This document shows, piece after piece, positions 1 to 64,000 of a stretch of 64,000 nucleotides of DNA. The notes under the pieces are model-generated. The model was not told the DNA's origin, did not search any database, and was given only the letters and a program-made list of their open reading frames with translations. The number at the start of each line of letters is the position of its first letter. Position 1 is the stretch's first letter. The stretch comes from Desulfurella acetivorans A63 (GTDB lineage: Bacteria > Campylobacterota_A > Desulfurellia > Desulfurellales > Desulfurellaceae). The stretch spans positions 62,001-126,000 of the forward strand of contig CP007051.1 of assembly GCA_000517565.1 (NCBI GenBank). Reading direction: 5' to 3'. A program made the translations under genes and the position numbers.

Positions 1-154
1 CCAAAAGACAAGTAATCCTAAACTTCTTTTTAGCCAGCCTAAAAGGTTGATTATGTTTTTTAATTTTAAAAAAAATGAAAGTATAGAAATTTAGAATTTG
101 AGTTTGGATGTCAAAATAGTTTATAAGTGTAGTTGTAAATTATGCATATTGTAG

Positions 155-1255
155 ATGGATAAAGTTTGTAGAAATAAAAAATGCATTATCATTTTATATT
201 TATTTCTTCAATTACTAATAACTTTTCAAAACGCACGTGCTCTTGGTAATTGGTATGTTTTTGGTGATAGTTTAAGCGACAATGGAAATATACCCAGATT
301 AACCGGTGTTCTTTTACCACCTGCGCCATACTATCAAAACAAATTTTCAAATGGTCCAGTATGGGCAGAAGATTTTCCGCGAATTGCACATTTTAAATTT
401 AAACCTTCAAATGATTATGCTGTAGGTGGAGCTTTTACCGGTCCAATAACTGCAAAAGGCTTAAATGGTAAAGCCAATATATATAATAACTTAGAAAATA
501 CTGGCTGGAGTTCATTTAAGCCTTTTTTTGTAACACCACAATTACCAAGTTTTTTAACAGAAATTCAAAGTTTTGCTATAAATCAAAAAAAGTTTAAACC
601 AAATGATTTAATTGGTATATGGATTGGCGCAAATAACTTTTTTGTTGCAGCCAAACAATCTATAGCTTTTGAAAAAACAATTTTTACAAACAATCCTTCA
701 TATGCTATCAATGCTGGCATAGAACCAAATTTACTTTACCGCATGTATTTTTTATATATGCAAACAAAAGATTTTAATACAGCTATTGGTTTACTTATTT
801 GGAGTACTGCACAAACTGCAGTATCTCAGACTGTTTATGGTGTAAGAGAACTTTTAAAGCTTGGAGCAAAACATATAATCATATTAAATCTTCCACCTAT
901 ACAGGATACACCTGCTTTAATTCAATCGGGTTTCAAAGCACAAGCTTTAGCTTCAATTTATGTTGAGCTTTACTATTTGCAACAGATGATCGATAGTATT
1001 AAAAATCAAACAAAATCAAAAATATTAATACTAAATACTAGTTTAATGTTTGAAAAACTTATAAGCAACCCAAAAGCTTACGGTATAATTAACACTTATT
1101 CAGAAGGAATGAAAGCTTGTTTAAATGGTAAACCTTACTATTCACATTACCTTTTCTGGGATGGTGTACATCCAACAGCCTACACACAAGAAATTATAGC
1201 TCACTTTGTATCAAAAAAAGTTAAGACCTTTTATCCTTATAAATCTAACTCATAA
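155..1255 (+). CDS. secreted SGNH/GDSL-family esterase/lipase
   Basis: Predicted exported serine hydrolase cleaving ester bonds of lipids or acylated glycans. A hydrophobic signal segment spans residues about 10-30. Block I is GDSLSDNGN, with the nucleophile Ser at about residue 39. A glycine-rich block II (AVGGAFTG) lies near residue 90, block III GANN near 158-161, and block V WDGVHPT near 335-341 supplies the catalytic Asp and His. All SGNH blocks are present at a normal family length (366 aa), so the protein is probably active; the 'FGDSLSDNGN' form is typical of phospholipase/thermolabile-hemolysin-like and autotransporter esterases, but there is no beta-barrel here. No Shine-Dalgarno is evident before the ATG. 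It stands alone, followed by a stem-loop. The substrate cannot be told from sequence. Confidence 0.85.
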   Translation: MDKVCRNKKCIIILYLFLQLLITFQNARALGNWYVFGDSLSDNGNIPRLTGVLLPPAPYYQNKFSNGPVWAEDFPRIAHFKFKPSNDYAVGGAFTGPITAKGLNGKANIYNNLENTGWSSFKPFFVTPQLPSFLTEIQSFAINQKKFKPNDLIGIWIGANNFFVAAKQSIAFEKTIFTNNPSYAINAGIEPNLLYRMYFLYMQTKDFNTAIGLLIWSTAQTAVSQTVYGVRELLKLGAKHIIILNLPPIQDTPALIQSGFKAQALASIYVELYYLQQMIDSIKNQTKSKILILNTSLMFEKLISNPKAYGIINTYSEGMKACLNGKPYYSHYLFWDGVHPTAYTQEIIAHFVSKKVKTFYPYKSNS

Positions 1256-1371
1256 GTTTAACTAAATTATAAACAGATAAACATATATGTTACAATTGAA
1301 TACTTCCTTCATATCAAATCAAATTTTTGTTTTAGGATAGTATGATTTTTAAAAACTATAATAAACACAAA

Positions 1372-1411
1372 TAATTGCAGCCTTGATTTATCCAAATAAA
1401 AGCTGCAATTA
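1372..1411. terminator. 10-bp stem-loop between gene ends
   Basis: A perfect 10-bp inverted repeat (TAATTGCAGC at 1372-1381, GCTGCAATTA at 1402-1411) with a 20-nt loop lies between the ends of the GDSL gene and the convergent lipoprotein gene, with a short T-run at 1416-1420. It is a candidate bidirectional terminator; the large loop lowers confidence. The rest of 1256-1509 shows no other recognisable feature. Confidence 0.45.
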
Positions 1412-1509
1412 AGACTTTTTAGAAAATGGTAAGTTTAGAGCCAGTAAAACTTGATTTGTGTTAGAAAAATGTTTTGGCAAAGTGTTATTCATAGGACATA
1501 ATCCTTTAA

Positions 1510-1956
1510 TTATTGTGCTGGACATACTTCTTTTACTATATCGTTTATGAGCTGACCGTTTTGCCATGTTCTAATTCTTACTTTTTTACAACCTGTGTAT
1601 GGATTGTAGCCTATAGGATAAGCCTGAACTGTACCTTCTACTCCATTATTGGCAGTTGTTTGGTATTGAACTGGTTGGTTATAGTAAGCAGCTTGGTTAG
1701 CAGATTGTGATTGGATTTGAGATAGAGTATAACCAGATACAGCTCCTAAAGCAGCTCCAATAGCTCCACCTTTCCATCTATTGTTTGGACTTAATAATGC
1801 TCCAGCAACAGCTCCTAAAATTGCACCTACGCCAGCACCCTGATAACTAGCCTGAGTTGGCGGTTGAGACATTGGTTGACATCCCGTTAGATTTAAAGTG
1901 GTAACAACAAGCGTCAGCAGAAGCATAAAAGACACAATCCTAACTTTAAAATTCAT
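1510..1956 (-). CDS. glycine-zipper lipoprotein
   Basis: Small predicted outer-envelope lipoprotein of 148 aa. The N-terminal signal ends in a lipobox LTGC with lipidated Cys at about residue 26. A glycine zipper follows at about residues 39-80 (GAGVGAILGAVAG, then GGAIGAALGAVSG), as in Rickettsia 17-kDa antigen/OmpA-like glycine-zipper lipoproteins, which pack as membrane-associated helices. A short domain with two cysteines (TGCKKVR near 122, EVCPAQ at the C-terminus) ends the protein. The upstream in-frame ATG at 1968 is rejected because its own bases form the GGAGG ribosome site placed 5 nt before the ATG at 1956. It is the most downstream gene of the exported-protein cluster. The function of this family is generally unknown. 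Confidence 0.75.
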   Translation of the reverse strand: MNFKVRIVSFMLLLTLVVTTLNLTGCQPMSQPPTQASYQGAGVGAILGAVAGALLSPNNRWKGGAIGAALGAVSGYTLSQIQSQSANQAAYYNQPVQYQTTANNGVEGTVQAYPIGYNPYTGCKKVRIRTWQNGQLINDIVKEVCPAQ

Positions 1957-1977
1957 TTTAGCCTCCATAATCTAAAT

Positions 1978-3447
1978 TTATTTACCAATATTATTTTCTG
2001 GAAAAGTATGATGTATAGCTATTGGAAGGTGTGGATTAAGCGAGTTTTGAGGTGGAGGTGTATATGTATATTGAGCTTTCGCTAATCCGTAGAATTCTGT
2101 GACTGTATTTGGGCCACTTATTACCCATACATTACCATACTTGTCTATTACTAAAGGCCCAGGAAATTTGCCAAGAGCATATGTGTGTTTCTTTCCTGAT
2201 TCATTGATCTCTTCCAAGACACCTTCTCCGTATTTTTTATTTCCAGAAACCCATATGTCTTTATTATCTATTGCTATCCCTGTTGGTTGTATATCTAATT
2301 TATAACTTTGAGGTAAAATTTCGCAATTTGGATTTATATGCCTTAAAAATACGCTGTTGTCTAAAAGCTTACCTGTGGTAATCCAGGCTGTGTTATCATT
2401 TGCAATAATATTACTTACGCAACATTGAGGGCATTTTTTCATATAACCATTAGGGTAAAGTATCATTAGATGATCATAACTTGCAACAATCCATAAATTA
2501 CCCGCTTTATCTATAGCCATTTTGTATGCTCCGTTACCCGCTTGATATGTGTCTATTATATTACCATTTTCATTAAGCTTATAGACCTTTCCATTTTTCC
2601 AGTCATCTACCCAGATATTATTTTTAGGATCTATTAAAACATAGTTTAGACCATCTGATATTTTGTATATACCTGCTATTTTTCCTTCTTGAGTAAGTTT
2701 TATTACGCTGTTTTTAACTATAGTAAAAACATTTCCATAGCTATCTATAGCAATAGATGTTGGGCTGCCTTTTAGGTCAAAATAATCTACTTTTCCTTCT
2801 TGATTAATTTTTGCTATATTTTGGCTTTGATAATTTGCAACCCATATATTACCAAATTGATCTGTAGCTATAGCATCAGGTGCTTGTCCTACGTAAATTG
2901 TGCGATTTTTATTTAAATCTATTGGGTTAATAGATTCTGATTGAGAGTAAGGGTTTGTTCTATAAACTTGAATCTGACCATTAGGATTTAGCGTAATTTC
3001 TGAAATTGCGCTTTGGGAATTGCAGCTTTGCAATAAAGTTTTTGGTAAAATTACTTTATTGTTTTTAGTAATTATTACCCAATGACTATTAAAAGCACCA
3101 CATTGACCCGCAGGGTTTGGGTTTCCAGCCATTGACCCAATAGTTATTTTGTATGCAAAACCTCTCATTTTGCATAATAGGTTTAAAAGTTTTGAAGAAA
3201 TAACAAACCCATTGTTGTTTCTTATTAAAAGTTGACTTGGACTTCCAAGATTTTTATAACCAGATTTTTCTAGACTCTGAATAATGTTAAATTTATTGAT
3301 TTGTGCATTTTGCGTATAAAAGTACAAAGCTTTAATTTTAAGTTCTTTATTGTTGCATTTATAGAAAAGATAATCATCACCAAAGGCTTTTGAAAAGCCT
3401 AAAAAAATAAAAATTGCTATGAATAGTATTTTATAATATTTTTTCAT
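1978..3447 (-). CDS. exported NHL/Vgb-type beta-propeller protein
   Basis: 489-aa exported protein. A signal peptide (about residues 1-23, ending AFG) is followed by an unrecognised domain (about 24-165) with several cysteines. A C-terminal beta-propeller (about 170-465) is built from repeats of the type 'D..GNIWVAN..../I..I...G.', matching the NHL/SMP-30/virginiamycin B lyase-like propellers. Propellers of this type bind ligands or act as lyases or lactonases; no catalytic residues can be assigned here. Its start overlaps the stop of the upstream DUF4870-like gene by ATGA, so the two are probably translationally coupled. The N-terminal half has no family I recognise. Secreted or periplasmic location is inferred from the signal peptide. 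Confidence 0.7.
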   Translation of the reverse strand: MKKYYKILFIAIFIFLGFSKAFGDDYLFYKCNNKELKIKALYFYTQNAQINKFNIIQSLEKSGYKNLGSPSQLLIRNNNGFVISSKLLNLLCKMRGFAYKITIGSMAGNPNPAGQCGAFNSHWVIITKNNKVILPKTLLQSCNSQSAISEITLNPNGQIQVYRTNPYSQSESINPIDLNKNRTIYVGQAPDAIATDQFGNIWVANYQSQNIAKINQEGKVDYFDLKGSPTSIAIDSYGNVFTIVKNSVIKLTQEGKIAGIYKISDGLNYVLIDPKNNIWVDDWKNGKVYKLNENGNIIDTYQAGNGAYKMAIDKAGNLWIVASYDHLMILYPNGYMKKCPQCCVSNIIANDNTAWITTGKLLDNSVFLRHINPNCEILPQSYKLDIQPTGIAIDNKDIWVSGNKKYGEGVLEEINESGKKHTYALGKFPGPLVIDKYGNVWVISGPNTVTEFYGLAKAQYTYTPPPQNSLNPHLPIAIHHTFPENNIGK

Positions 3448-3785
3448 ACAATTTTCTCCACTATGTCACCTATTAAAGGAAGCTTGTATTTTTCGTGATT
3501 ATAAGCCTTATACATACAAACAAGCCATACAATAATACTTAAAACATTTAGTAAGTAGCGAATAATATCTACTAAAATGTTCAATACAGGAACGCCAATT
3601 AAAGGCATAAGAATTATTTGAGCACTAAAGAAAATAAGAAACGTAATTGTAGACTGCAACGAGTGAAAATGAACAAATTTATTTTCTTTTTCCACTATTA
3701 AAAAGAAAATACCACTTATAAAAAACATTATGTATGAGAGGGAAGCTTCCATATTTTCTTCAAGACCAAGAGAGGTTTTATCCAT
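3444..3785 (-). CDS. DUF4870/Tic20-like small membrane protein
   Basis: Integral membrane protein of about 113 aa resembling the DUF4870 family. The N-terminus has the family's 'TSLGLEEN' and the loop after the first helix reads 'EKENKFVHFHSLQS', both hallmark stretches. Three hydrophobic segments follow, and the C-terminus reads 'KLPLIGDIVEKI'. The start at 3785 is preferred over 3809 because GGGAG lies 5 nt upstream and it places the conserved start at residue 1. Its stop overlaps the propeller gene start (ATGA). The family has no established function. Its position inside a run of exported-protein genes may indicate co-expression with them. Confidence 0.75.
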   Translation of the reverse strand: MDKTSLGLEENMEASLSYIMFFISGIFFLIVEKENKFVHFHSLQSTITFLIFFSAQIILMPLIGVPVLNILVDIIRYLLNVLSIIVWLVCMYKAYNHEKYKLPLIGDIVEKIV

Positions 3786-3840
3786 ATTAACTCCCAATTT
3801 TGTGACCAAACTTTGAGTTTGGCCACAAAGCTCATTAATA

Positions 3841-4401
3841 TTATTGCATTATCCAGGTTTGGTAAGTACACTGTGGTCCTTGATCGCCATTGTGGGCAAG
3901 CAATTTTCCTGGATATTCGTTTGGGGCTTTCCATACATTTACATACTCTCCATTTATGCAATAACTTGGAGCGTGGAGCTGACATTGACCTACAAGTTGT
4001 GCATCGCTAAAACCTTCTACTGTTACGTTACTAATGTGTTGAAGTGGTACTTCTTGCCCTTGCCATGTGCATGTTGGACCAGGAGCTGGAGCTGATGTTT
4101 GCATTATCCAGGTTTGATATGTAGGTTGTGGTCCTTGATCGCCATTGTGGACAAGCAATTGTCCTGGATACTCATTTGGAGCTTCCCACACATTTATCAT
4201 TTCACCGTTTATTGTATAACTTGGTGCATTAAGTTTGCACTGTCCCACAAGTCGTGCATCTCTAAAACCTTCTACTGTAACATTACTGATATGTTGAAGT
4301 GGTATCCATCTTCCATGCCAAAAACAGCTTTGAGCCATAGCAAAGTTATAGCTAAAAATTATAATTAAAAAGACAAATAAAAATATAAATTTGTGTTTCA
4401 T
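3841..4401 (-). CDS. secreted protein of two near-identical 76-residue repeats
   Basis: 186-aa secreted protein of unknown function. A signal peptide (residues 1-23, ending AMA) is followed by two tandem domains, residues 26-101 and 111-186, joined by a 9-residue Pro/Ala linker. The domains match at 60 of 76 positions by hand alignment (79%). Shared landmarks are a starting Cys, PLQHISNVTVEGF, GQC, APNEYPG and a closing TYQTWIMQ. The first and thirtieth residues are Cys in both copies, a likely disulfide. The second copy has an extra Cys pair at repeat positions 38 and 68, which are Thr and Pro in the first copy, suggesting an added or lost second disulfide. I do not recognise the family. It sits in the exported-protein cluster. 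Confidence 0.75.
   Translation of the reverse strand: MKHKFIFLFVFLIIIFSYNFAMAQSCFWHGRWIPLQHISNVTVEGFRDARLVGQCKLNAPSYTINGEMINVWEAPNEYPGQLLVHNGDQGPQPTYQTWIMQTSAPAPGPTCTWQGQEVPLQHISNVTVEGFSDAQLVGQCQLHAPSYCINGEYVNVWKAPNEYPGKLLAHNGDQGPQCTYQTWIMQ
3844..4326 (-). repeat. tandem internal duplication (2 x 228 bp coding)
   Basis: The two repeat units of the secreted protein lie at 4326-4099 and 4071-3844. They also share long identical DNA stretches, for example the segment encoding NGDQGP and TYQTWIMQ, pointing to a fairly recent duplication or ongoing gene conversion. Confidence 0.8.
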
Positions 4402-4420
4402 GGATCACCTCTTAATAATT

Positions 4421-4696
4421 CTATTGCTTTATTTTTTTGGTGTTGCATAGATGATTACCTATGCCCCCTCCACCGCCTACGCCACCATTTATTCCCCAAG
4501 CACCTGGTATACCGCCATTTGAATCGGCAGGGCCTGTCCAAGGAGCACCTGGATCATCTGCACTTCTAATAGTAGTATGGTTAGTATTAATACCTTGAGT
4601 TTGAAAGTTTGAAGCCTGAGTATAATTGAATGTAAAAAATGTAAATAAAGCAATTGTTCCAAACAAAACCAGGCTTGTAAGAATAAGTCTCTTCAT
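4421..4696 (-). CDS. small Gly-rich exported protein
   Basis: 91-aa predicted exported protein without a recognised family. Residues 5-28 form a signal segment ending QAS. The remainder is low-complexity and rich in Gly, Asn, Pro and Ala, with a run of glycines (GGVGGGGGIG) near residues 71-80 and a single Cys (HLC) near the C-terminus. It lies between the duplicated secreted protein (18 nt downstream) and the Pro-rich protein, in the same orientation. The reading frame and signal peptide support a real gene; its role is unknown. Confidence 0.55.
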   Translation of the reverse strand: MKRLILTSLVLFGTIALFTFFTFNYTQASNFQTQGINTNHTTIRSADDPGAPWTGPADSNGGIPGAWGINGGVGGGGGIGNHLCNTKKIKQ

Positions 4697-4764
4697 TTTT
4701 CATCCTGCACTGAAAAGAAAAAATTAAGTTACTAAAACATACCCAATTTAAAAATCACACCTTA

Positions 4765-4800
4765 CTTTAGACTGCTTGTTAAACAACAAACAGTCTAAAG
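4765..4800 (-). terminator. strong hairpin between small exported genes
   Basis: Inverted repeat CTTTAGACTG (4765-4774) / CAGTCTAAAG (4791-4800), with an inner TTGTT/AACAA stem after one mismatch and a 4-nt loop. It lies just past the stop of the Pro-rich gene. There is no direct U-run, so it may be an mRNA-stabilising or attenuating hairpin rather than a full terminator. Confidence 0.5.
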
Positions 4801-4820
4801 CCATTTAACCTCCTAATCTT

Positions 4821-5102
4821 TTACTGAGGCTGTAGACCTGGATGTGGTTTTGGACCTGGATGCGGGTTAGGATTTGGTATTAGTTTTGGCTTTGGCTTGG
4901 GTTTAGGAACAGGACCTGGTATAGGGCGGGGGCAAGTTATTTGTGGACATGGTCCTCTTGTTACAATTACCTTACCACAAATAACACATTTGTGTGGTGG
5001 TGGTGGAGTAGGTGGTTTCTTTTCTGCAGCAAAAGACTGCCCATAAACAAAACCAAGGACTACTAAAGAAAACAAAACTTTTTTAACATAAAAACCTCCC
5101 AT
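4821..5102 (-). CDS. small Pro-rich exported protein with CxxC motif (start region frame-disrupted)
   Basis: Predicted exported protein of about 93 aa. After a signal peptide (KKVLFSLVVLGFVYG..SFA), the mature part has KPPTPPPPHKC, a CVIC pair, a CPQITCP pair, then a Lys-Pro/Asn-Pro/Gly-Pro-rich tail to the end. The four cysteines could bind a metal ion or form disulfides. The in-frame ATG at 5102 has no ribosome site. A perfect GGGAGG (5095-5100) sits 5 nt from an ATG at 5089 that is out of frame by one base, across a run of six A; one more A would give a standard start MLKKVLFSL. Either the run is one base short in this sequence or the gene is switched off. The family is not recognised. Confidence 0.5.
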   Translation of the reverse strand: MGGFYVKKVLFSLVVLGFVYGQSFAAEKKPPTPPPPHKCVICGKVIVTRGPCPQITCPRPIPGPVPKPKPKPKLIPNPNPHPGPKPHPGLQPQ

Positions 5103-5291
5103 TCTTTTATTTTTAGTTAATATAATTCGTATCACATTTAAGTAAAATTAATTTAAAATTTAATAAGTTTAAAAATTAATTCAAGAAATAAATATAAAAT
5201 CAACTAATATAGCTCAAGATAAAATATTTACTACGTATACCTGTAACATAAGAGGGCTCATTAGAAATGAACTGGATTTTAGGAGGTGTTT

Positions 5292-5507
5292 ATGTTTCTC
5301 TTAAAACTAAACAGCAAAAAACCAATAAAACATAACAAAGATTTCTGCAGATTATATTTGTGGTTTTCTGCAAAAGACAATGAGCCTTTGAATAATGACA
5401 ATGTGTTTTTAATAGTAATTGAGTTTGAAGACGGCACTAAAATACCTGCAAAAGGAAAAATAATAAATAAAATTGTTTACATAAAGCTTTTTAAATATTA
5501 CAATTAA
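5292..5507 (+). CDS. small conserved-looking hypothetical protein
   Basis: 71-aa protein with no signal peptide and no recognised family. It starts at an ATG 5 nt after a perfect AGGAGG (5281-5286), so translation is well supported. The C-terminal half (VFLIVIEFEDGTKIPAKGKI...VYIKLFKYY) is predicted to form beta strands, like a small PilZ- or SH3-like barrel, but that is only an impression. It lies 30 nt upstream of the ABC permease gene on the same strand and is probably cotranscribed with it. Confidence 0.55.
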   Translation: MFLLKLNSKKPIKHNKDFCRLYLWFSAKDNEPLNNDNVFLIVIEFEDGTKIPAKGKIINKIVYIKLFKYYN

Positions 5508-5539
5508 TTAGTTTTCTTTTGCAAAGTTTTGGGGATAAG

Positions 5540-6676
5540 ATGAAAGGTCTTTTAAAAATTGCACTTAAACTACTTACAAACGATAGGGGTAAATTTTTTA
5601 CCCTAATTCTTGGCATTACATTTGCTGTATTTTTAATGAATCAGATGACTTCTATGTTTGCTGGCATTATCAGAAAATCTACATCAAATGTAATTAATAT
5701 CAATGCAAAGATGTGGGTGATGGATCCTTCGATAGAAAACGATATGAACTCAATTCCTATGCCAAACTATGTACTTGATTATGTAAGAAGCATAAAAGGC
5801 GTTGCTATGGCTGTACCAATTTACTTTGGATCTGGTTTAGCAAAACTTGCCAACGGTAAATATCAATCTGTAAGCATTATAGGTCTGGATGATACAACAC
5901 TTTTTGGTAGGCCTCCCATAATAAAAGGCAACTTAAACAAGATTTACAATTCTGATGCTTTTATTGGCGTAAAAGATTCTGATTATAAAAAATTAGGTTC
6001 ACCTGGAATTGGATCGATTTTAAGCATAAATGACCACAGAGCAATAATAGTGGCGCTTGCAAATACAACCAGCGGTGGTCTTTTTGGCATACCCACACTT
6101 TATACTACATATACACGAGCTACTAGGGATTTGCCACAAACCAGATACTCTATTTCTTATATCTTGATAAACCCAAAAAGTTCAAAAGATATTCCCTACA
6201 TTCAAGAGCAAGTTAAAAAAATAGGTTATAAAGCTTTAACCCAAAAACAGTTTCAAAAAACAATAGAAAATTTTTACGAATATAAAACAGGTATGGGTAT
6301 AAGCATAATGATGATGACGCTTATTAGTTTTATTGTAGGCTTATCAATTGCAGGACAAACGTTTTATGCTTTTGTTCTTGAAAACCTTGAAAAGTTTGGT
6401 GCTCTAAAAGCAATAGGGGCAAAAAAGTATGAACTAGTATCAATAATACTGTTTCAAGTTTCTGTGACAAGCTTTATAGGTTACGGTTTTGGTATTATGA
6501 TTTCATCTTTAGTTATCGCTATATCTAAGGCAAATATACAAAATTACGCAGCAGTTGTCACATATAAAAACATGCTTGTTGCATTTTTAATGGTATTGGC
6601 AATTGCAGGATTCTCAAGTTATATTGGCATCAGAAAAGTTTTAAAGATAGAACCTTTTGATGTTTTTAGAGGTTAA
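5540..6676 (+). CDS. FtsX/DevC-like ABC transporter permease
   Basis: 378-aa inner-membrane permease of the MacB/FtsX/DevC superfamily. One transmembrane segment near the N-terminus (ITFAVFLMNQM region) precedes a large periplasmic domain (about residues 45-250). Three C-terminal transmembrane helices follow, with the typical 'LEKFGALKAIGAKKYEL' coupling segment and 'KIEPFDVFRG' end found in DevC-type permeases. Such permeases work with an ATPase and usually a membrane-fusion protein to move lipids, peptides or glycolipids; neither partner is adjacent. The start at 5540 follows GGGGAT and is preferred over the TTG at 5519. It is separated from the convergent pstS by a terminator. Confidence 0.8.
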   Translation: MKGLLKIALKLLTNDRGKFFTLILGITFAVFLMNQMTSMFAGIIRKSTSNVININAKMWVMDPSIENDMNSIPMPNYVLDYVRSIKGVAMAVPIYFGSGLAKLANGKYQSVSIIGLDDTTLFGRPPIIKGNLNKIYNSDAFIGVKDSDYKKLGSPGIGSILSINDHRAIIVALANTTSGGLFGIPTLYTTYTRATRDLPQTRYSISYILINPKSSKDIPYIQEQVKKIGYKALTQKQFQKTIENFYEYKTGMGISIMMMTLISFIVGLSIAGQTFYAFVLENLEKFGALKAIGAKKYELVSIILFQVSVTSFIGYGFGIMISSLVIAISKANIQNYAAVVTYKNMLVAFLMVLAIAGFSSYIGIRKVLKIEPFDVFRG

Positions 6677-6704
6677 TAAAGAGGGAGGGGGCATCCCTCT
6701 TTAT
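6676..6704. terminator. bidirectional terminator between permease and pstS
   Basis: An 11-bp stem (ATAAAGAGGGA at 6676-6686, TCCCTCTTTAT at 6694-6704) with a 7-nt loop lies between two convergent genes. The AT-rich ends give a U-rich tail in either direction. Confidence 0.8.
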
Positions 6705-6707
6705 ATA

Positions 6708-7733
6708 TTATAAGCCATTATCTTGTAGGTACTTTGAGATTGTATTTTTGGTTGACTGAGGCAGTGGAATATAGCCCAAACTTTCAGCAGCTTTGTCACC
6801 ATGGGCAAAACCCCATTTGAAAAACTCAGCTGCTTCTTTGTGTGGTAATGTAGGTTTTTTAGGAATAAGCACAAATGTGCCAGATACTATAGGCCATGTG
6901 TTTACACCAGGCTGATATGCTAGAGATTGACAAAAACCGTTTTGAGGAGCCCACTGTGCTTTTGCTGCAGCTTCTTTGAAGGCTGCTATGCTTGGTATAA
7001 CCCATTTACCTGCTTTGTTTTGCAATTCTACGCTTGTTAGATGATTTTGTAGCCAGAATGCATACTCAACATAGCCAATCGAGCCTTTTATCTGCTTTAC
7101 ATAGTTTGACACACCCATATTGCCTTTTCCGCCAACGCCTACTGGCCAGTTTACAGATAGGCCGTAATGAACTTTTTCATTCCAAGCTTTGCTAATCTGA
7201 CTTAGCCAGTAAGTAACATTCCAGTTTGTACCAGAACCATCTGCTCTATGAACTACAGTGATTGATAGATGGGGAAGTTTAAGCCCTGGATTGTCTTTTT
7301 CTATACGAGGATCATTCCAGTATTTAATTTGCCCCATAAATATTTCTGGTATAACAGCGTTGCTTAATTTTAATTCGTTATTTTTAATGCCGGGTATGTT
7401 AACCACAATTAGAATACCACCTACCATAGAAGGAAACTGAACTAAATCTTTCTTTTCCAATTCTTCTTTTGATAGACACATATCTGTGCCACCAAAAGCA
7501 ACCGTGCCCTGGCTAACCTCCTGTATACCTGCACCTGAGCCTACACCTTGATAATTTACTTTATTACCCGTTGCCCTTTCAAACTCATAAGCCCACTTTG
7601 TGTAAACTGGATAAGCAAACGTAGAACCAGCTCCGTTAATTGAAAACCCTGCATACGATCGTGTCGGGCTAAAAGCAAGACTACTTAGCGCAAAAACCCC
7701 AAACAACAGTAGCTTTGCTACTTTTTTAAACAT
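6708..7733 (-). CDS. pstS: phosphate ABC transporter substrate-binding protein PstS
   Basis: Periplasmic high-affinity phosphate-binding protein of 341 aa. The signal peptide ends near residue 28 (SYA). The mature start 'FSINGAGSTFAYPVYTKW' and the 'YQGVGSGAGIQEVSQGTVAFGGTD' region (about 59-82) are the phosphate-contacting Ser/Thr-rich loops of PstS. 'HRADGSGTNWN' near residues 162-172 is the second phosphate-binding loop. A good AGGAGG precedes the start. pstC, pstA, pstB and phoU are not adjacent, so the transporter core must be elsewhere. The two-component system encoded immediately upstream (8090-9860) could be a PhoB/PhoR-type regulator, but a 356-nt gap separates them and this is only a contextual guess. 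Confidence 0.95.
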   Translation of the reverse strand: MFKKVAKLLLFGVFALSSLAFSPTRSYAGFSINGAGSTFAYPVYTKWAYEFERATGNKVNYQGVGSGAGIQEVSQGTVAFGGTDMCLSKEELEKKDLVQFPSMVGGILIVVNIPGIKNNELKLSNAVIPEIFMGQIKYWNDPRIEKDNPGLKLPHLSITVVHRADGSGTNWNVTYWLSQISKAWNEKVHYGLSVNWPVGVGGKGNMGVSNYVKQIKGSIGYVEYAFWLQNHLTSVELQNKAGKWVIPSIAAFKEAAAKAQWAPQNGFCQSLAYQPGVNTWPIVSGTFVLIPKKPTLPHKEAAEFFKWGFAHGDKAAESLGYIPLPQSTKNTISKYLQDNGL

Positions 7734-7759
7734 TGCTAAAACCTCCTAAAAAATAGTAA

Positions 7760-7852
7760 TTAATGTAAAACTACACTTACTGCAGCTTTTTCTTTTAAAC
7801 CCTTAACACGCGATAACCACCTTGGTGATTTTTGAGTTACATCGCTTTCCAC
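7760..7852 (-). CDS. possible 30-codon leader ORF upstream of pstS
   Basis: A short ORF with a GTG start 7 nt after GGGGG(TG), encoding a basic peptide beginning VESDVTQKSPRW. It ends 26 nt before the pstS start. There is no recognised homologue; the ribosome site and position suggest a leader peptide or a remnant, but chance is quite possible. Confidence 0.25.
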   Translation of the reverse strand: MESDVTQKSPRWLSRVKGLKEKAAVSVVLH

Positions 7853-8089
7853 ACAAACACCCCCTAAAATTTTAGTACATATTACAAGATGCTGTGTTAA
7901 AAATTCATCAAGGTATTGTAAAATAAAGGTTATAAATGTTAAAAAATCTATTAAATTATGTAATTAATATGATATAATGGACTTTTGGTTCTAAAACCAC
8001 AAAAAGCTTATAAAATTAAGGTAAAGACAAATTAAAAGAATGCAAAAAGTCCAGTGAGAATTGCATGAGTTTTAAATGGATAAATGCTA
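7853..8089. other. intergenic region between histidine kinase and pstS
   Basis: About 240 bases without a convincing gene. It contains a TATAAT at 7973-7978 (plus strand, weak TTAAAT -35 16 nt upstream). An inverted repeat TGGACTTTT (7978-7986) / AAAAGTCCA (8046-8054) encloses a small GGTT/AACC hairpin at 7987-7998. The pstS promoter presumably lies near 7870-7920 on the minus strand; I could not define a Pho box. Confidence 0.3.
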
Positions 8090-9208
8090 TTAAGAAAAGT
8101 AGAATGGTAATTTTACAGTGGCTCTAAATGTGTCTTTTGTTGTAGTAATCTCAATATCACCATTTAAAATATTAAGGGTTTTGTAGACTAAGTAAAGCCC
8201 AAGGCCTTTGCCAAAATGTAGCGCTTGAGAGTTTATATCTGTATCACTTTGTTGATAGTTGTTTTCTACTTTAAGATATAAATGCTTATCTCCAAGGTTA
8301 GATTCTATTAGAAGAATACCACCTTCTATATTATATTTAATAGCGTTGTCTATTAAATTACGCAAAAGAATATAAAATATATTTTGATATGTCGTGATTT
8401 TTGCGTCCTCAATATTAAGTTTTAGTCGTATATCTTTTAAATTAAGTGCGAAATTTAATTCTTGTAAAATCGTGTCTATTAGAATTTTTATGTTGATTTC
8501 AGATTTTCCCTCCTGTTTTGTTACATCAAATTTTTTTATTTCTAGTATACCATTTAATATGTTTTTTATACGATCAATACTATGTTTAATACGCTCATCT
8601 TCGCTTATTAAGCTAATATATGCAAGTGGCGTTAAAACTTCGTGGGCCACTGTGTCTAAAAATTCTTCTGTTGTTTTGTATAAAGACAAAAGCGGTGTAG
8701 ACCACTTTTGCGATAAGACATAGCTTATTCTATGATAAAGTGCTACAATAAATAAAGATATTACCAATGCAATGCCAAAAAAATAAGCAATATTTTTATA
8801 AATTTCATTAAGTGAATATGCTGCTATAATTTGAATATGTCCAAGCGTAGCGTCTTCAAAGCTTATTTTTCTAAAAGCAAGTCCAGCAAATTGAAATTTT
8901 TTTTCTTTTGATTGTATAATTTTTTCAATTAAATCTTTATTTATGCTTACATTTGAGCTCATTACTTTATTTTTATTATCAATTATCAAATAAAAAATAT
9001 CTTGAGGCTTACTTTGATATATACCTGTTGTTTTAATTGAAAGCTCAATATTTTCAATTACCCTTTTTGCTAAATTTTCTCTGGTTTTTTGAAGATCTAA
9101 GTATCTTTGATAAGACAAAATACAATCAAAAAAAACAAGCATTATGAAAACTAGCAATGTATGCAAAAGTATAATATTGTTAATGAATTTTTGTATGTAT
9201 TTATTCAT
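8090..9208 (-). CDS. sensor histidine kinase
   Basis: 372-aa membrane histidine kinase. TM1 is at about residues 11-33, followed by a ~105-residue extracytoplasmic sensor domain and TM2 at about 142-158. The H-box is DTVAHEVLTPLAYI with phospho-acceptor His at residue 189. An N-box (LLRNLIDNAIKYN) and a G-box (FGKGLGLYLVYK) complete the HATPase domain. No clear HAMP domain is seen between TM2 and the H-box. It is the last gene of an apparent operon whose preceding gene encodes the cognate response regulator; the junction is a four-copy TGAA repeat carrying several ATG triplets, of which only the one at 9208 opens this frame. The signal is unknown. Confidence 0.9.
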   Translation of the reverse strand: MNKYIQKFINNIILLHTLLVFIMLVFFDCILSYQRYLDLQKTRENLAKRVIENIELSIKTTGIYQSKPQDIFYLIIDNKNKVMSSNVSINKDLIEKIIQSKEKKFQFAGLAFRKISFEDATLGHIQIIAAYSLNEIYKNIAYFFGIALVISLFIVALYHRISYVLSQKWSTPLLSLYKTTEEFLDTVAHEVLTPLAYISLISEDERIKHSIDRIKNILNGILEIKKFDVTKQEGKSEINIKILIDTILQELNFALNLKDIRLKLNIEDAKITTYQNIFYILLRNLIDNAIKYNIEGGILLIESNLGDKHLYLKVENNYQQSDTDINSQALHFGKGLGLYLVYKTLNILNGDIEITTTKDTFRATVKLPFYFS

Positions 9209-9220
9209 TCATTCATTCAT
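9203..9220. repeat. tetranucleotide repeat (ATTC)4 at regulator/kinase junction
   Basis: Read on the minus strand it is ATGAATGAATGAATGAAT. It contains the response-regulator stop codon (TGA) and the kinase start codon, so copy-number change would alter the spacing between stop, ribosome site and start. Confidence 0.85.
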
Positions 9221-9860
9221 CTATTTTATAGCCATATCCTTTGATGGTCTTAATTAAATCTTTGTCTGAAAGTTTTTTTCTAAGGCTATATATATGCGAT
9301 TTAAGTGTTTCTATACTGCCATCTTCATTCCATATATAATCTATTAAGCTATCTGTTTTTACAACCTTATTTTTGTTGCGCACTAAATACTCAAGTAACA
9401 TAAATTCTTTTTGGGTTAGATTTTCTATAGGCTTTGAGTCTATATAAACCACGTGTTTTTGTGTGTCAATCTCTATATTTTTAACTTTTAGTATACCTTT
9501 TGGCATGTTTCTATTTGCAATAGCTCTTATTCGAGCAAGCAATTCTTCTTTGTAGAAAGGTTTTGTAATATAATCGTCTATTTGAGCCTCAAAACCTTCT
9601 AATTTATCACTCAATGAGCTCTTTACGGTTAAAAAAATAGCTGGTGTTGATATAGTTTTTCTTAATTCTTTTAGAGTATATATGGAATCTTTATTTTTAA
9701 TAGCTCTATCCATTATAAATAAATCATAAGTACGCGTTTTTGCAAATAGAGAAAAGTCGTCTAATTCAGTTATCCATTCTGTTTCGAAGCCATTTTGTTC
9801 AAGCAACTCTTTTAACGCTTTTCCAAGCGTTTTGTCATCTTCCAAAAGTAGGATTTTCAT
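9213..9860 (-). CDS. OmpR/PhoB-family response regulator
   Basis: 215-aa two-component transcription factor. The receiver domain (1-115) has acidic residues E7, D8 and D9, the phospho-acceptor Asp51 (FIMDRAI), Thr78 and Lys100 (ITKPF). The C-terminal winged helix (about 125-213) ends with the typical 'HIYSLRKKL...IKTIKGYGYKI'. It would be phosphorylated by the kinase encoded immediately downstream and bind DNA as a dimer. Its start overlaps the end of the upstream small exported-protein gene by 26 nt, consistent with one operon from the Crp-family gene at 10874. Confidence 0.93.
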   Translation of the reverse strand: MKILLLEDDKTLGKALKELLEQNGFETEWITELDDFSLFAKTRTYDLFIMDRAIKNKDSIYTLKELRKTISTPAIFLTVKSSLSDKLEGFEAQIDDYITKPFYKEELLARIRAIANRNMPKGILKVKNIEIDTQKHVVYIDSKPIENLTQKEFMLLEYLVRNKNKVVKTDSLIDYIWNEDGSIETLKSHIYSLRKKLSDKDLIKTIKGYGYKIDE

Positions 9861-10185
9861 GTTTTTTTGCTTTTTGTATGTTTGATAAGCTTTTCATCAA
9901 TAGTATTGCACTCACTGATCTGTAATAGCAAGCTTCAAACTGATTTTGTGAGAGGCTTTCTTGAGCCTGAGATATATTTTGATCAACCAGATTTAATTGA
10001 TTTTTATATTCTGGATTGCTGGCAAACTTAGTAACCAGTGGGCTTTTTCTCATTTCTTTAGCCGTGCGTAAGTAAGAAATACACATAGATTTATATGATG
10101 GCTCTACTTTTTTGAAATCTTTTCCAAAAGCGTTTGAAAATAAAAATAAGCTAAATAAAACTACAAAAAATTTTTTTAACCACAT
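9835..10185 (-). CDS. small exported hypothetical protein upstream of two-component genes
   Basis: 116-aa protein with a signal peptide (MWLKKFFVVLFSLFLFSNAFG) and a mostly helical mature part with two cysteines (SMCISY, FEACYY). I do not recognise the family. The longer upstream start at 10263 would overlap the Crp-family gene and bury the signal peptide, so the ATG at 10185 is chosen. It shares 26 nt with the response regulator gene and follows the Crp-family gene by 29 nt. A periplasmic accessory or sensing role for the adjacent kinase is possible but is inference from position only. Confidence 0.65.
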   Translation of the reverse strand: MWLKKFFVVLFSLFLFSNAFGKDFKKVEPSYKSMCISYLRTAKEMRKSPLVTKFASNPEYKNQLNLVDQNISQAQESLSQNQFEACYYRSVSAILLMKSLSNIQKAKKHENPTFGR

Positions 10186-10214
10186 TGTTAATCTTTTAAT
10201 CCTGCAAGGTAAAT

Positions 10215-10874
10215 TCAAGGTAAAATTTGTTTTAATATATCTATTTGTTTGTTTTTTACGCAAATTATACCTTCTTGAATAAGTTGTTTTTCAATTCTTG
10301 AGAATGTTTCTTTGCTCATACCAAGAAGTAAAGCAAGCTCCTGTTTTGGTAGATCCAGCACAATTGTATTTGATTTTTGTGTTCTTTTTAGGTAATTTAG
10401 ATAATTTAGAAATCTTTCTTTGGCATTTTGTGTAGATAAACGTTCAAGTGTATCAACTAGGTAATTTATGCGCTGCGAAAACAAGTATATTATATGAAGC
10501 GATAACTCCGGGTTTGGTTTTAGAAACGATAAAAGTATGTTTTTATCTATGCCTATCATTATTGAATCCATAAGCATTTGAGCATTTACTGGATATACAT
10601 CTTGTGTTAGTAAAATTTCTGCAAAAAATTCATTGTTTCTAACAAAGTGCACAACACACTCATTGCCTTTTTCGTCTAATCTATAAAGTTTTATTCTACC
10701 ATCAATCAAGTAATAAATAATAGAGCCTTTTTGATATTGTCTAAAAAGTATTTCATCTTTTTGTTTTTTAACAATAGTACATGTTTTTTCAAGCATCTCT
10801 AAGATTTTTGGATCGTTTATGCCAAAAATTGATTTAAATATTAATTGTATCAATTTTTTTTCTTTTGTATCCAT
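10215..10874 (-). CDS. Crp/Fnr-family transcriptional regulator
   Basis: 219-aa regulator. An N-terminal cyclic-nucleotide-binding-like beta roll (about 30-125; KGSIIYYLIDGRIKLYRLDEKG) is followed by a dimerisation helix and a C-terminal helix-turn-helix (about 172-195; LPKQELALLLGMSKETFSR). No Fnr-type N-terminal cysteine cluster is visible, so direct Fe-S oxygen sensing is unlikely. The cAMP-binding residues of E. coli Crp are not clearly conserved. The ATG lies only 8 nt from a good -10 element, so the transcript is probably leaderless. It is the first gene of the apparent operon with the exported protein and two-component pair, and is divergent from pseC. Confidence 0.9.
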   Translation of the reverse strand: MDTKEKKLIQLIFKSIFGINDPKILEMLEKTCTIVKKQKDEILFRQYQKGSIIYYLIDGRIKLYRLDEKGNECVVHFVRNNEFFAEILLTQDVYPVNAQMLMDSIMIGIDKNILLSFLKPNPELSLHIIYLFSQRINYLVDTLERLSTQNAKERFLNYLNYLKRTQKSNTIVLDLPKQELALLLGMSKETFSRIEKQLIQEGIICVKNKQIDILKQILP

Positions 10875-10882
10875 ACAACATT

Positions 10883-10911
10883 ACAATAGTCAAAAATGTA
10901 TTTTATGTCAA
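10883..10911 (-). promoter_or_regulatory. sigma-70-type promoter of Crp-family gene
   Basis: TTGACA (10906-10911 on the minus strand), 17-nt spacer, TATTGT (10883-10888). The -10 ends 8 nt before the ATG, predicting a leaderless or near-leaderless mRNA. Confidence 0.65.
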
Positions 10912-10930
10912 TAAATTCTTAATATAAAGC

Positions 10931-10959
10931 TTGAAAATACTTAAACTTAAGCTTATAAT
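10931..10959 (+). promoter_or_regulatory. consensus promoter of pseC
   Basis: TTGAAA (10931-10936), 17-nt spacer, perfect TATAAT (10954-10959), 38 nt before the pseC start. It is back-to-back with the Crp-family promoter, with 19 nt between the two -35 boxes. Confidence 0.75.
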
Positions 10960-10997
10960 AGAAAAGCTTTTTATGCACTATTAAAAAAGGGGTTTTT

Positions 10998-12149
10998 ATG
11001 TATCAAAAAACAATTGGTTATTCTAGGCAATATATTGATCAAGATGATATAAATTCGGTTATCGAGGTTTTAAAAAGTGATTTTTTAACAACCGGCCCAA
11101 AGGTAGATGAGTTTGAAGAAGCAATAAAGAAATATTTAAATGTAAAACATGCTGTATGTGTATCAAGCGGTACAGCTAGTTTACATATAGCTGCATTGAG
11201 TTTACTTAATAAAGGTGATAAGGTTCTTACAACTCCAAACTCATTTTTGGCTACTTCAAACGCAATAGTTTACGCAGGCGCTATACCTATTTTTGTTGAT
11301 GTAGATGCTCATGCCAATATCGATTTAAACTTATGTGAAGATATATTAAAAAAAGGCAATTCTATAAAGGCAATTTTTGCCGTGGATTTTGCAGGAAATA
11401 TGATTGATCCAGAAGGGTTAATATATTTGAAAGAAAAATACGGTGTAAAAATATTAGAGGATTGTGCCCACTCGCTTGGTGCAACGTGGAAAAACTACAA
11501 GGCAGGTGATTGTAAATTTTGCGATGTTGCAACTTTATCCTTTCATCCAGTAAAAAGCATAACAAGTGCTGAAGGTGGTTGTATTGTAACCAATAATGAT
11601 TATATTGCAAAAAAGGCTTTGATGCTTAGAAATCACGGTATTGTAAGAAATAAAAATGAGTTTATTTATAAAGATGATGATAATCCTTTGTATTTTGAAA
11701 TGCAGGATCTGGGTTTTAATTATAGGCTTAGTGATGTCCATAGTGCCCTTGGTTTATCTCAACTGAAAAAAATAGATTTCTTTTTAGAAACTAGACGAAA
11801 GCTTGCAAAAATCTATGATGCAGCTTTTGTAGATACACAAATAAAACCATTACATACAAATGCTGAAAGTTCTTATCATCTTTATGTTGTAAGGGTTAAT
11901 TTTAAAGAACTTGGTAAAAATAGATCCTCTATAATGAAATCATTAAAATCAAAAGGTATACATCTTCAAACGCATTATATACCAATAAATGCTCAGCCTT
12001 TCTACCAAAATATGGGATATAACCCTCATTCTACACCTAAAGCGCTTGAATACTATAATCAGTGTTTATCAATTCCTTTATTTGTGGGTTTAACTGAGCA
12101 AGATCAAAAATTTGTTATTGATGCTTTAAAATCCGAAATACTGTCCTAG
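10998..12149 (+). CDS. pseC: UDP-4-amino-4,6-dideoxy-N-acetyl-beta-L-altrosamine transaminase (PseC-like)
   Basis: 383-aa PLP-dependent sugar aminotransferase of the DegT/DnrJ/EryC1/StrS family. PseC transfers an amino group from glutamate to the 4-keto sugar made by PseB in pseudaminic-acid synthesis. The sequence resembles Campylobacter PseC along its length: '[10 protein letters not shown]' at the start, 'VVDFAGN'-like FAVDFAGN near 127-133, EDCAHSLGA (Asp155 contacts PLP) and [14 protein letters not shown] with Lys186 as the Schiff-base lysine. In relatives the product decorates flagellin, fitting the flagellar genes nearby. pseB and the other pse genes are not in the window, so another amino-sugar substrate is possible. 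Its stop overlaps the convergent ruvB stop at a CTAG. Confidence 0.8.
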
Positions 12150-13114
12150 AATAATGTAGATTTTTCAATTAATGCTTGATTTACGGCAACGCGACCTTTT
12201 GGTGTTTTTTTTATATACCCGCATTGTAATAGATATGGTTCTACAACTTCTTCAAGTGTTTTTTTATCTTCGCCTAAACTTGATGCAAGCGTTTCGATAC
12301 CTACAGGTCCGCCATTGAATACATTATTTATAATATCTAGATATTTTTTATCCAGATAATCCAAGCCATTTTCATCAATATTTATAATTTCTAACGCTTC
12401 TTGAGCGATACTCTTTGTAATTTTATCTATTTGCTTAACTTGAGCTAAATCTCTTACACGCCTTAGGATTTTATTTGCTATACGGGGTGTTGAACGTGAA
12501 CGCTGAGCAATAATTTGCGCACTTTCATCATCAATTTTTATATTAAGAACAAAACTTGAACGTTTAATTATGCTAACAAGTTCATCTAAACTATAATAAT
12601 CAAGCCTTAAGATAAGTCCAAACCTGTCTCGTAGTGGGTTTGTAAGCATCCCTATGCGTGTTGTAGCCCCAACGAAAGTAAACCTTGGAAGATCCAATCG
12701 AAGTGTTTTAGCACCTGGTCCTTGTCCGACGACAATATCTAATTTAAAATCTTCAAGGGCTGAATAAAGCATTTCTTCAATATTACGGTTAAGCCTGTGT
12801 ATTTCATCCACAAAAAGCACATCTTTATCATCCAAACTCGTTAATATTGCAGCAATATCTCCAACTTTTTCTATAGAAGGACCGCTTATTGTTATTATAT
12901 TTGAGCCCATTTCTTTGGCTATTATATGTGCAAGCGTGGTTTTTCCTATGCCAGGAGGCCCATAGAGCAAACAATGCTCTATGGGTTCGTTTCGTTTTTT
13001 TGCTGCAGCTATTGCAAGTGACAAATTTTCAACTACATGTTTTTGGCCTATGTACTCATTTAACCTTTCTGGCCTTATAGACACATTAATTTCACTGTCT
13101 ACTAAGCGTTTCAT
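12146..13114 (-). CDS. ruvB: Holliday junction branch-migration ATPase RuvB
   Basis: 322-aa AAA+ motor that, with RuvA, drives Holliday junction branch migration. It has Walker [11 protein letters not shown] (about 51-60), Walker B VLFVDEIH (about 99-106) with the Asp-Glu pair, sensor 1 FVGATTR, and the C-terminal winged helix ending in [10 protein letters not shown]. The N-terminal '[11 protein letters not shown]' is typical. The start is set at the ATG at 13114, which matches the family start; the longer frame to 13171 runs into nfnB. It begins inside the last 23 nt of nfnB, so it is probably coupled to it, and its stop overlaps pseC's by 4 nt. Confidence 0.96.
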
Positions 13115-14501
13115 GTATAGATTTAGCAGCTTTTTTACCAGCGCCCACTGCCAAAATAACTGTAGCTGCACCAGTTACTATATCACCGCCTGCCCAAACT
13201 TTTGGGTGTGTGGTTTTACCGTTTTCATCAGCAACAAAATAGCCCCATTTATTTGTTTCTACACCTGTTGCGCTTCTTGCTACAATGGGGTTTGCACTTT
13301 GACCAATTGCAACAATAACTGTATCTGCATCTATTACAAAATTTGAACCTTTAATTTCTTTTGGTCTTCTTCTACCTGATTCGTCTGGTTCGCCTAGCTC
13401 CATTCTAACGCACTCTATACCTACCACATTTCCATATTCGTCGCCTAATACTTTAACTGGGTTTGTTAACAGTTCAAATTTTATACCCTCTTCTTCGGCA
13501 TGTTCAATTTCTTCTGCTCGTGCAGGCATTTCTTTTCTGCTTCTTCTATAAACAATTATAGCTTCTTTTGCACCAAGTCTTTTGGCTGTTCTAACTGCAT
13601 CCATAGCAACATTGCCACCACCAACCACAACTGCGCGTTCGCCTACTCTTATTGGTGTTGCATAATTTGGAAATTCATAGGCTTTCATTAGATTTGATCT
13701 AGTTAAAAACTCACTTGCAGAATAAACACCATTTAAGTTTTCACCAGGAATATTTAAAAATGATGGTGCTCCAGCTCCATTTGCTAAGAATACGGCATCG
13801 TATTCTTGTATTAGTTCATCTACTGATTTAGTTAAACCAATTACGTAGTTTAAATTTATTTCTACTCCTAATTCTTTAATTTGATCCACTTCATAATCTA
13901 CGATAGCTTTAGGCAATCTAAATTCAGGTATACCATACACAAGAACACCACCTGCTTTATGAAGTGCTTCGTATATGGTAACATCATAGCCTAATTTTGC
14001 AAGGTCTGATGCACACGCAAGACCAGCTGGTCCAGATCCTACTATAGCTACTTTTTTGTTAAGTCTTACAGAAGCTTTTTTAGCATCTGAATAATTAAGT
14101 TCTCTTGCCCAATCTGCTACATAGCGCTCAAGTCTACCAATAGCAATAGGTTTGCCTTTTTTATTCATTATGCATGCACCTTCGCATTGTTCTTCTTGAG
14201 GGCACACTCTACCACATACTGCTGGCAAAGCATTTGTTTTTTTAATTTCTAAAAATGCGCCTTTTATATCTTCTTCTATTATTTTTTCAATAAACTCAGG
14301 TATTCTAACATCTGCAGGGCATCCTGCTACACAGTAGGGCGGTTTGCATTGCAAACATCTTTGAGCTTCCTCAATAGCTTCTTGTAAAGAATACCCAAAG
14401 GGCACTTCAAGAAAATTATTTATTCTTTCTTCTGGTTCTTGAGCTCTCATTGGAACTCTATCTTTTTTAAGCCTTTCAGCAGGTTTTAATTTTTCAGCCA
14501 T
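13092..14501 (-). CDS. nfnB: NfnB: large subunit of NADH-dependent ferredoxin:NADP+ oxidoreductase (SudA/GltD-like)
   Basis: 469-aa flavoprotein of the GltD family. N-terminal cysteine clusters ([15 protein letters not shown] about 48-62; [15 protein letters not shown] about 96-110) bind two [4Fe-4S] centres. The FAD motif VGSGPAG is near 154-160, a second Rossmann motif [10 protein letters not shown] marks the NAD(P) site, and [14 protein letters not shown] closes the FAD domain. Directly following nfnA with an 8-nt overlap, it forms the NfnAB/SudAB pair that couples NADPH oxidation to ferredoxin and NAD+ reduction by flavin-based bifurcation, or the reverse. In sulfur reducers such pairs are often annotated as sulfide dehydrogenase. 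GltD alone is less likely because the partner is NfnA, not GltB. Confidence 0.88.
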
Positions 14502-15351
14502 TTGAAGCTTGCCTCCTTATTTTTTCTTCTAATAACATTAAAGCTTCTCTTTCCTGATCACAATACTGTTTTTGTCTTAACATCATTTCATCAAAATTAA
14601 CTAGGTTACCTCTAAATTCAGGACCATCCACGCATGCAAATTTTGTTTTCCCACCTACACTTACCCTGCATGCACCACACATACCAGTACCATCTACCAT
14701 AATTGAGTTTAGGGAAACCCATATTTGTTTGTTATGTTCATTCGCAACACGAGTGCACATTTTCATCATTATTGGCGGTCCAATGGCCCATATATCTTTT
14801 ATAGCTTCCGATTCTTTTTTTAATATATCATCCATAATGTTTGTTACAAAACCTTTTTGCCCATATGTACCGTCATCTGTAGCAATGTGGAGTTCATTTG
14901 ACGCTTCTCTCATCTTATCTTCCATTATAATTAGATCTTTTGTGCGTGCACCTATAATAGACACTACGTAATTACCAAGCTCTTTTAGTTTTTTTGCAAT
15001 TGGATGTATTGGTGCAATACCTATGCCACCCCCAATAATTAACACTTTACCACCAAAATTTTCTACCTCAGATGGTATACCCAAAGGACCAACGAAAGCA
15101 TATAAACTATCACCTTCGTTCATTACAGAAAGCTCTAATGTGCTTGCTCCAACAACCTGATAAACGATTTGAACCCAACCTTCCTTGGCGTTTGAATCTG
15201 CAATTGTCAAAGGGATTCTTTCGCCTTTTTGATTTGTAATCAGTATTATAAACTGACCAGGCTGGGCTGCTTTTGCAACAAATGGAGCTTCTATCCAGTT
15301 GGAATAGATAGTATCGCTCCATTTTTGCTTTTTTAAAATTTTGTACATCAA
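14494..15351 (-). CDS. nfnA: NfnA: small subunit of NADH-dependent ferredoxin:NADP+ oxidoreductase (SudB-like)
   Basis: 285-aa FAD- and NAD(H)-binding subunit. A ferredoxin-reductase beta barrel (about 1-95, IPLTIAD near 46-52) is followed by a nucleotide-binding domain with GGGIGIAPI (about 107-115). A C-terminal cysteine motif, CGAC at 225-228 plus Cys240, sits within 'DGTGMCGACRV...FACVDGPEF'; in the Nfn family it ligates a [2Fe-2S] cluster with an Asp. It is the electron partner of NfnB, encoded next with an 8-nt overlap. The relation to PyrK/dihydroorotate dehydrogenase B is superfamily-level; no pyrD is adjacent. The pair likely balances NADPH, NADH and ferredoxin in a ferredoxin-dependent metabolism. 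Confidence 0.88.
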   Translation of the reverse strand: MMYKILKKQKWSDTIYSNWIEAPFVAKAAQPGQFIILITNQKGERIPLTIADSNAKEGWVQIVYQVVGASTLELSVMNEGDSLYAFVGPLGIPSEVENFGGKVLIIGGGIGIAPIHPIAKKLKELGNYVVSIIGARTKDLIIMEDKMREASNELHIATDDGTYGQKGFVTNIMDDILKKESEAIKDIWAIGPPIMMKMCTRVANEHNKQIWVSLNSIMVDGTGMCGACRVSVGGKTKFACVDGPEFRGNLVNFDEMMLRQKQYCDQEREALMLLEEKIRRQASNG

Positions 15352-15365
15352 AAACCCTCCTTTAC

Positions 15366-15941
15366 CTAAAATTTAAAATCTAAACTGCCAACAATAGAAG
15401 CCATGTTAAAATCAATAGAATTATTCAGACAACTTTTATTAAATTCCACTATATAATTATTAGACCAATAATTTTTTGGCTTTAAATATAGCCAGACATT
15501 TAAAGGACTATCTTTTGAGACCTTCTCAATTTTTAAAGGTTGTATTTTTTCACCGTTGCAATCCAAATAAATATTCCAAAATGAGTTTTTACTTGATATA
15601 TTGCTTGATTCATAATCTGAGCTATATAAATTAACCCAAAAAACTTTATTTTTAGAACACTCGTTAACGAATGATTCGTATAGTTTTTCATTTGAGCTTG
15701 AAATTGCATTGTGTTGTTTTAGATAATTGTAGTATTGGTTTGCAAGTGCTGAGTTAAAGTATGTAACTTTTGCTATAGCTATAGTTTCAAAATCTCTGTA
15801 GAGTTTCTTTTCTTGTGTTTGTTTATCTAAATTTTTTGAAAATTCTGTTTCATAACTTCTAAAACCTACCTGCTGCATCTGTGTACAAGAAGCAATAAAT
15901 ATAAGCATTAATACGGGAAAAAAAAATTTAATTTTTCTCAT
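15366..15941 (-). CDS. predicted lipoprotein of unknown function
   Basis: 191-aa protein with a signal peptide and a lipobox IASC (lipidated Cys at about residue 19). The mature part contains three further cysteines and aromatic-rich beta-strand-like segments and matches no family I know. It starts inside the last 14 nt of the TPR gene and ends 14 nt before nfnA, so it is embedded in the long minus-strand operon. Tight coupling to the TPR protein may mean they act together at the envelope; that is a guess from context. Confidence 0.65.
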   Translation of the reverse strand: MRKIKFFFPVLMLIFIASCTQMQQVGFRSYETEFSKNLDKQTQEKKLYRDFETIAIAKVTYFNSALANQYYNYLKQHNAISSSNEKLYESFVNECSKNKVFWVNLYSSDYESSNISSKNSFWNIYLDCNGEKIQPLKIEKVSKDSPLNVWLYLKPKNYWSNNYIVEFNKSCLNNSIDFNMASIVGSLDFKF

Positions 15942-16674
15942 CTAAAGCCTCCAGAGCCTCTCTGGCTTGAGTATTTTGAGGGTTTCTTGCAAGTATTTCT
16001 CTATATAGATTTTTAGCATCTTCAATATAGCCTTGTTCGATATATAATTTTGCTATATTTAGTTGATCATCTTCTTCTAAATCTATAGTGGGTATGTCTT
16101 CAAAAACTATTGGTTCTTCTTTGTTATCAAGTAGAGATTGTTTTTCCTCATCTAAAGCATTGTCTATCTTATCAACATCCAATATTACAACATCACTAAC
16201 CTCGGTTTTTTCTTGTGCTTGTTGCTGTTTTGGATTGGTTTGCTCGACAATTTCTTTTACTTTTTCTATGCTTGGCGTATATACACTAGCAAGAGATAAT
16301 AATCTGGATTTAATTTGAGAAGATGGATTAAGTATAAGTAATTTTTCTAAAGTTTGTATTGCTTGCTCGATTTTACCTTGTTTTTCGTACGCATTTGCTA
16401 GTAGTTCTAATGCAAGTACATTTGCATTATTAATCTGTAAAACTGTTTCAAGATAGCTCTCTGCTGCTTCGTATTTTTCTTCATCCATAAGAATTTGAGC
16501 AATTTTAATTAAAGCAAGCAGATAATGAGGAAATTTAGAAACGCCTTCTATTAGTATATCAAACGCTTCTTCTTTGGCACCATTTTCATAAAGCAAACAT
16601 GCTAAAGGATAGAAAAACAGGCTTGTTTTCTTTGTTTTATAGTACTTTTCAATTTTTTTGATAAGCCTTTTCAT
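15928..16674 (-). CDS. tetratricopeptide-repeat protein
   Basis: 248-aa protein made largely of TPR helices. Residues about 20-130 hold roughly three repeats (for example 'AAESYLETVLQINNANVLALELLANAYEKQGKIEQAIQTLEKLLILNP'-type spacing), an acidic low-complexity linker spans about 145-190, and one more TPR (IAKLYIEQGYIEDAKNLYREIL) is near the C-terminus. TPRs act as protein-interaction scaffolds. There is no signal peptide, so it is probably cytoplasmic. It overlaps aroB by 4 nt upstream and the lipoprotein gene by 14 nt downstream. Its partner is unknown. Confidence 0.8.
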   Translation of the reverse strand: MKRLIKKIEKYYKTKKTSLFFYPLACLLYENGAKEEAFDILIEGVSKFPHYLLALIKIAQILMDEEKYEAAESYLETVLQINNANVLALELLANAYEKQGKIEQAIQTLEKLLILNPSSQIKSRLLSLASVYTPSIEKVKEIVEQTNPKQQQAQEKTEVSDVVILDVDKIDNALDEEKQSLLDNKEEPIVFEDIPTIDLEEDDQLNIAKLYIEQGYIEDAKNLYREILARNPQNTQAREALEALDEKN

Positions 16675-17753
16675 TGTAACTCTCTAATCGTTTCTGTAAG
16701 TAGACTATTATTTATGTCGTTTGCAATAATAGCCTCTCCTATCCCTTTTGTCAATATAAATTCCAATATGCCGCCTTTGGATTTTTTATCATGTTGCATA
16801 ATATTTATAAGCTCGATTGGTTCAATTTTATCTATTTTTGTTGGAAGATTGAATTTTTCAAGCAAATTTTTAATTCTATAAAATGTTTTTTCATCAATAA
16901 GACCTAATTTATAAGAAAGTTTTGCAGCAAATACTTCACCTATTGATACTGCTTGTGAGTGAGTGTATTTTTTATACTCAAAAAAAGCTTCAATTGCATG
17001 TCCAAGTGTATGACCAAAGTTTAATATTGCCCTAAGACCTAATTCTTTTTCATCTTTTTGTATAATTATGCTTTTATTTTTTGCACAATCATAAATAATT
17101 TTCGTTATAGTTTTATAGTTTCTTTTTAAAATATCATCAATGTAAGTTTCTAGGAATTCAAAAAGCTGTTTATCCATTATAATACCATATTTTATAATTT
17201 CAGAAAAAGCATTAAAAAATTCTTCATCACTTAGTGTATCCAAGAATTTTGTATCAATAAATACAGCATTTGGCTGATAGAAAGTGCCAATTAGGTTTTT
17301 ACCCTTTGCATGATTTATAGCTGTTTTTCCTCCAATTGAACTATCTGTTTGAGACACAATAGTAGTAGGCACATGAATGAGGGGTATACCACGCATAAAT
17401 GTGCTTGCGGCAAATGAAGCTATATCACCTACCACTCCACCACCAAATGCCAATAAAGGGGTTTTTCTATCTGCATTGTTTTCTATTAAAAAATCATATA
17501 TGTCAAATAACACTTCTTTACTTTTGCTTTGTTCTCCAGGCTCAAAGCAATATACTGAGTATACAAAATTGGTTTGTTCTATATATGACAAAAGGGTTTG
17601 TAAATGTAATCTACATACAGTTGTATCTGAAATAATAAAAATTTTTCTTACAAAATTTGAATTTTTTAAAAAATTAACTAAATCGTTTAGGTTATCGTAA
17701 CTTACATTAATATTATAGCTTTGAGATGCATTTACCGTTATTATCTGATTCAT
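16671..17753 (-). CDS. aroB: 3-dehydroquinate synthase
   Basis: 360-aa enzyme of the shikimate pathway converting DAHP to 3-dehydroquinate with catalytic NAD+ and a divalent metal. The NAD-binding GGGVVGDIASFAAST region (about 94-108), the PTTIVSQTDSSIGGKTAIN loop and the metal-ligand motif FGHTLGHAIE (about 246-255) are all present. Length and motifs are normal. The start abuts the UDG stop, and the stop overlaps the TPR gene by 4 nt, placing it in the same polycistronic block. Confidence 0.96.
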   Translation of the reverse strand: MNQIITVNASQSYNINVSYDNLNDLVNFLKNSNFVRKIFIISDTTVCRLHLQTLLSYIEQTNFVYSVYCFEPGEQSKSKEVLFDIYDFLIENNADRKTPLLAFGGGVVGDIASFAASTFMRGIPLIHVPTTIVSQTDSSIGGKTAINHAKGKNLIGTFYQPNAVFIDTKFLDTLSDEEFFNAFSEIIKYGIIMDKQLFEFLETYIDDILKRNYKTITKIIYDCAKNKSIIIQKDEKELGLRAILNFGHTLGHAIEAFFEYKKYTHSQAVSIGEVFAAKLSYKLGLIDEKTFYRIKNLLEKFNLPTKIDKIEPIELINIMQHDKKSKGGILEFILTKGIGEAIIANDINNSLLTETIRELQ

Positions 17754-18407
17754 TTAGCCTCCTAAGTACTGCTTTGCTGTTTTTAGATCATTTAAAAAAA
17801 TTTCTATGGCTTTTGGATTTCTTAATAGGTAGGCAGGGTGATAGGTAGGGATTGCTATGTATGTTTTTTTGTCAAATATTAAGCCCCTTGTTTGTGTGAT
17901 TTTTTTATCGTTTCCCAAAATTTGCATTAAAGCAAATCTTCCTAATGTAATAATAACTTTTGGTTTTATTAATTCCATTTGTTTATCCAAAAATGGCCTA
18001 CAGGCTTTTAACTCATTTTCTTGAGGATCCCTATTATTTGGAGGCCTGCATTTTAAGCAATTTGCTATGTAAACATCTTTTCGCGCAATACCTACTTCTT
18101 TTAATAATTCATTCAATAGCTGTCCAGCTCTACCAACAAAAGGTAAACCCTGCTCATCTTCACTTGCGCCAGGTGCTTCACCGATAAACATCAATTGGGC
18201 ATTTGGGTTTCCATCGCCAAAAACATAGTTTTTTTTTGTTTTATGTAGGTCACAAGCTTTGCAGTTTTCTACGGCTTTTTTTAATTTTTCAAGTTCAGCT
18301 TCCACGTTTTTTTGTGTTTCAGTGGTTTTTTTAAATTTGATATTCAAATATTCAACACCTAAATCTTTATAAAAATTTAAAATGTTACTCAATTGATTTT
18401 CTTTCAT
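17754..18407 (-). CDS. uracil-DNA glycosylase, type 4 (Fe-S)
   Basis: 217-aa base-excision repair enzyme removing uracil from DNA, important in thermophiles because of cytosine deamination. It carries the family 4 landmarks: CKACDLHKTK with Fe-S cysteines near residues 49-52, motif A GEAPGASEDEQGLPFVGRAG, the second cysteine pair in IANCLKCRPPNNRDP, and motif B PTYHPAYLLRN. The four cysteines fit a [4Fe-4S] cluster. An extra ~30-residue N-terminal extension is common in this family. It starts immediately adjacent to the hisG stop. Confidence 0.92.
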   Translation of the reverse strand: MKENQLSNILNFYKDLGVEYLNIKFKKTTETQKNVEAELEKLKKAVENCKACDLHKTKKNYVFGDGNPNAQLMFIGEAPGASEDEQGLPFVGRAGQLLNELLKEVGIARKDVYIANCLKCRPPNNRDPQENELKACRPFLDKQMELIKPKVIITLGRFALMQILGNDKKITQTRGLIFDKKTYIAIPTYHPAYLLRNPKAIEIFLNDLKTAKQYLGG

Positions 18408-19019
18408 TTACTTTAATAATTCAAGAAGATTAGTTATTTCTTTGTTTTTTGTGTAGTAACTGACACGGTTTGAAATTAAAAAAGCGCTTGAGTCCATAAT
18501 TTTTTCTATAATATGCAAACCATTTTCTTTTAAAGTTTGTCCTGTTGAAACAATGTCAACAATGCAATCTGCAAGCCCAATAACACCTGCGAGTTCGATT
18601 GATCCGTAAAGTTTAATAATTTCAATAGCCATACCTTTTTTTGCAAAAAATTCATCCGTTATATTTACAAATTTTGTAGCAACTTTTAGTTGTGTAGGGG
18701 TGTCTGGATAATTAGGACTTTTGCCTGCTACAACGACACTGCATTTTCCTATACCTAAATCCATAAGCTCGAATACATCTTTTTTGTTTTCTATCAATAC
18801 ATCTATACCAGCAACTCCTAAATCAGCGCCGTTTCCTTCTACATATGTAGCTACATCTTGAGCTCTCACAATCAAAAATCTAAATGTTTTGTCGGAGCTT
18901 TCAAAAATTAATCTTCTACTTTTTTCATCGTAATCTATTGGAATGCCTTTATTTTTGAAAAGCTCAATCGTTTCATCCATTAAGCGCCCTTTTGCAAGAG
19001 CAATTGTTAACTGTTTCAC
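18408..19019 (-). CDS. hisG: ATP phosphoribosyltransferase, short form
   Basis: 203-aa first enzyme of histidine biosynthesis (ATP + PRPP to phosphoribosyl-ATP). It matches the short HisG form lacking the C-terminal regulatory domain, which needs HisZ as partner; hisZ is not in the window. Landmarks are IALAKGRLMDETIELF at the start, GIDVLIE, and the PRPP loop 'ADCIVDIVSTGQTLKENGL' near 150-168. Translation begins at a GTG that overlaps the murA stop (GTGA). Confidence 0.95.
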   Translation of the reverse strand: MKQLTIALAKGRLMDETIELFKNKGIPIDYDEKSRRLIFESSDKTFRFLIVRAQDVATYVEGNGADLGVAGIDVLIENKKDVFELMDLGIGKCSVVVAGKSPNYPDTPTQLKVATKFVNITDEFFAKKGMAIEIIKLYGSIELAGVIGLADCIVDIVSTGQTLKENGLHIIEKIMDSSAFLISNRVSYYTKNKEITNLLELLK

Positions 19020-20266
19020 TGTGGTAGCCTCTTAATTCTTGCACCAAGTACTTGTAATTTTTTATCCAAATGTTCGTATCCTCTATCCAGATGATAAATA
19101 CGTAAAATCTCCGTTGTATTTTCTGCAGCTAAAGCTGCTATTACAAGACTTGCGCTTGCTCTTAAATCTGTTGCCATTACGGGAGCTCCATAAAGTTTTT
19201 TAACACCAACTACAATTGCTTTATTGCCACTTATTGAGATATTTGCGCCCATTCGGTTAAGTTCAGCTACATGTTGAAAACGGTTTTCAAATATTGTTTC
19301 TTCTATTATACTTGTGCCACTTGCAAGTGTTAACATAGCAGTAAACTGAGCTTGCATGTCCGTTGGAAACCCTGGGTAGGCAAATGTTTTAATGTTAACA
19401 GGTAAAAACTTTGAGTGAGAAATGACTATTGTATTGTCATTTATTTGTACTTGAGCACCCGCTTCTTTAATTTTGTCGATAATAGCATGCATGCAGTAAA
19501 CTGGCGCATTTTTAATAGTTAGAGTTGATTTTGTAGCATGCGCTATACACATAAAAGTGCCTGCTTCGATACGGTCTGGCATTACTTCATAGTCGCATCC
19601 ATCAAGATTTTCTACGCCTGTAATTTCTATAGTTGAGCTGCCAGCACCTGTAATTTTTGCACCACATTTGTTTAAAAAATTTGCTAAATCAACTACTTCT
19701 GGTTCTTTGGCTGCATTGTATATTGTTGTTTTACCATCAGATAGCGTAGCTGCCATCATTATATTTTCTGTACCAGTAACAGTTGGTGTATCAAGATAAA
19801 TATCTGTTCCTTTAAGTTTTTTTGCACTTGCATGAATATAGCCTTGTTCAATATTTATTTTTGCTCCCATTGCTTTTAAAGCTTCAATGTGTAAGTTGAC
19901 AGGTCTAACGCCAATTGCACATCCACCAGGCAAAGAGACAATAGCTTTATTGTATTTTGTTACAAGAGGTCCTAATACTAAAATTGAAGCTCGCATCTTG
20001 CGCACAAGCTCATACTCAGCTTTCGTGGATTTTAAGCTTGAACAGTCAATATGTAGTGTGTTATTTTCAAAGCTATACTGACAGCCCATATTTTCAAGCA
20101 ATTTAAGCATTGTATTAATATCAGCTAGATCCGGCACATTACGTATACTACAGGGCTTACTACATAGTATTGTTGCTGCTATAATGGGTAGTGCTGCATT
20201 TTTTGATCCGCTTATTTCAACACTACCATGCAAGGTTTTTGAGCCTTCTATAACAAATTTATCCAT
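19016..20266 (-). CDS. murA: UDP-N-acetylglucosamine 1-carboxyvinyltransferase
   Basis: 416-aa enzyme of peptidoglycan synthesis that transfers enolpyruvate from PEP to UDP-GlcNAc; it is the fosfomycin target. The N-terminal 'GSKNAALPIIAATIL' and the catalytic loop PGGCAIGVRPVNLH, with the Cys that attacks PEP and is alkylated by fosfomycin, are intact. DLRASASLVIAALAA near the C-terminus is typical. The ATG at 20266 gives a standard family length; the longer frame to 20341 would lie in the ROK gene. It starts within the last 8 nt of the ROK kinase gene. Confidence 0.97.
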   Translation of the reverse strand: MDKFVIEGSKTLHGSVEISGSKNAALPIIAATILCSKPCSIRNVPDLADINTMLKLLENMGCQYSFENNTLHIDCSSLKSTKAEYELVRKMRASILVLGPLVTKYNKAIVSLPGGCAIGVRPVNLHIEALKAMGAKINIEQGYIHASAKKLKGTDIYLDTPTVTGTENIMMAATLSDGKTTIYNAAKEPEVVDLANFLNKCGAKITGAGSSTIEITGVENLDGCDYEVMPDRIEAGTFMCIAHATKSTLTIKNAPVYCMHAIIDKIKEAGAQVQINDNTIVISHSKFLPVNIKTFAYPGFPTDMQAQFTAMLTLASGTSIIEETIFENRFQHVAELNRMGANISISGNKAIVVGVKKLYGAPVMATDLRASASLVIAALAAENTTEILRIYHLDRGYEHLDKKLQVLGARIKRLPQ

Positions 20267-21116
20267 ACAATCCCTCATTAAATATACTTGCAACCCCAAG
20301 CAAACCAGCAAATGAAGGGTTTTCATCAACTGCAAATTCACAAGGTTTTATTCTGTATACAAAAGATCGTCTTTGAACAGTTTTTTTTAGCGTTTGAATA
20401 AAAGCATCAAAATTATTTGCAATGCCACCGCTAAATACAACAAGATCACTTCCAAAAATATTTATAAGATCTGCTACCACAATGCCTAAGTATTGTGCAA
20501 ACCTATCTACTATGCGTTTGTAGGTTTTATTTTGTGTGTAATTGGAAAAAATGTATTCAAGTGGCTTGTCTACATCGTTTTTTTTAGCAAAATTAAGTAT
20601 GTTTTCTATTCCAGTGTATTTTTCTATGCAGCCTCTATTATTACACCCGCATCGTTTGCCATTTATTGTGGCGCTTATGTGGCCTACTTCAAAAACACTT
20701 ATAGAGCTTTTAAGGAGTTTGCCATTAACTATTGCTCCACCACCCAGGCCTGTTCCCAATGTTAAGTGTATCATATTTGGTATTTTGTGTTTCCTATAAG
20801 AATTTAGACAAGCTGCATTTGCATCATTTTCTACTTCAATATTTATATTTGGTTTTTGGAATTCTTTAAATGAAAAATCGTTTAAAAATAACATGTTAGG
20901 TGAGTATAAGATCTTTTTAGACATATAATCAACTATACCAGCTACACAAAACCCTATACGTTCTAATTTATTTTTTTGTATAATACTAAATATTTCGTTT
21001 TTAAAATCGTATATATTTTTTGGTGTTTGTATGGTATTTACTTCTTCTATATTGTACAACTTGTCAATTATTGCGTATTTTATACGTGTTCCACCGATGT
21101 CAAAGCACAAAGTCAA
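20259..21116 (-). CDS. ROK-family sugar kinase (glucokinase-like)
   Basis: 285-aa cytoplasmic sugar kinase of the ROK family. The N-terminal phosphate loop is FDIGGTRIKYAII, ENDANAACL (about 97-105) contains the catalytic Asp, and TLGTGLGGG is the second phosphate loop. The zinc site EVGHI...CGCNNRGCIE (three Cys plus His) is intact. The family phosphorylates glucose, N-acetylmannosamine or related sugars; position beside murA could suggest an amino sugar, but glucokinase is the default. It overlaps the CoA-binding gene by 4 nt and murA by 8 nt. Confidence 0.88.
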   Translation of the reverse strand: MTLCFDIGGTRIKYAIIDKLYNIEEVNTIQTPKNIYDFKNEIFSIIQKNKLERIGFCVAGIVDYMSKKILYSPNMLFLNDFSFKEFQKPNINIEVENDANAACLNSYRKHKIPNMIHLTLGTGLGGGAIVNGKLLKSSISVFEVGHISATINGKRCGCNNRGCIEKYTGIENILNFAKKNDVDKPLEYIFSNYTQNKTYKRIVDRFAQYLGIVVADLINIFGSDLVVFSGGIANNFDAFIQTLKKTVQRRSFVYRIKPCEFAVDENPSFAGLLGVASIFNEGLYG

Positions 21117-21562
21117 CGAAGCGTTCCTTCAATATATTTTTGATAAGCTTTTTTTAGGCAGTAATCCATTATAAATAAAATTCCTGTACCTTCGGTCATT
21201 TTTTTGGATTCAGGGCTTATAATGTCTTCCTGAAGCCATATTGCTTTGGGTTTTATCTTTAGGGCAGATTCAACGACAGCTGGACAATCTTTGGCATTTC
21301 TAAAAATATCTACAACATCTACTTCAAATGGTATGTCTTCTAATCTTGCATAGCATTTTTCTCCCAATATTTCACTCACGCCTGGTCTTACTGGTACGAT
21401 TTTGTAGCCTTTGCTTTGCATGTATTGAGCAACATCAAAACTTGGTCTATCTGGTTTTGGTGATAAACCAACCACAGCTATTGTTTTCATTTTTAGAATT
21501 TCTTTTACTATTTCTTCATCTTCTTTTGATATCTCACCAAAGCCTAATCTACAACTTTCCAT
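21113..21562 (-). CDS. CoA-binding domain protein (YccU-like)
   Basis: 149-aa single-domain protein of the CoA_binding_2 family. A Rossmann-like start (MKTIAVVGLSPKPDRPSFDVAQYMQSKG-type region, about 28-55), 'IVPVRPG', 'DVVDIFRN' and 'AIWLQEDI' are the family hallmarks. These domains resemble the CoA-binding part of succinyl-CoA synthetase alpha, but the stand-alone protein has no established reaction. It sits between fliY (6-nt gap) and the ROK kinase (4-nt overlap). Confidence 0.88.
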   Translation of the reverse strand: MESCRLGFGEISKEDEEIVKEILKMKTIAVVGLSPKPDRPSFDVAQYMQSKGYKIVPVRPGVSEILGEKCYARLEDIPFEVDVVDIFRNAKDCPAVVESALKIKPKAIWLQEDIISPESKKMTEGTGILFIMDYCLKKAYQKYIEGTLR

Positions 21563-21568
21563 TTTTTA

Positions 21569-22447
21569 CTAACCCCCAAGACTTTTTATTCTATCTTCTT
21601 TTGTACCCACATGTGTAATTTTTATGCCAAAATTGCCACCAACTACTACAACTATACCTTTGGCAATTGTCTTGCCGTTAACTAAAATTTCCATTGGTTC
21701 ATCAACATTTTTGTCAAGGTCTATTATAGTGCCTTCTGATAATTTTACAATATCTTTGAGTAACATTTGTTTTGAGCCAATTCTTACGCGGGCATTAAGT
21801 TCTATATCCATTAGTAAATTTAGATTGTCTTTTGAGGTCTCTTGAACTTGATTGTGCTTGGATTCATCTGCGATTTCAAATATAGGGGCGGTATTTTTAG
21901 TATCTTGACTTTGTGAGATTTCAATTTTTAAACTATCCAAAACTTTTTTAAACTCATCAATATTTATATATTGATATAAAGAGCTTTCAGTTATATTTTT
22001 AATAATAATTTCAAATTCTGATTCAAAAAAAGAGCCATCTTGTGGTTTCTCCGAAGAAAATCCATCAAAACTAACTTTATAGCCATTTTCTCTAATTACT
22101 TGCGCATATGCACCAAAAATTTGAGAAAATAGCTCTTTTAAAGAATCTATATCATCTGGGTCTAAAATATCTTTAGCCTGACCTGGCCCCATAAGCATCA
22201 AGTCGGATATAATAGATGCCAATTTTGCATTCATGGATACATATAATCCTAAATTTACACCATTGATATTTAGATTATATTTTCCGAAAAAATCACCTTC
22301 TTCAATTTTATTTGTAATCTGGGCTTTTGTAAATTTTACAAAACAGTCTATGTTTAATGCTTTTTTTATTGTTTCTTCTAAAACAATAGTTTCTTGTGTA
22401 AAAAAGATTTCAATATTTGACTTAATGTCTTTATTTAAATCAAACAA
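21569..22447 (-). CDS. fliY: flagellar motor switch phosphatase/FliN-like protein FliY
   Basis: 292-aa flagellar C-ring component. The C-terminal SpoA domain (about 215-285; 'VRIGSKQMLLKDIVKLSEGTI' then 'GKTIAKGIVVVVGGNFGIKIT') is typical of FliN/FliY and mediates torque and directional switching together with FliM and FliG. The N-terminal ~190 residues look like a CheC-type or otherwise divergent domain, as in campylobacterial FliY, which can dephosphorylate CheY-P; catalytic CheC residues are not obvious here. It lies 10 nt downstream of fliM in the same operon. Confidence 0.87.
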   Translation of the reverse strand: MFDLNKDIKSNIEIFFTQETIVLEETIKKALNIDCFVKFTKAQITNKIEEGDFFGKYNLNINGVNLGLYVSMNAKLASIISDLMLMGPGQAKDILDPDDIDSLKELFSQIFGAYAQVIRENGYKVSFDGFSSEKPQDGSFFESEFEIIIKNITESSLYQYINIDEFKKVLDSLKIEISQSQDTKNTAPIFEIADESKHNQVQETSKDNLNLLMDIELNARVRIGSKQMLLKDIVKLSEGTIIDLDKNVDEPMEILVNGKTIAKGIVVVVGGNFGIKITHVGTKEDRIKSLGG

Positions 22448-22457
22448 GATGCGCCTC

Positions 22458-23426
22458 CTAAAAGGTAAGTTTAGCTATCTTGATAGCTTTTTTATTTTTT
22501 ACTTTACCTAATTTTGCTTCGAACTTTTTAACACCATTGCAATATACTTCAGAAAATTCGTTTGTATTTTTATGTAGTATGTATATATCATTTGGCTTTA
22601 AGTTTAAAAAATTTTCCACACTTATATTGAAATCGCCCAAATATACTTCGATTCTCATTAAAACGTTATCTAAAATTTGCAAAATATTTACTACCCTATT
22701 TACATGCTCTTTTCTTGAAATTGAAAGCATATCGTGTGTGCTTATTTTTGTTAAAATTGGCTCAAGTGTTATAACAGGTATGCAAAAATTTATTATGCCT
22801 TTGTAATCGCCCATTTTAACTTCGAATACAATTAATACCACTACTTCTGATGGTGCTACGATTTGGACTACATTTGGACTTGTTTCTTGGGCTGTAACCT
22901 CGAATCTAATTTCTGCAATTGGAGCCCAGATGTTTTTTAAATCACTGAGCATCAAATTAACAATATCTAATAGTATACTTTGTTCTATGTCTGTAAAAGG
23001 TCTTATATTTTGAAAAGTTGTTCCAAAGCCACCAAGTAATCTATCTATTAACACAAAGCCAATATCTGGTTCTATTGCTATTATACCACTACCTTCGAGT
23101 GGATATAGATTTATAACATTGAAGCTAACAGATTGAGACAATGATAGGACAAACTCACCATAAGTCATCTGGTCTACACTTGCAACGTCTATTTCTATAA
23201 TGGTGCGCAAAAAACCAGAAAGTTTTGATGAAAAATTCCTTGCAAATTTATCGTGAAGGTTTTTTAATGCTCTTATTTGCTCTTTTGATACTTTATCAGG
23301 CCTTTTAAAATCATATATAGATACTTTTTCTTCAATAAGCGTTTCTGGTAATTCTTGGAGAGCTTCTTCTTTGCCTATTGCTGAAAGCAGTGCATCTATT
23401 TCTTCTTGAGACAAAATTTCTGCCAT
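22458..23426 (-). CDS. fliM: flagellar motor switch protein FliM
   Basis: 322-aa C-ring protein that receives CheY-P and transmits the switch signal. The N-terminal peptide ILSQEEIDALLSAI is the conserved CheY-P binding segment. The middle CheC-like domain contains 'MTYGEFVLSLSQSVSFNVINLYPL' and LLGGFG, and a C-terminal SpoA domain (about 235-315) follows. It is the second gene after cheB (3-nt gap), so chemotaxis signalling and motor components are co-expressed. Confidence 0.95.
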   Translation of the reverse strand: MAEILSQEEIDALLSAIGKEEALQELPETLIEEKVSIYDFKRPDKVSKEQIRALKNLHDKFARNFSSKLSGFLRTIIEIDVASVDQMTYGEFVLSLSQSVSFNVINLYPLEGSGIIAIEPDIGFVLIDRLLGGFGTTFQNIRPFTDIEQSILLDIVNLMLSDLKNIWAPIAEIRFEVTAQETSPNVVQIVAPSEVVVLIVFEVKMGDYKGIINFCIPVITLEPILTKISTHDMLSISRKEHVNRVVNILQILDNVLMRIEVYLGDFNISVENFLNLKPNDIYILHKNTNEFSEVYCNGVKKFEAKLGKVKNKKAIKIAKLTF

Positions 23427-23429
23427 TTT

Positions 23430-24470
23430 TTATCCAACAATTTTTTTAACAATTTCTGGTATTTCTTCTAAATCACCTATATAATCAACTATATTATTTT
23501 CCGTAGGTTTTCTTGGCATTCCCCAAACGACACAAGATTCTTTGCTTTGTGCAATAATTGTACCACCTGTTTTTTTTAACTTTACCAGGCCTTGGTATCC
23601 GTCATTTCCCATGCCTGTCATAATAATTGCCAGTGTTTTGTCTTTTGTTGTTTGTGCGCACGATTCAAACAAAACGTCAGCGCTTGGTACATAAATTGTC
23701 TTTGGCTGGTCAGAGATTTTTATAATAAGCAAACCACCTTTTTCTTGTATCATCATCTGCAAGCCCCCTGGCGCTAAATAGCCTTTGCCATTTTCAGCAA
23801 TTTCTAGGTCTTGGGCTTCTTTTATAGGTATAGTTGAAATTCTATCTAGCGATTTTGCAAAGATTGGTGTAAATGTAGCAGGCATATGTTGTACAATTAA
23901 AACTGGCACATTAACTTTCGGAAATTCGCTCATTATTTTTTCTAAAGCAACTGGACCGCCAGTTGAAGTAGCAATAGCAATAAGTCTTATATCCTTTTTT
24001 GTTATTTCAGATATTTTGGGAGGTTTTACAGACACAGGTTCAGTTTGTTTAATAAGTCTTGGTTTGGCAACTTTTGAATTTTTTGCTGCAATAATTTTTT
24101 CAATTAATAATTCTCTTGCGTCTTTTGTAATTTTATTGAAATTTAAAACATCATTTTTTGGTATATAGTCAACTGCACCAAGATGAAGCGCTTCAAGTGT
24201 TGTGCTTGCGCCTTCAGTTGTTAGGGTAGATACCATAATTACTGGCGTTGGGTTTTCAATCATTATGCGCTTTAGCGCTTCAAGACCATTAAGCTTTGGC
24301 ATTTCTACATCCATTGTAATAACATCAGGTTTGAGAGTTTTTGCTTTCTCTATGGCTTCTAGCCCATCTGAAGCTGTATCTATTACTTGTATTTTACCAG
24401 ATTCTTCCAATATTCTTGTTAAATATTTTCTTGAAATAAGCGAGTCATCAACAACTAAAACCCTAACCAT
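23430..24470 (-). CDS. cheB: chemotaxis response regulator protein-glutamate methylesterase CheB
   Basis: 346-aa two-domain enzyme that demethylates or deamidates glutamates of chemoreceptors in adaptation. The receiver domain (1-120) has D8, D9 and phospho-acceptor Asp54 (ITMDVEMP). The methylesterase domain has the catalytic Ser169 (IATSTGGP) and His195 (VQHMPATFTP), with the Asp in MTGMGNDGYQG. The start at 24470 follows GGAGA by 5 nt; the longer frame toward 24800 is antisense to aconitase. It is the first gene of the 14-gene minus-strand block, with a predicted promoter interleaved with that of aconitase. Confidence 0.96.
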   Translation of the reverse strand: MVRVLVVDDSLISRKYLTRILEESGKIQVIDTASDGLEAIEKAKTLKPDVITMDVEMPKLNGLEALKRIMIENPTPVIMVSTLTTEGASTTLEALHLGAVDYIPKNDVLNFNKITKDARELLIEKIIAAKNSKVAKPRLIKQTEPVSVKPPKISEITKKDIRLIAIATSTGGPVALEKIMSEFPKVNVPVLIVQHMPATFTPIFAKSLDRISTIPIKEAQDLEIAENGKGYLAPGGLQMMIQEKGGLLIIKISDQPKTIYVPSADVLFESCAQTTKDKTLAIIMTGMGNDGYQGLVKLKKTGGTIIAQSKESCVVWGMPRKPTENNIVDYIGDLEEIPEIVKKIVG

Positions 24471-24485
24471 AAATTCTCCAAAGAT

Positions 24486-24512
24486 TTGACATTTATAAAG
24501 AAATAATATAAA
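24486..24512 (+). promoter_or_regulatory. candidate promoter of aconitase gene
   Basis: TTGACA (24486-24491) followed by TATAAA at 24507-24512 (15-nt spacer) or TAAATT at 24509-24514 (17-nt spacer), about 40 nt before the ATG at 24555 and its AGGAGG. Its -10 overlaps the -10 of the divergent cheB promoter. Confidence 0.55.
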
Positions 24513-24531
24513 TTTTGTGTCAGAAAAGCAA
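24503..24531 (-). promoter_or_regulatory. candidate promoter of cheB operon
   Basis: On the minus strand: TTGCTT (24526-24531), 17-nt spacer, TATTAT (24503-24508), 32 nt before the cheB ATG. The very AT-rich context makes single matches weak evidence. Confidence 0.45.
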
Positions 24532-24554
24532 ATAAATTTTCTAGGAGGTAGAGC

Positions 24555-26546
24555 ATGGGATTGACAGTAGCTCAAAAGATACTCAAAGAGCATTTGGTTG
24601 ATGGTAGCCTCACAGAAGGAGACGAGATTGGTATAAAAATTGATCAAACACTCACACAAGATGCAACAGGCACAATGGCAGATCTCCAGTTTGAACAAAT
24701 GGGTACACCTCGTGTCAGAACTGAAGTTTCTGTAAGCTACATTGACCACAAAACAATCCAGATGGGCTTTGAGGATGCAGATGACCATACATATTTGCAA
24801 ACATTTGCAAAAAAGTATGGACTCTATTTATCAAAAGCAGGCAATGGTATATGTCATCAAGTTCATGTAGAACGTTTTGGAAAACCAGGTAAAACATTGC
24901 TTGGTTCTGACTCGCATACGCCAACAGGTGGCGGTATTGGTATGATAGCAATTGGCGCTGGTGGACTTGATGTGGCAAGTGCTATGGCAGGTATGCCGTT
25001 TTATATGCCAAGGCCAAAAATCGTTGGTATTAAACTAACTGGCAGGCTTCAGCCATGGGTTTCAGCAAAAGATATTATTTTGAAAGTGCTTCAAATACTT
25101 ACGACAAAAGGTAATGTTGGTTGGATAGCGGAGTATTTTGGAGATGGTGTAAAACACCTAAGTGTTCCAGAGCGCGCTACAATTACAAATATGGGTGCAG
25201 AGCTTGGTGTTACAACAAGTGTTTTTCCATCAGATGAAACAACAAGGTATTTTTTGAAAGCGCAAAAGAGAGAATCAGACTGGATACCTTTAGAAGCAGA
25301 TCCTGATGCAGTGTATGATAAGGTAATCGAAATTAACCTCAATGAACTTGAACCAATGATAGCTCAACCCCATTCACCAGATAATGTTGTTAGCGTAAGG
25401 GATGTTGAAGGTACACCTGTAGATCAGGTTATGGTTGGAAGCTGCACAAACTCTTCTTACAAAGACGGCAAAATATTGGCAGAAATTCTTAAAGGTAAAG
25501 TAGCAAACGAAAATGTTAGCTTTGGTTATGCGCCAGGATCAAAGCAAGTTTTAAGAATGCTTGCAGATGAAGGTGAATTAAGCCATATTATAGCAGCCGG
25601 TGCTAGAATCTTAGAATCAGCATGTGGTTTTTGTATAGGTGCAGGTCAAGCCCCAAGAAATAATGCAGTCTCCATAAGGACTAATAACAGAAATTTTTTT
25701 GGAAGAAGTGGAACAACTACAGCTAAAGTTTACTTAGTGAGCCCAGAAACAGCAGCTGCATGTGCTTTGACTGGTAAAATAACAGATCCAAGAGATTTAG
25801 AAAAACTCTTTGGTATCAAATATCCAAAAGTAGAAGTGCCAAGCGAGTTTACAATAGATGATTCTTTAATTATACCACCAGCAAGTGAATCTGAAGCGTC
25901 AAAAATTGAGCTTTATAAAGGTCCAAATATTGTTGATCCTCCTGGTGGTAGCGCTATGCCATCCGATTTGATTGGCGAAGTTGCTGGCAAATTTGGAGAT
26001 AAAATAACTACAGATGATATAATGCCAGCAGGTGATTTGTTAAAGTATCGTTCTAATGTGCCAAAGTATGCTGAGTATGTTTTCGTAAAAAGAGACCCAA
26101 CATTTGCTCAAAGATGTTTAGAAAACAAAAAAATGGGTATTCACAATATAATTGTAGGTGGCGATTCATACGGTCAAGGTTCATCAAGAGAGCATGCAGC
26201 CTTATGTCCTATGTATTTAGGTGTAAAAGCTGTTATCGCAAAAGCTATTGAACGTATACATAGAGCTAACCTTATAAATTTTGGCATATTGCCGTTAACT
26301 TTCAAGAACCCAGACGATTATGAAAAAATCGATCAAGGCGATAGAATTAAATTACCAAACATAAGAAAAGCTCTAATCGAAAACAAAGGAGAAGTAATAC
26401 TTTATAACGAAACAAAAGGCATTTCTATACCTTTGCAATATCACTTAACAGATAGAGAAATTAAAACTATACTGGCTGGTGGCACAATGAAACTAGCAAA
26501 AGATTTTCCAGGTAAAAGCTTTAAAGAAATAGTTTTTGATTCCTAA
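24555..26546 (+). CDS. acn: aconitate hydratase (Aquifex/Thermus-type)
   Basis: 663-aa [4Fe-4S] enzyme interconverting citrate and isocitrate in the TCA cycle. Cluster ligands are Cys297 (VGSCTNSS), Cys357 and Cys360 (ACGFCIGAGQAP). The N-terminal half has 'ATGTMADLQFEQMG' and LLGSDSHTPTGG. The C-terminal swivel domain (about 490-650) has 'ITTDDIMPAG' and GGDSYGQGSSREHAA, with the substrate-binding Ser-Arg. The length (about 660 aa) and layout match the AcnA-like 'putative aconitase' group rather than long AcnA or AcnB. AGGAGG precedes the ATG. The DsrE-like gene follows after 21 nt with its own strong ribosome site. Confidence 0.95.
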   Translation: MGLTVAQKILKEHLVDGSLTEGDEIGIKIDQTLTQDATGTMADLQFEQMGTPRVRTEVSVSYIDHKTIQMGFEDADDHTYLQTFAKKYGLYLSKAGNGICHQVHVERFGKPGKTLLGSDSHTPTGGGIGMIAIGAGGLDVASAMAGMPFYMPRPKIVGIKLTGRLQPWVSAKDIILKVLQILTTKGNVGWIAEYFGDGVKHLSVPERATITNMGAELGVTTSVFPSDETTRYFLKAQKRESDWIPLEADPDAVYDKVIEINLNELEPMIAQPHSPDNVVSVRDVEGTPVDQVMVGSCTNSSYKDGKILAEILKGKVANENVSFGYAPGSKQVLRMLADEGELSHIIAAGARILESACGFCIGAGQAPRNNAVSIRTNNRNFFGRSGTTTAKVYLVSPETAAACALTGKITDPRDLEKLFGIKYPKVEVPSEFTIDDSLIIPPASESEASKIELYKGPNIVDPPGGSAMPSDLIGEVAGKFGDKITTDDIMPAGDLLKYRSNVPKYAEYVFVKRDPTFAQRCLENKKMGIHNIIVGGDSYGQGSSREHAALCPMYLGVKAVIAKAIERIHRANLINFGILPLTFKNPDDYEKIDQGDRIKLPNIRKALIENKGEVILYNETKGISIPLQYHLTDREIKTILAGGTMKLAKDFPGKSFKEIVFDS

Positions 26547-26567
26547 AAAATAAAAAGGAGGAAAGTA

Positions 26568-26912
26568 ATGAAAACATTATTTTATGTATTAAAAGACCCA
26601 TCAAATACAATGGATTATTATCATTTATTTCTAAATGTAAAAGATCTAAGAAAGAAGAATTATGATGTCAAAATTATATTGGAAGGTTATGCAACAAGCG
26701 TTGTCCAAAAAATGTCAGATAAAAATCACCCCCTAAATGCTGCGTATGAAGATATAAAAAGTGCTATTGCGGCAGTTTGCAAAGGCTGTGCTATTGCTAC
26801 AAAAAGCTTAGAGGCTGCAGAGGCTCAAGGTTTGCCAGTAATTGGAAATCTTGATAATCATGTTGCACTTGAACCATACATAAAAGATGGCTATAGTATA
26901 ATTGTGTTTTAA
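26568..26912 (+). CDS. DsrE-like family protein
   Basis: 114-aa small cytoplasmic protein with the DsrE/DsrF-like alpha/beta fold: MKTLFYVLKDP start, 'DLRKKNYDVKIILEGYA', and a Cys pair CKGC at residues 71-74 followed by 'AEAQGLPVIGNL'. DsrE-family proteins carry sulfur as persulfide or act as scaffolds; whether Cys71/Cys74 carry sulfur here is not shown. It has a strong AGGAGG, lies 21 nt after aconitase, and is followed by a terminator, so the two genes form one unit. Confidence 0.82.
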   Translation: MKTLFYVLKDPSNTMDYYHLFLNVKDLRKKNYDVKIILEGYATSVVQKMSDKNHPLNAAYEDIKSAIAAVCKGCAIATKSLEAAEAQGLPVIGNLDNHVALEPYIKDGYSIIVF

Positions 26913-26916
26913 ATTT

Positions 26917-26942
26917 TTTAGGAGAGCATGGTCTCTCCTAAA
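26917..26942 (+). terminator. terminator after acn-dsrE
   Basis: Perfect 10-bp stem TTTAGGAGAG (26917-26926) / CTCTCCTAAA (26933-26942) with a 6-nt loop, followed by a T-rich stretch. Confidence 0.8.
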
Positions 26943-26950
26943 TATTCTTC

Positions 26951-26978
26951 TTGTAATCAATTTTTAAAAGATTATAAT
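26951..26978 (+). promoter_or_regulatory. promoter of GH57-der unit (near-leaderless)
   Basis: TTGTAA (26951-26956), 16-nt spacer, perfect TATAAT (26973-26978). The ATG at 26987 is only 8 nt beyond the -10 and has no Shine-Dalgarno, so the transcript is probably leaderless. Confidence 0.65.
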
Positions 26979-26986
26979 AATTAATT

Positions 26987-29044
26987 ATGATATTTGTTTC
27001 TTTTGTCTGGCACATGCATCAACCCTACTACAAAGACGATATTGAAGGTAAATATTTAGCAAGCTGGGTAAGGCTTCACGCTTCAAAAGACTACCTTGAT
27101 ATGCTAAAAATTGCCCAAAACAACAATGCACGTGTTACTTTCAATCTAACGCCTGTACTTGTAAATCAAATTTTGTCCTATAAAAGCCTGGAATGCGAAA
27201 GCACAGCAAGTTTACTTGCAAAGCCCGTTAAAGAGCTTAACGATAAGCAGAAGTTGTATATTTTAGAAGATTCTTTTAAAATGAACCCCAACATTATACA
27301 AACAATGCCAAAATACAGGCAACTTTACCATAAAAAACAAAATGCTAATTCAAATATTTTGAATGTTTTTAGTGATGAAGAAATTTTAATATGTGAAGTA
27401 GCTTATTTACTTTCGTGGTTTGGGAATCTTCAAAAAGATGAAACAATAAAAAGAATAGAAGAAAATTTAAGTACAGTTGGTGAAGAAGAAAAACAATACC
27501 TGCTTGACAAACAACTCCAAATTCTTCAATCGATTGTACCAGAATATAAAAAAGCTGTCCACAATGGTGATATTTGTTTAACTACAACACCATTTTACCA
27601 TCCAATTTTGCCTTTGCTTATTGATACTGATATAGCAAGAGTTTCAAACCCAGAAATTAATTTACCAAAAAAATTTAGCTACAAAGAAGATGCAAAATGG
27701 CACATACAAACTGCAAAAAACTATATGGAGCGCATTTTTGAATCTAAAATAGAAGGTATGTGGCCATCGGAAGGCTCCGTGAGTGACGAAGCACTTTGTT
27801 TAATTGCTGAATGTGGTTTTAAATTTGCAGCAACAGATGAGCAAATCATAAAAAATTCAGGTTTCAGTGATATTTATAAACCGTATTTATATGAAAACAA
27901 TAATTTATCGCTACATATGTTTTTTAGAGACCATACATTATCCGATAAAATAGGTTTTGTATACTCACATCTAAATTACAAAGATGCAGTAGAAGATTTT
28001 TTAGGCTCTATAAAATCTATAGAATCAAATAATCCACGCTCAATTGTAAGTATAATTTTAGATGGTGAAAATGCGTGGGAATACTATGATAACAATGGTT
28101 ATGATTTTTTGAACCATCTATACGATAGCTTGCAAAAAGACCCAAAAATCGAACTTGTAACTCCAAATGAGTATCTAGAGCTACAAGATATTAAAGAACT
28201 AAAATTCAGCAAAATCTGGCCTGGTTCGTGGATTGGGGCTAATTTTAATATATGGATTGGCGACGATGAGGACAACAAAGCATGGGATTTACTACACAAA
28301 GCTCGCCTTGAGGTTGGATCAAACAAAGCAAGCATGCAAGAGCTTTACAAAGCTCAAGGTAGCGATTGGAACTGGTGGTATGGGAAAGACCACTCATCTA
28401 CAGACGATGTTTTGTTTGATAATTTATTTAGAAACTTGCTTATAAAAGCTTATTTACTTGCAAAAAAAAATCCACCCGAAGATCTTTATTTACCTATTAA
28501 AAAACAGGTGAGCGCTCTGGAAAGCAAAAATCCAATTAGTTTCATAAACCCAAAAATTGATGGCATAATTAGTTCTTATTTTGAATGGGCAGGATCTGGC
28601 GAATTTGTAGAACTAGAATCTGCAATGAGTATTTCAGATAGAATGATTAAAAAAGTTAACTATGGTTTTAATGAAAACGATATTTTTTTGAGGGTAGATT
28701 TTAACAGCAGACCACGTGATTTATTTGATAAATATGGTATTTGCATAGAAATATTTGACAATATTAAAACCTTCCTTTTTCTATCAAAAAAGTCAAGTTA
28801 TATCCAAAGATTTGATAGAAATGGAAAAATAATTGCACAGGAGAATTTTCTGGATTATGCTATAGATAAGATTCTTGAACTTAAAATTTCAAAAGATTTT
28901 TTAGGTGTCCATGAAAAAGAAAAAGTTTATTTACATATTAATATTAAACATGAAAATCAAATTATAGAAAGATTTCCAACCAACAAAGACATACTTATTG
29001 AAATACCATCCAGAAATTTTGAATATGAGAATTGGTTTATATGA
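26987..29044 (+). CDS. glycoside hydrolase family 57 protein (alpha-amylase/glucanotransferase-type)
   Basis: 685-aa GH57 enzyme, acting on alpha-1,4-glucans such as glycogen or starch. The N-terminal signature WHMHQPYYKD (about residues 8-17) binds at the active site. The probable nucleophile is Glu262 in GMWPSEGS and the acid/base Asp359 in ILDGENAWEYY. A further conserved block (WPGSWIGANFNIWIGDDEDN) lies near 408-427. Residues from about 530 to 685 form an extra beta-rich C-terminal domain. There is no signal peptide, so it is cytoplasmic. It ends in an ATGA overlap with der. Exact activity (amylase, branching enzyme or glucanotransferase) is not determinable; Glu plus 'WPSEG' fits the alpha-amylase-like GH57 group. 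Confidence 0.88.
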   Translation: MIFVSFVWHMHQPYYKDDIEGKYLASWVRLHASKDYLDMLKIAQNNNARVTFNLTPVLVNQILSYKSLECESTASLLAKPVKELNDKQKLYILEDSFKMNPNIIQTMPKYRQLYHKKQNANSNILNVFSDEEILICEVAYLLSWFGNLQKDETIKRIEENLSTVGEEEKQYLLDKQLQILQSIVPEYKKAVHNGDICLTTTPFYHPILPLLIDTDIARVSNPEINLPKKFSYKEDAKWHIQTAKNYMERIFESKIEGMWPSEGSVSDEALCLIAECGFKFAATDEQIIKNSGFSDIYKPYLYENNNLSLHMFFRDHTLSDKIGFVYSHLNYKDAVEDFLGSIKSIESNNPRSIVSIILDGENAWEYYDNNGYDFLNHLYDSLQKDPKIELVTPNEYLELQDIKELKFSKIWPGSWIGANFNIWIGDDEDNKAWDLLHKARLEVGSNKASMQELYKAQGSDWNWWYGKDHSSTDDVLFDNLFRNLLIKAYLLAKKNPPEDLYLPIKKQVSALESKNPISFINPKIDGIISSYFEWAGSGEFVELESAMSISDRMIKKVNYGFNENDIFLRVDFNSRPRDLFDKYGICIEIFDNIKTFLFLSKKSSYIQRFDRNGKIIAQENFLDYAIDKILELKISKDFLGVHEKEKVYLHINIKHENQIIERFPTNKDILIEIPSRNFEYENWFI

Positions 29045-30309
29045 TAGTTTCTATAGTAGGCAGACCCAATGTTGGCAAATCAAGCCTATTTAATTTACTT
29101 ATAGGCAAAAATAAAAGTATAATAAGCGATATTCCTGGCACAACAAGGGATAGAATAGCCGATTACATGTACATTAAGGATAAAAGCGCTATGCTTATAG
29201 ATACTGGTGGATTAAATGATGAAGACTACGCTTTATCAAAAAAAATCAATGCACAAACACAAGCAGCTATTGAATCAAGCGATATTGTTATCCTTGTATT
29301 TGACGCAAAAGAACCCTTAAATGATTTTGACATATCTTTGTTTAAAATGATTGCAAAACTCAAAAAAAAATACATTGTTGTCGTTAACAAAATAGATGAA
29401 AAAAATGAAGAATTTTTTTACGATTATATTCGTTTCAAAAATGCCATATTTATTTCAACAAAGCGTAGAACCAACCTAAACATTCTAAAAGAAAGGCTCT
29501 ATGAGTTAATAGAGAAAAATGTTAAGATTGAAGATGCCAATACAAGACTGGCTATTGTTGGCAGAACTAATGTTGGAAAGTCAAGTTTGTTTAATGCTAT
29601 TTTACGAAAGGAACGCTCAATTGTTGACAATAATGCAGGTACAACGCTTGATAGTGTTGAAACTTTAATAAAGTATCATGAAAAAACATATAAAATTATT
29701 GATACGGCTGGTTTAAGATTGAAATTAAAAAAAGAAAGCCTTGATAAATTGGCATCTTACCTTACATTGTTTTCTATTGAAAGGTGTGATATAGCGCTTT
29801 TTGTAATTGATGCCAGTCAAGGCGTAACAACACAAGATTTAAAGATAGCTTCGATACTTGAGCGCAAACACAAAGGTATTATTGTTTTGTTTAATAAGTG
29901 GGATTTGGTTGAAAAAGATGCCGAAAAAGTTTTTAAGGATTTAAAAAACAGACTTTCTTTTATAAATTTCGTTCCATTTTTGAAGGTAAGCGCTAAAGAA
30001 TCAAAAAACATCGATAAAATTTTTAAGTATGTAAGTATTGTTGAAGAATATTATAATAAAAGAGTTTCAACGCACAATCTTAACGAAGCATTTCGTTTTT
30101 TAAGCGCAAAACACCATGCAGTAAGTGTTAATTCCAAACCTATAAGGATAAAATTTATTAATCAGGTCGATATAAAACCACCAACATTTGTTATTTTTAC
30201 AAATGTAAAAAAAGTGCCCAAAAACTACGAGCACTTTGTTAAAAACCAGCTATATTCAATATTTAAATTTACAGGTTGTCCTTTAAAGCTGATTTTTAAA
30301 AATGATTAA
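29041..30309 (+). CDS. der: ribosome biogenesis GTPase Der (EngA)
   Basis: 422-aa tandem GTPase needed for 50S assembly. The first G domain has GRPNVGKSSLFNLL, DIPGTTRD, DTGG and NKID; the second has GRTNVGKSSLFNAIL, NAGTTLDS, DTAGL and NKWD, followed by a C-terminal KH-like domain. The ATG at 29041 matches the family start and overlaps the GH57 stop by 4 nt, so translation is coupled. The stop is 3 nt from the convergent nitroreductase stop. Confidence 0.96.
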   Translation: MIVSIVGRPNVGKSSLFNLLIGKNKSIISDIPGTTRDRIADYMYIKDKSAMLIDTGGLNDEDYALSKKINAQTQAAIESSDIVILVFDAKEPLNDFDISLFKMIAKLKKKYIVVVNKIDEKNEEFFYDYIRFKNAIFISTKRRTNLNILKERLYELIEKNVKIEDANTRLAIVGRTNVGKSSLFNAILRKERSIVDNNAGTTLDSVETLIKYHEKTYKIIDTAGLRLKLKKESLDKLASYLTLFSIERCDIALFVIDASQGVTTQDLKIASILERKHKGIIVLFNKWDLVEKDAEKVFKDLKNRLSFINFVPFLKVSAKESKNIDKIFKYVSIVEEYYNKRVSTHNLNEAFRFLSAKHHAVSVNSKPIRIKFINQVDIKPPTFVIFTNVKKVPKNYEHFVKNQLYSIFKFTGCPLKLIFKND

Positions 30310-30312
30310 AGA

Positions 30313-30978
30313 TTAATCATAAAATGTTACAAAATCTTCTACGGCAATCCTATCCATAGTTAATTTGTTTATATAGGCATTATTATCTGGATACCCCAAT
30401 GAAATTCCCATAACAACAATTTTTGTATCTGGTATATTAAGTGTTTTTTTAATAATTGGAGCATATGCAGCAATGGATGTTTTTGGACAAGTAGCAAGGC
30501 CAAATTCTAAAGCAAGTAACATAATAGTTTGAGCCATAATGCCAATGTCTATAAATGTATTTTCGCCTAGATTTTTTTCTCTCAATAAAAGCAATTCTAC
30601 AGGTGCATTGAAAAATCTGAAATTTTCCAATATGTGTTCTTGTAAAGCAACTTTATCTTTTGGATCCAAGTTTTTAAACTCAAATACCCTTGTGTTGCAA
30701 GCTTTACGCCTGTCTTTTATGTATTGGGGCATGTCTTTGACTTCATAGATGTAATCGTATTGTCTTTCAACGCCACTTTTAACAGCTTCTACTAAAGCGT
30801 CGCTTAATTGCTTTTTGGTTTTTCCTGTCAATACTAAAATTTCCCATGGCTGCACATTGTGACCAGACGGTGCAAACCTTGCAATATCAAATAGTTTGTA
30901 GAGTATTTCTTTGTCAACTGGTTTGTCCAGGAATGCACGCGTTGATTTTCTAGATTTTACAGCTTCAACAACAGTCAT
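30313..30978 (-). CDS. nitroreductase-family FMN oxidoreductase
   Basis: 221-aa FMN-dependent NAD(P)H oxidoreductase. The N-terminal RKSTRAFLDKPV (about 10-21) is the conserved phosphate-binding stretch, FAPSGHNVQPWEI (about 35-47) contacts FMN, and the C-terminal 'VVMGISLGYPDN' is the typical end. Such enzymes reduce nitro groups, quinones or flavins; the physiological substrate is unknown. It is a single gene, convergent with der (3-nt gap), upstream of the CoA-transferase terminator. Confidence 0.9.
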   Translation of the reverse strand: MTVVEAVKSRKSTRAFLDKPVDKEILYKLFDIARFAPSGHNVQPWEILVLTGKTKKQLSDALVEAVKSGVERQYDYIYEVKDMPQYIKDRRKACNTRVFEFKNLDPKDKVALQEHILENFRFFNAPVELLLLREKNLGENTFIDIGIMAQTIMLLALEFGLATCPKTSIAAYAPIIKKTLNIPDTKIVVMGISLGYPDNNAYINKLTMDRIAVEDFVTFYD

Positions 30979-31024
30979 TTTAAAACCCCCTGCTTTTTAT
31001 TTAAAGTGTAAACAATAAAAGCGA

Positions 31025-31053
31025 AAAAATCAAGAGGGAAATTTCCCCCTTGA
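31025..31053 (-). terminator. rho-independent terminator of CoA-transferase gene
   Basis: On the minus strand, a 12-bp stem TCAAGGGGGAAA / TTTCCCTCTTGA (31030-31053, one G-T wobble) with almost no loop is followed by TTTTTT. Confidence 0.85.
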
Positions 31054-31055
31054 TT

Positions 31056-32720
31056 TTATAAAAGGCCAGCTTCTTCTAAAATGTCATCTACATATTCTTT
31101 TAATGGATCAAGACTTTGGTGGAATAGGCATTCTGGCATTGTCTCAAGTTTATCAGCAATTTGAGGCTTGAAGTTCATCTTTGCTAATATATCTTTTTCA
31201 AGATCAATACCTGGTGCAATTTCTTTTAGTATTAAACCGTTTTCATTTAGGCCAAACACAGCCCTTTCGGTTACATAAATGATTTCTTTTTTTGCTTTTA
31301 CGGCTTGTGGACCGCTAAATACTATTTTTGCAATTTTTTCGTTAAACTTTGGTATATTTCCATCATTTTTTATTATCAATTTTCCTTTAGCAGCATCTAT
31401 ATCAAACTTGCCAGCAGTAAAACCACCAGCAAAGAATGTTCTAGGCGAACCTGCACTAATTACAGGAAAACCGCCCGGGCCTGATACCCTTGTAGAACTG
31501 TATGATGGGTTTAGATTGCCTTTTGGATCTATTTCCATAAAACCAAGTGAAGCAAAGTCTATAATACCACCTTCATAATTTGTAAACATATCAGGCATAG
31601 GAATCAAAGCCTGCGGAGATATTGCAACGCCAAAATCTGGTCCAACTAAAGCTATACCGCCAATTGGACCTGGCTCAACTGTTAAAGCAAGTAAATTGCT
31701 AAGTCCCAACTCGCCAGCAAGCCATGAAACATACACAGGTATGCCTATACCTAAGTTACCAAACAAAGGTTTTTTCAATTTTGCTGCTGTTCTCATCACT
31801 TCAATCAAAACTCTACCGGCTGCAATTCTATCCCTTATTTGATCTGGTGCAGGCAGGAGTTCTTCTAGTTCTTTTGTTTTTTTGGCTTTTACATGTCCGG
31901 CTAGCCTTGGGTCATATACATAGCTACCAGAGAGTTTATGATATTTTTCTGCATCGGGAGCTACAACCACATAGTCAACAAGTGGAGCTGGAACAATTAC
32001 TTCTCTTGTTGGTATAGTATCTTTTCGTGCAACATACTTTACCTGGCAAATAACTTTACCTTGATTTGGAAGCGCTTTTGCAGCTTGAGCCATATTTAGA
32101 ACTGTACCATATATGCCTTCTTCTTCCATAGAAATATTGCCATCTTCATCTGCTGTTGTGCCTCTGATTAGTGTTACATCTGGCGTTGGTGCTTGATAGA
32201 GTAGCCACTCTTCACCATTAATGTTTAACACATCTACTTTACAGGTCTTTTTCTCTTTTGCAATATCATTTGATGCACCACCATCAATTCTAGGATCCAA
32301 AAAAGTTCCAAGACCAACTTTTGTTAATAATCCTGGTCTATTGCTTGCAACTTCTCTAAACCAATAAGAAGTCGTTCCAATGGCAAAAGAATACACTTCA
32401 ATTCTGTTTTCAAGTGTCATTTTCATCAAAGCAGGCGACCAACCAATAAAAGGCATTAAAACGCCTCTAATGAACGTTTGGTTTTTATCTTGATAAAGTT
32501 CAGAAAAGACTTTGTCAAGGCCTCTGTCTGGTACAGCTGGTAGTGTGTCTGAGATGATAAATAAATTGTTTGGATGTCCTGTTTTTTTGTACTGCTCAAA
32601 AAGCTCCAAGATAAGGTACTCTGGTGCGGTTGAGAGATTAAACCCTGAGATAGCAACAACATCGCCATCTTTGATAACGCTTAATGCGTCAGAAACGTTT
32701 ACAACTTTTCCGTGACCCAT
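31056..32720 (-). CDS. acyl-CoA:acetate/propionate CoA-transferase (YdiF/Pct family)
   Basis: 554-aa family I CoA-transferase with fused alpha and beta halves. The N-terminal half begins 'VSDALSVIKDGDVVAISGF', a CoA-binding start. The C-terminal half carries 'GNLGIGIPVYVSWLA' and the likely catalytic Glu in 'LTVEPGPIGG' that forms the glutamyl-CoA thioester. Length and architecture match propionate/acetate CoA-transferases (YdiF). In an acetate-using sulfur reducer it could exchange CoA between succinyl-CoA, acetyl-CoA or propionyl-CoA and acetate; substrate specificity cannot be read from sequence. It is a single-gene unit with a good promoter, AGGAGG and a terminator. Confidence 0.88.
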   Translation of the reverse strand: MGHGKVVNVSDALSVIKDGDVVAISGFNLSTAPEYLILELFEQYKKTGHPNNLFIISDTLPAVPDRGLDKVFSELYQDKNQTFIRGVLMPFIGWSPALMKMTLENRIEVYSFAIGTTSYWFREVASNRPGLLTKVGLGTFLDPRIDGGASNDIAKEKKTCKVDVLNINGEEWLLYQAPTPDVTLIRGTTADEDGNISMEEEGIYGTVLNMAQAAKALPNQGKVICQVKYVARKDTIPTREVIVPAPLVDYVVVAPDAEKYHKLSGSYVYDPRLAGHVKAKKTKELEELLPAPDQIRDRIAAGRVLIEVMRTAAKLKKPLFGNLGIGIPVYVSWLAGELGLSNLLALTVEPGPIGGIALVGPDFGVAISPQALIPMPDMFTNYEGGIIDFASLGFMEIDPKGNLNPSYSSTRVSGPGGFPVISAGSPRTFFAGGFTAGKFDIDAAKGKLIIKNDGNIPKFNEKIAKIVFSGPQAVKAKKEIIYVTERAVFGLNENGLILKEIAPGIDLEKDILAKMNFKPQIADKLETMPECLFHQSLDPLKEYVDDILEEAGLL

Positions 32721-32757
32721 TAAATCATACCTCCTAAAAAAATTTTTTCTTGCGCTT

Positions 32758-32786
32758 ATACTAAAAGATTTAGCCTAAAAAGTCAA
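32758..32786 (-). promoter_or_regulatory. candidate promoter of CoA-transferase gene
   Basis: On the minus strand: TTGACT (32781-32786), 17-nt spacer, TAGTAT (32758-32763), 37 nt before the ATG; TAGGAGG lies between. Confidence 0.5.
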
Positions 32787-32867
32787 ATTAATTAAAATTA
32801 ATTTTATTAAACAGCTATATTTGTTATTTTTATAAAAAAATGTTAAAATTGAAAAAAGAGGTGTCAT

Positions 32868-34535
32868 GTGTCTTTAATTGGACAGTTATTACTAAATAAC
32901 CAGAAAATAACACAAGAACAACTAAAACAAGCTATACTTGAACAGGAAAAAACTAATAAACGTTTGGGAGAAATTTTAAAAGAACATAATTTAATAACTG
33001 ATGAAGATATTGCCGATGTTCTAAGTAGACAGTTTAACTTAAAGAGAGTTAACTTAAGTAATATCGTTATTGATAAATCAGCTTTATCAGTAATTAAAGA
33101 AGATGTGGCTAAAGAGCGTTTAATTTTACCTTTTGCTAAAACGGACAATGAACTCCACATAGCCGTAGTTGATCCTACAGAAAATACCTATTTGATAGAT
33201 GAAATTAGATTTAAAACAGGTATTAAAAAAGTAGTTTTATATATTACGACGCCACAAGATATTATAAATGCTATAAACACAAGCTATACTGTGTATAACA
33301 AACTTGAAGAATTTGTAAAAAATCTACCTCAGATGCAAACTATAGAAGAAATTAAAGAAGAAACTCAGACTATTATAGAAGAAAATGATCCGCCTTTAAT
33401 TAAATTGGTTAATTCAATTATTGAAAATGCTATTTTTGCAAGGGCTTCAGATATTCATATAGAGCCTTTTGAAAACATCTTAAGAATTCGTTATAGAATT
33501 GATGGTAAAAATATAGAAGCTATGCGTTTACCAAAACAATTTGCTTTAAGTATTATTTCAAGAATTAAAATCATGTCTCACTTAGATATTGCAGAAAAAA
33601 GACTCCCTCAAGATGGAAGAATAAAGCTTAAGGTATCAGGTAAAGAAATTGACTTGAGGGTTTCTACCATACCTGTGGCTTTTGGAGAAAAATGTGTTAT
33701 GAGAATTTTAGACTCTACCAGTATAAAAGTTAAGTTAAATGATTTGGGTTTTGAGCCTGAAGATTTAGAAAAATACATAAAAGCAGCCAAATCTCCACAC
33801 GGTATTATTTTAGTTACAGGCCCAACAGGTTCTGGTAAGTCAACCACGCTTTATGCAACACTAAATTTGTTAAATAATATAGGCGTAAACATACTAACAG
33901 CAGAAGATCCAATAGAGTATAATTTAGAAGGTATAAATCAACTTCAGATTAACGAAGAAATTGGTTTGACTTTTGCAAAAGCCTTGCGTTCATTTTTAAG
34001 ACAGGATCCAGATATTATTATGGTTGGAGAAATTAGAGATACAGAAACTGCAGATATTGCAATTAGAGCGGCACTAACAGGTCATTTAGTATTGTCAACA
34101 CTTCATACAAATGATGCACCAAGTGCCATAGCAAGGCTTGTAGATATGGGTATAGCTCCTTATTTACTTTCTTCATCGCTAAGGCTTATACTGGCACAAA
34201 GACTTGTTAGAAAGATTTGTGAGTCTTGTAAAACTGCATATGAGCCAGAGCCAGCATTGATAAAAGACCTAGGATTAGATAATACTAAAACTACCTTTTA
34301 TCGTGGTAGAGGATGTGCTTTTTGTAACAATACAGGTTATAAAGGCCGAATAGCAATATATGAAGTTATGCCAATAGATGAGCAGATAAAAAAAGCAATA
34401 ATTTCTGGTGCAAATACAGATGAAATAAAAAAAATAGCAATTAAAAATGGCATGCAAACACTAAGGCAAAGTGGTATAAAAAAAGTTTTGGATGGTATTA
34501 CTACAATTGATGAAGTTCTCGAAGTAACAATTTAA
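32868..34535 (+). CDS. pilB: type IV pilus/type II secretion assembly ATPase (PilB/GspE)
   Basis: 555-aa hexameric secretion ATPase powering pilus extension or type II secretion. An N-terminal MshEN domain (about 1-150; 'QLLLNNQKITQEQLKQAI...LGEILKEHNLITDEDIADVLSRQF') is followed by the ATPase core with Walker A GPTGSGKSTT, an Asp box, Walker B (IIMVGEIRDTETADIA) and a His box LVLSTLHTNDAPSA. A tetracysteine zinc site CESC...CAFC follows. The start is GTG, with GAGGTG upstream. No pilin or pilC/pilT gene is adjacent; instead it heads an operon with recG and others. Distinguishing PilB from GspE needs phylogeny. Confidence 0.9.
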   Translation: MSLIGQLLLNNQKITQEQLKQAILEQEKTNKRLGEILKEHNLITDEDIADVLSRQFNLKRVNLSNIVIDKSALSVIKEDVAKERLILPFAKTDNELHIAVVDPTENTYLIDEIRFKTGIKKVVLYITTPQDIINAINTSYTVYNKLEEFVKNLPQMQTIEEIKEETQTIIEENDPPLIKLVNSIIENAIFARASDIHIEPFENILRIRYRIDGKNIEAMRLPKQFALSIISRIKIMSHLDIAEKRLPQDGRIKLKVSGKEIDLRVSTIPVAFGEKCVMRILDSTSIKVKLNDLGFEPEDLEKYIKAAKSPHGIILVTGPTGSGKSTTLYATLNLLNNIGVNILTAEDPIEYNLEGINQLQINEEIGLTFAKALRSFLRQDPDIIMVGEIRDTETADIAIRAALTGHLVLSTLHTNDAPSAIARLVDMGIAPYLLSSSLRLILAQRLVRKICESCKTAYEPEPALIKDLGLDNTKTTFYRGRGCAFCNNTGYKGRIAIYEVMPIDEQIKKAIISGANTDEIKKIAIKNGMQTLRQSGIKKVLDGITTIDEVLEVTI

Positions 34536-34538
34536 AAA

Positions 34539-36674
34539 ATGCTTAAAACAAAACAAGTATTAAATTCACTTGAAACTCAAATTCTTAAATTTGTCCATTT
34601 AAAAGATTATAAAAGCGCTGAAGTTTATATTAAAAAAGAAAATTCAGTGCTTAAGTTTGATAAATGTGCCGATTGGTTGTTATCAAAACTTGTTTTAAAG
34701 CCACAGGTAGAAAAAATTTTTAATAAAAAACATATTTATTGTGTTTGGGATTTACTACTAACAAAACCTTTGCGAAACGAACATTACACTCAAATAACGC
34801 CTATTATCCACGCAAAAGATTATGCTTGTATCCAAGGTACTGTTGTATCAAAAAAAGCTGGTAATCCTTATACAATTGTAATTGATGATGGCTATGGCAG
34901 GCTTGATTGTAAATGGTTTAATCTTAATCAGTTTTTAAAACATATACTGAAAAATATAAAGGTTGGATCACACGTTGTTTGCGAAGGAAAAATAACGGAA
35001 TTTGGGCTTTTTAAAGAAATGCACCATCCTCGCATAAAGGCATCTAGTCAATTTAAACCACATATTGAGGTAATCTATCCTTCGTTTGGAAATCTTAAAA
35101 ACACCACAATTAAAAAAATTATAGAACAGCACTTATTATTATCACCAAACCCACCTTATGATTATTTGCCTTATACAATAATTGCAAGAAACAATTTGCC
35201 ATTTTTAAGTGAAGTATTTGAAGCTTTACATGTTAAAAGCGCTTTTGATGAAAAAATAGAAAAACGTTTAAAGTATGATGAGCTTTTTTTGATGCAGCTA
35301 GGACTTGCTTTGCAGGAAGCATATAAAACAAATGAACCAATCAGTATTGAATTTGATGAGGATTTTTTACAAAAAATAGAAAAAAAGTTGCCATTTGAGC
35401 TTACAATTGATCAAAAAAAAGCTATCAATACAATTTTAAATGATATGCATTATACCAAAACTTCATCAAGATTGCTACAAGGTGATGTAGGATCTGGTAA
35501 AACCATAGTAGCTTTGATTTGCGCTTTGGCTGTATTGAAAAACAATTACCAGGTTTGTATAATGTCTCCAACCACAAGCCTTGCAGGACAAACATTTACA
35601 GTTGCAAAAAAGTTTTTAGAGGATGAGGGATTTAATGTAGGTTTGCTTGTCAGTACAACAAAGAAAAAAAATGAAATTTATCAAGCAGTTAAAGATTTTA
35701 AAATTCATTGTTTGATAGGAACGCACGCTTTGCTAAACGAAAAGCTTGAGTTTAGTAATTTGGGTTTTTTGGTGATAGACGAACAGCACCGCTTTGGCGT
35801 TGACCAAAGAAAAATTCTCTCAAGCAAAGGAAAAAGCGCTTATATGTTAATTATGAGTGCAACTCCTATACCAAGGAGTCTGGCTTTTGCAATTTATGGT
35901 AAAACTAAAATTGTTGAAATCCGTTCTATGCCAAAAAACAGAAAAGCGGTTCATACAATTCATCTTTATAAAAAGTCTGAAGATAAAGCCTTTTTGCATG
36001 CAAGAGAAGAGATATTAAAAAAACATCAGGTTTATATTGTATTTGCTTTAATAGAAGAATCACAGTCAAAAGTAGATTTTGATTCATTAATGGGAAGTTA
36101 TGAGGATATTAAAAATAAATACTTTGGTGAATTTAAATGTGCTTTTTTGCACTCAAACATAAAAAGTGCTCAAAAAGAAAAAATTTTTCATGATTTTGTA
36201 CATGGCAAGATTGATTGTCTTATGAGCACAACTGTAATTGAAGTAGGTATAGACAACCCAAATGCTACAGTTATAATAATTGAAAACGCAGAAAATTATG
36301 GCCTTGCCCAGCTTCATCAGCTTAGGGGAAGGGTGGGAAGAAGCGATCTGGATTCATTTTGTTATTTAATTACAAAAGATAGAATATCTTCATTGGCAAA
36401 AAGGCGCATTGATGTATTGCTTTCTACAAATGATGGTTTTGAAATAGCAAAGCAAGATTTAATTTTGCGAGGGAGTGGTGAAATTTACTCAACAAGGCAA
36501 CATGGTTTGCCAGATTTGGAATTTGCTGATATACTAAATGATAGAGAACTATTGGAAAAAGCCCAAAGTGATATTTATGAGCTTTTGAGCCTAAAGTATC
36601 CATTAAGTAATGGACTGATCAAGATGGTGGAGCATAAGTGGCAGAAAAAATTTTCTTTTGCGAGGGTAATATGA
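34539..36674 (+). CDS. recG: ATP-dependent DNA helicase RecG
   Basis: 711-aa helicase that reverses stalled replication forks and processes branched DNA. An N-terminal wedge/OB region (about 60-190) is followed by helicase motif I GDVGSGKT, motif II VIDEQHRFGVDQR (DExH), motif III SATPIPRS, and motif VI LHQLRGRVGRS. The TRG end region 'LILRGSGEIYSTRQHGLPDLEFADILNDR' is typical. The N-terminal domain is rather divergent and the whole is a little shorter than in E. coli-type (about 693) plus extensions. It begins 3 nt after pilB and overlaps the nitrilase start by ATGA. Confidence 0.94.
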   Translation: MLKTKQVLNSLETQILKFVHLKDYKSAEVYIKKENSVLKFDKCADWLLSKLVLKPQVEKIFNKKHIYCVWDLLLTKPLRNEHYTQITPIIHAKDYACIQGTVVSKKAGNPYTIVIDDGYGRLDCKWFNLNQFLKHILKNIKVGSHVVCEGKITEFGLFKEMHHPRIKASSQFKPHIEVIYPSFGNLKNTTIKKIIEQHLLLSPNPPYDYLPYTIIARNNLPFLSEVFEALHVKSAFDEKIEKRLKYDELFLMQLGLALQEAYKTNEPISIEFDEDFLQKIEKKLPFELTIDQKKAINTILNDMHYTKTSSRLLQGDVGSGKTIVALICALAVLKNNYQVCIMSPTTSLAGQTFTVAKKFLEDEGFNVGLLVSTTKKKNEIYQAVKDFKIHCLIGTHALLNEKLEFSNLGFLVIDEQHRFGVDQRKILSSKGKSAYMLIMSATPIPRSLAFAIYGKTKIVEIRSMPKNRKAVHTIHLYKKSEDKAFLHAREEILKKHQVYIVFALIEESQSKVDFDSLMGSYEDIKNKYFGEFKCAFLHSNIKSAQKEKIFHDFVHGKIDCLMSTTVIEVGIDNPNATVIIIENAENYGLAQLHQLRGRVGRSDLDSFCYLITKDRISSLAKRRIDVLLSTNDGFEIAKQDLILRGSGEIYSTRQHGLPDLEFADILNDRELLEKAQSDIYELLSLKYPLSNGLIKMVEHKWQKKFSFARVI

Positions 36675-37453
36675 AAATAAGTGTAGCTCAAATGCAAGTT
36701 ATTGAGGGCAATATGGAAAAAAATTATGAAACTTCTTTGGATATGATACAAAAAGCTAAATTAAATGGAAGCAATCTTGTGCTTTTTCCTGAACTTTTTT
36801 TGTCTGGGTTTGATTATACAAATTTAGATAAACTATCAAGACTTTCACCGAAATATATCGATAAATTGCTTGAAGAATCAAAAAATATTGCAATTTGTGG
36901 TACTTTTTTGGAAAATATTGACAATAAAATATACAATACTTTTTACTGTTTATACGAAAGAAAAGTTTTATTTAAGTACTCGAAAATCAAGTTATTTGAA
37001 GTAACAAAAGAAGACTATTATTTTAAAGCTGGCAATAAAAGTGAGCCAAATACATTCGATTTATTTGGTGTCAAATTTGGGGTATGTATATGTTTTGAGT
37101 TACGTTTTCCAGAAATTTTAAGAAAAGCAGCACTTAATGGTGCACAGGTTTTGCTTGTGAGTGCAATCTGGCCCGTTGAAAGACTACATGCATGGCAGAG
37201 TTTGTCATGTGCAAGAGCAATTGAAAATCAGGCGTTTGTTGTAACTTGCAATGCAAATGATAGATCTGGTAAATGGATGTGTGCAGGACATTCAAGTGTT
37301 TATGATCCAAATGGTTTACTTCTTGAGTGTGCTTTGGATTGTACAACTTTAAAAAGTGTTGTTTTTGATCCGGAATATTCACGCAAAATTCAAAAAGAAT
37401 TTCCAAGTTTAATTAGAGCATATGATTTGAATTGTATGGGGGAAAAATTATGA
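36671..37453 (+). CDS. carbon-nitrogen hydrolase (nitrilase/Nit family)
   Basis: 260-aa amidase of the nitrilase superfamily. The catalytic triad is visible as Glu (FPELFLSGFDY), Lys (SKIKLFEV) and Cys (GVCICFELRFPEI), at the expected order and spacing. Candidates in this size class include omega-amidase (Nit2-like) or deaminated-glutathione amidase; the substrate is not evident. The ATG at 36671 is chosen because it matches the family start and gives an ATGA overlap with recG. It also ends in an ATGA overlap with mogA. Confidence 0.88.
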   Translation: MKISVAQMQVIEGNMEKNYETSLDMIQKAKLNGSNLVLFPELFLSGFDYTNLDKLSRLSPKYIDKLLEESKNIAICGTFLENIDNKIYNTFYCLYERKVLFKYSKIKLFEVTKEDYYFKAGNKSEPNTFDLFGVKFGVCICFELRFPEILRKAALNGAQVLLVSAIWPVERLHAWQSLSCARAIENQAFVVTCNANDRSGKWMCAGHSSVYDPNGLLLECALDCTTLKSVVFDPEYSRKIQKEFPSLIRAYDLNCMGEKL

Positions 37454-37944
37454 AATTTGCTATTATCACACTATCTGATAAAGGTTATGCCAAAGAAAGA
37501 GAAGATTTAACAGGGCCTGCTTTGATAGATTTTATTCAAAAAAATTTAGGTTTTATGGAATTATCATACTATACAATAATACCAGATGATAAAGATGCGC
37601 TTAAAAGAGAGCTTTTAGAGCTTTGTGAAGCAAATGTTGATTTAGTAATAACTAATGGTTCAACTGGTATAGCTCCACGCGATATTGCACCCGATGTTAC
37701 ACAGGAGGTAATAGAAAAAAGACTTTGGGGATTTGAAGAAGCTATGCGATTAAAAAGTTTTGAAAAAACACCAACGGCTATTGTTTCAAGAGCATGCGTG
37801 GGCACAAGAAAGAACACGCTTATTATAAACTTGCCAGGCAGTCCAAAGGCGGCAATCGAAAATATTGGTTTTATATATAAAGCAATTGAACATACAATAA
37901 AAAAATTACAAGGTGATCAAACTCCTTGTGCGGGTGCAGTATGA
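37450..37944 (+). CDS. mogA: molybdopterin adenylyltransferase (MogA/MoaB family)
   Basis: 164-aa molybdenum-cofactor enzyme that adenylates molybdopterin before metal insertion. Landmarks are ITLSDKGYAKEREDLTGP at the N-terminus, TNGSTGIAPRDIAPDVT (about 70-86), and INLPGSPKAA near the C-terminus; all are typical of MogA. Moco would be needed for enzymes such as polysulfide reductase or formate dehydrogenase in this kind of organism. ATGA overlaps with the flanking nitrilase and NfeD genes indicate tight translational coupling. Confidence 0.92.
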   Translation: MKFAIITLSDKGYAKEREDLTGPALIDFIQKNLGFMELSYYTIIPDDKDALKRELLELCEANVDLVITNGSTGIAPRDIAPDVTQEVIEKRLWGFEEAMRLKSFEKTPTAIVSRACVGTRKNTLIINLPGSPKAAIENIGFIYKAIEHTIKKLQGDQTPCAGAV

Positions 37945-38384
37945 GTGTTGATATAGGCGAAGTACTGGTTTTTTTATCTTTTACTTTTTTAGCACTAGAG
38001 ATATTTTTTGCAAGTGGTGGTATCTTTACATTTGTAGGTTTGGTATCATTTATAATTGGGACTTACTTTTTGTATTTAGGTTTTAATGGTTTGCCGCCGG
38101 TGTTTTTGTACGTTATATGTCCTATTTTTATAGGTATCTTTATTTTTGTTGTTTTTGTAGTTGGTCTTGGTTTAAAGGCTCAAAAGCTTCCTGTGAAAAC
38201 TTTAGAAAATCTTGTAGGAAAAACTGGTATATGCAAAAAACCGATTAAAAAAGATAATCCAGGTCAAATTGAAATAGAAGGCGAAATTTGGACTGCATAT
38301 AGTGATTCTGATATAGAAATTGGCCAAAAAGTTACAGTAATTAAACAAGAATCTTTAAAATTATTTGTAAAAAAGGAGGCATAG
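37941..38384 (+). CDS. NfeD-family membrane protein
   Basis: 147-aa protein with two to three transmembrane segments (about residues 5-75) and a C-terminal soluble OB-fold-like domain (about 88-145; 'LVGKTGICKKPIKKDNPGQIEIEGEIW'). NfeD proteins are encoded next to stomatin/slipin partners and are thought to act with them in membrane microdomains or protein quality control. Here the slipin gene follows after 3 nt, confirming the classical pair. The start at 37941 overlaps the mogA stop. Confidence 0.9.
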   Translation: MSVDIGEVLVFLSFTFLALEIFFASGGIFTFVGLVSFIIGTYFLYLGFNGLPPVFLYVICPIFIGIFIFVVFVVGLGLKAQKLPVKTLENLVGKTGICKKPIKKDNPGQIEIEGEIWTAYSDSDIEIGQKVTVIKQESLKLFVKKEA

Positions 38385-38387
38385 TTT

Positions 38388-39152
38388 ATGGAAAGTATCG
38401 TATTTATTGTTGTTGTTATTTTTTTATTACTTGTTATTTTAAACTCTATTCGTATTGTTCAAGAATACGATAGAGCAGTAATTTTTAGACTTGGTCGAGC
38501 AGTAGGCGTCAAAGGACCTGGTTTGATTATACTTTGGCCAATTATTGATAGTATGGCAAAGGTTTCTTTAAGGATTAATACACTTGAAGTGCAACCGCAA
38601 GATGTTATAACAAAGGATAACATAACAATTAAAATAAACGCCGTTGTGTATTTTAAAGTAGTAAATGCTCTAAATGCAGTAGTTCAGATTAAAAATTACG
38701 CATATGCAGTAGAGCAGCTTGCGCAAACTACATTAAGAAGCGTTTGTGGTCAGGCTGAGCTTGATAAACTGCTTTCAGAACGTGAAAAAGTTAATTCAGA
38801 AATCCAGGAAATTCTTGACAAACACACAGATGCCTGGGGTGTAAAAGTAACACTTGTTGAGTTAAAACAGATTGATTTACCACAGGATATGCAAAGAGCC
38901 ATGGCGCGCCAGGCTGAAGCAGAAAGAGATAGAAGGGCTAAAATTATTAACGCTGATGGTGAATATCAAGCAGCTGAAAAATTAAACGAAGCAGCACGCA
39001 TTATATCACAAAATCCAATAGCACTCCAGCTTAGATACCTTCAAACATTAAATGAGATTTCTTCTACAAACAACACAACCACGATTTTGCCTATTCCGCT
39101 TGATATATTAAGGGAAATTGGAAAATCAATTGCGCAAAAAGAACAAGCCTAA
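38388..39152 (+). CDS. slipin (SPFH/stomatin-like protein)
   Basis: 254-aa membrane-anchored SPFH-domain protein. One N-terminal hydrophobic segment (about 3-22) is followed by the SPFH/band-7 domain ('[24 protein letters not shown]...[19 protein letters not shown]') and a charged helical region ending in '[25 protein letters not shown]' that drives oligomerisation. It scaffolds membrane domains, usually with NfeD, which is encoded just upstream. It is the last gene of the pilB operon. Confidence 0.93.
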
Positions 39153-39308
39153 AAGCTTAAATTTTTGTTATTGCTTTTAAAATAGAGAAATACTAGTGAT
39201 ATTTTAATTCTATTAAGTGGTTTTTACTATTAAAGCTTTTTTGAGATTACACAATAACAGAATATATACCTAACACGATAATTGCTAAAGCAAGAAGTGC
39301 AACTATGC

Positions 39309-40424
39309 TTATATAAGCTTTAGAATACGAATAATTTTTGAGTATTTTTTGCTGCTTGCAAGTGCTATTAAAAAACCGATTGGTAATACAAAACCATTAA
39401 AAGCTTCTACATCGACCATAATTTTTACAAGTGGTATTCCAGGTATTAATATAATAATCGCACTTAGGGCAACTAAAGTAATGTATATTAAGTAAAATAA
39501 TTTTTCTTGCTTAAAATTAGCATTTAAAGAGGGACCAAAATTCCAGGTTTCGCCAGATGCCCACGCAAATGACATAGAAACGACAAATGCAGCTAAAATA
39601 CTTGAAGCATACAGCCCAACAGCAAACAGCAATGCGCTGTATTTTCCTGCAATTGGCACCAAAGCCAGAGCAAAGTTATAAGCATTATTAGGAGAAATAT
39701 GTTCTCTATATAGCACAGATGCGCCAAGTATAATTACTACAATCATTAAAATTTGTGTTGCAAAACTACCGATCAATGTATCCCATTTTGCAAATTTTAT
39801 ATCGCAAGCTTGTAAACGTTTTTCTACTGTTGCACTTTGTTGGTAGTAAATCATCCAGGGCATGATAACTGCACCTACATTTGCAGCTATAAGGAAAAGG
39901 TAATTTTTGTTATTAAAAGGTTGAGCTAAACTGAAACTTTTTGCTATTTCTGAATAATTTGGATGAGATATTAAGCAAGCAGGTATAAAAGCGAAAGAGA
40001 CTAAAGAAAAGATAATAGCGATATTTTCTGCGCGCTTATATTTGCCGCTTAAAGCTACAAAAACTAATAACAATGCGCTTGTAATAATAGAATAATCCTT
40101 TGGTATACCTACAATTTCTGAACTTGCTGCAATACCTGAAAACTCTGTTAAAAGTGCGCTAAAAACCACAACAAGTAATAAAATAGTGGAAAACGCAGCC
40201 CAATTTTCACCAAAATATTCACGGATTAACTCGCCATGCCTTTTACTTGTAACGCATCCAAGTCTTGATGCAATTTCTTGTACTATATATAACAATGGTA
40301 TAAGCAATATTTGTAAAGGTATCAGAGTATAGCCATATTTTGCACCTGACACAAAAGCTGTTGTAATTGAACCGGCGTCCACACCCGCAATCATCACTAT
40401 AAAACCCGGACCAAATGCAGCCAA
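39309..40424 (-). CDS. Nramp-like metal-ion transporter, apparently frameshifted at both ends
   Basis: 371-aa open frame for an Nramp (SLC11) family membrane transporter with about ten hydrophobic segments. The TM1 metal motif reads GVDAGS instead of the usual DPGN, and the TM6 motif reads MPWMIYYQQ instead of MPHN, so it belongs to a divergent clade whose ion is unknown. The TTG start at 40424 has no ribosome site. An ATG at 40459 with AGAGG upstream would, with one extra A in its A7 run, read MKKNFKIWFLSF straight into the frame. At the 3' end one extra A in an A5 run (TCAAAAATT) would remove the stop at 39309 and add a further membrane helix ending at 39247. The full gene is probably 39247-40459 with two one-base deletions or miscalls. 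Confidence 0.75.
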   Translation of the reverse strand: MAAFGPGFIVMIAGVDAGSITTAFVSGAKYGYTLIPLQILLIPLLYIVQEIASRLGCVTSKRHGELIREYFGENWAAFSTILLLVVVFSALLTEFSGIAASSEIVGIPKDYSIITSALLLVFVALSGKYKRAENIAIIFSLVSFAFIPACLISHPNYSEIAKSFSLAQPFNNKNYLFLIAANVGAVIMPWMIYYQQSATVEKRLQACDIKFAKWDTLIGSFATQILMIVVIILGASVLYREHISPNNAYNFALALVPIAGKYSALLFAVGLYASSILAAFVVSMSFAWASGETWNFGPSLNANFKQEKLFYLIYITLVALSAIIILIPGIPLVKIMVDVEAFNGFVLPIGFLIALASSKKYSKIIRILKLI

Positions 40425-40738
40425 AAAGGATAAAAACCAGATTTTGAAGTTTTTTTCATAAAGTGTTCCTCTAACTTAAAAGAATAATTAGTCTCATATA
40501 AATCAAATATAAAAAGTCAACTAAATTAAATTGAGTCAAGCATAAATACTTGTTGTATTTAAAAGTCCTTTTAATCTACATATTGTTGACAAAATCAGCG
40601 CTATTTGGTAGATTAAGCTGGTAAGTTTTGAAGGGCTTTTGTGTGGTAGGTTAAAGCCAGATACGTTTTTTAAAAAAAGGGCTAAAGTAGAGTTTTAAAT
40701 TTATTATTTATCTATAGTGCTTTAAAAAGGTGGTTTTG
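40425..40738. other. intergenic region between Nramp-like gene and prs
   Basis: Contains the likely true start region of the Nramp-like gene (to 40459). On the minus strand there are two TTGACT hexamers 19 nt apart (around 40510-40540) that may be its -35 or a regulator site. The prs promoter and a roughly 120-nt prs leader with a GGCTTT...AAAGCC hairpin (about 40634-40659) fill the rest. No gene is seen. Confidence 0.5.
40586..40614 (+). promoter_or_regulatory. promoter of prs-rplY-pth
   Basis: Consensus TTGACA (40586-40591), 17-nt spacer, TAGATT (40609-40614), predicting a leader of about 120 nt before the prs start. Confidence 0.6.
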
Positions 40739-41674
40739 ATGAGGGGTCTAAAGTTAATTGCTGGCTCAGCTAACAAGGAATTATCTCAAAAAATAAGTGA
40801 TTATCTTAATGAGCCAATTGTCGATACAGAGATCTCGCGCTTTAGCGATGGTGAAGTTTCGGTTCAGATAAAGGAAAACATTCGAGGCTCCGATGTATTT
40901 TTGATTTGTTCTTTATCTAGACCCGTTAATGAAAACATAATGGAGATGCTTGTTACAATGGATGCGATAAAACGCTCAAGCGCGAATTCCCTAACTGTTG
41001 TTTTACCATATTATGCGTATGCTAGGCAAGATAGAAAAGTAAAGTCACGTGTGCCAATAAGTGCAAAACTTATGGCAGATTTGCTTACTGTATCTGGAGC
41101 AGACAGGATTGTGGCTATGGATTTACATGCTGGTCAAATCCAAGGTTTTTTTGATATACCGGTTGACCACTTATATGCGTCGCCTGTTATAGCTAATTAT
41201 ATTCGTGAACTTCACAAGGAAGATATTGTCATAGTTTCACCAGATGCAGGTGGCGTTGAGCGAGCTAGAGAGTTGGGCAAAAAGCTTGGATGCAGTCTTG
41301 CTATTGTAGATAAAAGAAGACCTAAACCCAATGTAAGCGAAGTGCTACATATTATAGGTGAAGTAGAGGGAAAAACCGCTGTGCTTGTAGATGATCTTAT
41401 AGATACAGCAGGTACAATTGTAAATGCAAGTATTGCTTTGGCAGAAAAAGGTGCATTGGAAATTTATGCATGTTGTACACATCCTGTACTTTCTGGACCT
41501 GCGCTTGAACGAATAGAAAACTCTCCTATAAAAGAACTTGTTGTTACAGATACACTTGTGTGGAATAAAGATAGGGATTGCAAAAAGATAAAAACGCTTT
41601 CTGTTGCCAATGTTATTGGGGAAGCAATTAGAAGAATTTATAATAAAGAATCGGTGAGTTCACTGTTTGATTAA
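40739..41674 (+). CDS. prs: ribose-phosphate pyrophosphokinase
   Basis: 311-aa enzyme making PRPP from ribose 5-phosphate and ATP for nucleotide, His and Trp synthesis. It shows 'FSDGEVSVQIKENIRGSDVFLICS', the ATP-binding 'YYAYARQDRKVKSRVPISAKL', the metal-binding 'DLHAGQIQGFF' and the PRPP loop DDLIDTAGTI. AAAGGTGG sits 5 nt before the ATG at 40739. Class I length. It is first in the classical prs-rplY-pth order. Confidence 0.97.
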   Translation: MRGLKLIAGSANKELSQKISDYLNEPIVDTEISRFSDGEVSVQIKENIRGSDVFLICSLSRPVNENIMEMLVTMDAIKRSSANSLTVVLPYYAYARQDRKVKSRVPISAKLMADLLTVSGADRIVAMDLHAGQIQGFFDIPVDHLYASPVIANYIRELHKEDIVIVSPDAGGVERARELGKKLGCSLAIVDKRRPKPNVSEVLHIIGEVEGKTAVLVDDLIDTAGTIVNASIALAEKGALEIYACCTHPVLSGPALERIENSPIKELVVTDTLVWNKDRDCKKIKTLSVANVIGEAIRRIYNKESVSSLFD

Positions 41675-41685
41675 AAGGAGGAACA

Positions 41686-42258
41686 ATGCAATTTAAAGCA
41701 CAAATCAGGGATGCAAAGGCAAAAACACTTAGAAAACAAAACCGCATACCTGCTGTAATTTATGGGCAATTGCCTAAGCCTATTAATATAAGCCTGGATA
41801 AAAAAGAAACACTTGCAATTTTAAGAAAAGCAAGACGAACTGATATTTTTGAGGTTAGCTTTGATAACGAGACTTTTAGATGCATTATAAAAGAAGTACA
41901 AAAACACCCCGTAACTTCTGATATTTACCATGTAGATTTTTATAAATTTGACCCAAACAAGCACATTAATATAGAAGTGCCAATTGTGCTAAAAGGCGAA
42001 CCAAAAGGTGTAAAAGCAGGTGGTGATTTGTATCAGCCAAGAAAGAAAATTGCACTAAACAGCCTACCAGATAAAATACCGCATGAAATAGTTTTAGATG
42101 TAACAAATCTGGAAATTGGCGATTCTATTCATGCTTTTGATTTAGAACTTCCCGAAGGAGTAAAGATAGCAAGCAGTAAAAATTTTGAAATTGTAGGTGT
42201 TGTAGGTAAATCTAAGGAAGAATTGGCTGAAGAGAAAACTGAAGCTCCTCAAACTTAA
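41686..42258 (+). CDS. rplY: 50S ribosomal protein L25 (CTC form)
   Basis: 190-aa 5S rRNA-binding protein of the long L25/TL5/CTC type. The N-terminal L25 domain (about 1-90; 'TLRKQNRIPAVIYG', 'DIYHVDFYKFDPNKHI') is followed by a beta-rich C-terminal domain (about 95-175) with 'VKAGGDLYQPRKKIAL'. It has its own AGGAGG and lies 11 nt after prs and 9 nt before pth, the usual arrangement. Confidence 0.95.
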   Translation: MQFKAQIRDAKAKTLRKQNRIPAVIYGQLPKPINISLDKKETLAILRKARRTDIFEVSFDNETFRCIIKEVQKHPVTSDIYHVDFYKFDPNKHINIEVPIVLKGEPKGVKAGGDLYQPRKKIALNSLPDKIPHEIVLDVTNLEIGDSIHAFDLELPEGVKIASSKNFEIVGVVGKSKEELAEEKTEAPQT

Positions 42259-42267
42259 TAATCTTTT

Positions 42268-42840
42268 ATGCATGTAATTGTTGGGCTTGGAAATCCTGGT
42301 GAGGTTTACGCAAATACTTTTCATAATGCAGGTTTTTTAGTTCTTGACTTAATAGCAACAAAACTAGGTGCAAAATTTACTACAAGCTCATTTCATGCAA
42401 TGTATGCATTGTCTTACATTGAACAGACAAAAGTATTGCTTGTAAAACCAACCACCTACATGAACTTAAGCGGAAAGGCTGTAGGTTTAATTGTTAGTTT
42501 TTACAAAATTGACATAAAAAACCTAATTGTAGTAAGGGATGATATTGATATAGAGCTTGGGAGAATTAGACTTAAGCGGAATTCATCAAGCGGTGGGCAC
42601 AAAGGTATACAATCAATTATTGACACTTTGGGCTCAAAAGCTTTTGTGCAGGTAAAGATTGGAGTGAGAAATATATCATTGGTAAATGTTTTTAAGGGTG
42701 ATGTAGCAAATTATGTGTTAAAAAAACTTAGCGAAGATGAAAAAAAAAATTTAAGTCAAAGCGCTGAAATTGCATGCGAAGCTTGTATGAAAGTTGTGAC
42801 GGATGGATTTGAAAAAGCGGCAAATTTATATAATAACTAG
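42268..42840 (+). CDS. pth: peptidyl-tRNA hydrolase
   Basis: 190-aa enzyme releasing tRNA from peptidyl-tRNAs. Signatures GLGNPGEVYANTFHNAGF (catalytic His in FHN), KPTTYMNLSG, and VRDDIDIELGRIRLK...SSGGHKGIQSII are present. The usual Thr-Arg-His-Asn reads Thr-Phe-His-Asn here, a conservative oddity outside the catalytic His. No clear Shine-Dalgarno is seen before this ATG, 9 nt from rplY's stop, so translation may depend on coupling. Confidence 0.95.
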   Translation: MHVIVGLGNPGEVYANTFHNAGFLVLDLIATKLGAKFTTSSFHAMYALSYIEQTKVLLVKPTTYMNLSGKAVGLIVSFYKIDIKNLIVVRDDIDIELGRIRLKRNSSSGGHKGIQSIIDTLGSKAFVQVKIGVRNISLVNVFKGDVANYVLKKLSEDEKKNLSQSAEIACEACMKVVTDGFEKAANLYNN

Positions 42841-42952
42841 ATTTGCTCTGAGGATGGGTTGTAAGCAATAAAGTTCTTCGGGCGGTGTCCTTAAAATGAT
42901 GTATTAGCTAAATTGACAAAAGTTATGAATAAAAAGGATGTAAAGAGCAACG

Positions 42953-44023
42953 ATGGCACTAAAGAAACTAAAAATTAAAGATAAAATAGTCGAACATTGT
43001 ATAATACAAGGTGGTATGGGTGTAGGAGTAAGCCTGTATCCTTTGGCAAAAGCTGTTTCACAAAACGGCGGTGTGGGCGTTGTATCAAGTGTAGCTTTAG
43101 ATAGAATCTTAAGTAAGCGAAATAACAAAAAATATTCTATATATGAAGCTTGTGAAGAAGAAATCGCACTTGCAAAAGACGGTTCAAACTGTATAGGCAT
43201 AAATATTATGGTAGCTGTGCAAAAAGATTACGAAGCAAGCGTCAAAGGTGCAATAGCTGGCGGTGTAGACATAATCATATCTGGTGCCGGACTTCCTACT
43301 GAACTTCCGAAGATAGCTACAAGTAAAGATGTGGCGCTTGTCCCTATTGTATCAAGCCTAAGGGCATTCGATATTATTTGTAAGCGCTGGGAACGTTTTG
43401 GGGCAAGGCCTGACGCTGTTATAGTGGAAGGGCCTTTAGCTGGGGGACACCTGGGTTTTCATTTTGCAGATTTAGATAAAGAAGAAAATAAACTTGAAAA
43501 TCTTTTTCCTCCAATAAAAGAAAAAGCAATAAAATGTGGTGATATACCTGTTATTGTAGCAGGAGGCATCTACACGCACGAAGATATAAAAAAATTTTTG
43601 AATATGGGAGCAGATGGTGTGCAGATGGGTACAAGATTTTTAGCAACATTTGAAAGCAGTGCTTCCGATGACTATAAACAGGCAGTAATTAAAGCAAATA
43701 AAGACGATATTATTGTAGCATATAGACCAGGCTCACCTTCTGGTTTACCATTTCGCGTAATAAAATCATCGCCCATGTATCAGGATGCACTTTTAGCAAA
43801 AAGACCACCAAATTGCGATAAAGGTTATTTATTAAACAAAGATGGATATTGCCCTGCTATGGTAGATAATGTAAACTATTTTTGCATATGTAATGGTTTA
43901 CTTTCGAGTGCTGGTTACAATAGTGACAAGGAAAGACCTATTTACACTGTAGGCACAAATGCTTATAGAATTGATAGGCTTTTAAGTGTAGAAGAGTTGA
44001 TGAAGGAGCTTGTTTATGGATAA
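42953..44023 (+). CDS. NPD-family FMN oxidoreductase (nitronate monooxygenase/FabK-like)
   Basis: 356-aa TIM-barrel FMN enzyme of the 2-nitropropane dioxygenase family. 'IIQGGMGVGVS' at the N-terminus, 'ISGAGLPTELPKIA', 'VEGPLAGGHLGFH' and GADGVQMGTRF are the FMN-binding and family signatures. The usual active-site His of nitronate monooxygenase fits 'GGHLG'. The family includes nitronate monooxygenases and FabK enoyl-ACP reductases; specificity is open. It overlaps the homoserine dehydrogenase start by 8 nt. The preceding gap (42841-42952) shows no recognisable element. Confidence 0.85.
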   Translation: MALKKLKIKDKIVEHCIIQGGMGVGVSLYPLAKAVSQNGGVGVVSSVALDRILSKRNNKKYSIYEACEEEIALAKDGSNCIGINIMVAVQKDYEASVKGAIAGGVDIIISGAGLPTELPKIATSKDVALVPIVSSLRAFDIICKRWERFGARPDAVIVEGPLAGGHLGFHFADLDKEENKLENLFPPIKEKAIKCGDIPVIVAGGIYTHEDIKKFLNMGADGVQMGTRFLATFESSASDDYKQAVIKANKDDIIVAYRPGSPSGLPFRVIKSSPMYQDALLAKRPPNCDKGYLLNKDGYCPAMVDNVNYFCICNGLLSSAGYNSDKERPIYTVGTNAYRIDRLLSVEELMKELVYG

Positions 44024-45302
44024 AGATATAAATATTGGGATTTTTGGTCTTGGCACTGTAGGTTGCGGTGTTGTTAAAATTTTACAGGATAATGCTGATT
44101 TAATAAGAAAACGATTGGGTTTTGGCATCAATATTAAAAAGGTTTTTTCCCGAACTTCCAAGTGCAAGAATCTAATAACAAATTACATTTACGCAAAAGA
44201 TTATAAAGAATTATTTGACGATGATATAGATATTGTTTTGGAACTCATTGGTGGTATTGATGTAGCACGTAAGTTTGTTTGCCAAGCTATCGATAACAAA
44301 AAAAATATTGTTAGCGCAAATAAAGCACTTTTTGCAAATCATGGTTTTGAGATTTTTTCTAAAGCTGCTCAAAATGGTGTAAAAATTGGGTTTGAAGCTT
44401 CAGTGGCAGGCGGTGTGCCTATTATAAAGGTTATTACCAGGGACTTAATGGCAAATAATATAAAAAGCATAAAAGCAATTGTAAATGGTACATGTAATTA
44501 TATTTTGAGTCAGATGTTTGAAACACACGAGTCTTTTGAAACTATATTAAATAAAGCAATTAAAGAAGGTTACGCTGAACGTGATCCGTCATTTGATATA
44601 GATGGTATTGACTCTGCTCAAAAGATGGCGATTTTAGCTTCCATTAGTTTTAATGCTAAAGTTGAAGAAAAAGATGTACATGTTGAAGGCATAAGAGATA
44701 TTGACTTTATTGATATAGATTTTGCCCAAAAGTTAGGCTATAGAGTAAAATTGCTTGGTATAGCAAATTCAAAAGATAATAAACTACTTGTACGTGTTGC
44801 ACCATATTTTATAGAGCAAGATAATATACTTGCTAAAGTGGATGGTGTTTATAATGCAATAAGCGTTATTTCTGATATGACAGGTCAGACTACATATGTG
44901 GGAAAAGGTGCAGGTAGTTTACCCACAGCTTCATCTGTGGTTGCAGATATCATTGATATTGCAAAAGATATTGAATCTGGTACAGTAAAAGATACACTTT
45001 CTATGCGTGTGTTTGAAAAAATGGAATTTGTAGATATTGATAGTCTTGAGTCTCATTTTTATATAAGGTTTAGTGTTGTAGATAGTGTTGGTGTGCTTAG
45101 CCGTATTGCCAATGTTTTAAGTAAGTACAATATTAGCATAAAAAGTGTTGTACAAATAGGAAAAGGTTTGGATGTTGTGCCACTTTTAGTATTAACGCAC
45201 AAAGCTAAAGAGTCTAATGTTAAAAAAGCAATAAGAGAAATTGAAAAAAATCATCAGACTATAATTAAAAATGGCACTGTTTTGATTAGAGTTTTGGATT
45301 AA
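44016..45302 (+). CDS. hom: homoserine dehydrogenase
   Basis: 428-aa NAD(P)-dependent enzyme making homoserine from aspartate semialdehyde, toward Thr and Met. The Rossmann start is GIFGLGTVGCGVV, followed by 'VSANKALFANHG' and the catalytic region 'PSFDIDGIDSAQKMAILASI'. The C-terminal ACT domain (about 350-425; 'FYIRFSVVDSVGVLSRIANVL') provides threonine feedback. The start at 44016 gives the typical N-terminus and an 8-nt overlap with the NPD gene. Confidence 0.95.
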   Translation: MDKDINIGIFGLGTVGCGVVKILQDNADLIRKRLGFGINIKKVFSRTSKCKNLITNYIYAKDYKELFDDDIDIVLELIGGIDVARKFVCQAIDNKKNIVSANKALFANHGFEIFSKAAQNGVKIGFEASVAGGVPIIKVITRDLMANNIKSIKAIVNGTCNYILSQMFETHESFETILNKAIKEGYAERDPSFDIDGIDSAQKMAILASISFNAKVEEKDVHVEGIRDIDFIDIDFAQKLGYRVKLLGIANSKDNKLLVRVAPYFIEQDNILAKVDGVYNAISVISDMTGQTTYVGKGAGSLPTASSVVADIIDIAKDIESGTVKDTLSMRVFEKMEFVDIDSLESHFYIRFSVVDSVGVLSRIANVLSKYNISIKSVVQIGKGLDVVPLLVLTHKAKESNVKKAIREIEKNHQTIIKNGTVLIRVLD

Positions 45303-45320
45303 TCACATTGTGTTTTAGGT

Positions 45321-45386
45321 TCATCCTGAGCGTCAGAGAAGGATCTACTTTTGGGATTCTTCGCACACTCGTGTGCTCAGAATGAC
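45321..45386. repeat. interspersed palindromic repeat, copy A
   Basis: Two arms, TCATCCTGAG...GAAGGATC and the reverse complement of TCATTCTGAG...GAAGAATC, flank the core GGATCTACTTTTGGGATTC. Each arm encloses a short variable self-complementary stretch (for example CACACTCGTGTG). It lies between hom and argH. Related copies are at 53983-54076 and 60198-60271. Confidence 0.8.
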
Positions 45387-45419
45387 AAGTAGTTTGCAGA
45401 GTTTTTAAAAGGAGTGTTT

Positions 45420-47243
45420 ATGAATGGTAAATTGTGGGCTGGACGCTTTAATACTGGCCAGGATAATCTAATGGAACAATTTTCAGAAAGTATAAGCTAT
45501 GATAAGCGTCTTTATAAATATGACATATTAGGCAGCATTGCTCATGTTAAAATGCTTGCTAAGCAATCAATTATTTTACAAGAAGAAGCCGAGAAAATTA
45601 TTGATGGTTTACGTAAAATTGAAAGACAAATTGAAGCAGGTGAATTTGAATTTAATCCACAAGATGAAGACATACACATGGCAATAGAACGTGCTCTTAT
45701 TAATTTAATTGGTAAAGTAGGGGGTAAGCTTCATACGGCACGCTCAAGAAATGATCAAATAGCACTTGATGAGCGTTTGTTCTTAAGAGATATAAGCATA
45801 GAAATAATAGATAGACTAAATGGATTGTTAAAAAATCTTGCACTTTTTGCTAAAGAGCATATTGATGTTACAATACCAGGTTTTACACACATGCAACATG
45901 CCCAACCGATATTATTTTCACATTACATAATGGCTTTTTTTGAAAAATTTAAGAGAGATAAAGAAAGATTTTTAGATACAATAAAGCGTATTGATGTAAT
46001 GCCACTTGGTGCTGGGGCGCTTGCTGGCACAATTTGGCCTATAGATAGACGTTACACTGCAAGTTTACTTAATTTTACACAAATATCTAAAAACTCTATC
46101 GATGCGGTATCTGATAGAGATTTTATGATAGAGTTTTTAAATAATTGCGCTATATTTTCTATGCATGCATCAAGACTTGCAGAAGATTTTATCATTTACT
46201 CATCTTCAGAGTTTTCTTTTATAGAACTACCTGATGAATTTTCAACAGGCTCAAGTATTATGCCACAAAAGAAAAACCCTGATAGCTTAGAGTTGATAAG
46301 GGGTAAAACAGGTAGAGTATATGGTAATTTGTTTACACTTTTAACAGTGATGAAAGGTTTGCCACTTTCGTATAATCGCGATATGCAAGAAGACAAAGAA
46401 GCACTTTTTGATACAATTGACAATTGTTTAATGATTATTGATATACTATCAAAACTAATCCCAAAAATTAAACTAAATATTGATGAAATTGAAAAATCAC
46501 TTGAAAAAGGCTTTATTACAGCAACTGATCTGGCTGATTACTTGAGCCTTAAAGGTTATCCATTTAGAGATGCTCACAAAATTGTTGGTTCAATTGTAGC
46601 ATATGCTATAACTAAAAACAAAACGCTAAAAGAACTGACGCTTGAAGAATACAAGCAGTTTGCAGACCAGATTGAAGAAGATGTTTATGATTACATAGAC
46701 TATAGGCGTAGTGTAGACAAAAGAAAATCTTTTGGTGGCACTTCCAGAGCCAACGTATTGGAACAAATTGAAGAAGCACTTAAAAGTTTTGATGAAAAAA
46801 GCTCTCATGCAGATTTGTGCCCGAGATGCTCCTACCCGGTTAAAATATATAAAAATCCATCTTTGACTGTGGATTGTATAATAGAAAAACAAAACAAAGT
46901 CCTCCTTGTAAGCAGGAAAAATTATCCTTTTGGCTTTAGTTTACCAGGTGGTTTTGTAGATTACGGCGAAAGTGTAGAGCAAGCTGTAATTAGGGAAGTA
47001 AAAGAAGAAACAAGCCTTGATATTGTAGAGCCAAAGCTTTTTGGTGTTTACTCAGATCCAGAAAGAGATCCAAGAAGCCATACGGTAAGCGTTGTATTTT
47101 ATGCCAAAGCAAGTGGTACCCCAAAAGCTTCGGATGATGCTGAGGATTTAGGTTTTTTTGATCTGGATAATTTGCCTGAGCATATCGTATTTGATCACTT
47201 AAAAATCTTGAAAGACTATTATGAATTCAGAAAAAAGATATAA
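45420..47243 (+). CDS. argH: argininosuccinate lyase fused to a Nudix hydrolase domain
   Basis: 607-aa bifunctional-looking protein. Residues 1 to about 455 are a complete argininosuccinate lyase (last step of arginine synthesis) with HTARSRNDQI, 'PGFTHMQHAQPI' and the fumarase-superfamily loop GSSIMPQKKNP. After a short linker a CPRC pair at 467-470 opens a zinc-ribbon-like start, followed by a Nudix domain to residue 607. Its Nudix box fits GX5EX7REUXEE at about 511-533 (G511, E517, R525, E526, E529, E530). The lyase appears full length, so this is a fusion rather than a truncation. The domains may be cotranscriptional neighbours merged by loss of a stop. The nucleotide hydrolysed is unknown. 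It overlaps recJ by 23 nt. Confidence 0.92.
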   Translation: MNGKLWAGRFNTGQDNLMEQFSESISYDKRLYKYDILGSIAHVKMLAKQSIILQEEAEKIIDGLRKIERQIEAGEFEFNPQDEDIHMAIERALINLIGKVGGKLHTARSRNDQIALDERLFLRDISIEIIDRLNGLLKNLALFAKEHIDVTIPGFTHMQHAQPILFSHYIMAFFEKFKRDKERFLDTIKRIDVMPLGAGALAGTIWPIDRRYTASLLNFTQISKNSIDAVSDRDFMIEFLNNCAIFSMHASRLAEDFIIYSSSEFSFIELPDEFSTGSSIMPQKKNPDSLELIRGKTGRVYGNLFTLLTVMKGLPLSYNRDMQEDKEALFDTIDNCLMIIDILSKLIPKIKLNIDEIEKSLEKGFITATDLADYLSLKGYPFRDAHKIVGSIVAYAITKNKTLKELTLEEYKQFADQIEEDVYDYIDYRRSVDKRKSFGGTSRANVLEQIEEALKSFDEKSSHADLCPRCSYPVKIYKNPSLTVDCIIEKQNKVLLVSRKNYPFGFSLPGGFVDYGESVEQAVIREVKEETSLDIVEPKLFGVYSDPERDPRSHTVSVVFYAKASGTPKASDDAEDLGFFDLDNLPEHIVFDHLKILKDYYEFRKKI

Positions 47244-48897
47244 TACCAAAGGTGAGTTGGTTGAAATTATTATTAATGAAGATTTTTGCAATATCGAAAA
47301 TAAAAAAGTAAAAATTGGCAACACGTATACATATCTTGCTCTTGTAAGGATCTTAAAAAATAGAAATATCTCGGATATTGACAAATTTTTAAGACCATCA
47401 CTATCGCACCTATACGACCCATTTTTACTAAGTGATATGGATTTAGCTGTAGCTCGCACTGTTAGGTCTCTTATTGCAAAAGAGCGTATTTGCATTGTAG
47501 GTGATTATGATGTTGATGGAATAACTGCTTGTTCAATACTCATAAAATTTTTTCAAGAAATTGGCGCAAACATAACATATTATATACCAAAAAGAGAAGA
47601 TGGCTACGGTTTATCGCTTTCTGCTATAAAATACGCACATCAAAAAAAAGCAAAATTAATTATAACCGTAGATAACGGTATTTCTAGCCAGGACGAAATA
47701 GAATTTGCAAAACAATTGGGTATAGATGTAATTATAACAGATCACCATGAACCAAATACTGTACCCAATGCATATGCCGTTGTAAATCCAAAGATGAAAA
47801 ATTCCAAATACCCCTTTAGTGAGCTTGCAGGAGTAGGTGTTGCATTTAATTTTTTACTCGCTTTGAGAAAAACATTGAGAGAGAGAAATTTTTTTACGAA
47901 AGAGCCAAATCTTGCAAACTATTTAGATCTTGTTAGTTTGGGCACACTTGCTGATGTTGTACCACTTGTTGATGTTAATAGGGTTTTTGTAAAGTATGGC
48001 CTATCAAAAAGCTCAAAAGCATTGGATAAATTAAAAGCTGTTTCAAATATCTCAAGCAATTTAAGTACTTATGATGTTGCATACAAAATAGCGCCAAGAA
48101 TAAATTCTGCTGGTAGGCTTGCCGATGCTAATCTTGCAATAGATTTGTTTACAACAACACAAGAAATTAAGATGCTAAAGATAGCAAACTGGCTAGATGA
48201 GTTAAATATAAAACGAAAACGCCTGCAGCAGACAATTTTACAAGAAGCAAAATCAATAGTAGCAGGTGCAAAACATTATGATGCAATTGTAGTCAGTGGT
48301 AAGTGGCATAAAGGAGTAATTGGTATAGTAGCAGGAAACCTTGCTCATTTTTATAGAAAGCCTTCCATTGTTATATCAGAAGATAATTATTTATGTGTTG
48401 GAAGTGGAAGAAGTATCGAATCTATAAATCTCTTTGAAATTGTAAAGCGTCATGAAAACTTGCTTGATAAGTTTGGTGGTCATAAATTAGCTGTTGGGCT
48501 TACACTTAAAAAGGAACATATAGAACCATTTAGAGAAGCTATCAACAAAGAAGTCTCAAGACTTAAAGTAAACGCTTCTTACAAGCTTAGAGTTGATTTA
48601 TCCTGCAATATAAACATTTTTGATAATATTGATTTTTTAGAAAATCTAAGAGAACTTGAACCATTTGGCGCAGGGCATGAAGAACCAACATTTTTTGTAA
48701 GAGGCGGTATTTTGAAAGATATACAGAAAAAACCTTACCATAATATTCTTTTTTTTGATTTCAATGGCAAAAGTAAATCGTTTGTGTCAACAGATGCCGA
48801 TAACTTAAAAATAAATGAGTGCTACAGTATAGCTTTTTATATAACTTTTAATAAAGCGTATTACAACTTTACAATAAAAGATATATTTAAGGAGTAA
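47221..48897 (+). CDS. recJ: single-stranded-DNA-specific exonuclease RecJ
   Basis: 558-aa DHH-family 5'-3' exonuclease for recombination and repair. Motif I VGDYDVDGITACSI, TVDNGISS, motif III ITDHHEPN, and the DHHA1 region 'IVVSGKWHKGVIGIVAGNLAHFY' are present, followed by the OB-fold and C-terminal 'ELEPFGAGHEEPTF'. The start lies inside the last 23 nt of the argH-Nudix gene, so it is probably coupled. Length is typical. Confidence 0.95.
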   Translation: MNSEKRYNTKGELVEIIINEDFCNIENKKVKIGNTYTYLALVRILKNRNISDIDKFLRPSLSHLYDPFLLSDMDLAVARTVRSLIAKERICIVGDYDVDGITACSILIKFFQEIGANITYYIPKREDGYGLSLSAIKYAHQKKAKLIITVDNGISSQDEIEFAKQLGIDVIITDHHEPNTVPNAYAVVNPKMKNSKYPFSELAGVGVAFNFLLALRKTLRERNFFTKEPNLANYLDLVSLGTLADVVPLVDVNRVFVKYGLSKSSKALDKLKAVSNISSNLSTYDVAYKIAPRINSAGRLADANLAIDLFTTTQEIKMLKIANWLDELNIKRKRLQQTILQEAKSIVAGAKHYDAIVVSGKWHKGVIGIVAGNLAHFYRKPSIVISEDNYLCVGSGRSIESINLFEIVKRHENLLDKFGGHKLAVGLTLKKEHIEPFREAINKEVSRLKVNASYKLRVDLSCNINIFDNIDFLENLRELEPFGAGHEEPTFFVRGGILKDIQKKPYHNILFFDFNGKSKSFVSTDADNLKINECYSIAFYITFNKAYYNFTIKDIFKE

Positions 48898-48899
48898 AT

Positions 48900-51032
48900 A
48901 TGGGTTTTAGTGAAAATGCTATAACAGTATTAAAGTCTCGATACCTTAAAAAAAATGAGCGTGGTGAGATTATAGAAACGCCAGATGAGATGTTAAAACG
49001 TGTGAGCAAACACATAGCGCAGCTAGAAAAAGATTTTGATTATTGGTTTGAGAAATTTTATGATTTAATGGCTTCACTTAAATTTTTACCAAATACACCT
49101 ACTTTGATAAATGCAGGAAATCCATTGGGTCAGCTATCAGCATGTTTTGTGTTGCCTGTCGGTGACTCTATGGAAGAGATATTTGAAGCCGTAAAACAAA
49201 CTGCAATTATACACAAAACTGGTGGTGGTACAGGTTTTTCTTTTAGTAGACTAAGACCAAAAGGTGAGGTGGTGCAATCTACAAAAGGTGTAGCATCTGG
49301 TCCTGTATCATTTATGAAAGTATTTGATTGTGCTACAGAATCTGTTAAGCAAGGTGGCGTAAGACGCGGTGCAAATATGGGAATTTTAAGGGTTGATCAT
49401 CCAGATATCTTAGAGTTTATACACTGTAAAGAACAGGAAAATGCCATAACGAACTTTAATATAAGCGTTGCTATAACTGACGACTTCTTAGAAAAACTTA
49501 AAAATGATGAAGAATATGAACTAATAAATCCACATACAAAAAAGGTAGCAAATAAACTTAAAGCTTCATTTGTATGGGATGAGATTGCAAATAATGCATG
49601 GAAAAATGGAGAGCCAGGTCTTGTTTTTATTGACAGAATCAACAAACTTCACACTTTAAAAGGTGTTGAAATTGAAGCAACAAACCCATGCGGTGAACAG
49701 CCTCTTTTGCCTTATGAATCTTGCAATTTAGGATCTATCAATTTATCAAAATTTGTTAAAAATAGTTCAATTGACTGGGAAGATTTAAAAGAATGTGTTC
49801 ACACTGCAGTACGTTTTTTGGATAATGTAATTGATGTTAATAGCTATCCGATTGAACAGATAAAAACAGAAACGCTAAAAAACAGAAAAATAGGTCTTGG
49901 CATAATGGGATTTGCAGATATGCTTGTAGATTTAAATATAGCATACAATAGCAAAGAAGGTGTTAAATTAGCAAGTGATGTTATGAGTTTTATACAAAAA
50001 GAAAGTCACATAGCATCAAGCAATTTAGCAAATGAGCGGGGCTGTTTTCCAGCTTATGAAAATAGTATTTTCAAAGATCAAAATATACCAATGCGCAATG
50101 CCACAACAACAACTATCGCTCCAACTGGTACAATATCTATGATAGCTGATTGTTCATCAGGTATTGAACCATACTTTACGCTGGCCTATTACAAACAGGT
50201 TCTTGATGGCAAAAAACTTAAGTATGTAAATGAAAGACTGCTTGATAGACTGCAATCAAGCGGTATTAATGTGGATGATTTTTTAGAAGAACTTATTGCA
50301 AATGGTGGAAGACTAAAAGGCCTAGGCTTGCCAAAGTCTATTGAAGATTTAAGCAAGATTTTTGTAACTTCAATGGATATGGACTACACTGCCCACATTG
50401 ATATGCAAGCGGCTTTTCAAAACTACACAGACAATGCTGTATCAAAAACAATAAACATGCCAAATTCTGCCACTGTAGATGATGTTAAAAAAGCATATTT
50501 TTATGCTATAGAAAAAGGTTTAAAAGGCCTAACCGTATATAGAGACGGCTCAAGAAGTGTTCAGGTTTTGGTATCGGAATCCAAACAAGAAAAACTACAG
50601 GCTATTAAACGCGGACGTGTATTGCGTGGCTTTACAGAAAAACTCAAAACATCCCGAGGAAGCTTATATGTAACGGTAAATACCATGGGAGGCAAACCTG
50701 TGGAGGTTTTTGCTAATATTGGCAAATCAGGTGGCGATATATCGGCATTGTCAGAAGCAATTGGCAGACTTATTTCAATAGCTTTGCAAAACGGAGTAGA
50801 TGTTGAAAAGATTGTAAATACGTTAATAAACATTACAGGCGCTCAGCCTATTTGGAATGAAGGCAGGCTTATTAAATCTGTGCCAGATGCTATAGCACAG
50901 GTATTGAAGGATCATTTTTTAGACAAAAAGGTTGAAAAAAATTATGAAGAGTGTCCTGAGTGTGGTGGTGTGTTAGAAGAAGTAGAAGGATGCGCTGTGT
51001 GCAAAAACTGTGGGTATTCGAGGTGTAGTTAA
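48900..51032 (+). CDS. nrdJ: adenosylcobalamin-dependent (class II) ribonucleotide reductase
   Basis: 710-aa enzyme reducing ribonucleotides to deoxyribonucleotides with a B12-generated thiyl radical, independent of oxygen. It has '[19 protein letters not shown]' with the N-terminal redox Cys, '[19 protein letters not shown]', the radical region [23 protein letters not shown], and '[18 protein letters not shown]'. The C-terminus has a CPECG...CKNCG zinc-ribbon and a final cysteine pair for re-reduction. It begins 2 nt after recJ and shares one base with the tyrS start (TAATG). Confidence 0.95.
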
Positions 51033-52249
51033 TGGATATTGAAAAGTTAGCTATTGAACAGTTCGAACAAATAAAAAGAGGAAGTATAGAAATAATAGAA
51101 GAAGAAGAGCTTAAAGAAAAAATAAAAGAATCACTTAAAACAGGAATACCGCTAAAGATTAAAGCAGGTTTTGATCCAACTGCAAAAGATTTGCATCTTG
51201 GACATACTGTGCTCATACAAAAACTTAAGCATTTTCAAGATTTGGGTCATGAAGTTTACTTTTTAATTGGCGATTTTACTGCTACCATAGGAGATCCTAC
51301 TGGTAAAACACAAACAAGGCCATCTTTAAGTAAAGAAGAAGTTGAAGAAAATGCTAAGACATATAAAGAGCAAGTGTTTAAGATTTTAGATAAAGATAAG
51401 ACGAAAGTCGTTTATAATTCAACATGGTGTGAAAAGCTATCTGCCGCGGGCTTAATTGAGCTTGCAGGTCATATGAGTGTAGCAAGAATGCTTGAGAGAG
51501 ATGATTTTGAGAAAAGGTACAAAAGTGGAAAACCCATATCAATAAAAGAATTTTTATACCCATTGATTCAAGGATATGATTCTGTTGCGCTAAAAGCTGA
51601 TGTGGAGCTTGGCGGAAGCGATCAGAAATTTAACCTTTTGGTTGGTAGATTGTTACAGTCAAAATTTGGCCAAAGGCCTCAAAGCATCTTGATGATGCCT
51701 ATACTTGAAGGTACAGATGGTAAAAACAAAATGAGCAAGTCTTTGGGTAATTATATCGGTTTAAATGAGAGTCCAATCGATATGTATGGCAAAATAATGT
51801 CTATATCGGATGAGCTTATGTTTAGATATTACGAGCTATTATCAGATAAATCTGTACAGGAAATTGAAAGCTTTAAAAAACAAATACAACAAGGTTCTTT
51901 AAACCCAAAATTTGTTAAAGAACAACTTGCTTTAGAAATAGTTGAAAGGTTTCATCCAGGTCAATCTCAAAAAGCAAAAAAGACATTTGATGCCCTAACA
52001 CACAATGAAAGGCCCGATTTGCTTGAAGAGATAAATTTAAAAATTGATACGCAAACAATTTGGATATGTCACTTGATAAAAAATATAGGCTTTAGTGATT
52101 CTACATCCAAGGCAAAACGCTTAATTGAGCAAAAAGGCGTTTATATAAACGATAAAGTATTAGAAGATGTAGGATTGCAAATAAAAAAAGGTGAAAGTTT
52201 TGTATTGAAAGTTGGTAAAAAACAAATTGCAAAGGTAACAATTAAGTAG
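51032..52249 (+). CDS. tyrS: tyrosyl-tRNA synthetase
   Basis: 405-aa class I synthetase. The HIGH motif is HLGH in '[15 protein letters not shown]', the KMSKS loop is intact, and an S4 RNA-binding domain lies at about 340-400. The sequence resembles the bacterial TyrRS-2 (TyrZ-like) type by its '[14 protein letters not shown]' block. It begins at the last base of the nrdJ stop codon. Confidence 0.96.
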
Positions 52250-52257
52250 AGGCTTTT

Positions 52258-53013
52258 ATGCTTTTGACTATCGATGTAGGAAACACAACAACAGGATTTG
52301 GCGTCTTTGAAGGAAAAACACTTATATATACATTTCGCATAAGCACAATAAACCGTACTGATGACGAAATAACAATACTGCTTTATGATTTGTTTAAGAT
52401 TAATGGCCTCGATTTTAATATAGAAGGTGCAATCATTAGCTCAGTTGTGCCATATTTAACACAAAAAATCATAAATGCAATTGAAAAAATATTTAAAGTA
52501 AAAACTAAAGAAGTAGGAGCAGGAATAAAAACTGGTGTAAAAATTCTTTACGATAACCCAAAAGAAGTAGGTGCAGATAGAATAGTGAATGCCCTTGCTG
52601 CCTATGAGAAGTGTTTGGGTGCTGCAATTGTTGTAGATTTTGGTACGGCTACAACATTTGATTGTGTTAGTGAAAAATGCGAGTACCTGGGCGGTGTTAT
52701 AGCACCAGGTGTAAATATATCTATGGAATGCTTAAGGGAACACACGGCAAAATTACCAAAAATCAGTCTTGAAAAACCACTGCGAATTATTGGTAAAAAT
52801 ACCATAGAAAGTATGAGAAGCGGTATTTATTTTGGTTATATTGAAATGGTAGAAGGCATTATTGAAAGATTAAAGCTTGAGATGCAAAACCCCTCTGTTA
52901 TTTTTACAGGAGGAGATGCTCAGTTTTTCATAAAAGAAATAAAACATGTTGATTATTTTGAGCCGAACTTAACATTTTACGGGCTCTGGAGTATATACCA
53001 CAAAAATGTATGA
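52258..53013 (+). CDS. coaX: type III pantothenate kinase
   Basis: 251-aa CoaX-type kinase, first step of CoA synthesis from pantothenate, of the ASKHA fold. The N-terminal DVGNTTTGFGVFEG binds phosphate, 'GADRIVNALAAYEK' and DFGTATTFDCV are conserved, and 'GGVIAPGVNISMECL' follows. It overlaps gpsA by 8 nt. The CoA link fits the CoA-dependent carbon metabolism implied elsewhere in the window. Confidence 0.96.
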   Translation: MLLTIDVGNTTTGFGVFEGKTLIYTFRISTINRTDDEITILLYDLFKINGLDFNIEGAIISSVVPYLTQKIINAIEKIFKVKTKEVGAGIKTGVKILYDNPKEVGADRIVNALAAYEKCLGAAIVVDFGTATTFDCVSEKCEYLGGVIAPGVNISMECLREHTAKLPKISLEKPLRIIGKNTIESMRSGIYFGYIEMVEGIIERLKLEMQNPSVIFTGGDAQFFIKEIKHVDYFEPNLTFYGLWSIYHKNV

Positions 53014-53977
53014 AATTTGTGTATATGGTGCTGGAAGCTGGGGTACTGCTATTGCTAATTTGCTTGCAAAGAAAAATTTAAACGTTTGTTTGTGTGCGCG
53101 AGATGAAAAACTTGTTGAAACAATGCAGGCAAGCTACCAAAATGACAAGTATTTAAAAGGTGTATATCTATCTCAAAATTTAGTTTTTGATACACCAAAA
53201 AACTCGTCTATTGGCATTTTTGCAGTACCGGTTAAGTATCTGCGAGGATTTATAAAACAATTTTCTATAAAAGTTGATTTGGCATTAAGTTTAAGCAAAG
53301 GTATTGAAGAAAAAACCTTTCTAACGCCTTCTGGTATATTGATTGAAACACTAGGTATTACAAAAGAACAATTTGCTGTATTATCTGGACCTAATTTTGC
53401 ACTTGAGGTTGCATTAGAGTTGCCTACAGCATCCGTTGTAGCTTCATGTAATAAAAAATTAGCTAAAAAGTTTCAAAATATTTTTAATACGATGTATTTT
53501 AGAGTTTATACATCATCGGATTATATTGGCATAGAGTATTTAGGTGCGCTTAAAAATATCCTAGCAATTGCTTGTGGTATTAGTGACGGATTAAATTTAG
53601 GACAAAATGCCAGAGCCGCTTTGATTACTCGTGGTGTTGCAGAAATTACAAGAATTTTTAAATTTTTTGGTGGTAAAAATAAGACAATGTTTAGTCTTGC
53701 AGGCATTGGCGATATAATTTTAACCACAACAGGCAACTTAAGCCGAAATCGTATGCTTGGTTTAAAATTAGCCCAAGGTTTGCCTATTGACGAAATTTTA
53801 AGCCAATTAAAAGGTATTCCTGAAGGTTATAATACAGTGATGGCTGTATTTGAATTTTCTAAAAAGTATTCTATAGAAACACCTATAATAAATGAAATTT
53901 ACAATATTATAGTAAACAAAAAAGACCCTTTTGAATCGATAACCGCATTAATGAGCAGACCACTTAAGTCAGAATAA
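53006..53977 (+). CDS. gpsA: glycerol-3-phosphate dehydrogenase [NAD(P)+]
   Basis: 323-aa enzyme making sn-glycerol 3-phosphate for phospholipids. The Rossmann motif is GAGSWGTAIANLLA, with SLSKGIE, LSGPNFALEV (usually GPSFA) and the catalytic Lys in 'YLGALKNILAIACGISDGLNLGQNARAALITRG'. It is the last gene of the argH operon and ends just before repeat copy B. Confidence 0.95.
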   Translation: MYEICVYGAGSWGTAIANLLAKKNLNVCLCARDEKLVETMQASYQNDKYLKGVYLSQNLVFDTPKNSSIGIFAVPVKYLRGFIKQFSIKVDLALSLSKGIEEKTFLTPSGILIETLGITKEQFAVLSGPNFALEVALELPTASVVASCNKKLAKKFQNIFNTMYFRVYTSSDYIGIEYLGALKNILAIACGISDGLNLGQNARAALITRGVAEITRIFKFFGGKNKTMFSLAGIGDIILTTTGNLSRNRMLGLKLAQGLPIDEILSQLKGIPEGYNTVMAVFEFSKKYSIETPIINEIYNIIVNKKDPFESITALMSRPLKSE

Positions 53978-53982
53978 GTCCC

Positions 53983-54076
53983 TTATTCTGAGGAGCGTTA
54001 AGCGAAGAATCCCACAAGTAGATCCTTCGGGCTTTGCGCCCTCAGGATGACTAACTTCGCTAGCGCTTAAGGATGA
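53983..54076. repeat. interspersed palindromic repeat, copy B
   Basis: TTATTCTGAG...GCGAAGAATCCCACAAGTAGATCCTTC...CTCAGGATGA, whose core is the reverse complement of that in copy A with one difference, plus a further arm CTAACTTCGCTAGCGCTTAAGGATGA shared with copy C. It lies between convergent gpsA and the glycerate kinase gene and may serve as a terminator. Confidence 0.8.
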
Positions 54077-54078
54077 TA

Positions 54079-55197
54079 TTAATTTAATTTTTTTTCCTTC
54101 CATGCTAAAAGTTTTGCAATTTCAGAGGCGAAAGATTTTAACAGAACATTTGTATTTTCTATTGATTCTCTAATTGACAAAGGCTTGTTTGTTATACTTA
54201 AAGCAATGTCGATTGTATCTTTGTATGTGTCTCTATCTGATATGCTACCAGCCAATGCAATTGTTAAACCATTTTTATTTATACTTTTAAACCTTTTTGC
54301 TACACGGTATGGAGCCTTACCACTTGCGGTTTGTTTGTCGAGTGCACCTTCACCTGTTATTAGACAATCACAATTGGATGCTTTTTTGTTGAAATTTCCA
54401 AGGTCCATAAATAATTCGGCACCGGGTTTTATTTGAGCGTTTAAATAACAAGAAGCAAATCCGCCTATTCCACCTGCTGCTCCTGCACCTTCTATATTTG
54501 CAATATCAATATTAAAATATTTTTTTGTAAGATCATTGAAATGAGCCAGTGCATTGTCTAAAAATTCAACCATTTTAGAATCGGCTCCTTTTTGCGGTCC
54601 GAATACATAACTTGCCCCGTTTGTTCCAAGCAGTGGGTTTGTTACATCGCTTGCTATTGTTATTTTAGGGAAATTTATAGGACTTTTTACAATAGTTTTT
54701 ATATTTTGTAAAGATTCGCCACCTATCCAAGATGGATTTCCTTTTGAATCTAAAAATTTAAAATCGAGGGCTGTTAGCATTCCGATACCACCATCGACTG
54801 TAGCAGAACCACCAATACCAAGTATAATTTCTTGTGCACCTTCTTCAATAGATTTTTTTATAAGCACACCTGTGCCAAAAGATGTAGTTTTTAGTGGATT
54901 TCTTTCTTCAGGCCTAATTAAAGCAATGCCACTTGCTTTTGCCATTTCAATTAGTGCGGTTTTACCAAACCATGCAATAGGTGCTTTAATTGGTCTCATT
55001 AAAGGGTCATATGTATCGTAATATTTTAAGTTTGCACCCATAGAAGCTGCTACATCTACACTTCCATCACCACCATCTGCTATGTAGCATTTTTCTACCA
55101 AAAGGCCAGATTTTAGAAGCTCTTCTGATACTGTATCGGTTGCTAGTACAGTAGATACTGCACCTTTAAACGCATTAATACTTACCAATATTTTCAT
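54079..55197 (-). CDS. glycerate kinase (GlxK/GarK family)
   Basis: 372-aa kinase phosphorylating D-glycerate. The N-terminal 'ILVSINAFKGAVSTVLATDTVSEEL' and 'ADGGDGSVDV' correspond to the DSFKGS.../ADGGEGT motifs of type I glycerate kinases. 'GFGTGVLI'-like SFGTGVLIKKSI, GIGGSATVDGGIGML and 'GEGALDKQTASGKAPYRVAK' complete the family pattern. A plausible role is salvage of glycerate to 2- or 3-phosphoglycerate. It stands 8 nt after (downstream on the minus strand of) the MCP gene. Confidence 0.93.
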   Translation of the reverse strand: MKILVSINAFKGAVSTVLATDTVSEELLKSGLLVEKCYIADGGDGSVDVAASMGANLKYYDTYDPLMRPIKAPIAWFGKTALIEMAKASGIALIRPEERNPLKTTSFGTGVLIKKSIEEGAQEIILGIGGSATVDGGIGMLTALDFKFLDSKGNPSWIGGESLQNIKTIVKSPINFPKITIASDVTNPLLGTNGASYVFGPQKGADSKMVEFLDNALAHFNDLTKKYFNIDIANIEGAGAAGGIGGFASCYLNAQIKPGAELFMDLGNFNKKASNCDCLITGEGALDKQTASGKAPYRVAKRFKSINKNGLTIALAGSISDRDTYKDTIDIALSITNKPLSIRESIENTNVLLKSFASEIAKLLAWKEKKLN

Positions 55198-55205
55198 ATT
55201 TTCTC

Positions 55206-56852
55206 CTATATATTAAAACCTATTCTTAAAGCTCCCCAATGTTTGCCTTCAAATAATATTGGTACAGACAACCTATACATAATCTCACCTGTATCTCGTG
55301 GATAAATCTGAATATATACTGATTCTTCGCTTTTAGCTGATGCTAAGCTAATTGGATCATTTAAAAGTCTTTTTGATCTGTTATTTTTTAAATCAGTTTT
55401 ATAGTCCCCCGTTAGGGGTTTATCATATTTTGAATTATGTGCTGCTAGATAACCATTATCATCTACAAGAACAACTGTAGAAAAATTAGGGTCTTTTGCT
55501 AAAAGTTCATCTTCAATTGGTTGTATATAATCTTTAATAAATTTTGTGAAACGCGTTTCATATTTTTGAGGTTTGGTGTTTGGTATAGGTATATAGTTTC
55601 TATCCCAAAGATCATTTGATGCAATAATGCCTTTTTTAACTGCATCATTAAATATCGATTCAATTTTTTCTTTACCAATTAGTGCAATTTCGTAAATTTT
55701 ATCTAAATAATGTCCACTATTTACTTTCTGGAGCATTTTGAAACTATTTTCGGCTTTTTTTGCAAAATTAGCTGTATTTGAGCTAATTTGATCAACACTA
55801 TTTGATGCATTTTTTAAGTGTTCAGTAATTATTTGCATCCTTTGATTAATATCGTTTATTAATTTTGATTGTTCTTCAACTGCACTGGCAATATTATTTA
55901 TCATATTATTGGCTTGGTTAATGTGGTTAGTTACATCTAAGAAAGCATGTATACTTTGCTCCACTACTTTTTTATTTTGAATTACTAACTCACCAACTTG
56001 ATTATTAGCTTTAATAACCGTTTCTACGTCGCTTTGCACGGTTTTTATAAGGTTTGAAATTTCATTTGTTGCATTTAGTGTATTTTCAGATAGTTTTCTT
56101 ATCTCATCTGCTACTACTGCAAAGCCTCTTCCATGCTCGCCAGCACGGGCTGCTTCAATTGCAGCATTTAAAGATAAAAGAGAAGTTTGATCAGCAATTT
56201 CATTTATTACGTCAATTATCTCGCTTATTTTTGAGGAAGATTCATTTAACTTGATAATATGTTCACGGTTCTTATTGATTTTAGCTGAAATATTTTCAGT
56301 TGTTTCTATAACACTTTTTGCATTTTTAGATGAAGTTTCTAAGACTTGATTAATTTTACCCATATAATCTACCATTGAAACGGTGTTTTGTGCAATATTT
56401 TTTACTGCCTCATTTGAATCATTCAAACCTGTTTCTATAATGGATAGTTCTTGAAAAATTGTTTTTACATCATTGCTTGTTTTTTGCGTATCAAAACTAA
56501 TTTTTGCAGCAGATATTGCAATATGGGTATCATTTGTAAATTTTTCGTTGAATATTTCTTTAAATTGAGTTTTAATGTTATTCAGTATTGTATTAAATTC
56601 AGAAAAAATATTGTTTAAACTTATTTTGGTTATTAAATCAATACGTTCTTTTTTAAAGAAATTATCTGAAAGCTTAGCTGACTCAGATTTTACTAATTTT
56701 AAAAACCTATATTTTGTTAATATTCCATTTATGATAAAAAAAATTACAGAGATTAAACCAAAAATCAAAAAAATTAAATTTTGATTAAAATAGTAAAATA
56801 CAGCGCAAAGCAATATATACATACTAATTGATTCTAAAAAATTTTTATCCAT
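55206..56852 (-). CDS. methyl-accepting chemotaxis protein with C-terminal sensor domain
   Basis: 548-aa chemoreceptor. Two closely spaced hydrophobic segments (about residues 9-22 and 26-46) leave no periplasmic sensor. A helical region and the conserved signalling hairpin follow ([27 protein letters not shown], about 230-260). After the signalling domain, residues about 400-548 form an alpha/beta domain ('[17 protein letters not shown]', '[24 protein letters not shown]') of Cache/PAS type. The ligand is therefore probably sensed in the cytoplasm by a C-terminal domain. It has a consensus promoter and an AGGAGG. Confidence 0.88.
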
Positions 56853-56884
56853 GTATATACCTCCTATTTATAGTTTACAAACTA

Positions 56885-56913
56885 ATTATATAATTATCAT
56901 TAAATAAAGTCAA
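56885..56913 (-). promoter_or_regulatory. consensus promoter of MCP gene
   Basis: On the minus strand: TTGACT (56908-56913), 17-nt spacer, perfect TATAAT (56885-56890), 32 nt before the ATG. It lies just beyond the stop of the TIGR00725 gene. Confidence 0.75.
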
Positions 56914-56924
56914 CGCACTAAAAG

Positions 56925-57377
56925 TTAACTAAAAATGAATTTTTTAGCTAATTCTATAGCTTCTTGGGGGCTATTTGCAAATTTCATACCTTCTATGTTC
57001 CACGAACACTCAAGACCAATTACTGTTTTTTGCAGATTGAGTGCAGCAGAAATTTCATTTAATGTACCATAGCTTCCTTCAATAGCAATTAGGCAATCTG
57101 CGCTTTGTACTATACAAAAATTTCTAGCGTATCCCATACCAGATGCAATAGGAATTTTTATATATGGATTTGCATTTTTTTTGTCTTTGTCTGGTAAAAT
57201 ACCAACAGTTAAACCACCATGGTCAAATGCCCCTTTACTTGCAGCTTCCATTACACCGTCTAAACCGCCGCAAACCAGCACAAAATTATTTAAAGCTATA
57301 AGTTTTCCAACCTCATAGGCAATGGATTTTGCTTTTTCAGAAGCTTTTTGAGAGCCTATTACGCCTATTAGATGCAT
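56925..57377 (-). CDS. TIGR00725/LOG-like Rossmann-fold protein
   Basis: 150-aa protein of the SLOG superfamily resembling TIGR00725. 'IGVIGSQKASEKAKSIAYEVG', 'LVCGGLDGVMEAASKGAFDHGGLTVGILP' and SGMGYARNF...IAIEGSYGTLNEISAAL are the nucleotide-binding signatures of the LOG/DprA-like fold. Unlike true LOG phosphoribohydrolases it lacks the PGGxGTxxE motif exactly, showing GSYGTLNE. The function is uncertain. Its 5' 41 nt overlap the 3' end of uvrA in another frame. Confidence 0.82.
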   Translation of the reverse strand: MHLIGVIGSQKASEKAKSIAYEVGKLIALNNFVLVCGGLDGVMEAASKGAFDHGGLTVGILPDKDKKNANPYIKIPIASGMGYARNFCIVQSADCLIAIEGSYGTLNEISAALNLQKTVIGLECSWNIEGMKFANSPQEAIELAKKFIFS

Positions 57378-60183
57378 TTGATTTCTCCAATTTTTCTTTT
57401 AAATACTTACCTGTAATTGATTTTGGGTTTTTTGCAATTTCGTATACAGTACCTTTAGCAACTACCTGTCCGCCTTTATCTCCACCACCTATACCCATGT
57501 CAATAATATAGTCTGCACATTTTAATATATCTAAATCATGTTCTATTATAATTACACTGTGACCACTATCTATAAGCCTATTTATTACATGCAATAGTTT
57601 TTTTATATCATCTGGATGAAGACCTCTAGAAGGCTCATCAAACAGGTATAGAGTTTTTTTGTTAGGAGGCGTTATTAGTTCTTTTGCTAATTTTATGCGC
57701 TGGGCTTCTCCACCAGATAGCGTTGTCGCATTTTGACCTAGTTTTATATAGCCAAGCCCTATGTCTTTTAAAATTCCAAGTTTATTTTTAATTTTTGGTA
57801 TGTTATCAAAAAACTCATAAGCTTCATCGATACTCATATTAAGCACATCAGCTATATTTTTATCTTTGTAGTAAACAGATAGTGTGGCATCATTGTATCT
57901 TTTTCCGCCGCAGGCTTCACATAATACATAAACATCAGGTAAAAATTGCATTTCAACTTTTATGTAACCTTCGCCTTTGCACTTTTCACATCTGCCGCCA
58001 GCTACATTAAAGCTAAAGCGAGAAGGGGTAAAACCTAAAATTTTTGCTTGTGTAACATTAGCGAATAATTCTCTGATATCTGTAAAAACAGATGTATAAG
58101 TAGCTGGATTTGAGCGAGGTGTTCTGCCTATTGGTGATTGATTTATGGCAATGATGCGTTCAATTAGTTGAAAGTTTTCAATATCTCCAGAACTTTGAGA
58201 AGAATCAAAAAATTCATTATCGTTTGAATTAAAGTCTGTTTCTTGAAAAGCTTCTCTATTTAAGGTTTGGTGAATGTTAATTTTTTCTTTTAATTTTGGC
58301 AAAAGGAAATCAAAAATTAAACTTGACTTGCCGCTTCCAGAAACACCACTTATTCCAACTAAACATCCAAGCGGTATATCAACGTTTAAATTTTTAATAT
58401 TGTGAACATTAACATTTTTTAATTTAAGAAAATCTTTAAAATTTCTTTTTGGCGGTACTTCAATTTTTAGTTTTCCAGATAAATATTTACCTGTTAGAGA
58501 GTTTTCGTTTGTTAGTATTTGATCTAGTGAGCCTTCAGCGCATATTTCTCCTCCAAATTTGCCACTCTTTGGCCCTATATCTATGATATAATCACTGTTT
58601 TTTATTAAAAACTCATTGTGTTCTACCATTAAAATTGTATTTCCTAAATCACGCAATTCTTTCAAAATTTTTATAAGTTTTTCTGTTTCTGAAGGGTGCA
58701 AACCAATTGATGGTTCATCCAGGCAATAAGTTACACCGCTTAAAGATGTACCTATCTGTGTTGCAAGTTTAACCCTTTGAGCTTCTCCACCAGATAACGT
58801 AGCCGTGCTTCTTGAAAGCGATAAATAATCTAAATTCAAATCCACAAGAAACTGCAATCTTTTTATAATTTCATTAAGTGGGTTTTTTGCAATTTGTTTT
58901 TGTGTTGGATCTAGCTTTTTTTCTAAATTTTTAAAGAAATCCAATGTTTCATCAATGCGAAGGTTTGTAACTTCTATAATATTTTTACCTTCTATTTTGG
59001 CTGATAGGCTTTCTTTGTTTAACCTAAAGCCGTTGCAATCTGGGCACACAACACTTTTATGCAAAAAAGCGTTTTGAGTTGCAAATATTGGATCTGATTC
59101 AAAAAAACGCTCTACCATAGATATGATTCCATCAAAATCGCCACTTCCAAAATAAACAACATCTTTTTGCTGAGTTGTAAGGTCTTTAAAAGGCATATAA
59201 ACATCTATGTTAAGAGAAATGCATTTTTGTATTATATAATTTTGAGCCTTAGCGTATCTTGGTTTAGAAAATGGAATTATAGCGCCTTCTTTTATGGATA
59301 AATTTTCATTTATCAAAGCACAAGTGCGTAGTTTATTTACAAAACCTAGGCCATGGCAAACCGGGCATGCGCCAAGTGGAGAGTTAAATGAAAAACTTTG
59401 AGCATTTTTTGGTGAATAATTGATATTGCAAACCGGACAGCTAAATTCAGTTGAAAATACTTCAATTGCATTTGTTTGTATATCTTTTACATACACAGTT
59501 TTAGAATTTTTAAGTGCAAGTTCTATAGATTGCTGAACGCGCTCTTTTGAGTCTTCATTTACAACAATTCTATCTACAACTAAGAATATTGTGTGTTTTT
59601 TATTTTTGTCTAACTTTGGGGGATCATCAAGCGTATATTCTATATCATCAGCAATAATTCTTACAAAACCCTGTTTTGCAAGAAGGTTAAATTCTTGACT
59701 AAATTCACCTTTTTTATTTATAGCTATTGGTCGCATTATAAGTATCTTTTTTCCTTTTAATTGGGATATTTTGTTTATAATGGCCTGAGGGGTTTGCTGT
59801 TCAATTTTGCGACCACAATTATAGCAATAATACTGAGCAAGATTTGCCCATATAAGCCTCATGTAATCGTATATTTCTGTTGTTGTACCAACAGTGGAGC
59901 GGCTATTTGATGAAAGTTTTTGATCTATGCTAATAGATGGCGATAAGCCAGTTATGTAGTCAACATCACTTTTTTCTAGCTTTTCTAAAAATTGACGTGT
60001 ATAAGCGGATAGCGACTCTATGTATCTGCGCTGGCCTTCTGCGTAGACTATATCAAAAACAATTGTTGATTTTCCAGAGCCAGATGGACCAACAAAACTT
60101 ACAATTTTAAATTTAGGAATTTTAACATCAATATTTTTTAAATTATGTTGTCTTGCACCTTTGATAAATATATGATCTTGCAT
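57337..60183 (-). CDS. uvrA: excinuclease ABC subunit A
   Basis: 948-aa ABC-type ATPase that recognises DNA damage with UvrB. Two Walker A motifs (GPSGSGKST near the N-terminus, GVSGSGKSS in the second half), two LSGGEAQR(V/I)KLA signatures, and zinc fingers CPVC...CPVC and CEKC...CEAC are intact. The start at 60183 has AGGAT 5 nt upstream and is preferred over 60201. It follows repeat copy C and is probably transcribed separately from dnaB. Confidence 0.97.
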   Translation of the reverse strand: MQDHIFIKGARQHNLKNIDVKIPKFKIVSFVGPSGSGKSTIVFDIVYAEGQRRYIESLSAYTRQFLEKLEKSDVDYITGLSPSISIDQKLSSNSRSTVGTTTEIYDYMRLIWANLAQYYCYNCGRKIEQQTPQAIINKISQLKGKKILIMRPIAINKKGEFSQEFNLLAKQGFVRIIADDIEYTLDDPPKLDKNKKHTIFLVVDRIVVNEDSKERVQQSIELALKNSKTVYVKDIQTNAIEVFSTEFSCPVCNINYSPKNAQSFSFNSPLGACPVCHGLGFVNKLRTCALINENLSIKEGAIIPFSKPRYAKAQNYIIQKCISLNIDVYMPFKDLTTQQKDVVYFGSGDFDGIISMVERFFESDPIFATQNAFLHKSVVCPDCNGFRLNKESLSAKIEGKNIIEVTNLRIDETLDFFKNLEKKLDPTQKQIAKNPLNEIIKRLQFLVDLNLDYLSLSRSTATLSGGEAQRVKLATQIGTSLSGVTYCLDEPSIGLHPSETEKLIKILKELRDLGNTILMVEHNEFLIKNSDYIIDIGPKSGKFGGEICAEGSLDQILTNENSLTGKYLSGKLKIEVPPKRNFKDFLKLKNVNVHNIKNLNVDIPLGCLVGISGVSGSGKSSLIFDFLLPKLKEKINIHQTLNREAFQETDFNSNDNEFFDSSQSSGDIENFQLIERIIAINQSPIGRTPRSNPATYTSVFTDIRELFANVTQAKILGFTPSRFSFNVAGGRCEKCKGEGYIKVEMQFLPDVYVLCEACGGKRYNDATLSVYYKDKNIADVLNMSIDEAYEFFDNIPKIKNKLGILKDIGLGYIKLGQNATTLSGGEAQRIKLAKELITPPNKKTLYLFDEPSRGLHPDDIKKLLHVINRLIDSGHSVIIIEHDLDILKCADYIIDMGIGGGDKGGQVVAKGTVYEIAKNPKSITGKYLKEKLEKSNASNRRNRLSKSF

Positions 60184-60197
60184 AGGAATCCTGTTTG

Positions 60198-60271
60198 TCA
60201 TTCTGAGAGCAACGCTCGAGATCCTTAGCTAGCGCTTCAGGATGATTTACTTCGCTTGCGCTCAGGATGAT
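60198..60271. repeat. interspersed palindromic repeat, copy C
   Basis: TCATTCTGAGAGCAACGCTCGAGATCC...CTTCAGGATGA followed by TTACTTCGCTTGCGCTCAGGATGATGA. It fills the whole gap between the dnaB stop and the uvrA start and shares its second arm with copy B. Confidence 0.8.
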
Positions 60272-60274
60272 GAC

Positions 60275-61702
60275 TTAAAATTCTTCAACTTCGTTTACAT
60301 TGTTGTAAAATGTATCTACAGTTTGTTCATCGCTCATATTTTTAAATGTAGTTGTATTTTTATGGAAAAGCAAATTTACCGTACCTGTTGGTCCATTTCT
60401 ATGTTTTGCAATATGTATTTCAGCTGTTGTAGTTTGTGGTTCATCTGATTGATTTTTTTTGTTATTTGCATCATTTTTTTTATGATATACATCATCCCTG
60501 TATATAAACATGACAATATCCGCATCCTGCTCAATAGAACCCGATTCTCTCAAATCAGACATCATTGGACGTTTGTTATCTCTTTGTTCTACGCTTCTGT
60601 TTAGCTGTGATAATGCAAGAATAGGAATATTTAGCTCTTTTGCTAATATTTTTAGAGATCTTGATATTTCTGATACTTCTTGAGCACGATTTTCTCTTTT
60701 TAGTCCTTCAATAAGTTGAAGGTAATCTATAATTAGAAAATCAATATTACGCTCTATTTTTAGTTTTCTAGCTTTTGTTCTAATATCGAGGCTTGTTATT
60801 AGTGAAGAATCATCTATATATATACGCAAATTACGTGCTTTGTCTATTGTTTGTACAAGTAAATTCCATTCGCTTACGCTTAGTCTGCCAGATTTTATTT
60901 TATGAAATTCTATATTGCTCATTGAAGATAAAATTCTCATAGCAATTTGCCTGTAGGTCATCTCTAAACTAAAGATGCCAACTGAAATATTGTTTTTTTG
61001 TGCCATATTAAGAGCAATATTAACGGCAAAAGCAGTCTTTCCCATACTTGGTCTTGCAGCAAGAATTATTAGATCACCTCTTTGAAAACCATTTAGCGTT
61101 CTATCTATGTCGATAAAACCTGTTGGTAGACCAGTAACTTCAGTATTTCTTTGTTTTAAATTTTGTATTAACTCTTGTATTTCATCACCTATATCATTTA
61201 GGGATTTGTAACTTTCTGTCTTTTTTGTTGAAATATTAAATATTTTTTTTTCTGCAAGATTTAATATTTCTTCTGTATCTAATGCATCTGCATATGCAAT
61301 ATCGGTAATTTCTTGAGAAGCAAAAATTAATTCCCTTAAAACGCTTTTTTGGTAGATAATTTTTGCATAGTGTGTAACATTGGAAATGTTTGGAAGATAG
61401 TCCGTAATTTCAATTAAGTAATCCATGCCGCCAATAGTATCTAGCTTGTTGCCTAAATAATTAGCTATAATTATGTGATCAAAACTTATACCCTGTGAAT
61501 ACAAGACGAGCATTGTCTGAAAGATTAACGCGTTTCTTTTATCGTAAAAATGTTTATCAGTTATATATTCTAATGCTTGACCAATTTTAGAGTTATCTAA
61601 AAACAAGGCAGAAAGCAAAGCTTTTTCTGCCTCATATGCATTTGGTAATTCAATAGAAGTAGACGAGCTTGTAGCAGGTTTTAATGGTGTATTAATTTTC
61701 AT
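60275..61702 (-). CDS. dnaB: replicative DNA helicase DnaB
   Basis: 475-aa hexameric helicase unwinding DNA at the replication fork. The N-terminal DnaB domain (about 18-120; 'NAYEAEKALLSALFLDN') is followed by the RecA-like core with Walker A AARPSMGKTAFA, Walker B 'FLIIDYLQLIEG' and 'LRESGSIEQDADIVMFIYRDD'. No intein is present. It overlaps rplI by 11 nt and closes the ribosomal protein operon. Confidence 0.97.
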   Translation of the reverse strand: MKINTPLKPATSSSTSIELPNAYEAEKALLSALFLDNSKIGQALEYITDKHFYDKRNALIFQTMLVLYSQGISFDHIIIANYLGNKLDTIGGMDYLIEITDYLPNISNVTHYAKIIYQKSVLRELIFASQEITDIAYADALDTEEILNLAEKKIFNISTKKTESYKSLNDIGDEIQELIQNLKQRNTEVTGLPTGFIDIDRTLNGFQRGDLIILAARPSMGKTAFAVNIALNMAQKNNISVGIFSLEMTYRQIAMRILSSMSNIEFHKIKSGRLSVSEWNLLVQTIDKARNLRIYIDDSSLITSLDIRTKARKLKIERNIDFLIIDYLQLIEGLKRENRAQEVSEISRSLKILAKELNIPILALSQLNRSVEQRDNKRPMMSDLRESGSIEQDADIVMFIYRDDVYHKKNDANNKKNQSDEPQTTTAEIHIAKHRNGPTGTVNLLFHKNTTTFKNMSDEQTVDTFYNNVNEVEEF

Positions 61703-62144
61703 CTAAACTACGTACAATAACTTTTATATTAGCTTTTATATCTCTATAAAGAGCTATTGTTACTTCATATTCCCCTATTTGTTTTATTGGATCCTCAAGC
61801 CTTATGCTTTTTTTATCAATCTCTATTTGTTTTTCTTTTAATGCCCCATAGATATCGTTTGTTCCAATTGAACCAAACAGCTTGCCACCTTCACCTGCCT
61901 TTGCTTTTAACTCAATAGTTAAACCATCAAGCTGCTCTTTTTTTGCTTGTTCTAGTTGTAGTCTTTTTTGTGCCCTTTTTATTATACTGTTTCTTTTTTC
62001 TTCTATTAGTTTTACATTTTCTTTTGTAGCTTTTAGAGCTAGTTTTCTTGGAAATAAAAAATTGCGTGCATAACCATCTTTAACGTCTAAAACATCACCT
62101 GCCAATCCTAAATTTTCTATATCTTCAAGTAAAACAACCCTCAT
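61692..62144 (-). CDS. rplI: 50S ribosomal protein L9
   Basis: 150-aa two-domain 23S rRNA-binding protein. MRVVLLEDIENLGLAGDVLDVKDGYARNFLFP is the classic N-terminus, followed by the long connecting helix and a C-terminal domain. The ATG at 62144, 8 nt after GGGG, is used instead of the one at 62150, which is too close to it. It is fourth in the rpsF operon. Confidence 0.97.
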   Translation of the reverse strand: MRVVLLEDIENLGLAGDVLDVKDGYARNFLFPRKLALKATKENVKLIEEKRNSIIKRAQKRLQLEQAKKEQLDGLTIELKAKAGEGGKLFGSIGTNDIYGALKEKQIEIDKKSIRLEDPIKQIGEYEVTIALYRDIKANIKVIVRSLDEN

Positions 62145-62172
62145 ATACATATCCCCTTTTTTTAAACTAAAA

Positions 62173-62439
62173 TCAGCTTTTCAGCTTTGTATTAATGGTA
62201 AATGGTAACAATGCCATGATCCTTGCGCGCTTTATGCTTGTGCTGAGTTTTCTTTGATGTTTTGCACACACACCGCTAGCTTTTCTTGAGACAATTTTGT
62301 ATCTTTCTGTAATAAATCTAGATAATACATCAGTATTTTTATAATCAATTTCATCAATATTATTGATACAAAAGTAACAAACCTTTTTCTTTGAAAATTT
62401 AAATACTCTTTTTCTTTTGTTTTTATCGTTGTTTTCCAT
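62173..62439 (-). CDS. rpsR: 30S ribosomal protein S18
   Basis: 88-aa protein forming a dimer with S6 in the small-subunit platform. It retains cysteines in CYFC and in VCAKH, suggesting the zinc-binding (C+) form. '[48 protein letters not shown]' type core is conserved. A TTTTTACTCC leader (GGAGT) supports the start. Confidence 0.96.
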
Positions 62440-62462
62440 TTTTACTCCTTTGTTTTTTAATT

Positions 62463-62855
62463 TTAAAATGGTACATCTTCATCGTCTTCAGGCAATTTAA
62501 TGTCATCCTTTATATTGTTGTTTGCGCCACCAATAAATTGGAAAGCATTTAAAACAACTTCATGTTTTGAACGTTTGTTGCCGTCTTTGTCTTCCCATGT
62601 ACGCAACCTTAAGCGCCCTTCAACAAATAATGGCGTGCCTTTTTTGCAGTATTGCGCTATTGTTTCAGCTTGTTTGCCAAATGCAATAATATCCACAAAT
62701 AACACTTCAGTTTTTCTGTTACCATCAGCATCTTTTCCTACATTAGAGTTAACTGCAAGTCCAAATGTTGCAACGCCAACATTTGAGGGTGTATAGCGCA
62801 ATTCTGGATCTCTGGTAAGGTTACCCATAAGAAAAATTCTATTTAAGTTTGACAC
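62463..62855 (-). CDS. ssb: single-stranded DNA-binding protein
   Basis: 130-aa SSB with an OB fold (about 1-105; '[32 protein letters not shown]', '[20 protein letters not shown]') and the acidic tail DDEDVPF that recruits repair and replication proteins. It has the usual location between rpsF and rpsR. Confidence 0.97.
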
Positions 62856-62863
62856 TTTCGCTC

Positions 62864-63226
62864 CTAAGATTGTGTATTTTGCTCTTGATTTTCTTGCACT
62901 GTAGATACTTTTTGTTCACCCTGGGTTAAACGTGCTATATCTTTTTTTAACATTTTGACAGTCATCTGTCTTAAAACATCATCTTTTAGGGCAAGAAAGC
63001 TTTCAATTTGCTTTGGGACAGTTGTATTTGCTTCATAAAAAAGATTTACATAAATACCTTGCCTATATTTTTTAATTGGATAGGCGAGCTGTTTTTTGCC
63101 CCAAATGGCGCTTTTTAATACTTTACCACCACTGCCTTCAATCCTTGACACTACATCTGAGAGTATAGTATCAAATTCTTCATCTGTAACATTTGGTTGA
63201 ACAATGTAGAGAAAATCGTAGTACAT
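62864..63226 (-). CDS. rpsF: 30S ribosomal protein S6
   Basis: 120-aa small-subunit protein, first gene of the rpsF-ssb-rpsR-rplI-dnaB operon. 'YYDFLYIVQPNVTDEEFDTILSDVVSRIEGSGGKVLKSAIWGKKQLAYPIKKYRQGIYVNLFYEA' type fold is typical. AGGAGG lies 4-5 nt upstream. The C-terminal tail is Glu/Gln-rich. A hairpin and a promoter lie just upstream. Confidence 0.97.
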   Translation of the reverse strand: MYYDFLYIVQPNVTDEEFDTILSDVVSRIEGSGGKVLKSAIWGKKQLAYPIKKYRQGIYVNLFYEANTTVPKQIESFLALKDDVLRQMTVKMLKKDIARLTQGEQKVSTVQENQEQNTQS

Positions 63227-63248
63227 TAAACCTCCTTTTGGACTTTTG

Positions 63249-63270
63249 GCTATCTTGTTTACAAGATAGC
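63249..63270 (-). promoter_or_regulatory. perfect hairpin in rpsF leader
   Basis: A 9-bp perfect stem GCTATCTTG/CAAGATAGC with a 4-nt loop, 23 nt upstream of the rpsF start and downstream of the predicted promoter. There is no U-run, so a leader-regulation role (S6:S18 autoregulation is known in other bacteria) is more likely than termination, but the S6:S18 CCG bulge motif is not seen. Confidence 0.45.
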
Positions 63271-63289
63271 AAGGATATACACCACAATA

Positions 63290-63317
63290 ATTGTATCAAA
63301 TTCTTTAAAAAAATCAA
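63290..63317 (-). promoter_or_regulatory. promoter of rpsF operon
   Basis: On the minus strand: TTGATT (63312-63317), 16-nt spacer, TACAAT (63290-63295), placing the start of transcription just before the leader hairpin. Confidence 0.55.
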
Positions 63318-63330
63318 AATATTATATATT

Positions 63331-63990
63331 TTATTGGTGTTTTAATAATTCTATGTTTTTTTTGATCCAATTTATAAATTCACTTAAGCCTTCATTTTTT
63401 ATGGCGCTTATTTTAAATATTATAGCATTTGGGTTTAATTCTTTTATCTCATTTTCTACTTTTTCTACGTTAAAATTTACAAATTGGGCTATATCCATTT
63501 TGTTAATCAACACAACATCTGCTACATTAAACATTGTAGGGTATTTTTTTACCTTATCATCACCTTCGGGTGTACTTATTAATACAGCATTTTTGTGCGT
63601 ACCTAAGTAAAAACTTGCAGGGCAGACTAAGTTTCCTACATTTTCTATTATTAATAGGTCCAGATCAAGTGATATATCGTTAAGTGCTTTTTGAACCATC
63701 GAAGAATCTAAATGGCATGTGCCAGATGTGTTTATTTGAACAGCTTCTATACCAAGTGCTGCGATACGCTGTGCATCCCTTTGTGTATCTAAATCACCAT
63801 CAATTGCTGCAATTTTATACTCGGGCTTTAGTGCTTCTACTATGCGTTCAATAAGTGTTGTTTTACCAGCACCTGGTGAGCTCATTACATTTAAACTAAA
63901 AATATGATTTTTATCTAGTAGGTTTCTAATGCTATTTGCGATGTCATCGTTTTTTTCAAGTATCTTTTTTTCAACAACGATCCTTTTCAC
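63331..63990 (-). CDS. hypB: hydrogenase/urease nickel incorporation GTPase HypB
   Basis: 219-aa GTPase that helps insert nickel into [NiFe]-hydrogenase. Walker A SSPGAGKTTLIERI, DGDLDTQRDAQRI, the metal-site GTCHLDSSMV and NVGNLVCPASF, and NKMD are present. There is no N-terminal His-rich stretch. The gene starts at GTG (63990) with AGGGA upstream, so the frame appears complete at the window edge. It implies at least one [NiFe]-hydrogenase in the genome. Confidence 0.95.
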   Translation of the reverse strand: MKRIVVEKKILEKNDDIANSIRNLLDKNHIFSLNVMSSPGAGKTTLIERIVEALKPEYKIAAIDGDLDTQRDAQRIAALGIEAVQINTSGTCHLDSSMVQKALNDISLDLDLLIIENVGNLVCPASFYLGTHKNAVLISTPEGDDKVKKYPTMFNVADVVLINKMDIAQFVNFNVEKVENEIKELNPNAIIFKISAIKNEGLSEFINWIKKNIELLKHQ

Positions 63991-64000
63991 TATTGTCCCT

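Follow-up and report, generated by a model that had tools for sequence, protein, structure and literature searches.

An argininosuccinate lyase with an in-frame C-terminal Nudix domain in Desulfurella acetivorans and related genomes

The window analysed here is a stretch of 64,000 nucleotides from the 1.82 Mb genome (G000) of Desulfurella acetivorans A63 (contig CP007051.1, positions 62,001 to 126,000 of the forward strand). On its plus strand, positions 45420–47243 form a single open frame of 607 amino acids, which was read directly in the sequence and contains no internal stops; it starts with ATG at 45420 and ends with TAA at 47241–47243. A sequence-only reading of this DNA had proposed an in-frame fusion of argininosuccinate lyase (ArgH) and a Nudix hydrolase. 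The proposal was borne out, both domains being complete in one uninterrupted frame. The following features were located.

45410–45414, plus strand: good ribosome-binding site ahead of the fusion gene, AGGAG, read in the sequence
45420–47243, plus strand: argH-nudix fusion gene, a single open frame of 607 amino acids plus TAA
45420–46799, plus strand: ArgH part, residues 1–460 (TIGR00838, PF00206, PF14698; confident AlphaFold2 model)
46248–46283, plus strand: ArgH catalytic signature loop GSSIMPQKKNPD, residues 277–288 (aligned with 9ggi and 1k7w)
46782–46817, plus strand: linker between ArgH and Nudix, about 10–15 residues (alignment of 24 fused proteins)
46818–46829, plus strand: CPRC pair, Cys467-Pro-Arg-Cys470 (alignment)
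46866–47213, plus strand: Nudix domain, residues 483–598 (PF00293, E 1.1e-20; 2yyh, E 1.6e-32)
46950–47018, plus strand: Nudix box, residues 511–533 (R525, E526, E529 and E530 invariant)
47049–47081, plus strand: YSDPERDPRSH motif after the Nudix box, residues 544–554 (alignment of fused copies)
47221–48897, plus strand: recJ, whose first 23 bases overlap the 3' end of the fusion gene (frame reading)

The ArgH half matched TIGR00838 with 616.9 bits against a cut-off of 279.5, residues 5–454 covering positions 1–451 of the 455 in the model, and PF00206 and PF14698 matched the same part. The catalytic motifs (His157, GSSxMPQKKNPD, Lys284 and Asn286) are invariant in 22 aligned ArgH sequences, and in the GSSIMPQKKNPD loop 11 of the 12 residues are invariant in this set, the exception being Ile280. 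In an AlphaFold2 model of the full-length protein the ArgH part was confident and the Nudix part was not; the Nudix domain modelled alone, without the sequences of relatives, gave a pLDDT of 44.7, too poor to use. The N-terminal part is best explained as a normal argininosuccinate lyase, which acts last in arginine synthesis, with a predicted activity yielding arginine and fumarate. Since argG was also found in the genome, the final steps of the arginine pathway are present. ArgH structures are tetramers. To our knowledge ArgH uses no nucleotide cofactor, and we know of no established nucleotide substrate or inhibitor of the enzyme.

The Nudix half (residues 483–598) matched PF00293 with 74.5 bits, compared to a gathering score of 21.1. 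The Nudix box had been described as intact at residues 511–533; its position and its catalytic residues stand, but the late glycine is replaced by Ser532. The box reads G-x5-E-x7-REV-x-EE-x-S-L, and at the late position the other fused copies have Gly, Ser or Asn. The metal-binding and catalytic residues R525, E526, E529 and E530 are invariant in 20 aligned fused copies, as is the core Y-S-x-P-x-R-D-x-R-x-H that follows the box in the fused copies. The motif is shared with 2yyh, and a weaker form of it occurs in 2fml and 3i9x.

The CPRC pair ahead of the domain exists as claimed, but it is not a defining feature. It is retained in the fused families f1–f3, with one copy reading CQRC and one CERC, and is absent from family f4 in the alignment of the 24 fused proteins; the pair therefore cannot be essential. 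Among unfused relatives of the domain a CxxC occurs in 33 of 78. A four-cysteine zinc ribbon of the NudC type was not found: there is only one CxxC and no match to Zn_ribbon_Nudix. The linker varies in sequence and is similar in length across all fused copies in the same alignment.

The gene directly downstream of the fusion is recJ in families f1–f3, and its 23-base overlap in the window suggests translational coupling. In family f4 one copy was inspected by eye, and the gene after the fusion resembles nuoA there. Further downstream in the window, positions 48900–51032 encode a protein of 710 amino acids that resembles a B12-type ribonucleotide reductase, a name based on sequence reading only; it has a cysteine-rich C-terminal tail, CPECGG...CKNCGYSRC.

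Our collection comprised 25 genomes of the phylum to which the window belongs, and argH was detectable in 24 of these. All 24, from four families, have the Nudix domain in frame with ArgH: three belong to the genus of the window, sixteen to a second family and five to two further families. Compared with the window copy, the remaining 23 fused copies are 52–95% identical in their Nudix parts. Four fused frames are shortened, three at contig ends and one by a frameshift, all of them away from the junction. The frameshift is in a draft genome of the genus of the window (L004, G002:C37, about positions 360–380) and splits argH near residue 84; either assembly error or recent damage may be its cause. 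The exception genome, G023, has neither argH nor the fused type of Nudix domain, yet argG is present. Because argG is kept, an assembly gap is as likely an explanation as loss of argH together with the Nudix domain.

To compare the history of the two halves we used 190 pairs of fused proteins. The ArgH and Nudix identities are correlated with r 0.955, with mean identities of 69% for ArgH and 67% for Nudix. The NG86 dN/dS was about 0.08 for ArgH and 0.09 for Nudix in a pair from the same genus (L003/L005), and 0.01–0.09 and 0.06–0.17, respectively, in pairs with unsaturated dS. These low values show that both halves are constrained, the Nudix half somewhat less so, with purifying selection acting on each domain. 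At the junction of the fused copies, ahead of the Nudix domain, there is no conserved start codon in frame, so the Nudix half is probably made solely within the fusion; independent translation from an internal start was rejected on this ground. A tree built from about 100 Nudix domains was poorly resolved, the alignment being short. One common origin for all 24 fused domains was not rejected (p-AU 0.686), and the tree constrained to a single origin lay 13.7 lnL above the free search. The simplest history is one fusion event before the families of the phylum split, and the fusion is best explained as a stable, ancestral two-domain protein.

Outside the phylum several hundred genomes were sampled, a large sample rather than a census, and no ArgH-Nudix fusion was found among them. 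The Nudix subfamily was matched with an E-value of 1e-22 or better in 154 of 386 sampled genomes, the 24 fusion genomes included, and in 108 of the 136 genomes of another phylum. None of the matches listed to this subfamily outside the phylum is in an ArgH-sized frame. Clear ArgH matches were present in 255 genomes, and each of the long ArgH frames listed outside the phylum was opened; none ends in a Nudix domain and most are upstream frame extensions. In one of them (L188, G139:C152:4000-9500) an ArgH frame of 895 amino acids continues into a TolC-like protein of the outer membrane that has a signal-like sequence of its own; the probable cause is loss of a stop or an error in the frame. A search for viral relatives of the Nudix domain returned none.

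Long frames of its relatives show that in different bacteria the same Nudix subfamily is fused to other partners, namely Macro, QRPTase/NadC, CoaD, PanE, AMMECR1, HD and a second Nudix domain. NadC here is quinolinate phosphoribosyltransferase, CoaD phosphopantetheine adenylyltransferase and PanE ketopantoate reductase. The Macro, NadC, CoaD and PanE fusions are at loci L135–L138, L128, L025 and L129–L130, and further fusions of the subfamily are at L132, L133, L141, L139 and L140. The name CoaD rests on a CTP_transf_like match and on sequence reading. Some of these proteins carry the Nudix domain at the N-terminus. Macro domains bind ADP-ribose, and the repeated fusions (Macro, NadC, CoaD, PanE, AMMECR1) offer a testable hypothesis for the substrate. 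On the likely function of the Nudix half these fusions tell more than the model matches and the best solved relative. Since the family also joins partners unrelated to NAD, however, the partners guide such an assignment only weakly.

Among curated models the Nudix half best matched NadM-Nudix, the repressor NrtR, which responds to ADP-ribose, and NAD diphosphatase. Matches to the ADP-ribose models reached 57 bits or less compared to curated cut-offs of 354–449, those for NadM-Nudix and NrtR being whole-protein values set for other architectures. With scores this far below the cut-offs we describe the Nudix half as probably working like an ADP-ribose pyrophosphatase and not as a member of that family. 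According to a survey of NAD recycling, ADP-ribose pyrophosphatases show a tendency towards fusion with enzymes that recycle NAD (PMC3680494). Heat breaks NAD down to nicotinamide and ADP-ribose (PMC10663502); in a thermophile this would provide an obvious job for an ADP-ribose pyrophosphatase. Judged from its sequence, the Nudix half is most likely an active pyrophosphohydrolase, namely an ADP-ribose pyrophosphatase.

We also considered whether the fused domain is the sole ADP-ribose pyrophosphatase of the cell. Each of 11 scanned genomes of the phylum has the fused Nudix domain plus at most one other. In the genome of the window the sole other Nudix protein detected (L002, G000:C1:680391-680711) resembles CoA pyrophosphatase, with 103.9 bits against a cut-off of 134. 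The claim of a sole enzyme was rejected because CinA/COG1058-like proteins are present, with matches below cut-off. These could be ADP-ribose pyrophosphatases, and the role of the fused Nudix domain need not be unique.

The explanation that we favor, and to which we assign about an even chance, is a two-headed enzyme in which ArgH and an ADP-ribose pyrophosphatase for NAD housekeeping are linked physically and not coupled catalytically. The Nudix domain would hang by a short linker after the last helix of ArgH, and its putative reaction would be cleavage of ADP-ribose from NAD turnover to AMP and ribose-5-phosphate. Both active sites would work separately. From what is generally known of ArgH structures, several Nudix domains would be placed on one ArgH tetramer, and the fusion may provide fixed stoichiometry on this presumed tetramer and joint expression rather than channelling.

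An unlikely alternative makes the Nudix domain a sanitiser of the MutT type, acting on damaged nucleotides such as 8-oxo-dGTP, that just happens to be joined to ArgH. The best solved relative of the Nudix half, 2yyh (E 1.6e-32), is labelled as an 8-oxo-dGTPase domain, and there are weaker matches to the mutT and YtkD models. These are outscored by the ADP-ribose and NAD models, although MutT-like models come close in family f4, and the relatives fused to Macro or NadC suggest ADP-ribose and NAD instead.

Equally unlikely, in our judgment, is a regulatory fusion, in which binding or cleavage of ADP-ribose or another nucleotide by the Nudix domain would alter ArgH activity and tie the output of arginine (or fumarate) to NAD or nucleotide status. 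The strict co-retention of the two domains across the phylum and the short linker are in line with such a role, and there are precedents for Nudix domains, fused or as partner proteins, acting as ADP-ribose sensors or lifting an inhibition, namely NUDT9H of TRPM2 (PMC4974056) and ACT, which clears the ADP-ribose that inhibits methanol dehydrogenase (PMC12926040). A pure sensor would not need the full catalytic set, yet all catalytic residues are kept here, and the linker sequence is not conserved. Regulation by a nucleotide also fits poorly with an enzyme that, as far as we know, uses none. The more specific proposal of a control device fixed at the base of the phylum, in which the Nudix domain would set the arginine or fumarate output of ArgH by sensing or cleaving ADP-ribose (or NAD breakdown), we regard as distinctly unlikely. 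If it were true, ADP-ribose control of ArgH would connect NAD status with arginine synthesis in a way not described before.

There is still less to recommend a role of the Nudix domain in the arginine pathway itself, in which it would clear a damaged or inhibitory nucleotide that arises in the pathway, for instance where ArgG releases AMP. Functional partners are often joined by fusions, and argG is present in the genome of the window. The Nudix subfamily, however, is widespread without any link to argH, and the lyase has, from general knowledge, no established nucleotide substrate or inhibitor. The sequence-only reading had suggested that the domain could remove an inhibitory nucleotide. The precedent for this, ACT, concerns another enzyme; ArgH has no nucleotide cofactor, and none of our results points to such a role.

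A neutral merger of two adjacent genes without benefit appears very improbable. The absence of an obvious metabolic link and the wide variation of the Nudix partner between lineages would fit it, and the halves might persist merely because ArgH or Nudix is needed alone. However, the fusion is kept in 24 of 24 genomes and four families with both domains constrained. A merger of neighbours had been suggested for this protein, but in the genomes of today unfused homologues do not adjoin argH, which leaves an origin from adjacent genes unsupported. In the single-contig genome G034 the stand-alone Nudix homologue is 56 kb from argH, and elsewhere the two are on different contigs. A Pfam tally of 90 neighbours of unfused homologues gave no conserved partner, and no lyase was within its 25 commonest families. 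A sequencing or assembly artefact joining argH to a Nudix gene, including the one-base error at the junction that had been considered for this gene, is ruled out by the same uninterrupted junction frame in 24 separate genomes, all those of the phylum that have the gene.

No description of an ArgH-Nudix pairing was found in the open literature searched, and a genome paper on the Desulfurellaceae (PMC5317093) makes no mention of argininosuccinate or Nudix. The view that the protein is unlike ArgHA holds, and ArgH-Nudix is a real, clade-wide and apparently undescribed architecture of two well-known families. The fusion marks the lineage, and annotation of the gene simply as argH hides the Nudix half. 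The clade-wide pairing joins two enzymes that are not known to be connected in metabolism. It either hints that arginine synthesis and NAD or ADP-ribose metabolism are linked in a way so far overlooked, or is a clean natural example of a fusion kept for expression or stability.

Several known systems can be compared. ArgH(A) of marine gamma-proteobacteria consists of ArgH and an ArgA-type acetyltransferase (PMC1382215); like the protein of the window it is an ArgH with an extra enzyme domain that is limited to one clade. Its partner belongs to the same pathway, whereas the Nudix domain has no evident role in arginine synthesis, and a Pfam domain search of the window protein gave no match to an acetyltransferase domain. 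In NadM-Nudix (NMN adenylyltransferase/ADP-ribose pyrophosphatase), too, a related Nudix domain forms the C-terminal half of a protein with a biosynthetic function. There the partner is an enzyme of NAD synthesis; the protein described here lacks a NadM domain, and its score is far under the cut-off of that family. The Macro-, NadC-, CoaD- and PanE-Nudix proteins have the same Nudix subfamily with different partners. Stand-alone YSDPxRDPR-type Nudix proteins such as 2yyh have the same domain and motifs but no ArgH, and many free-standing bacterial copies are about 50–60% identical to the Nudix half of the window protein.
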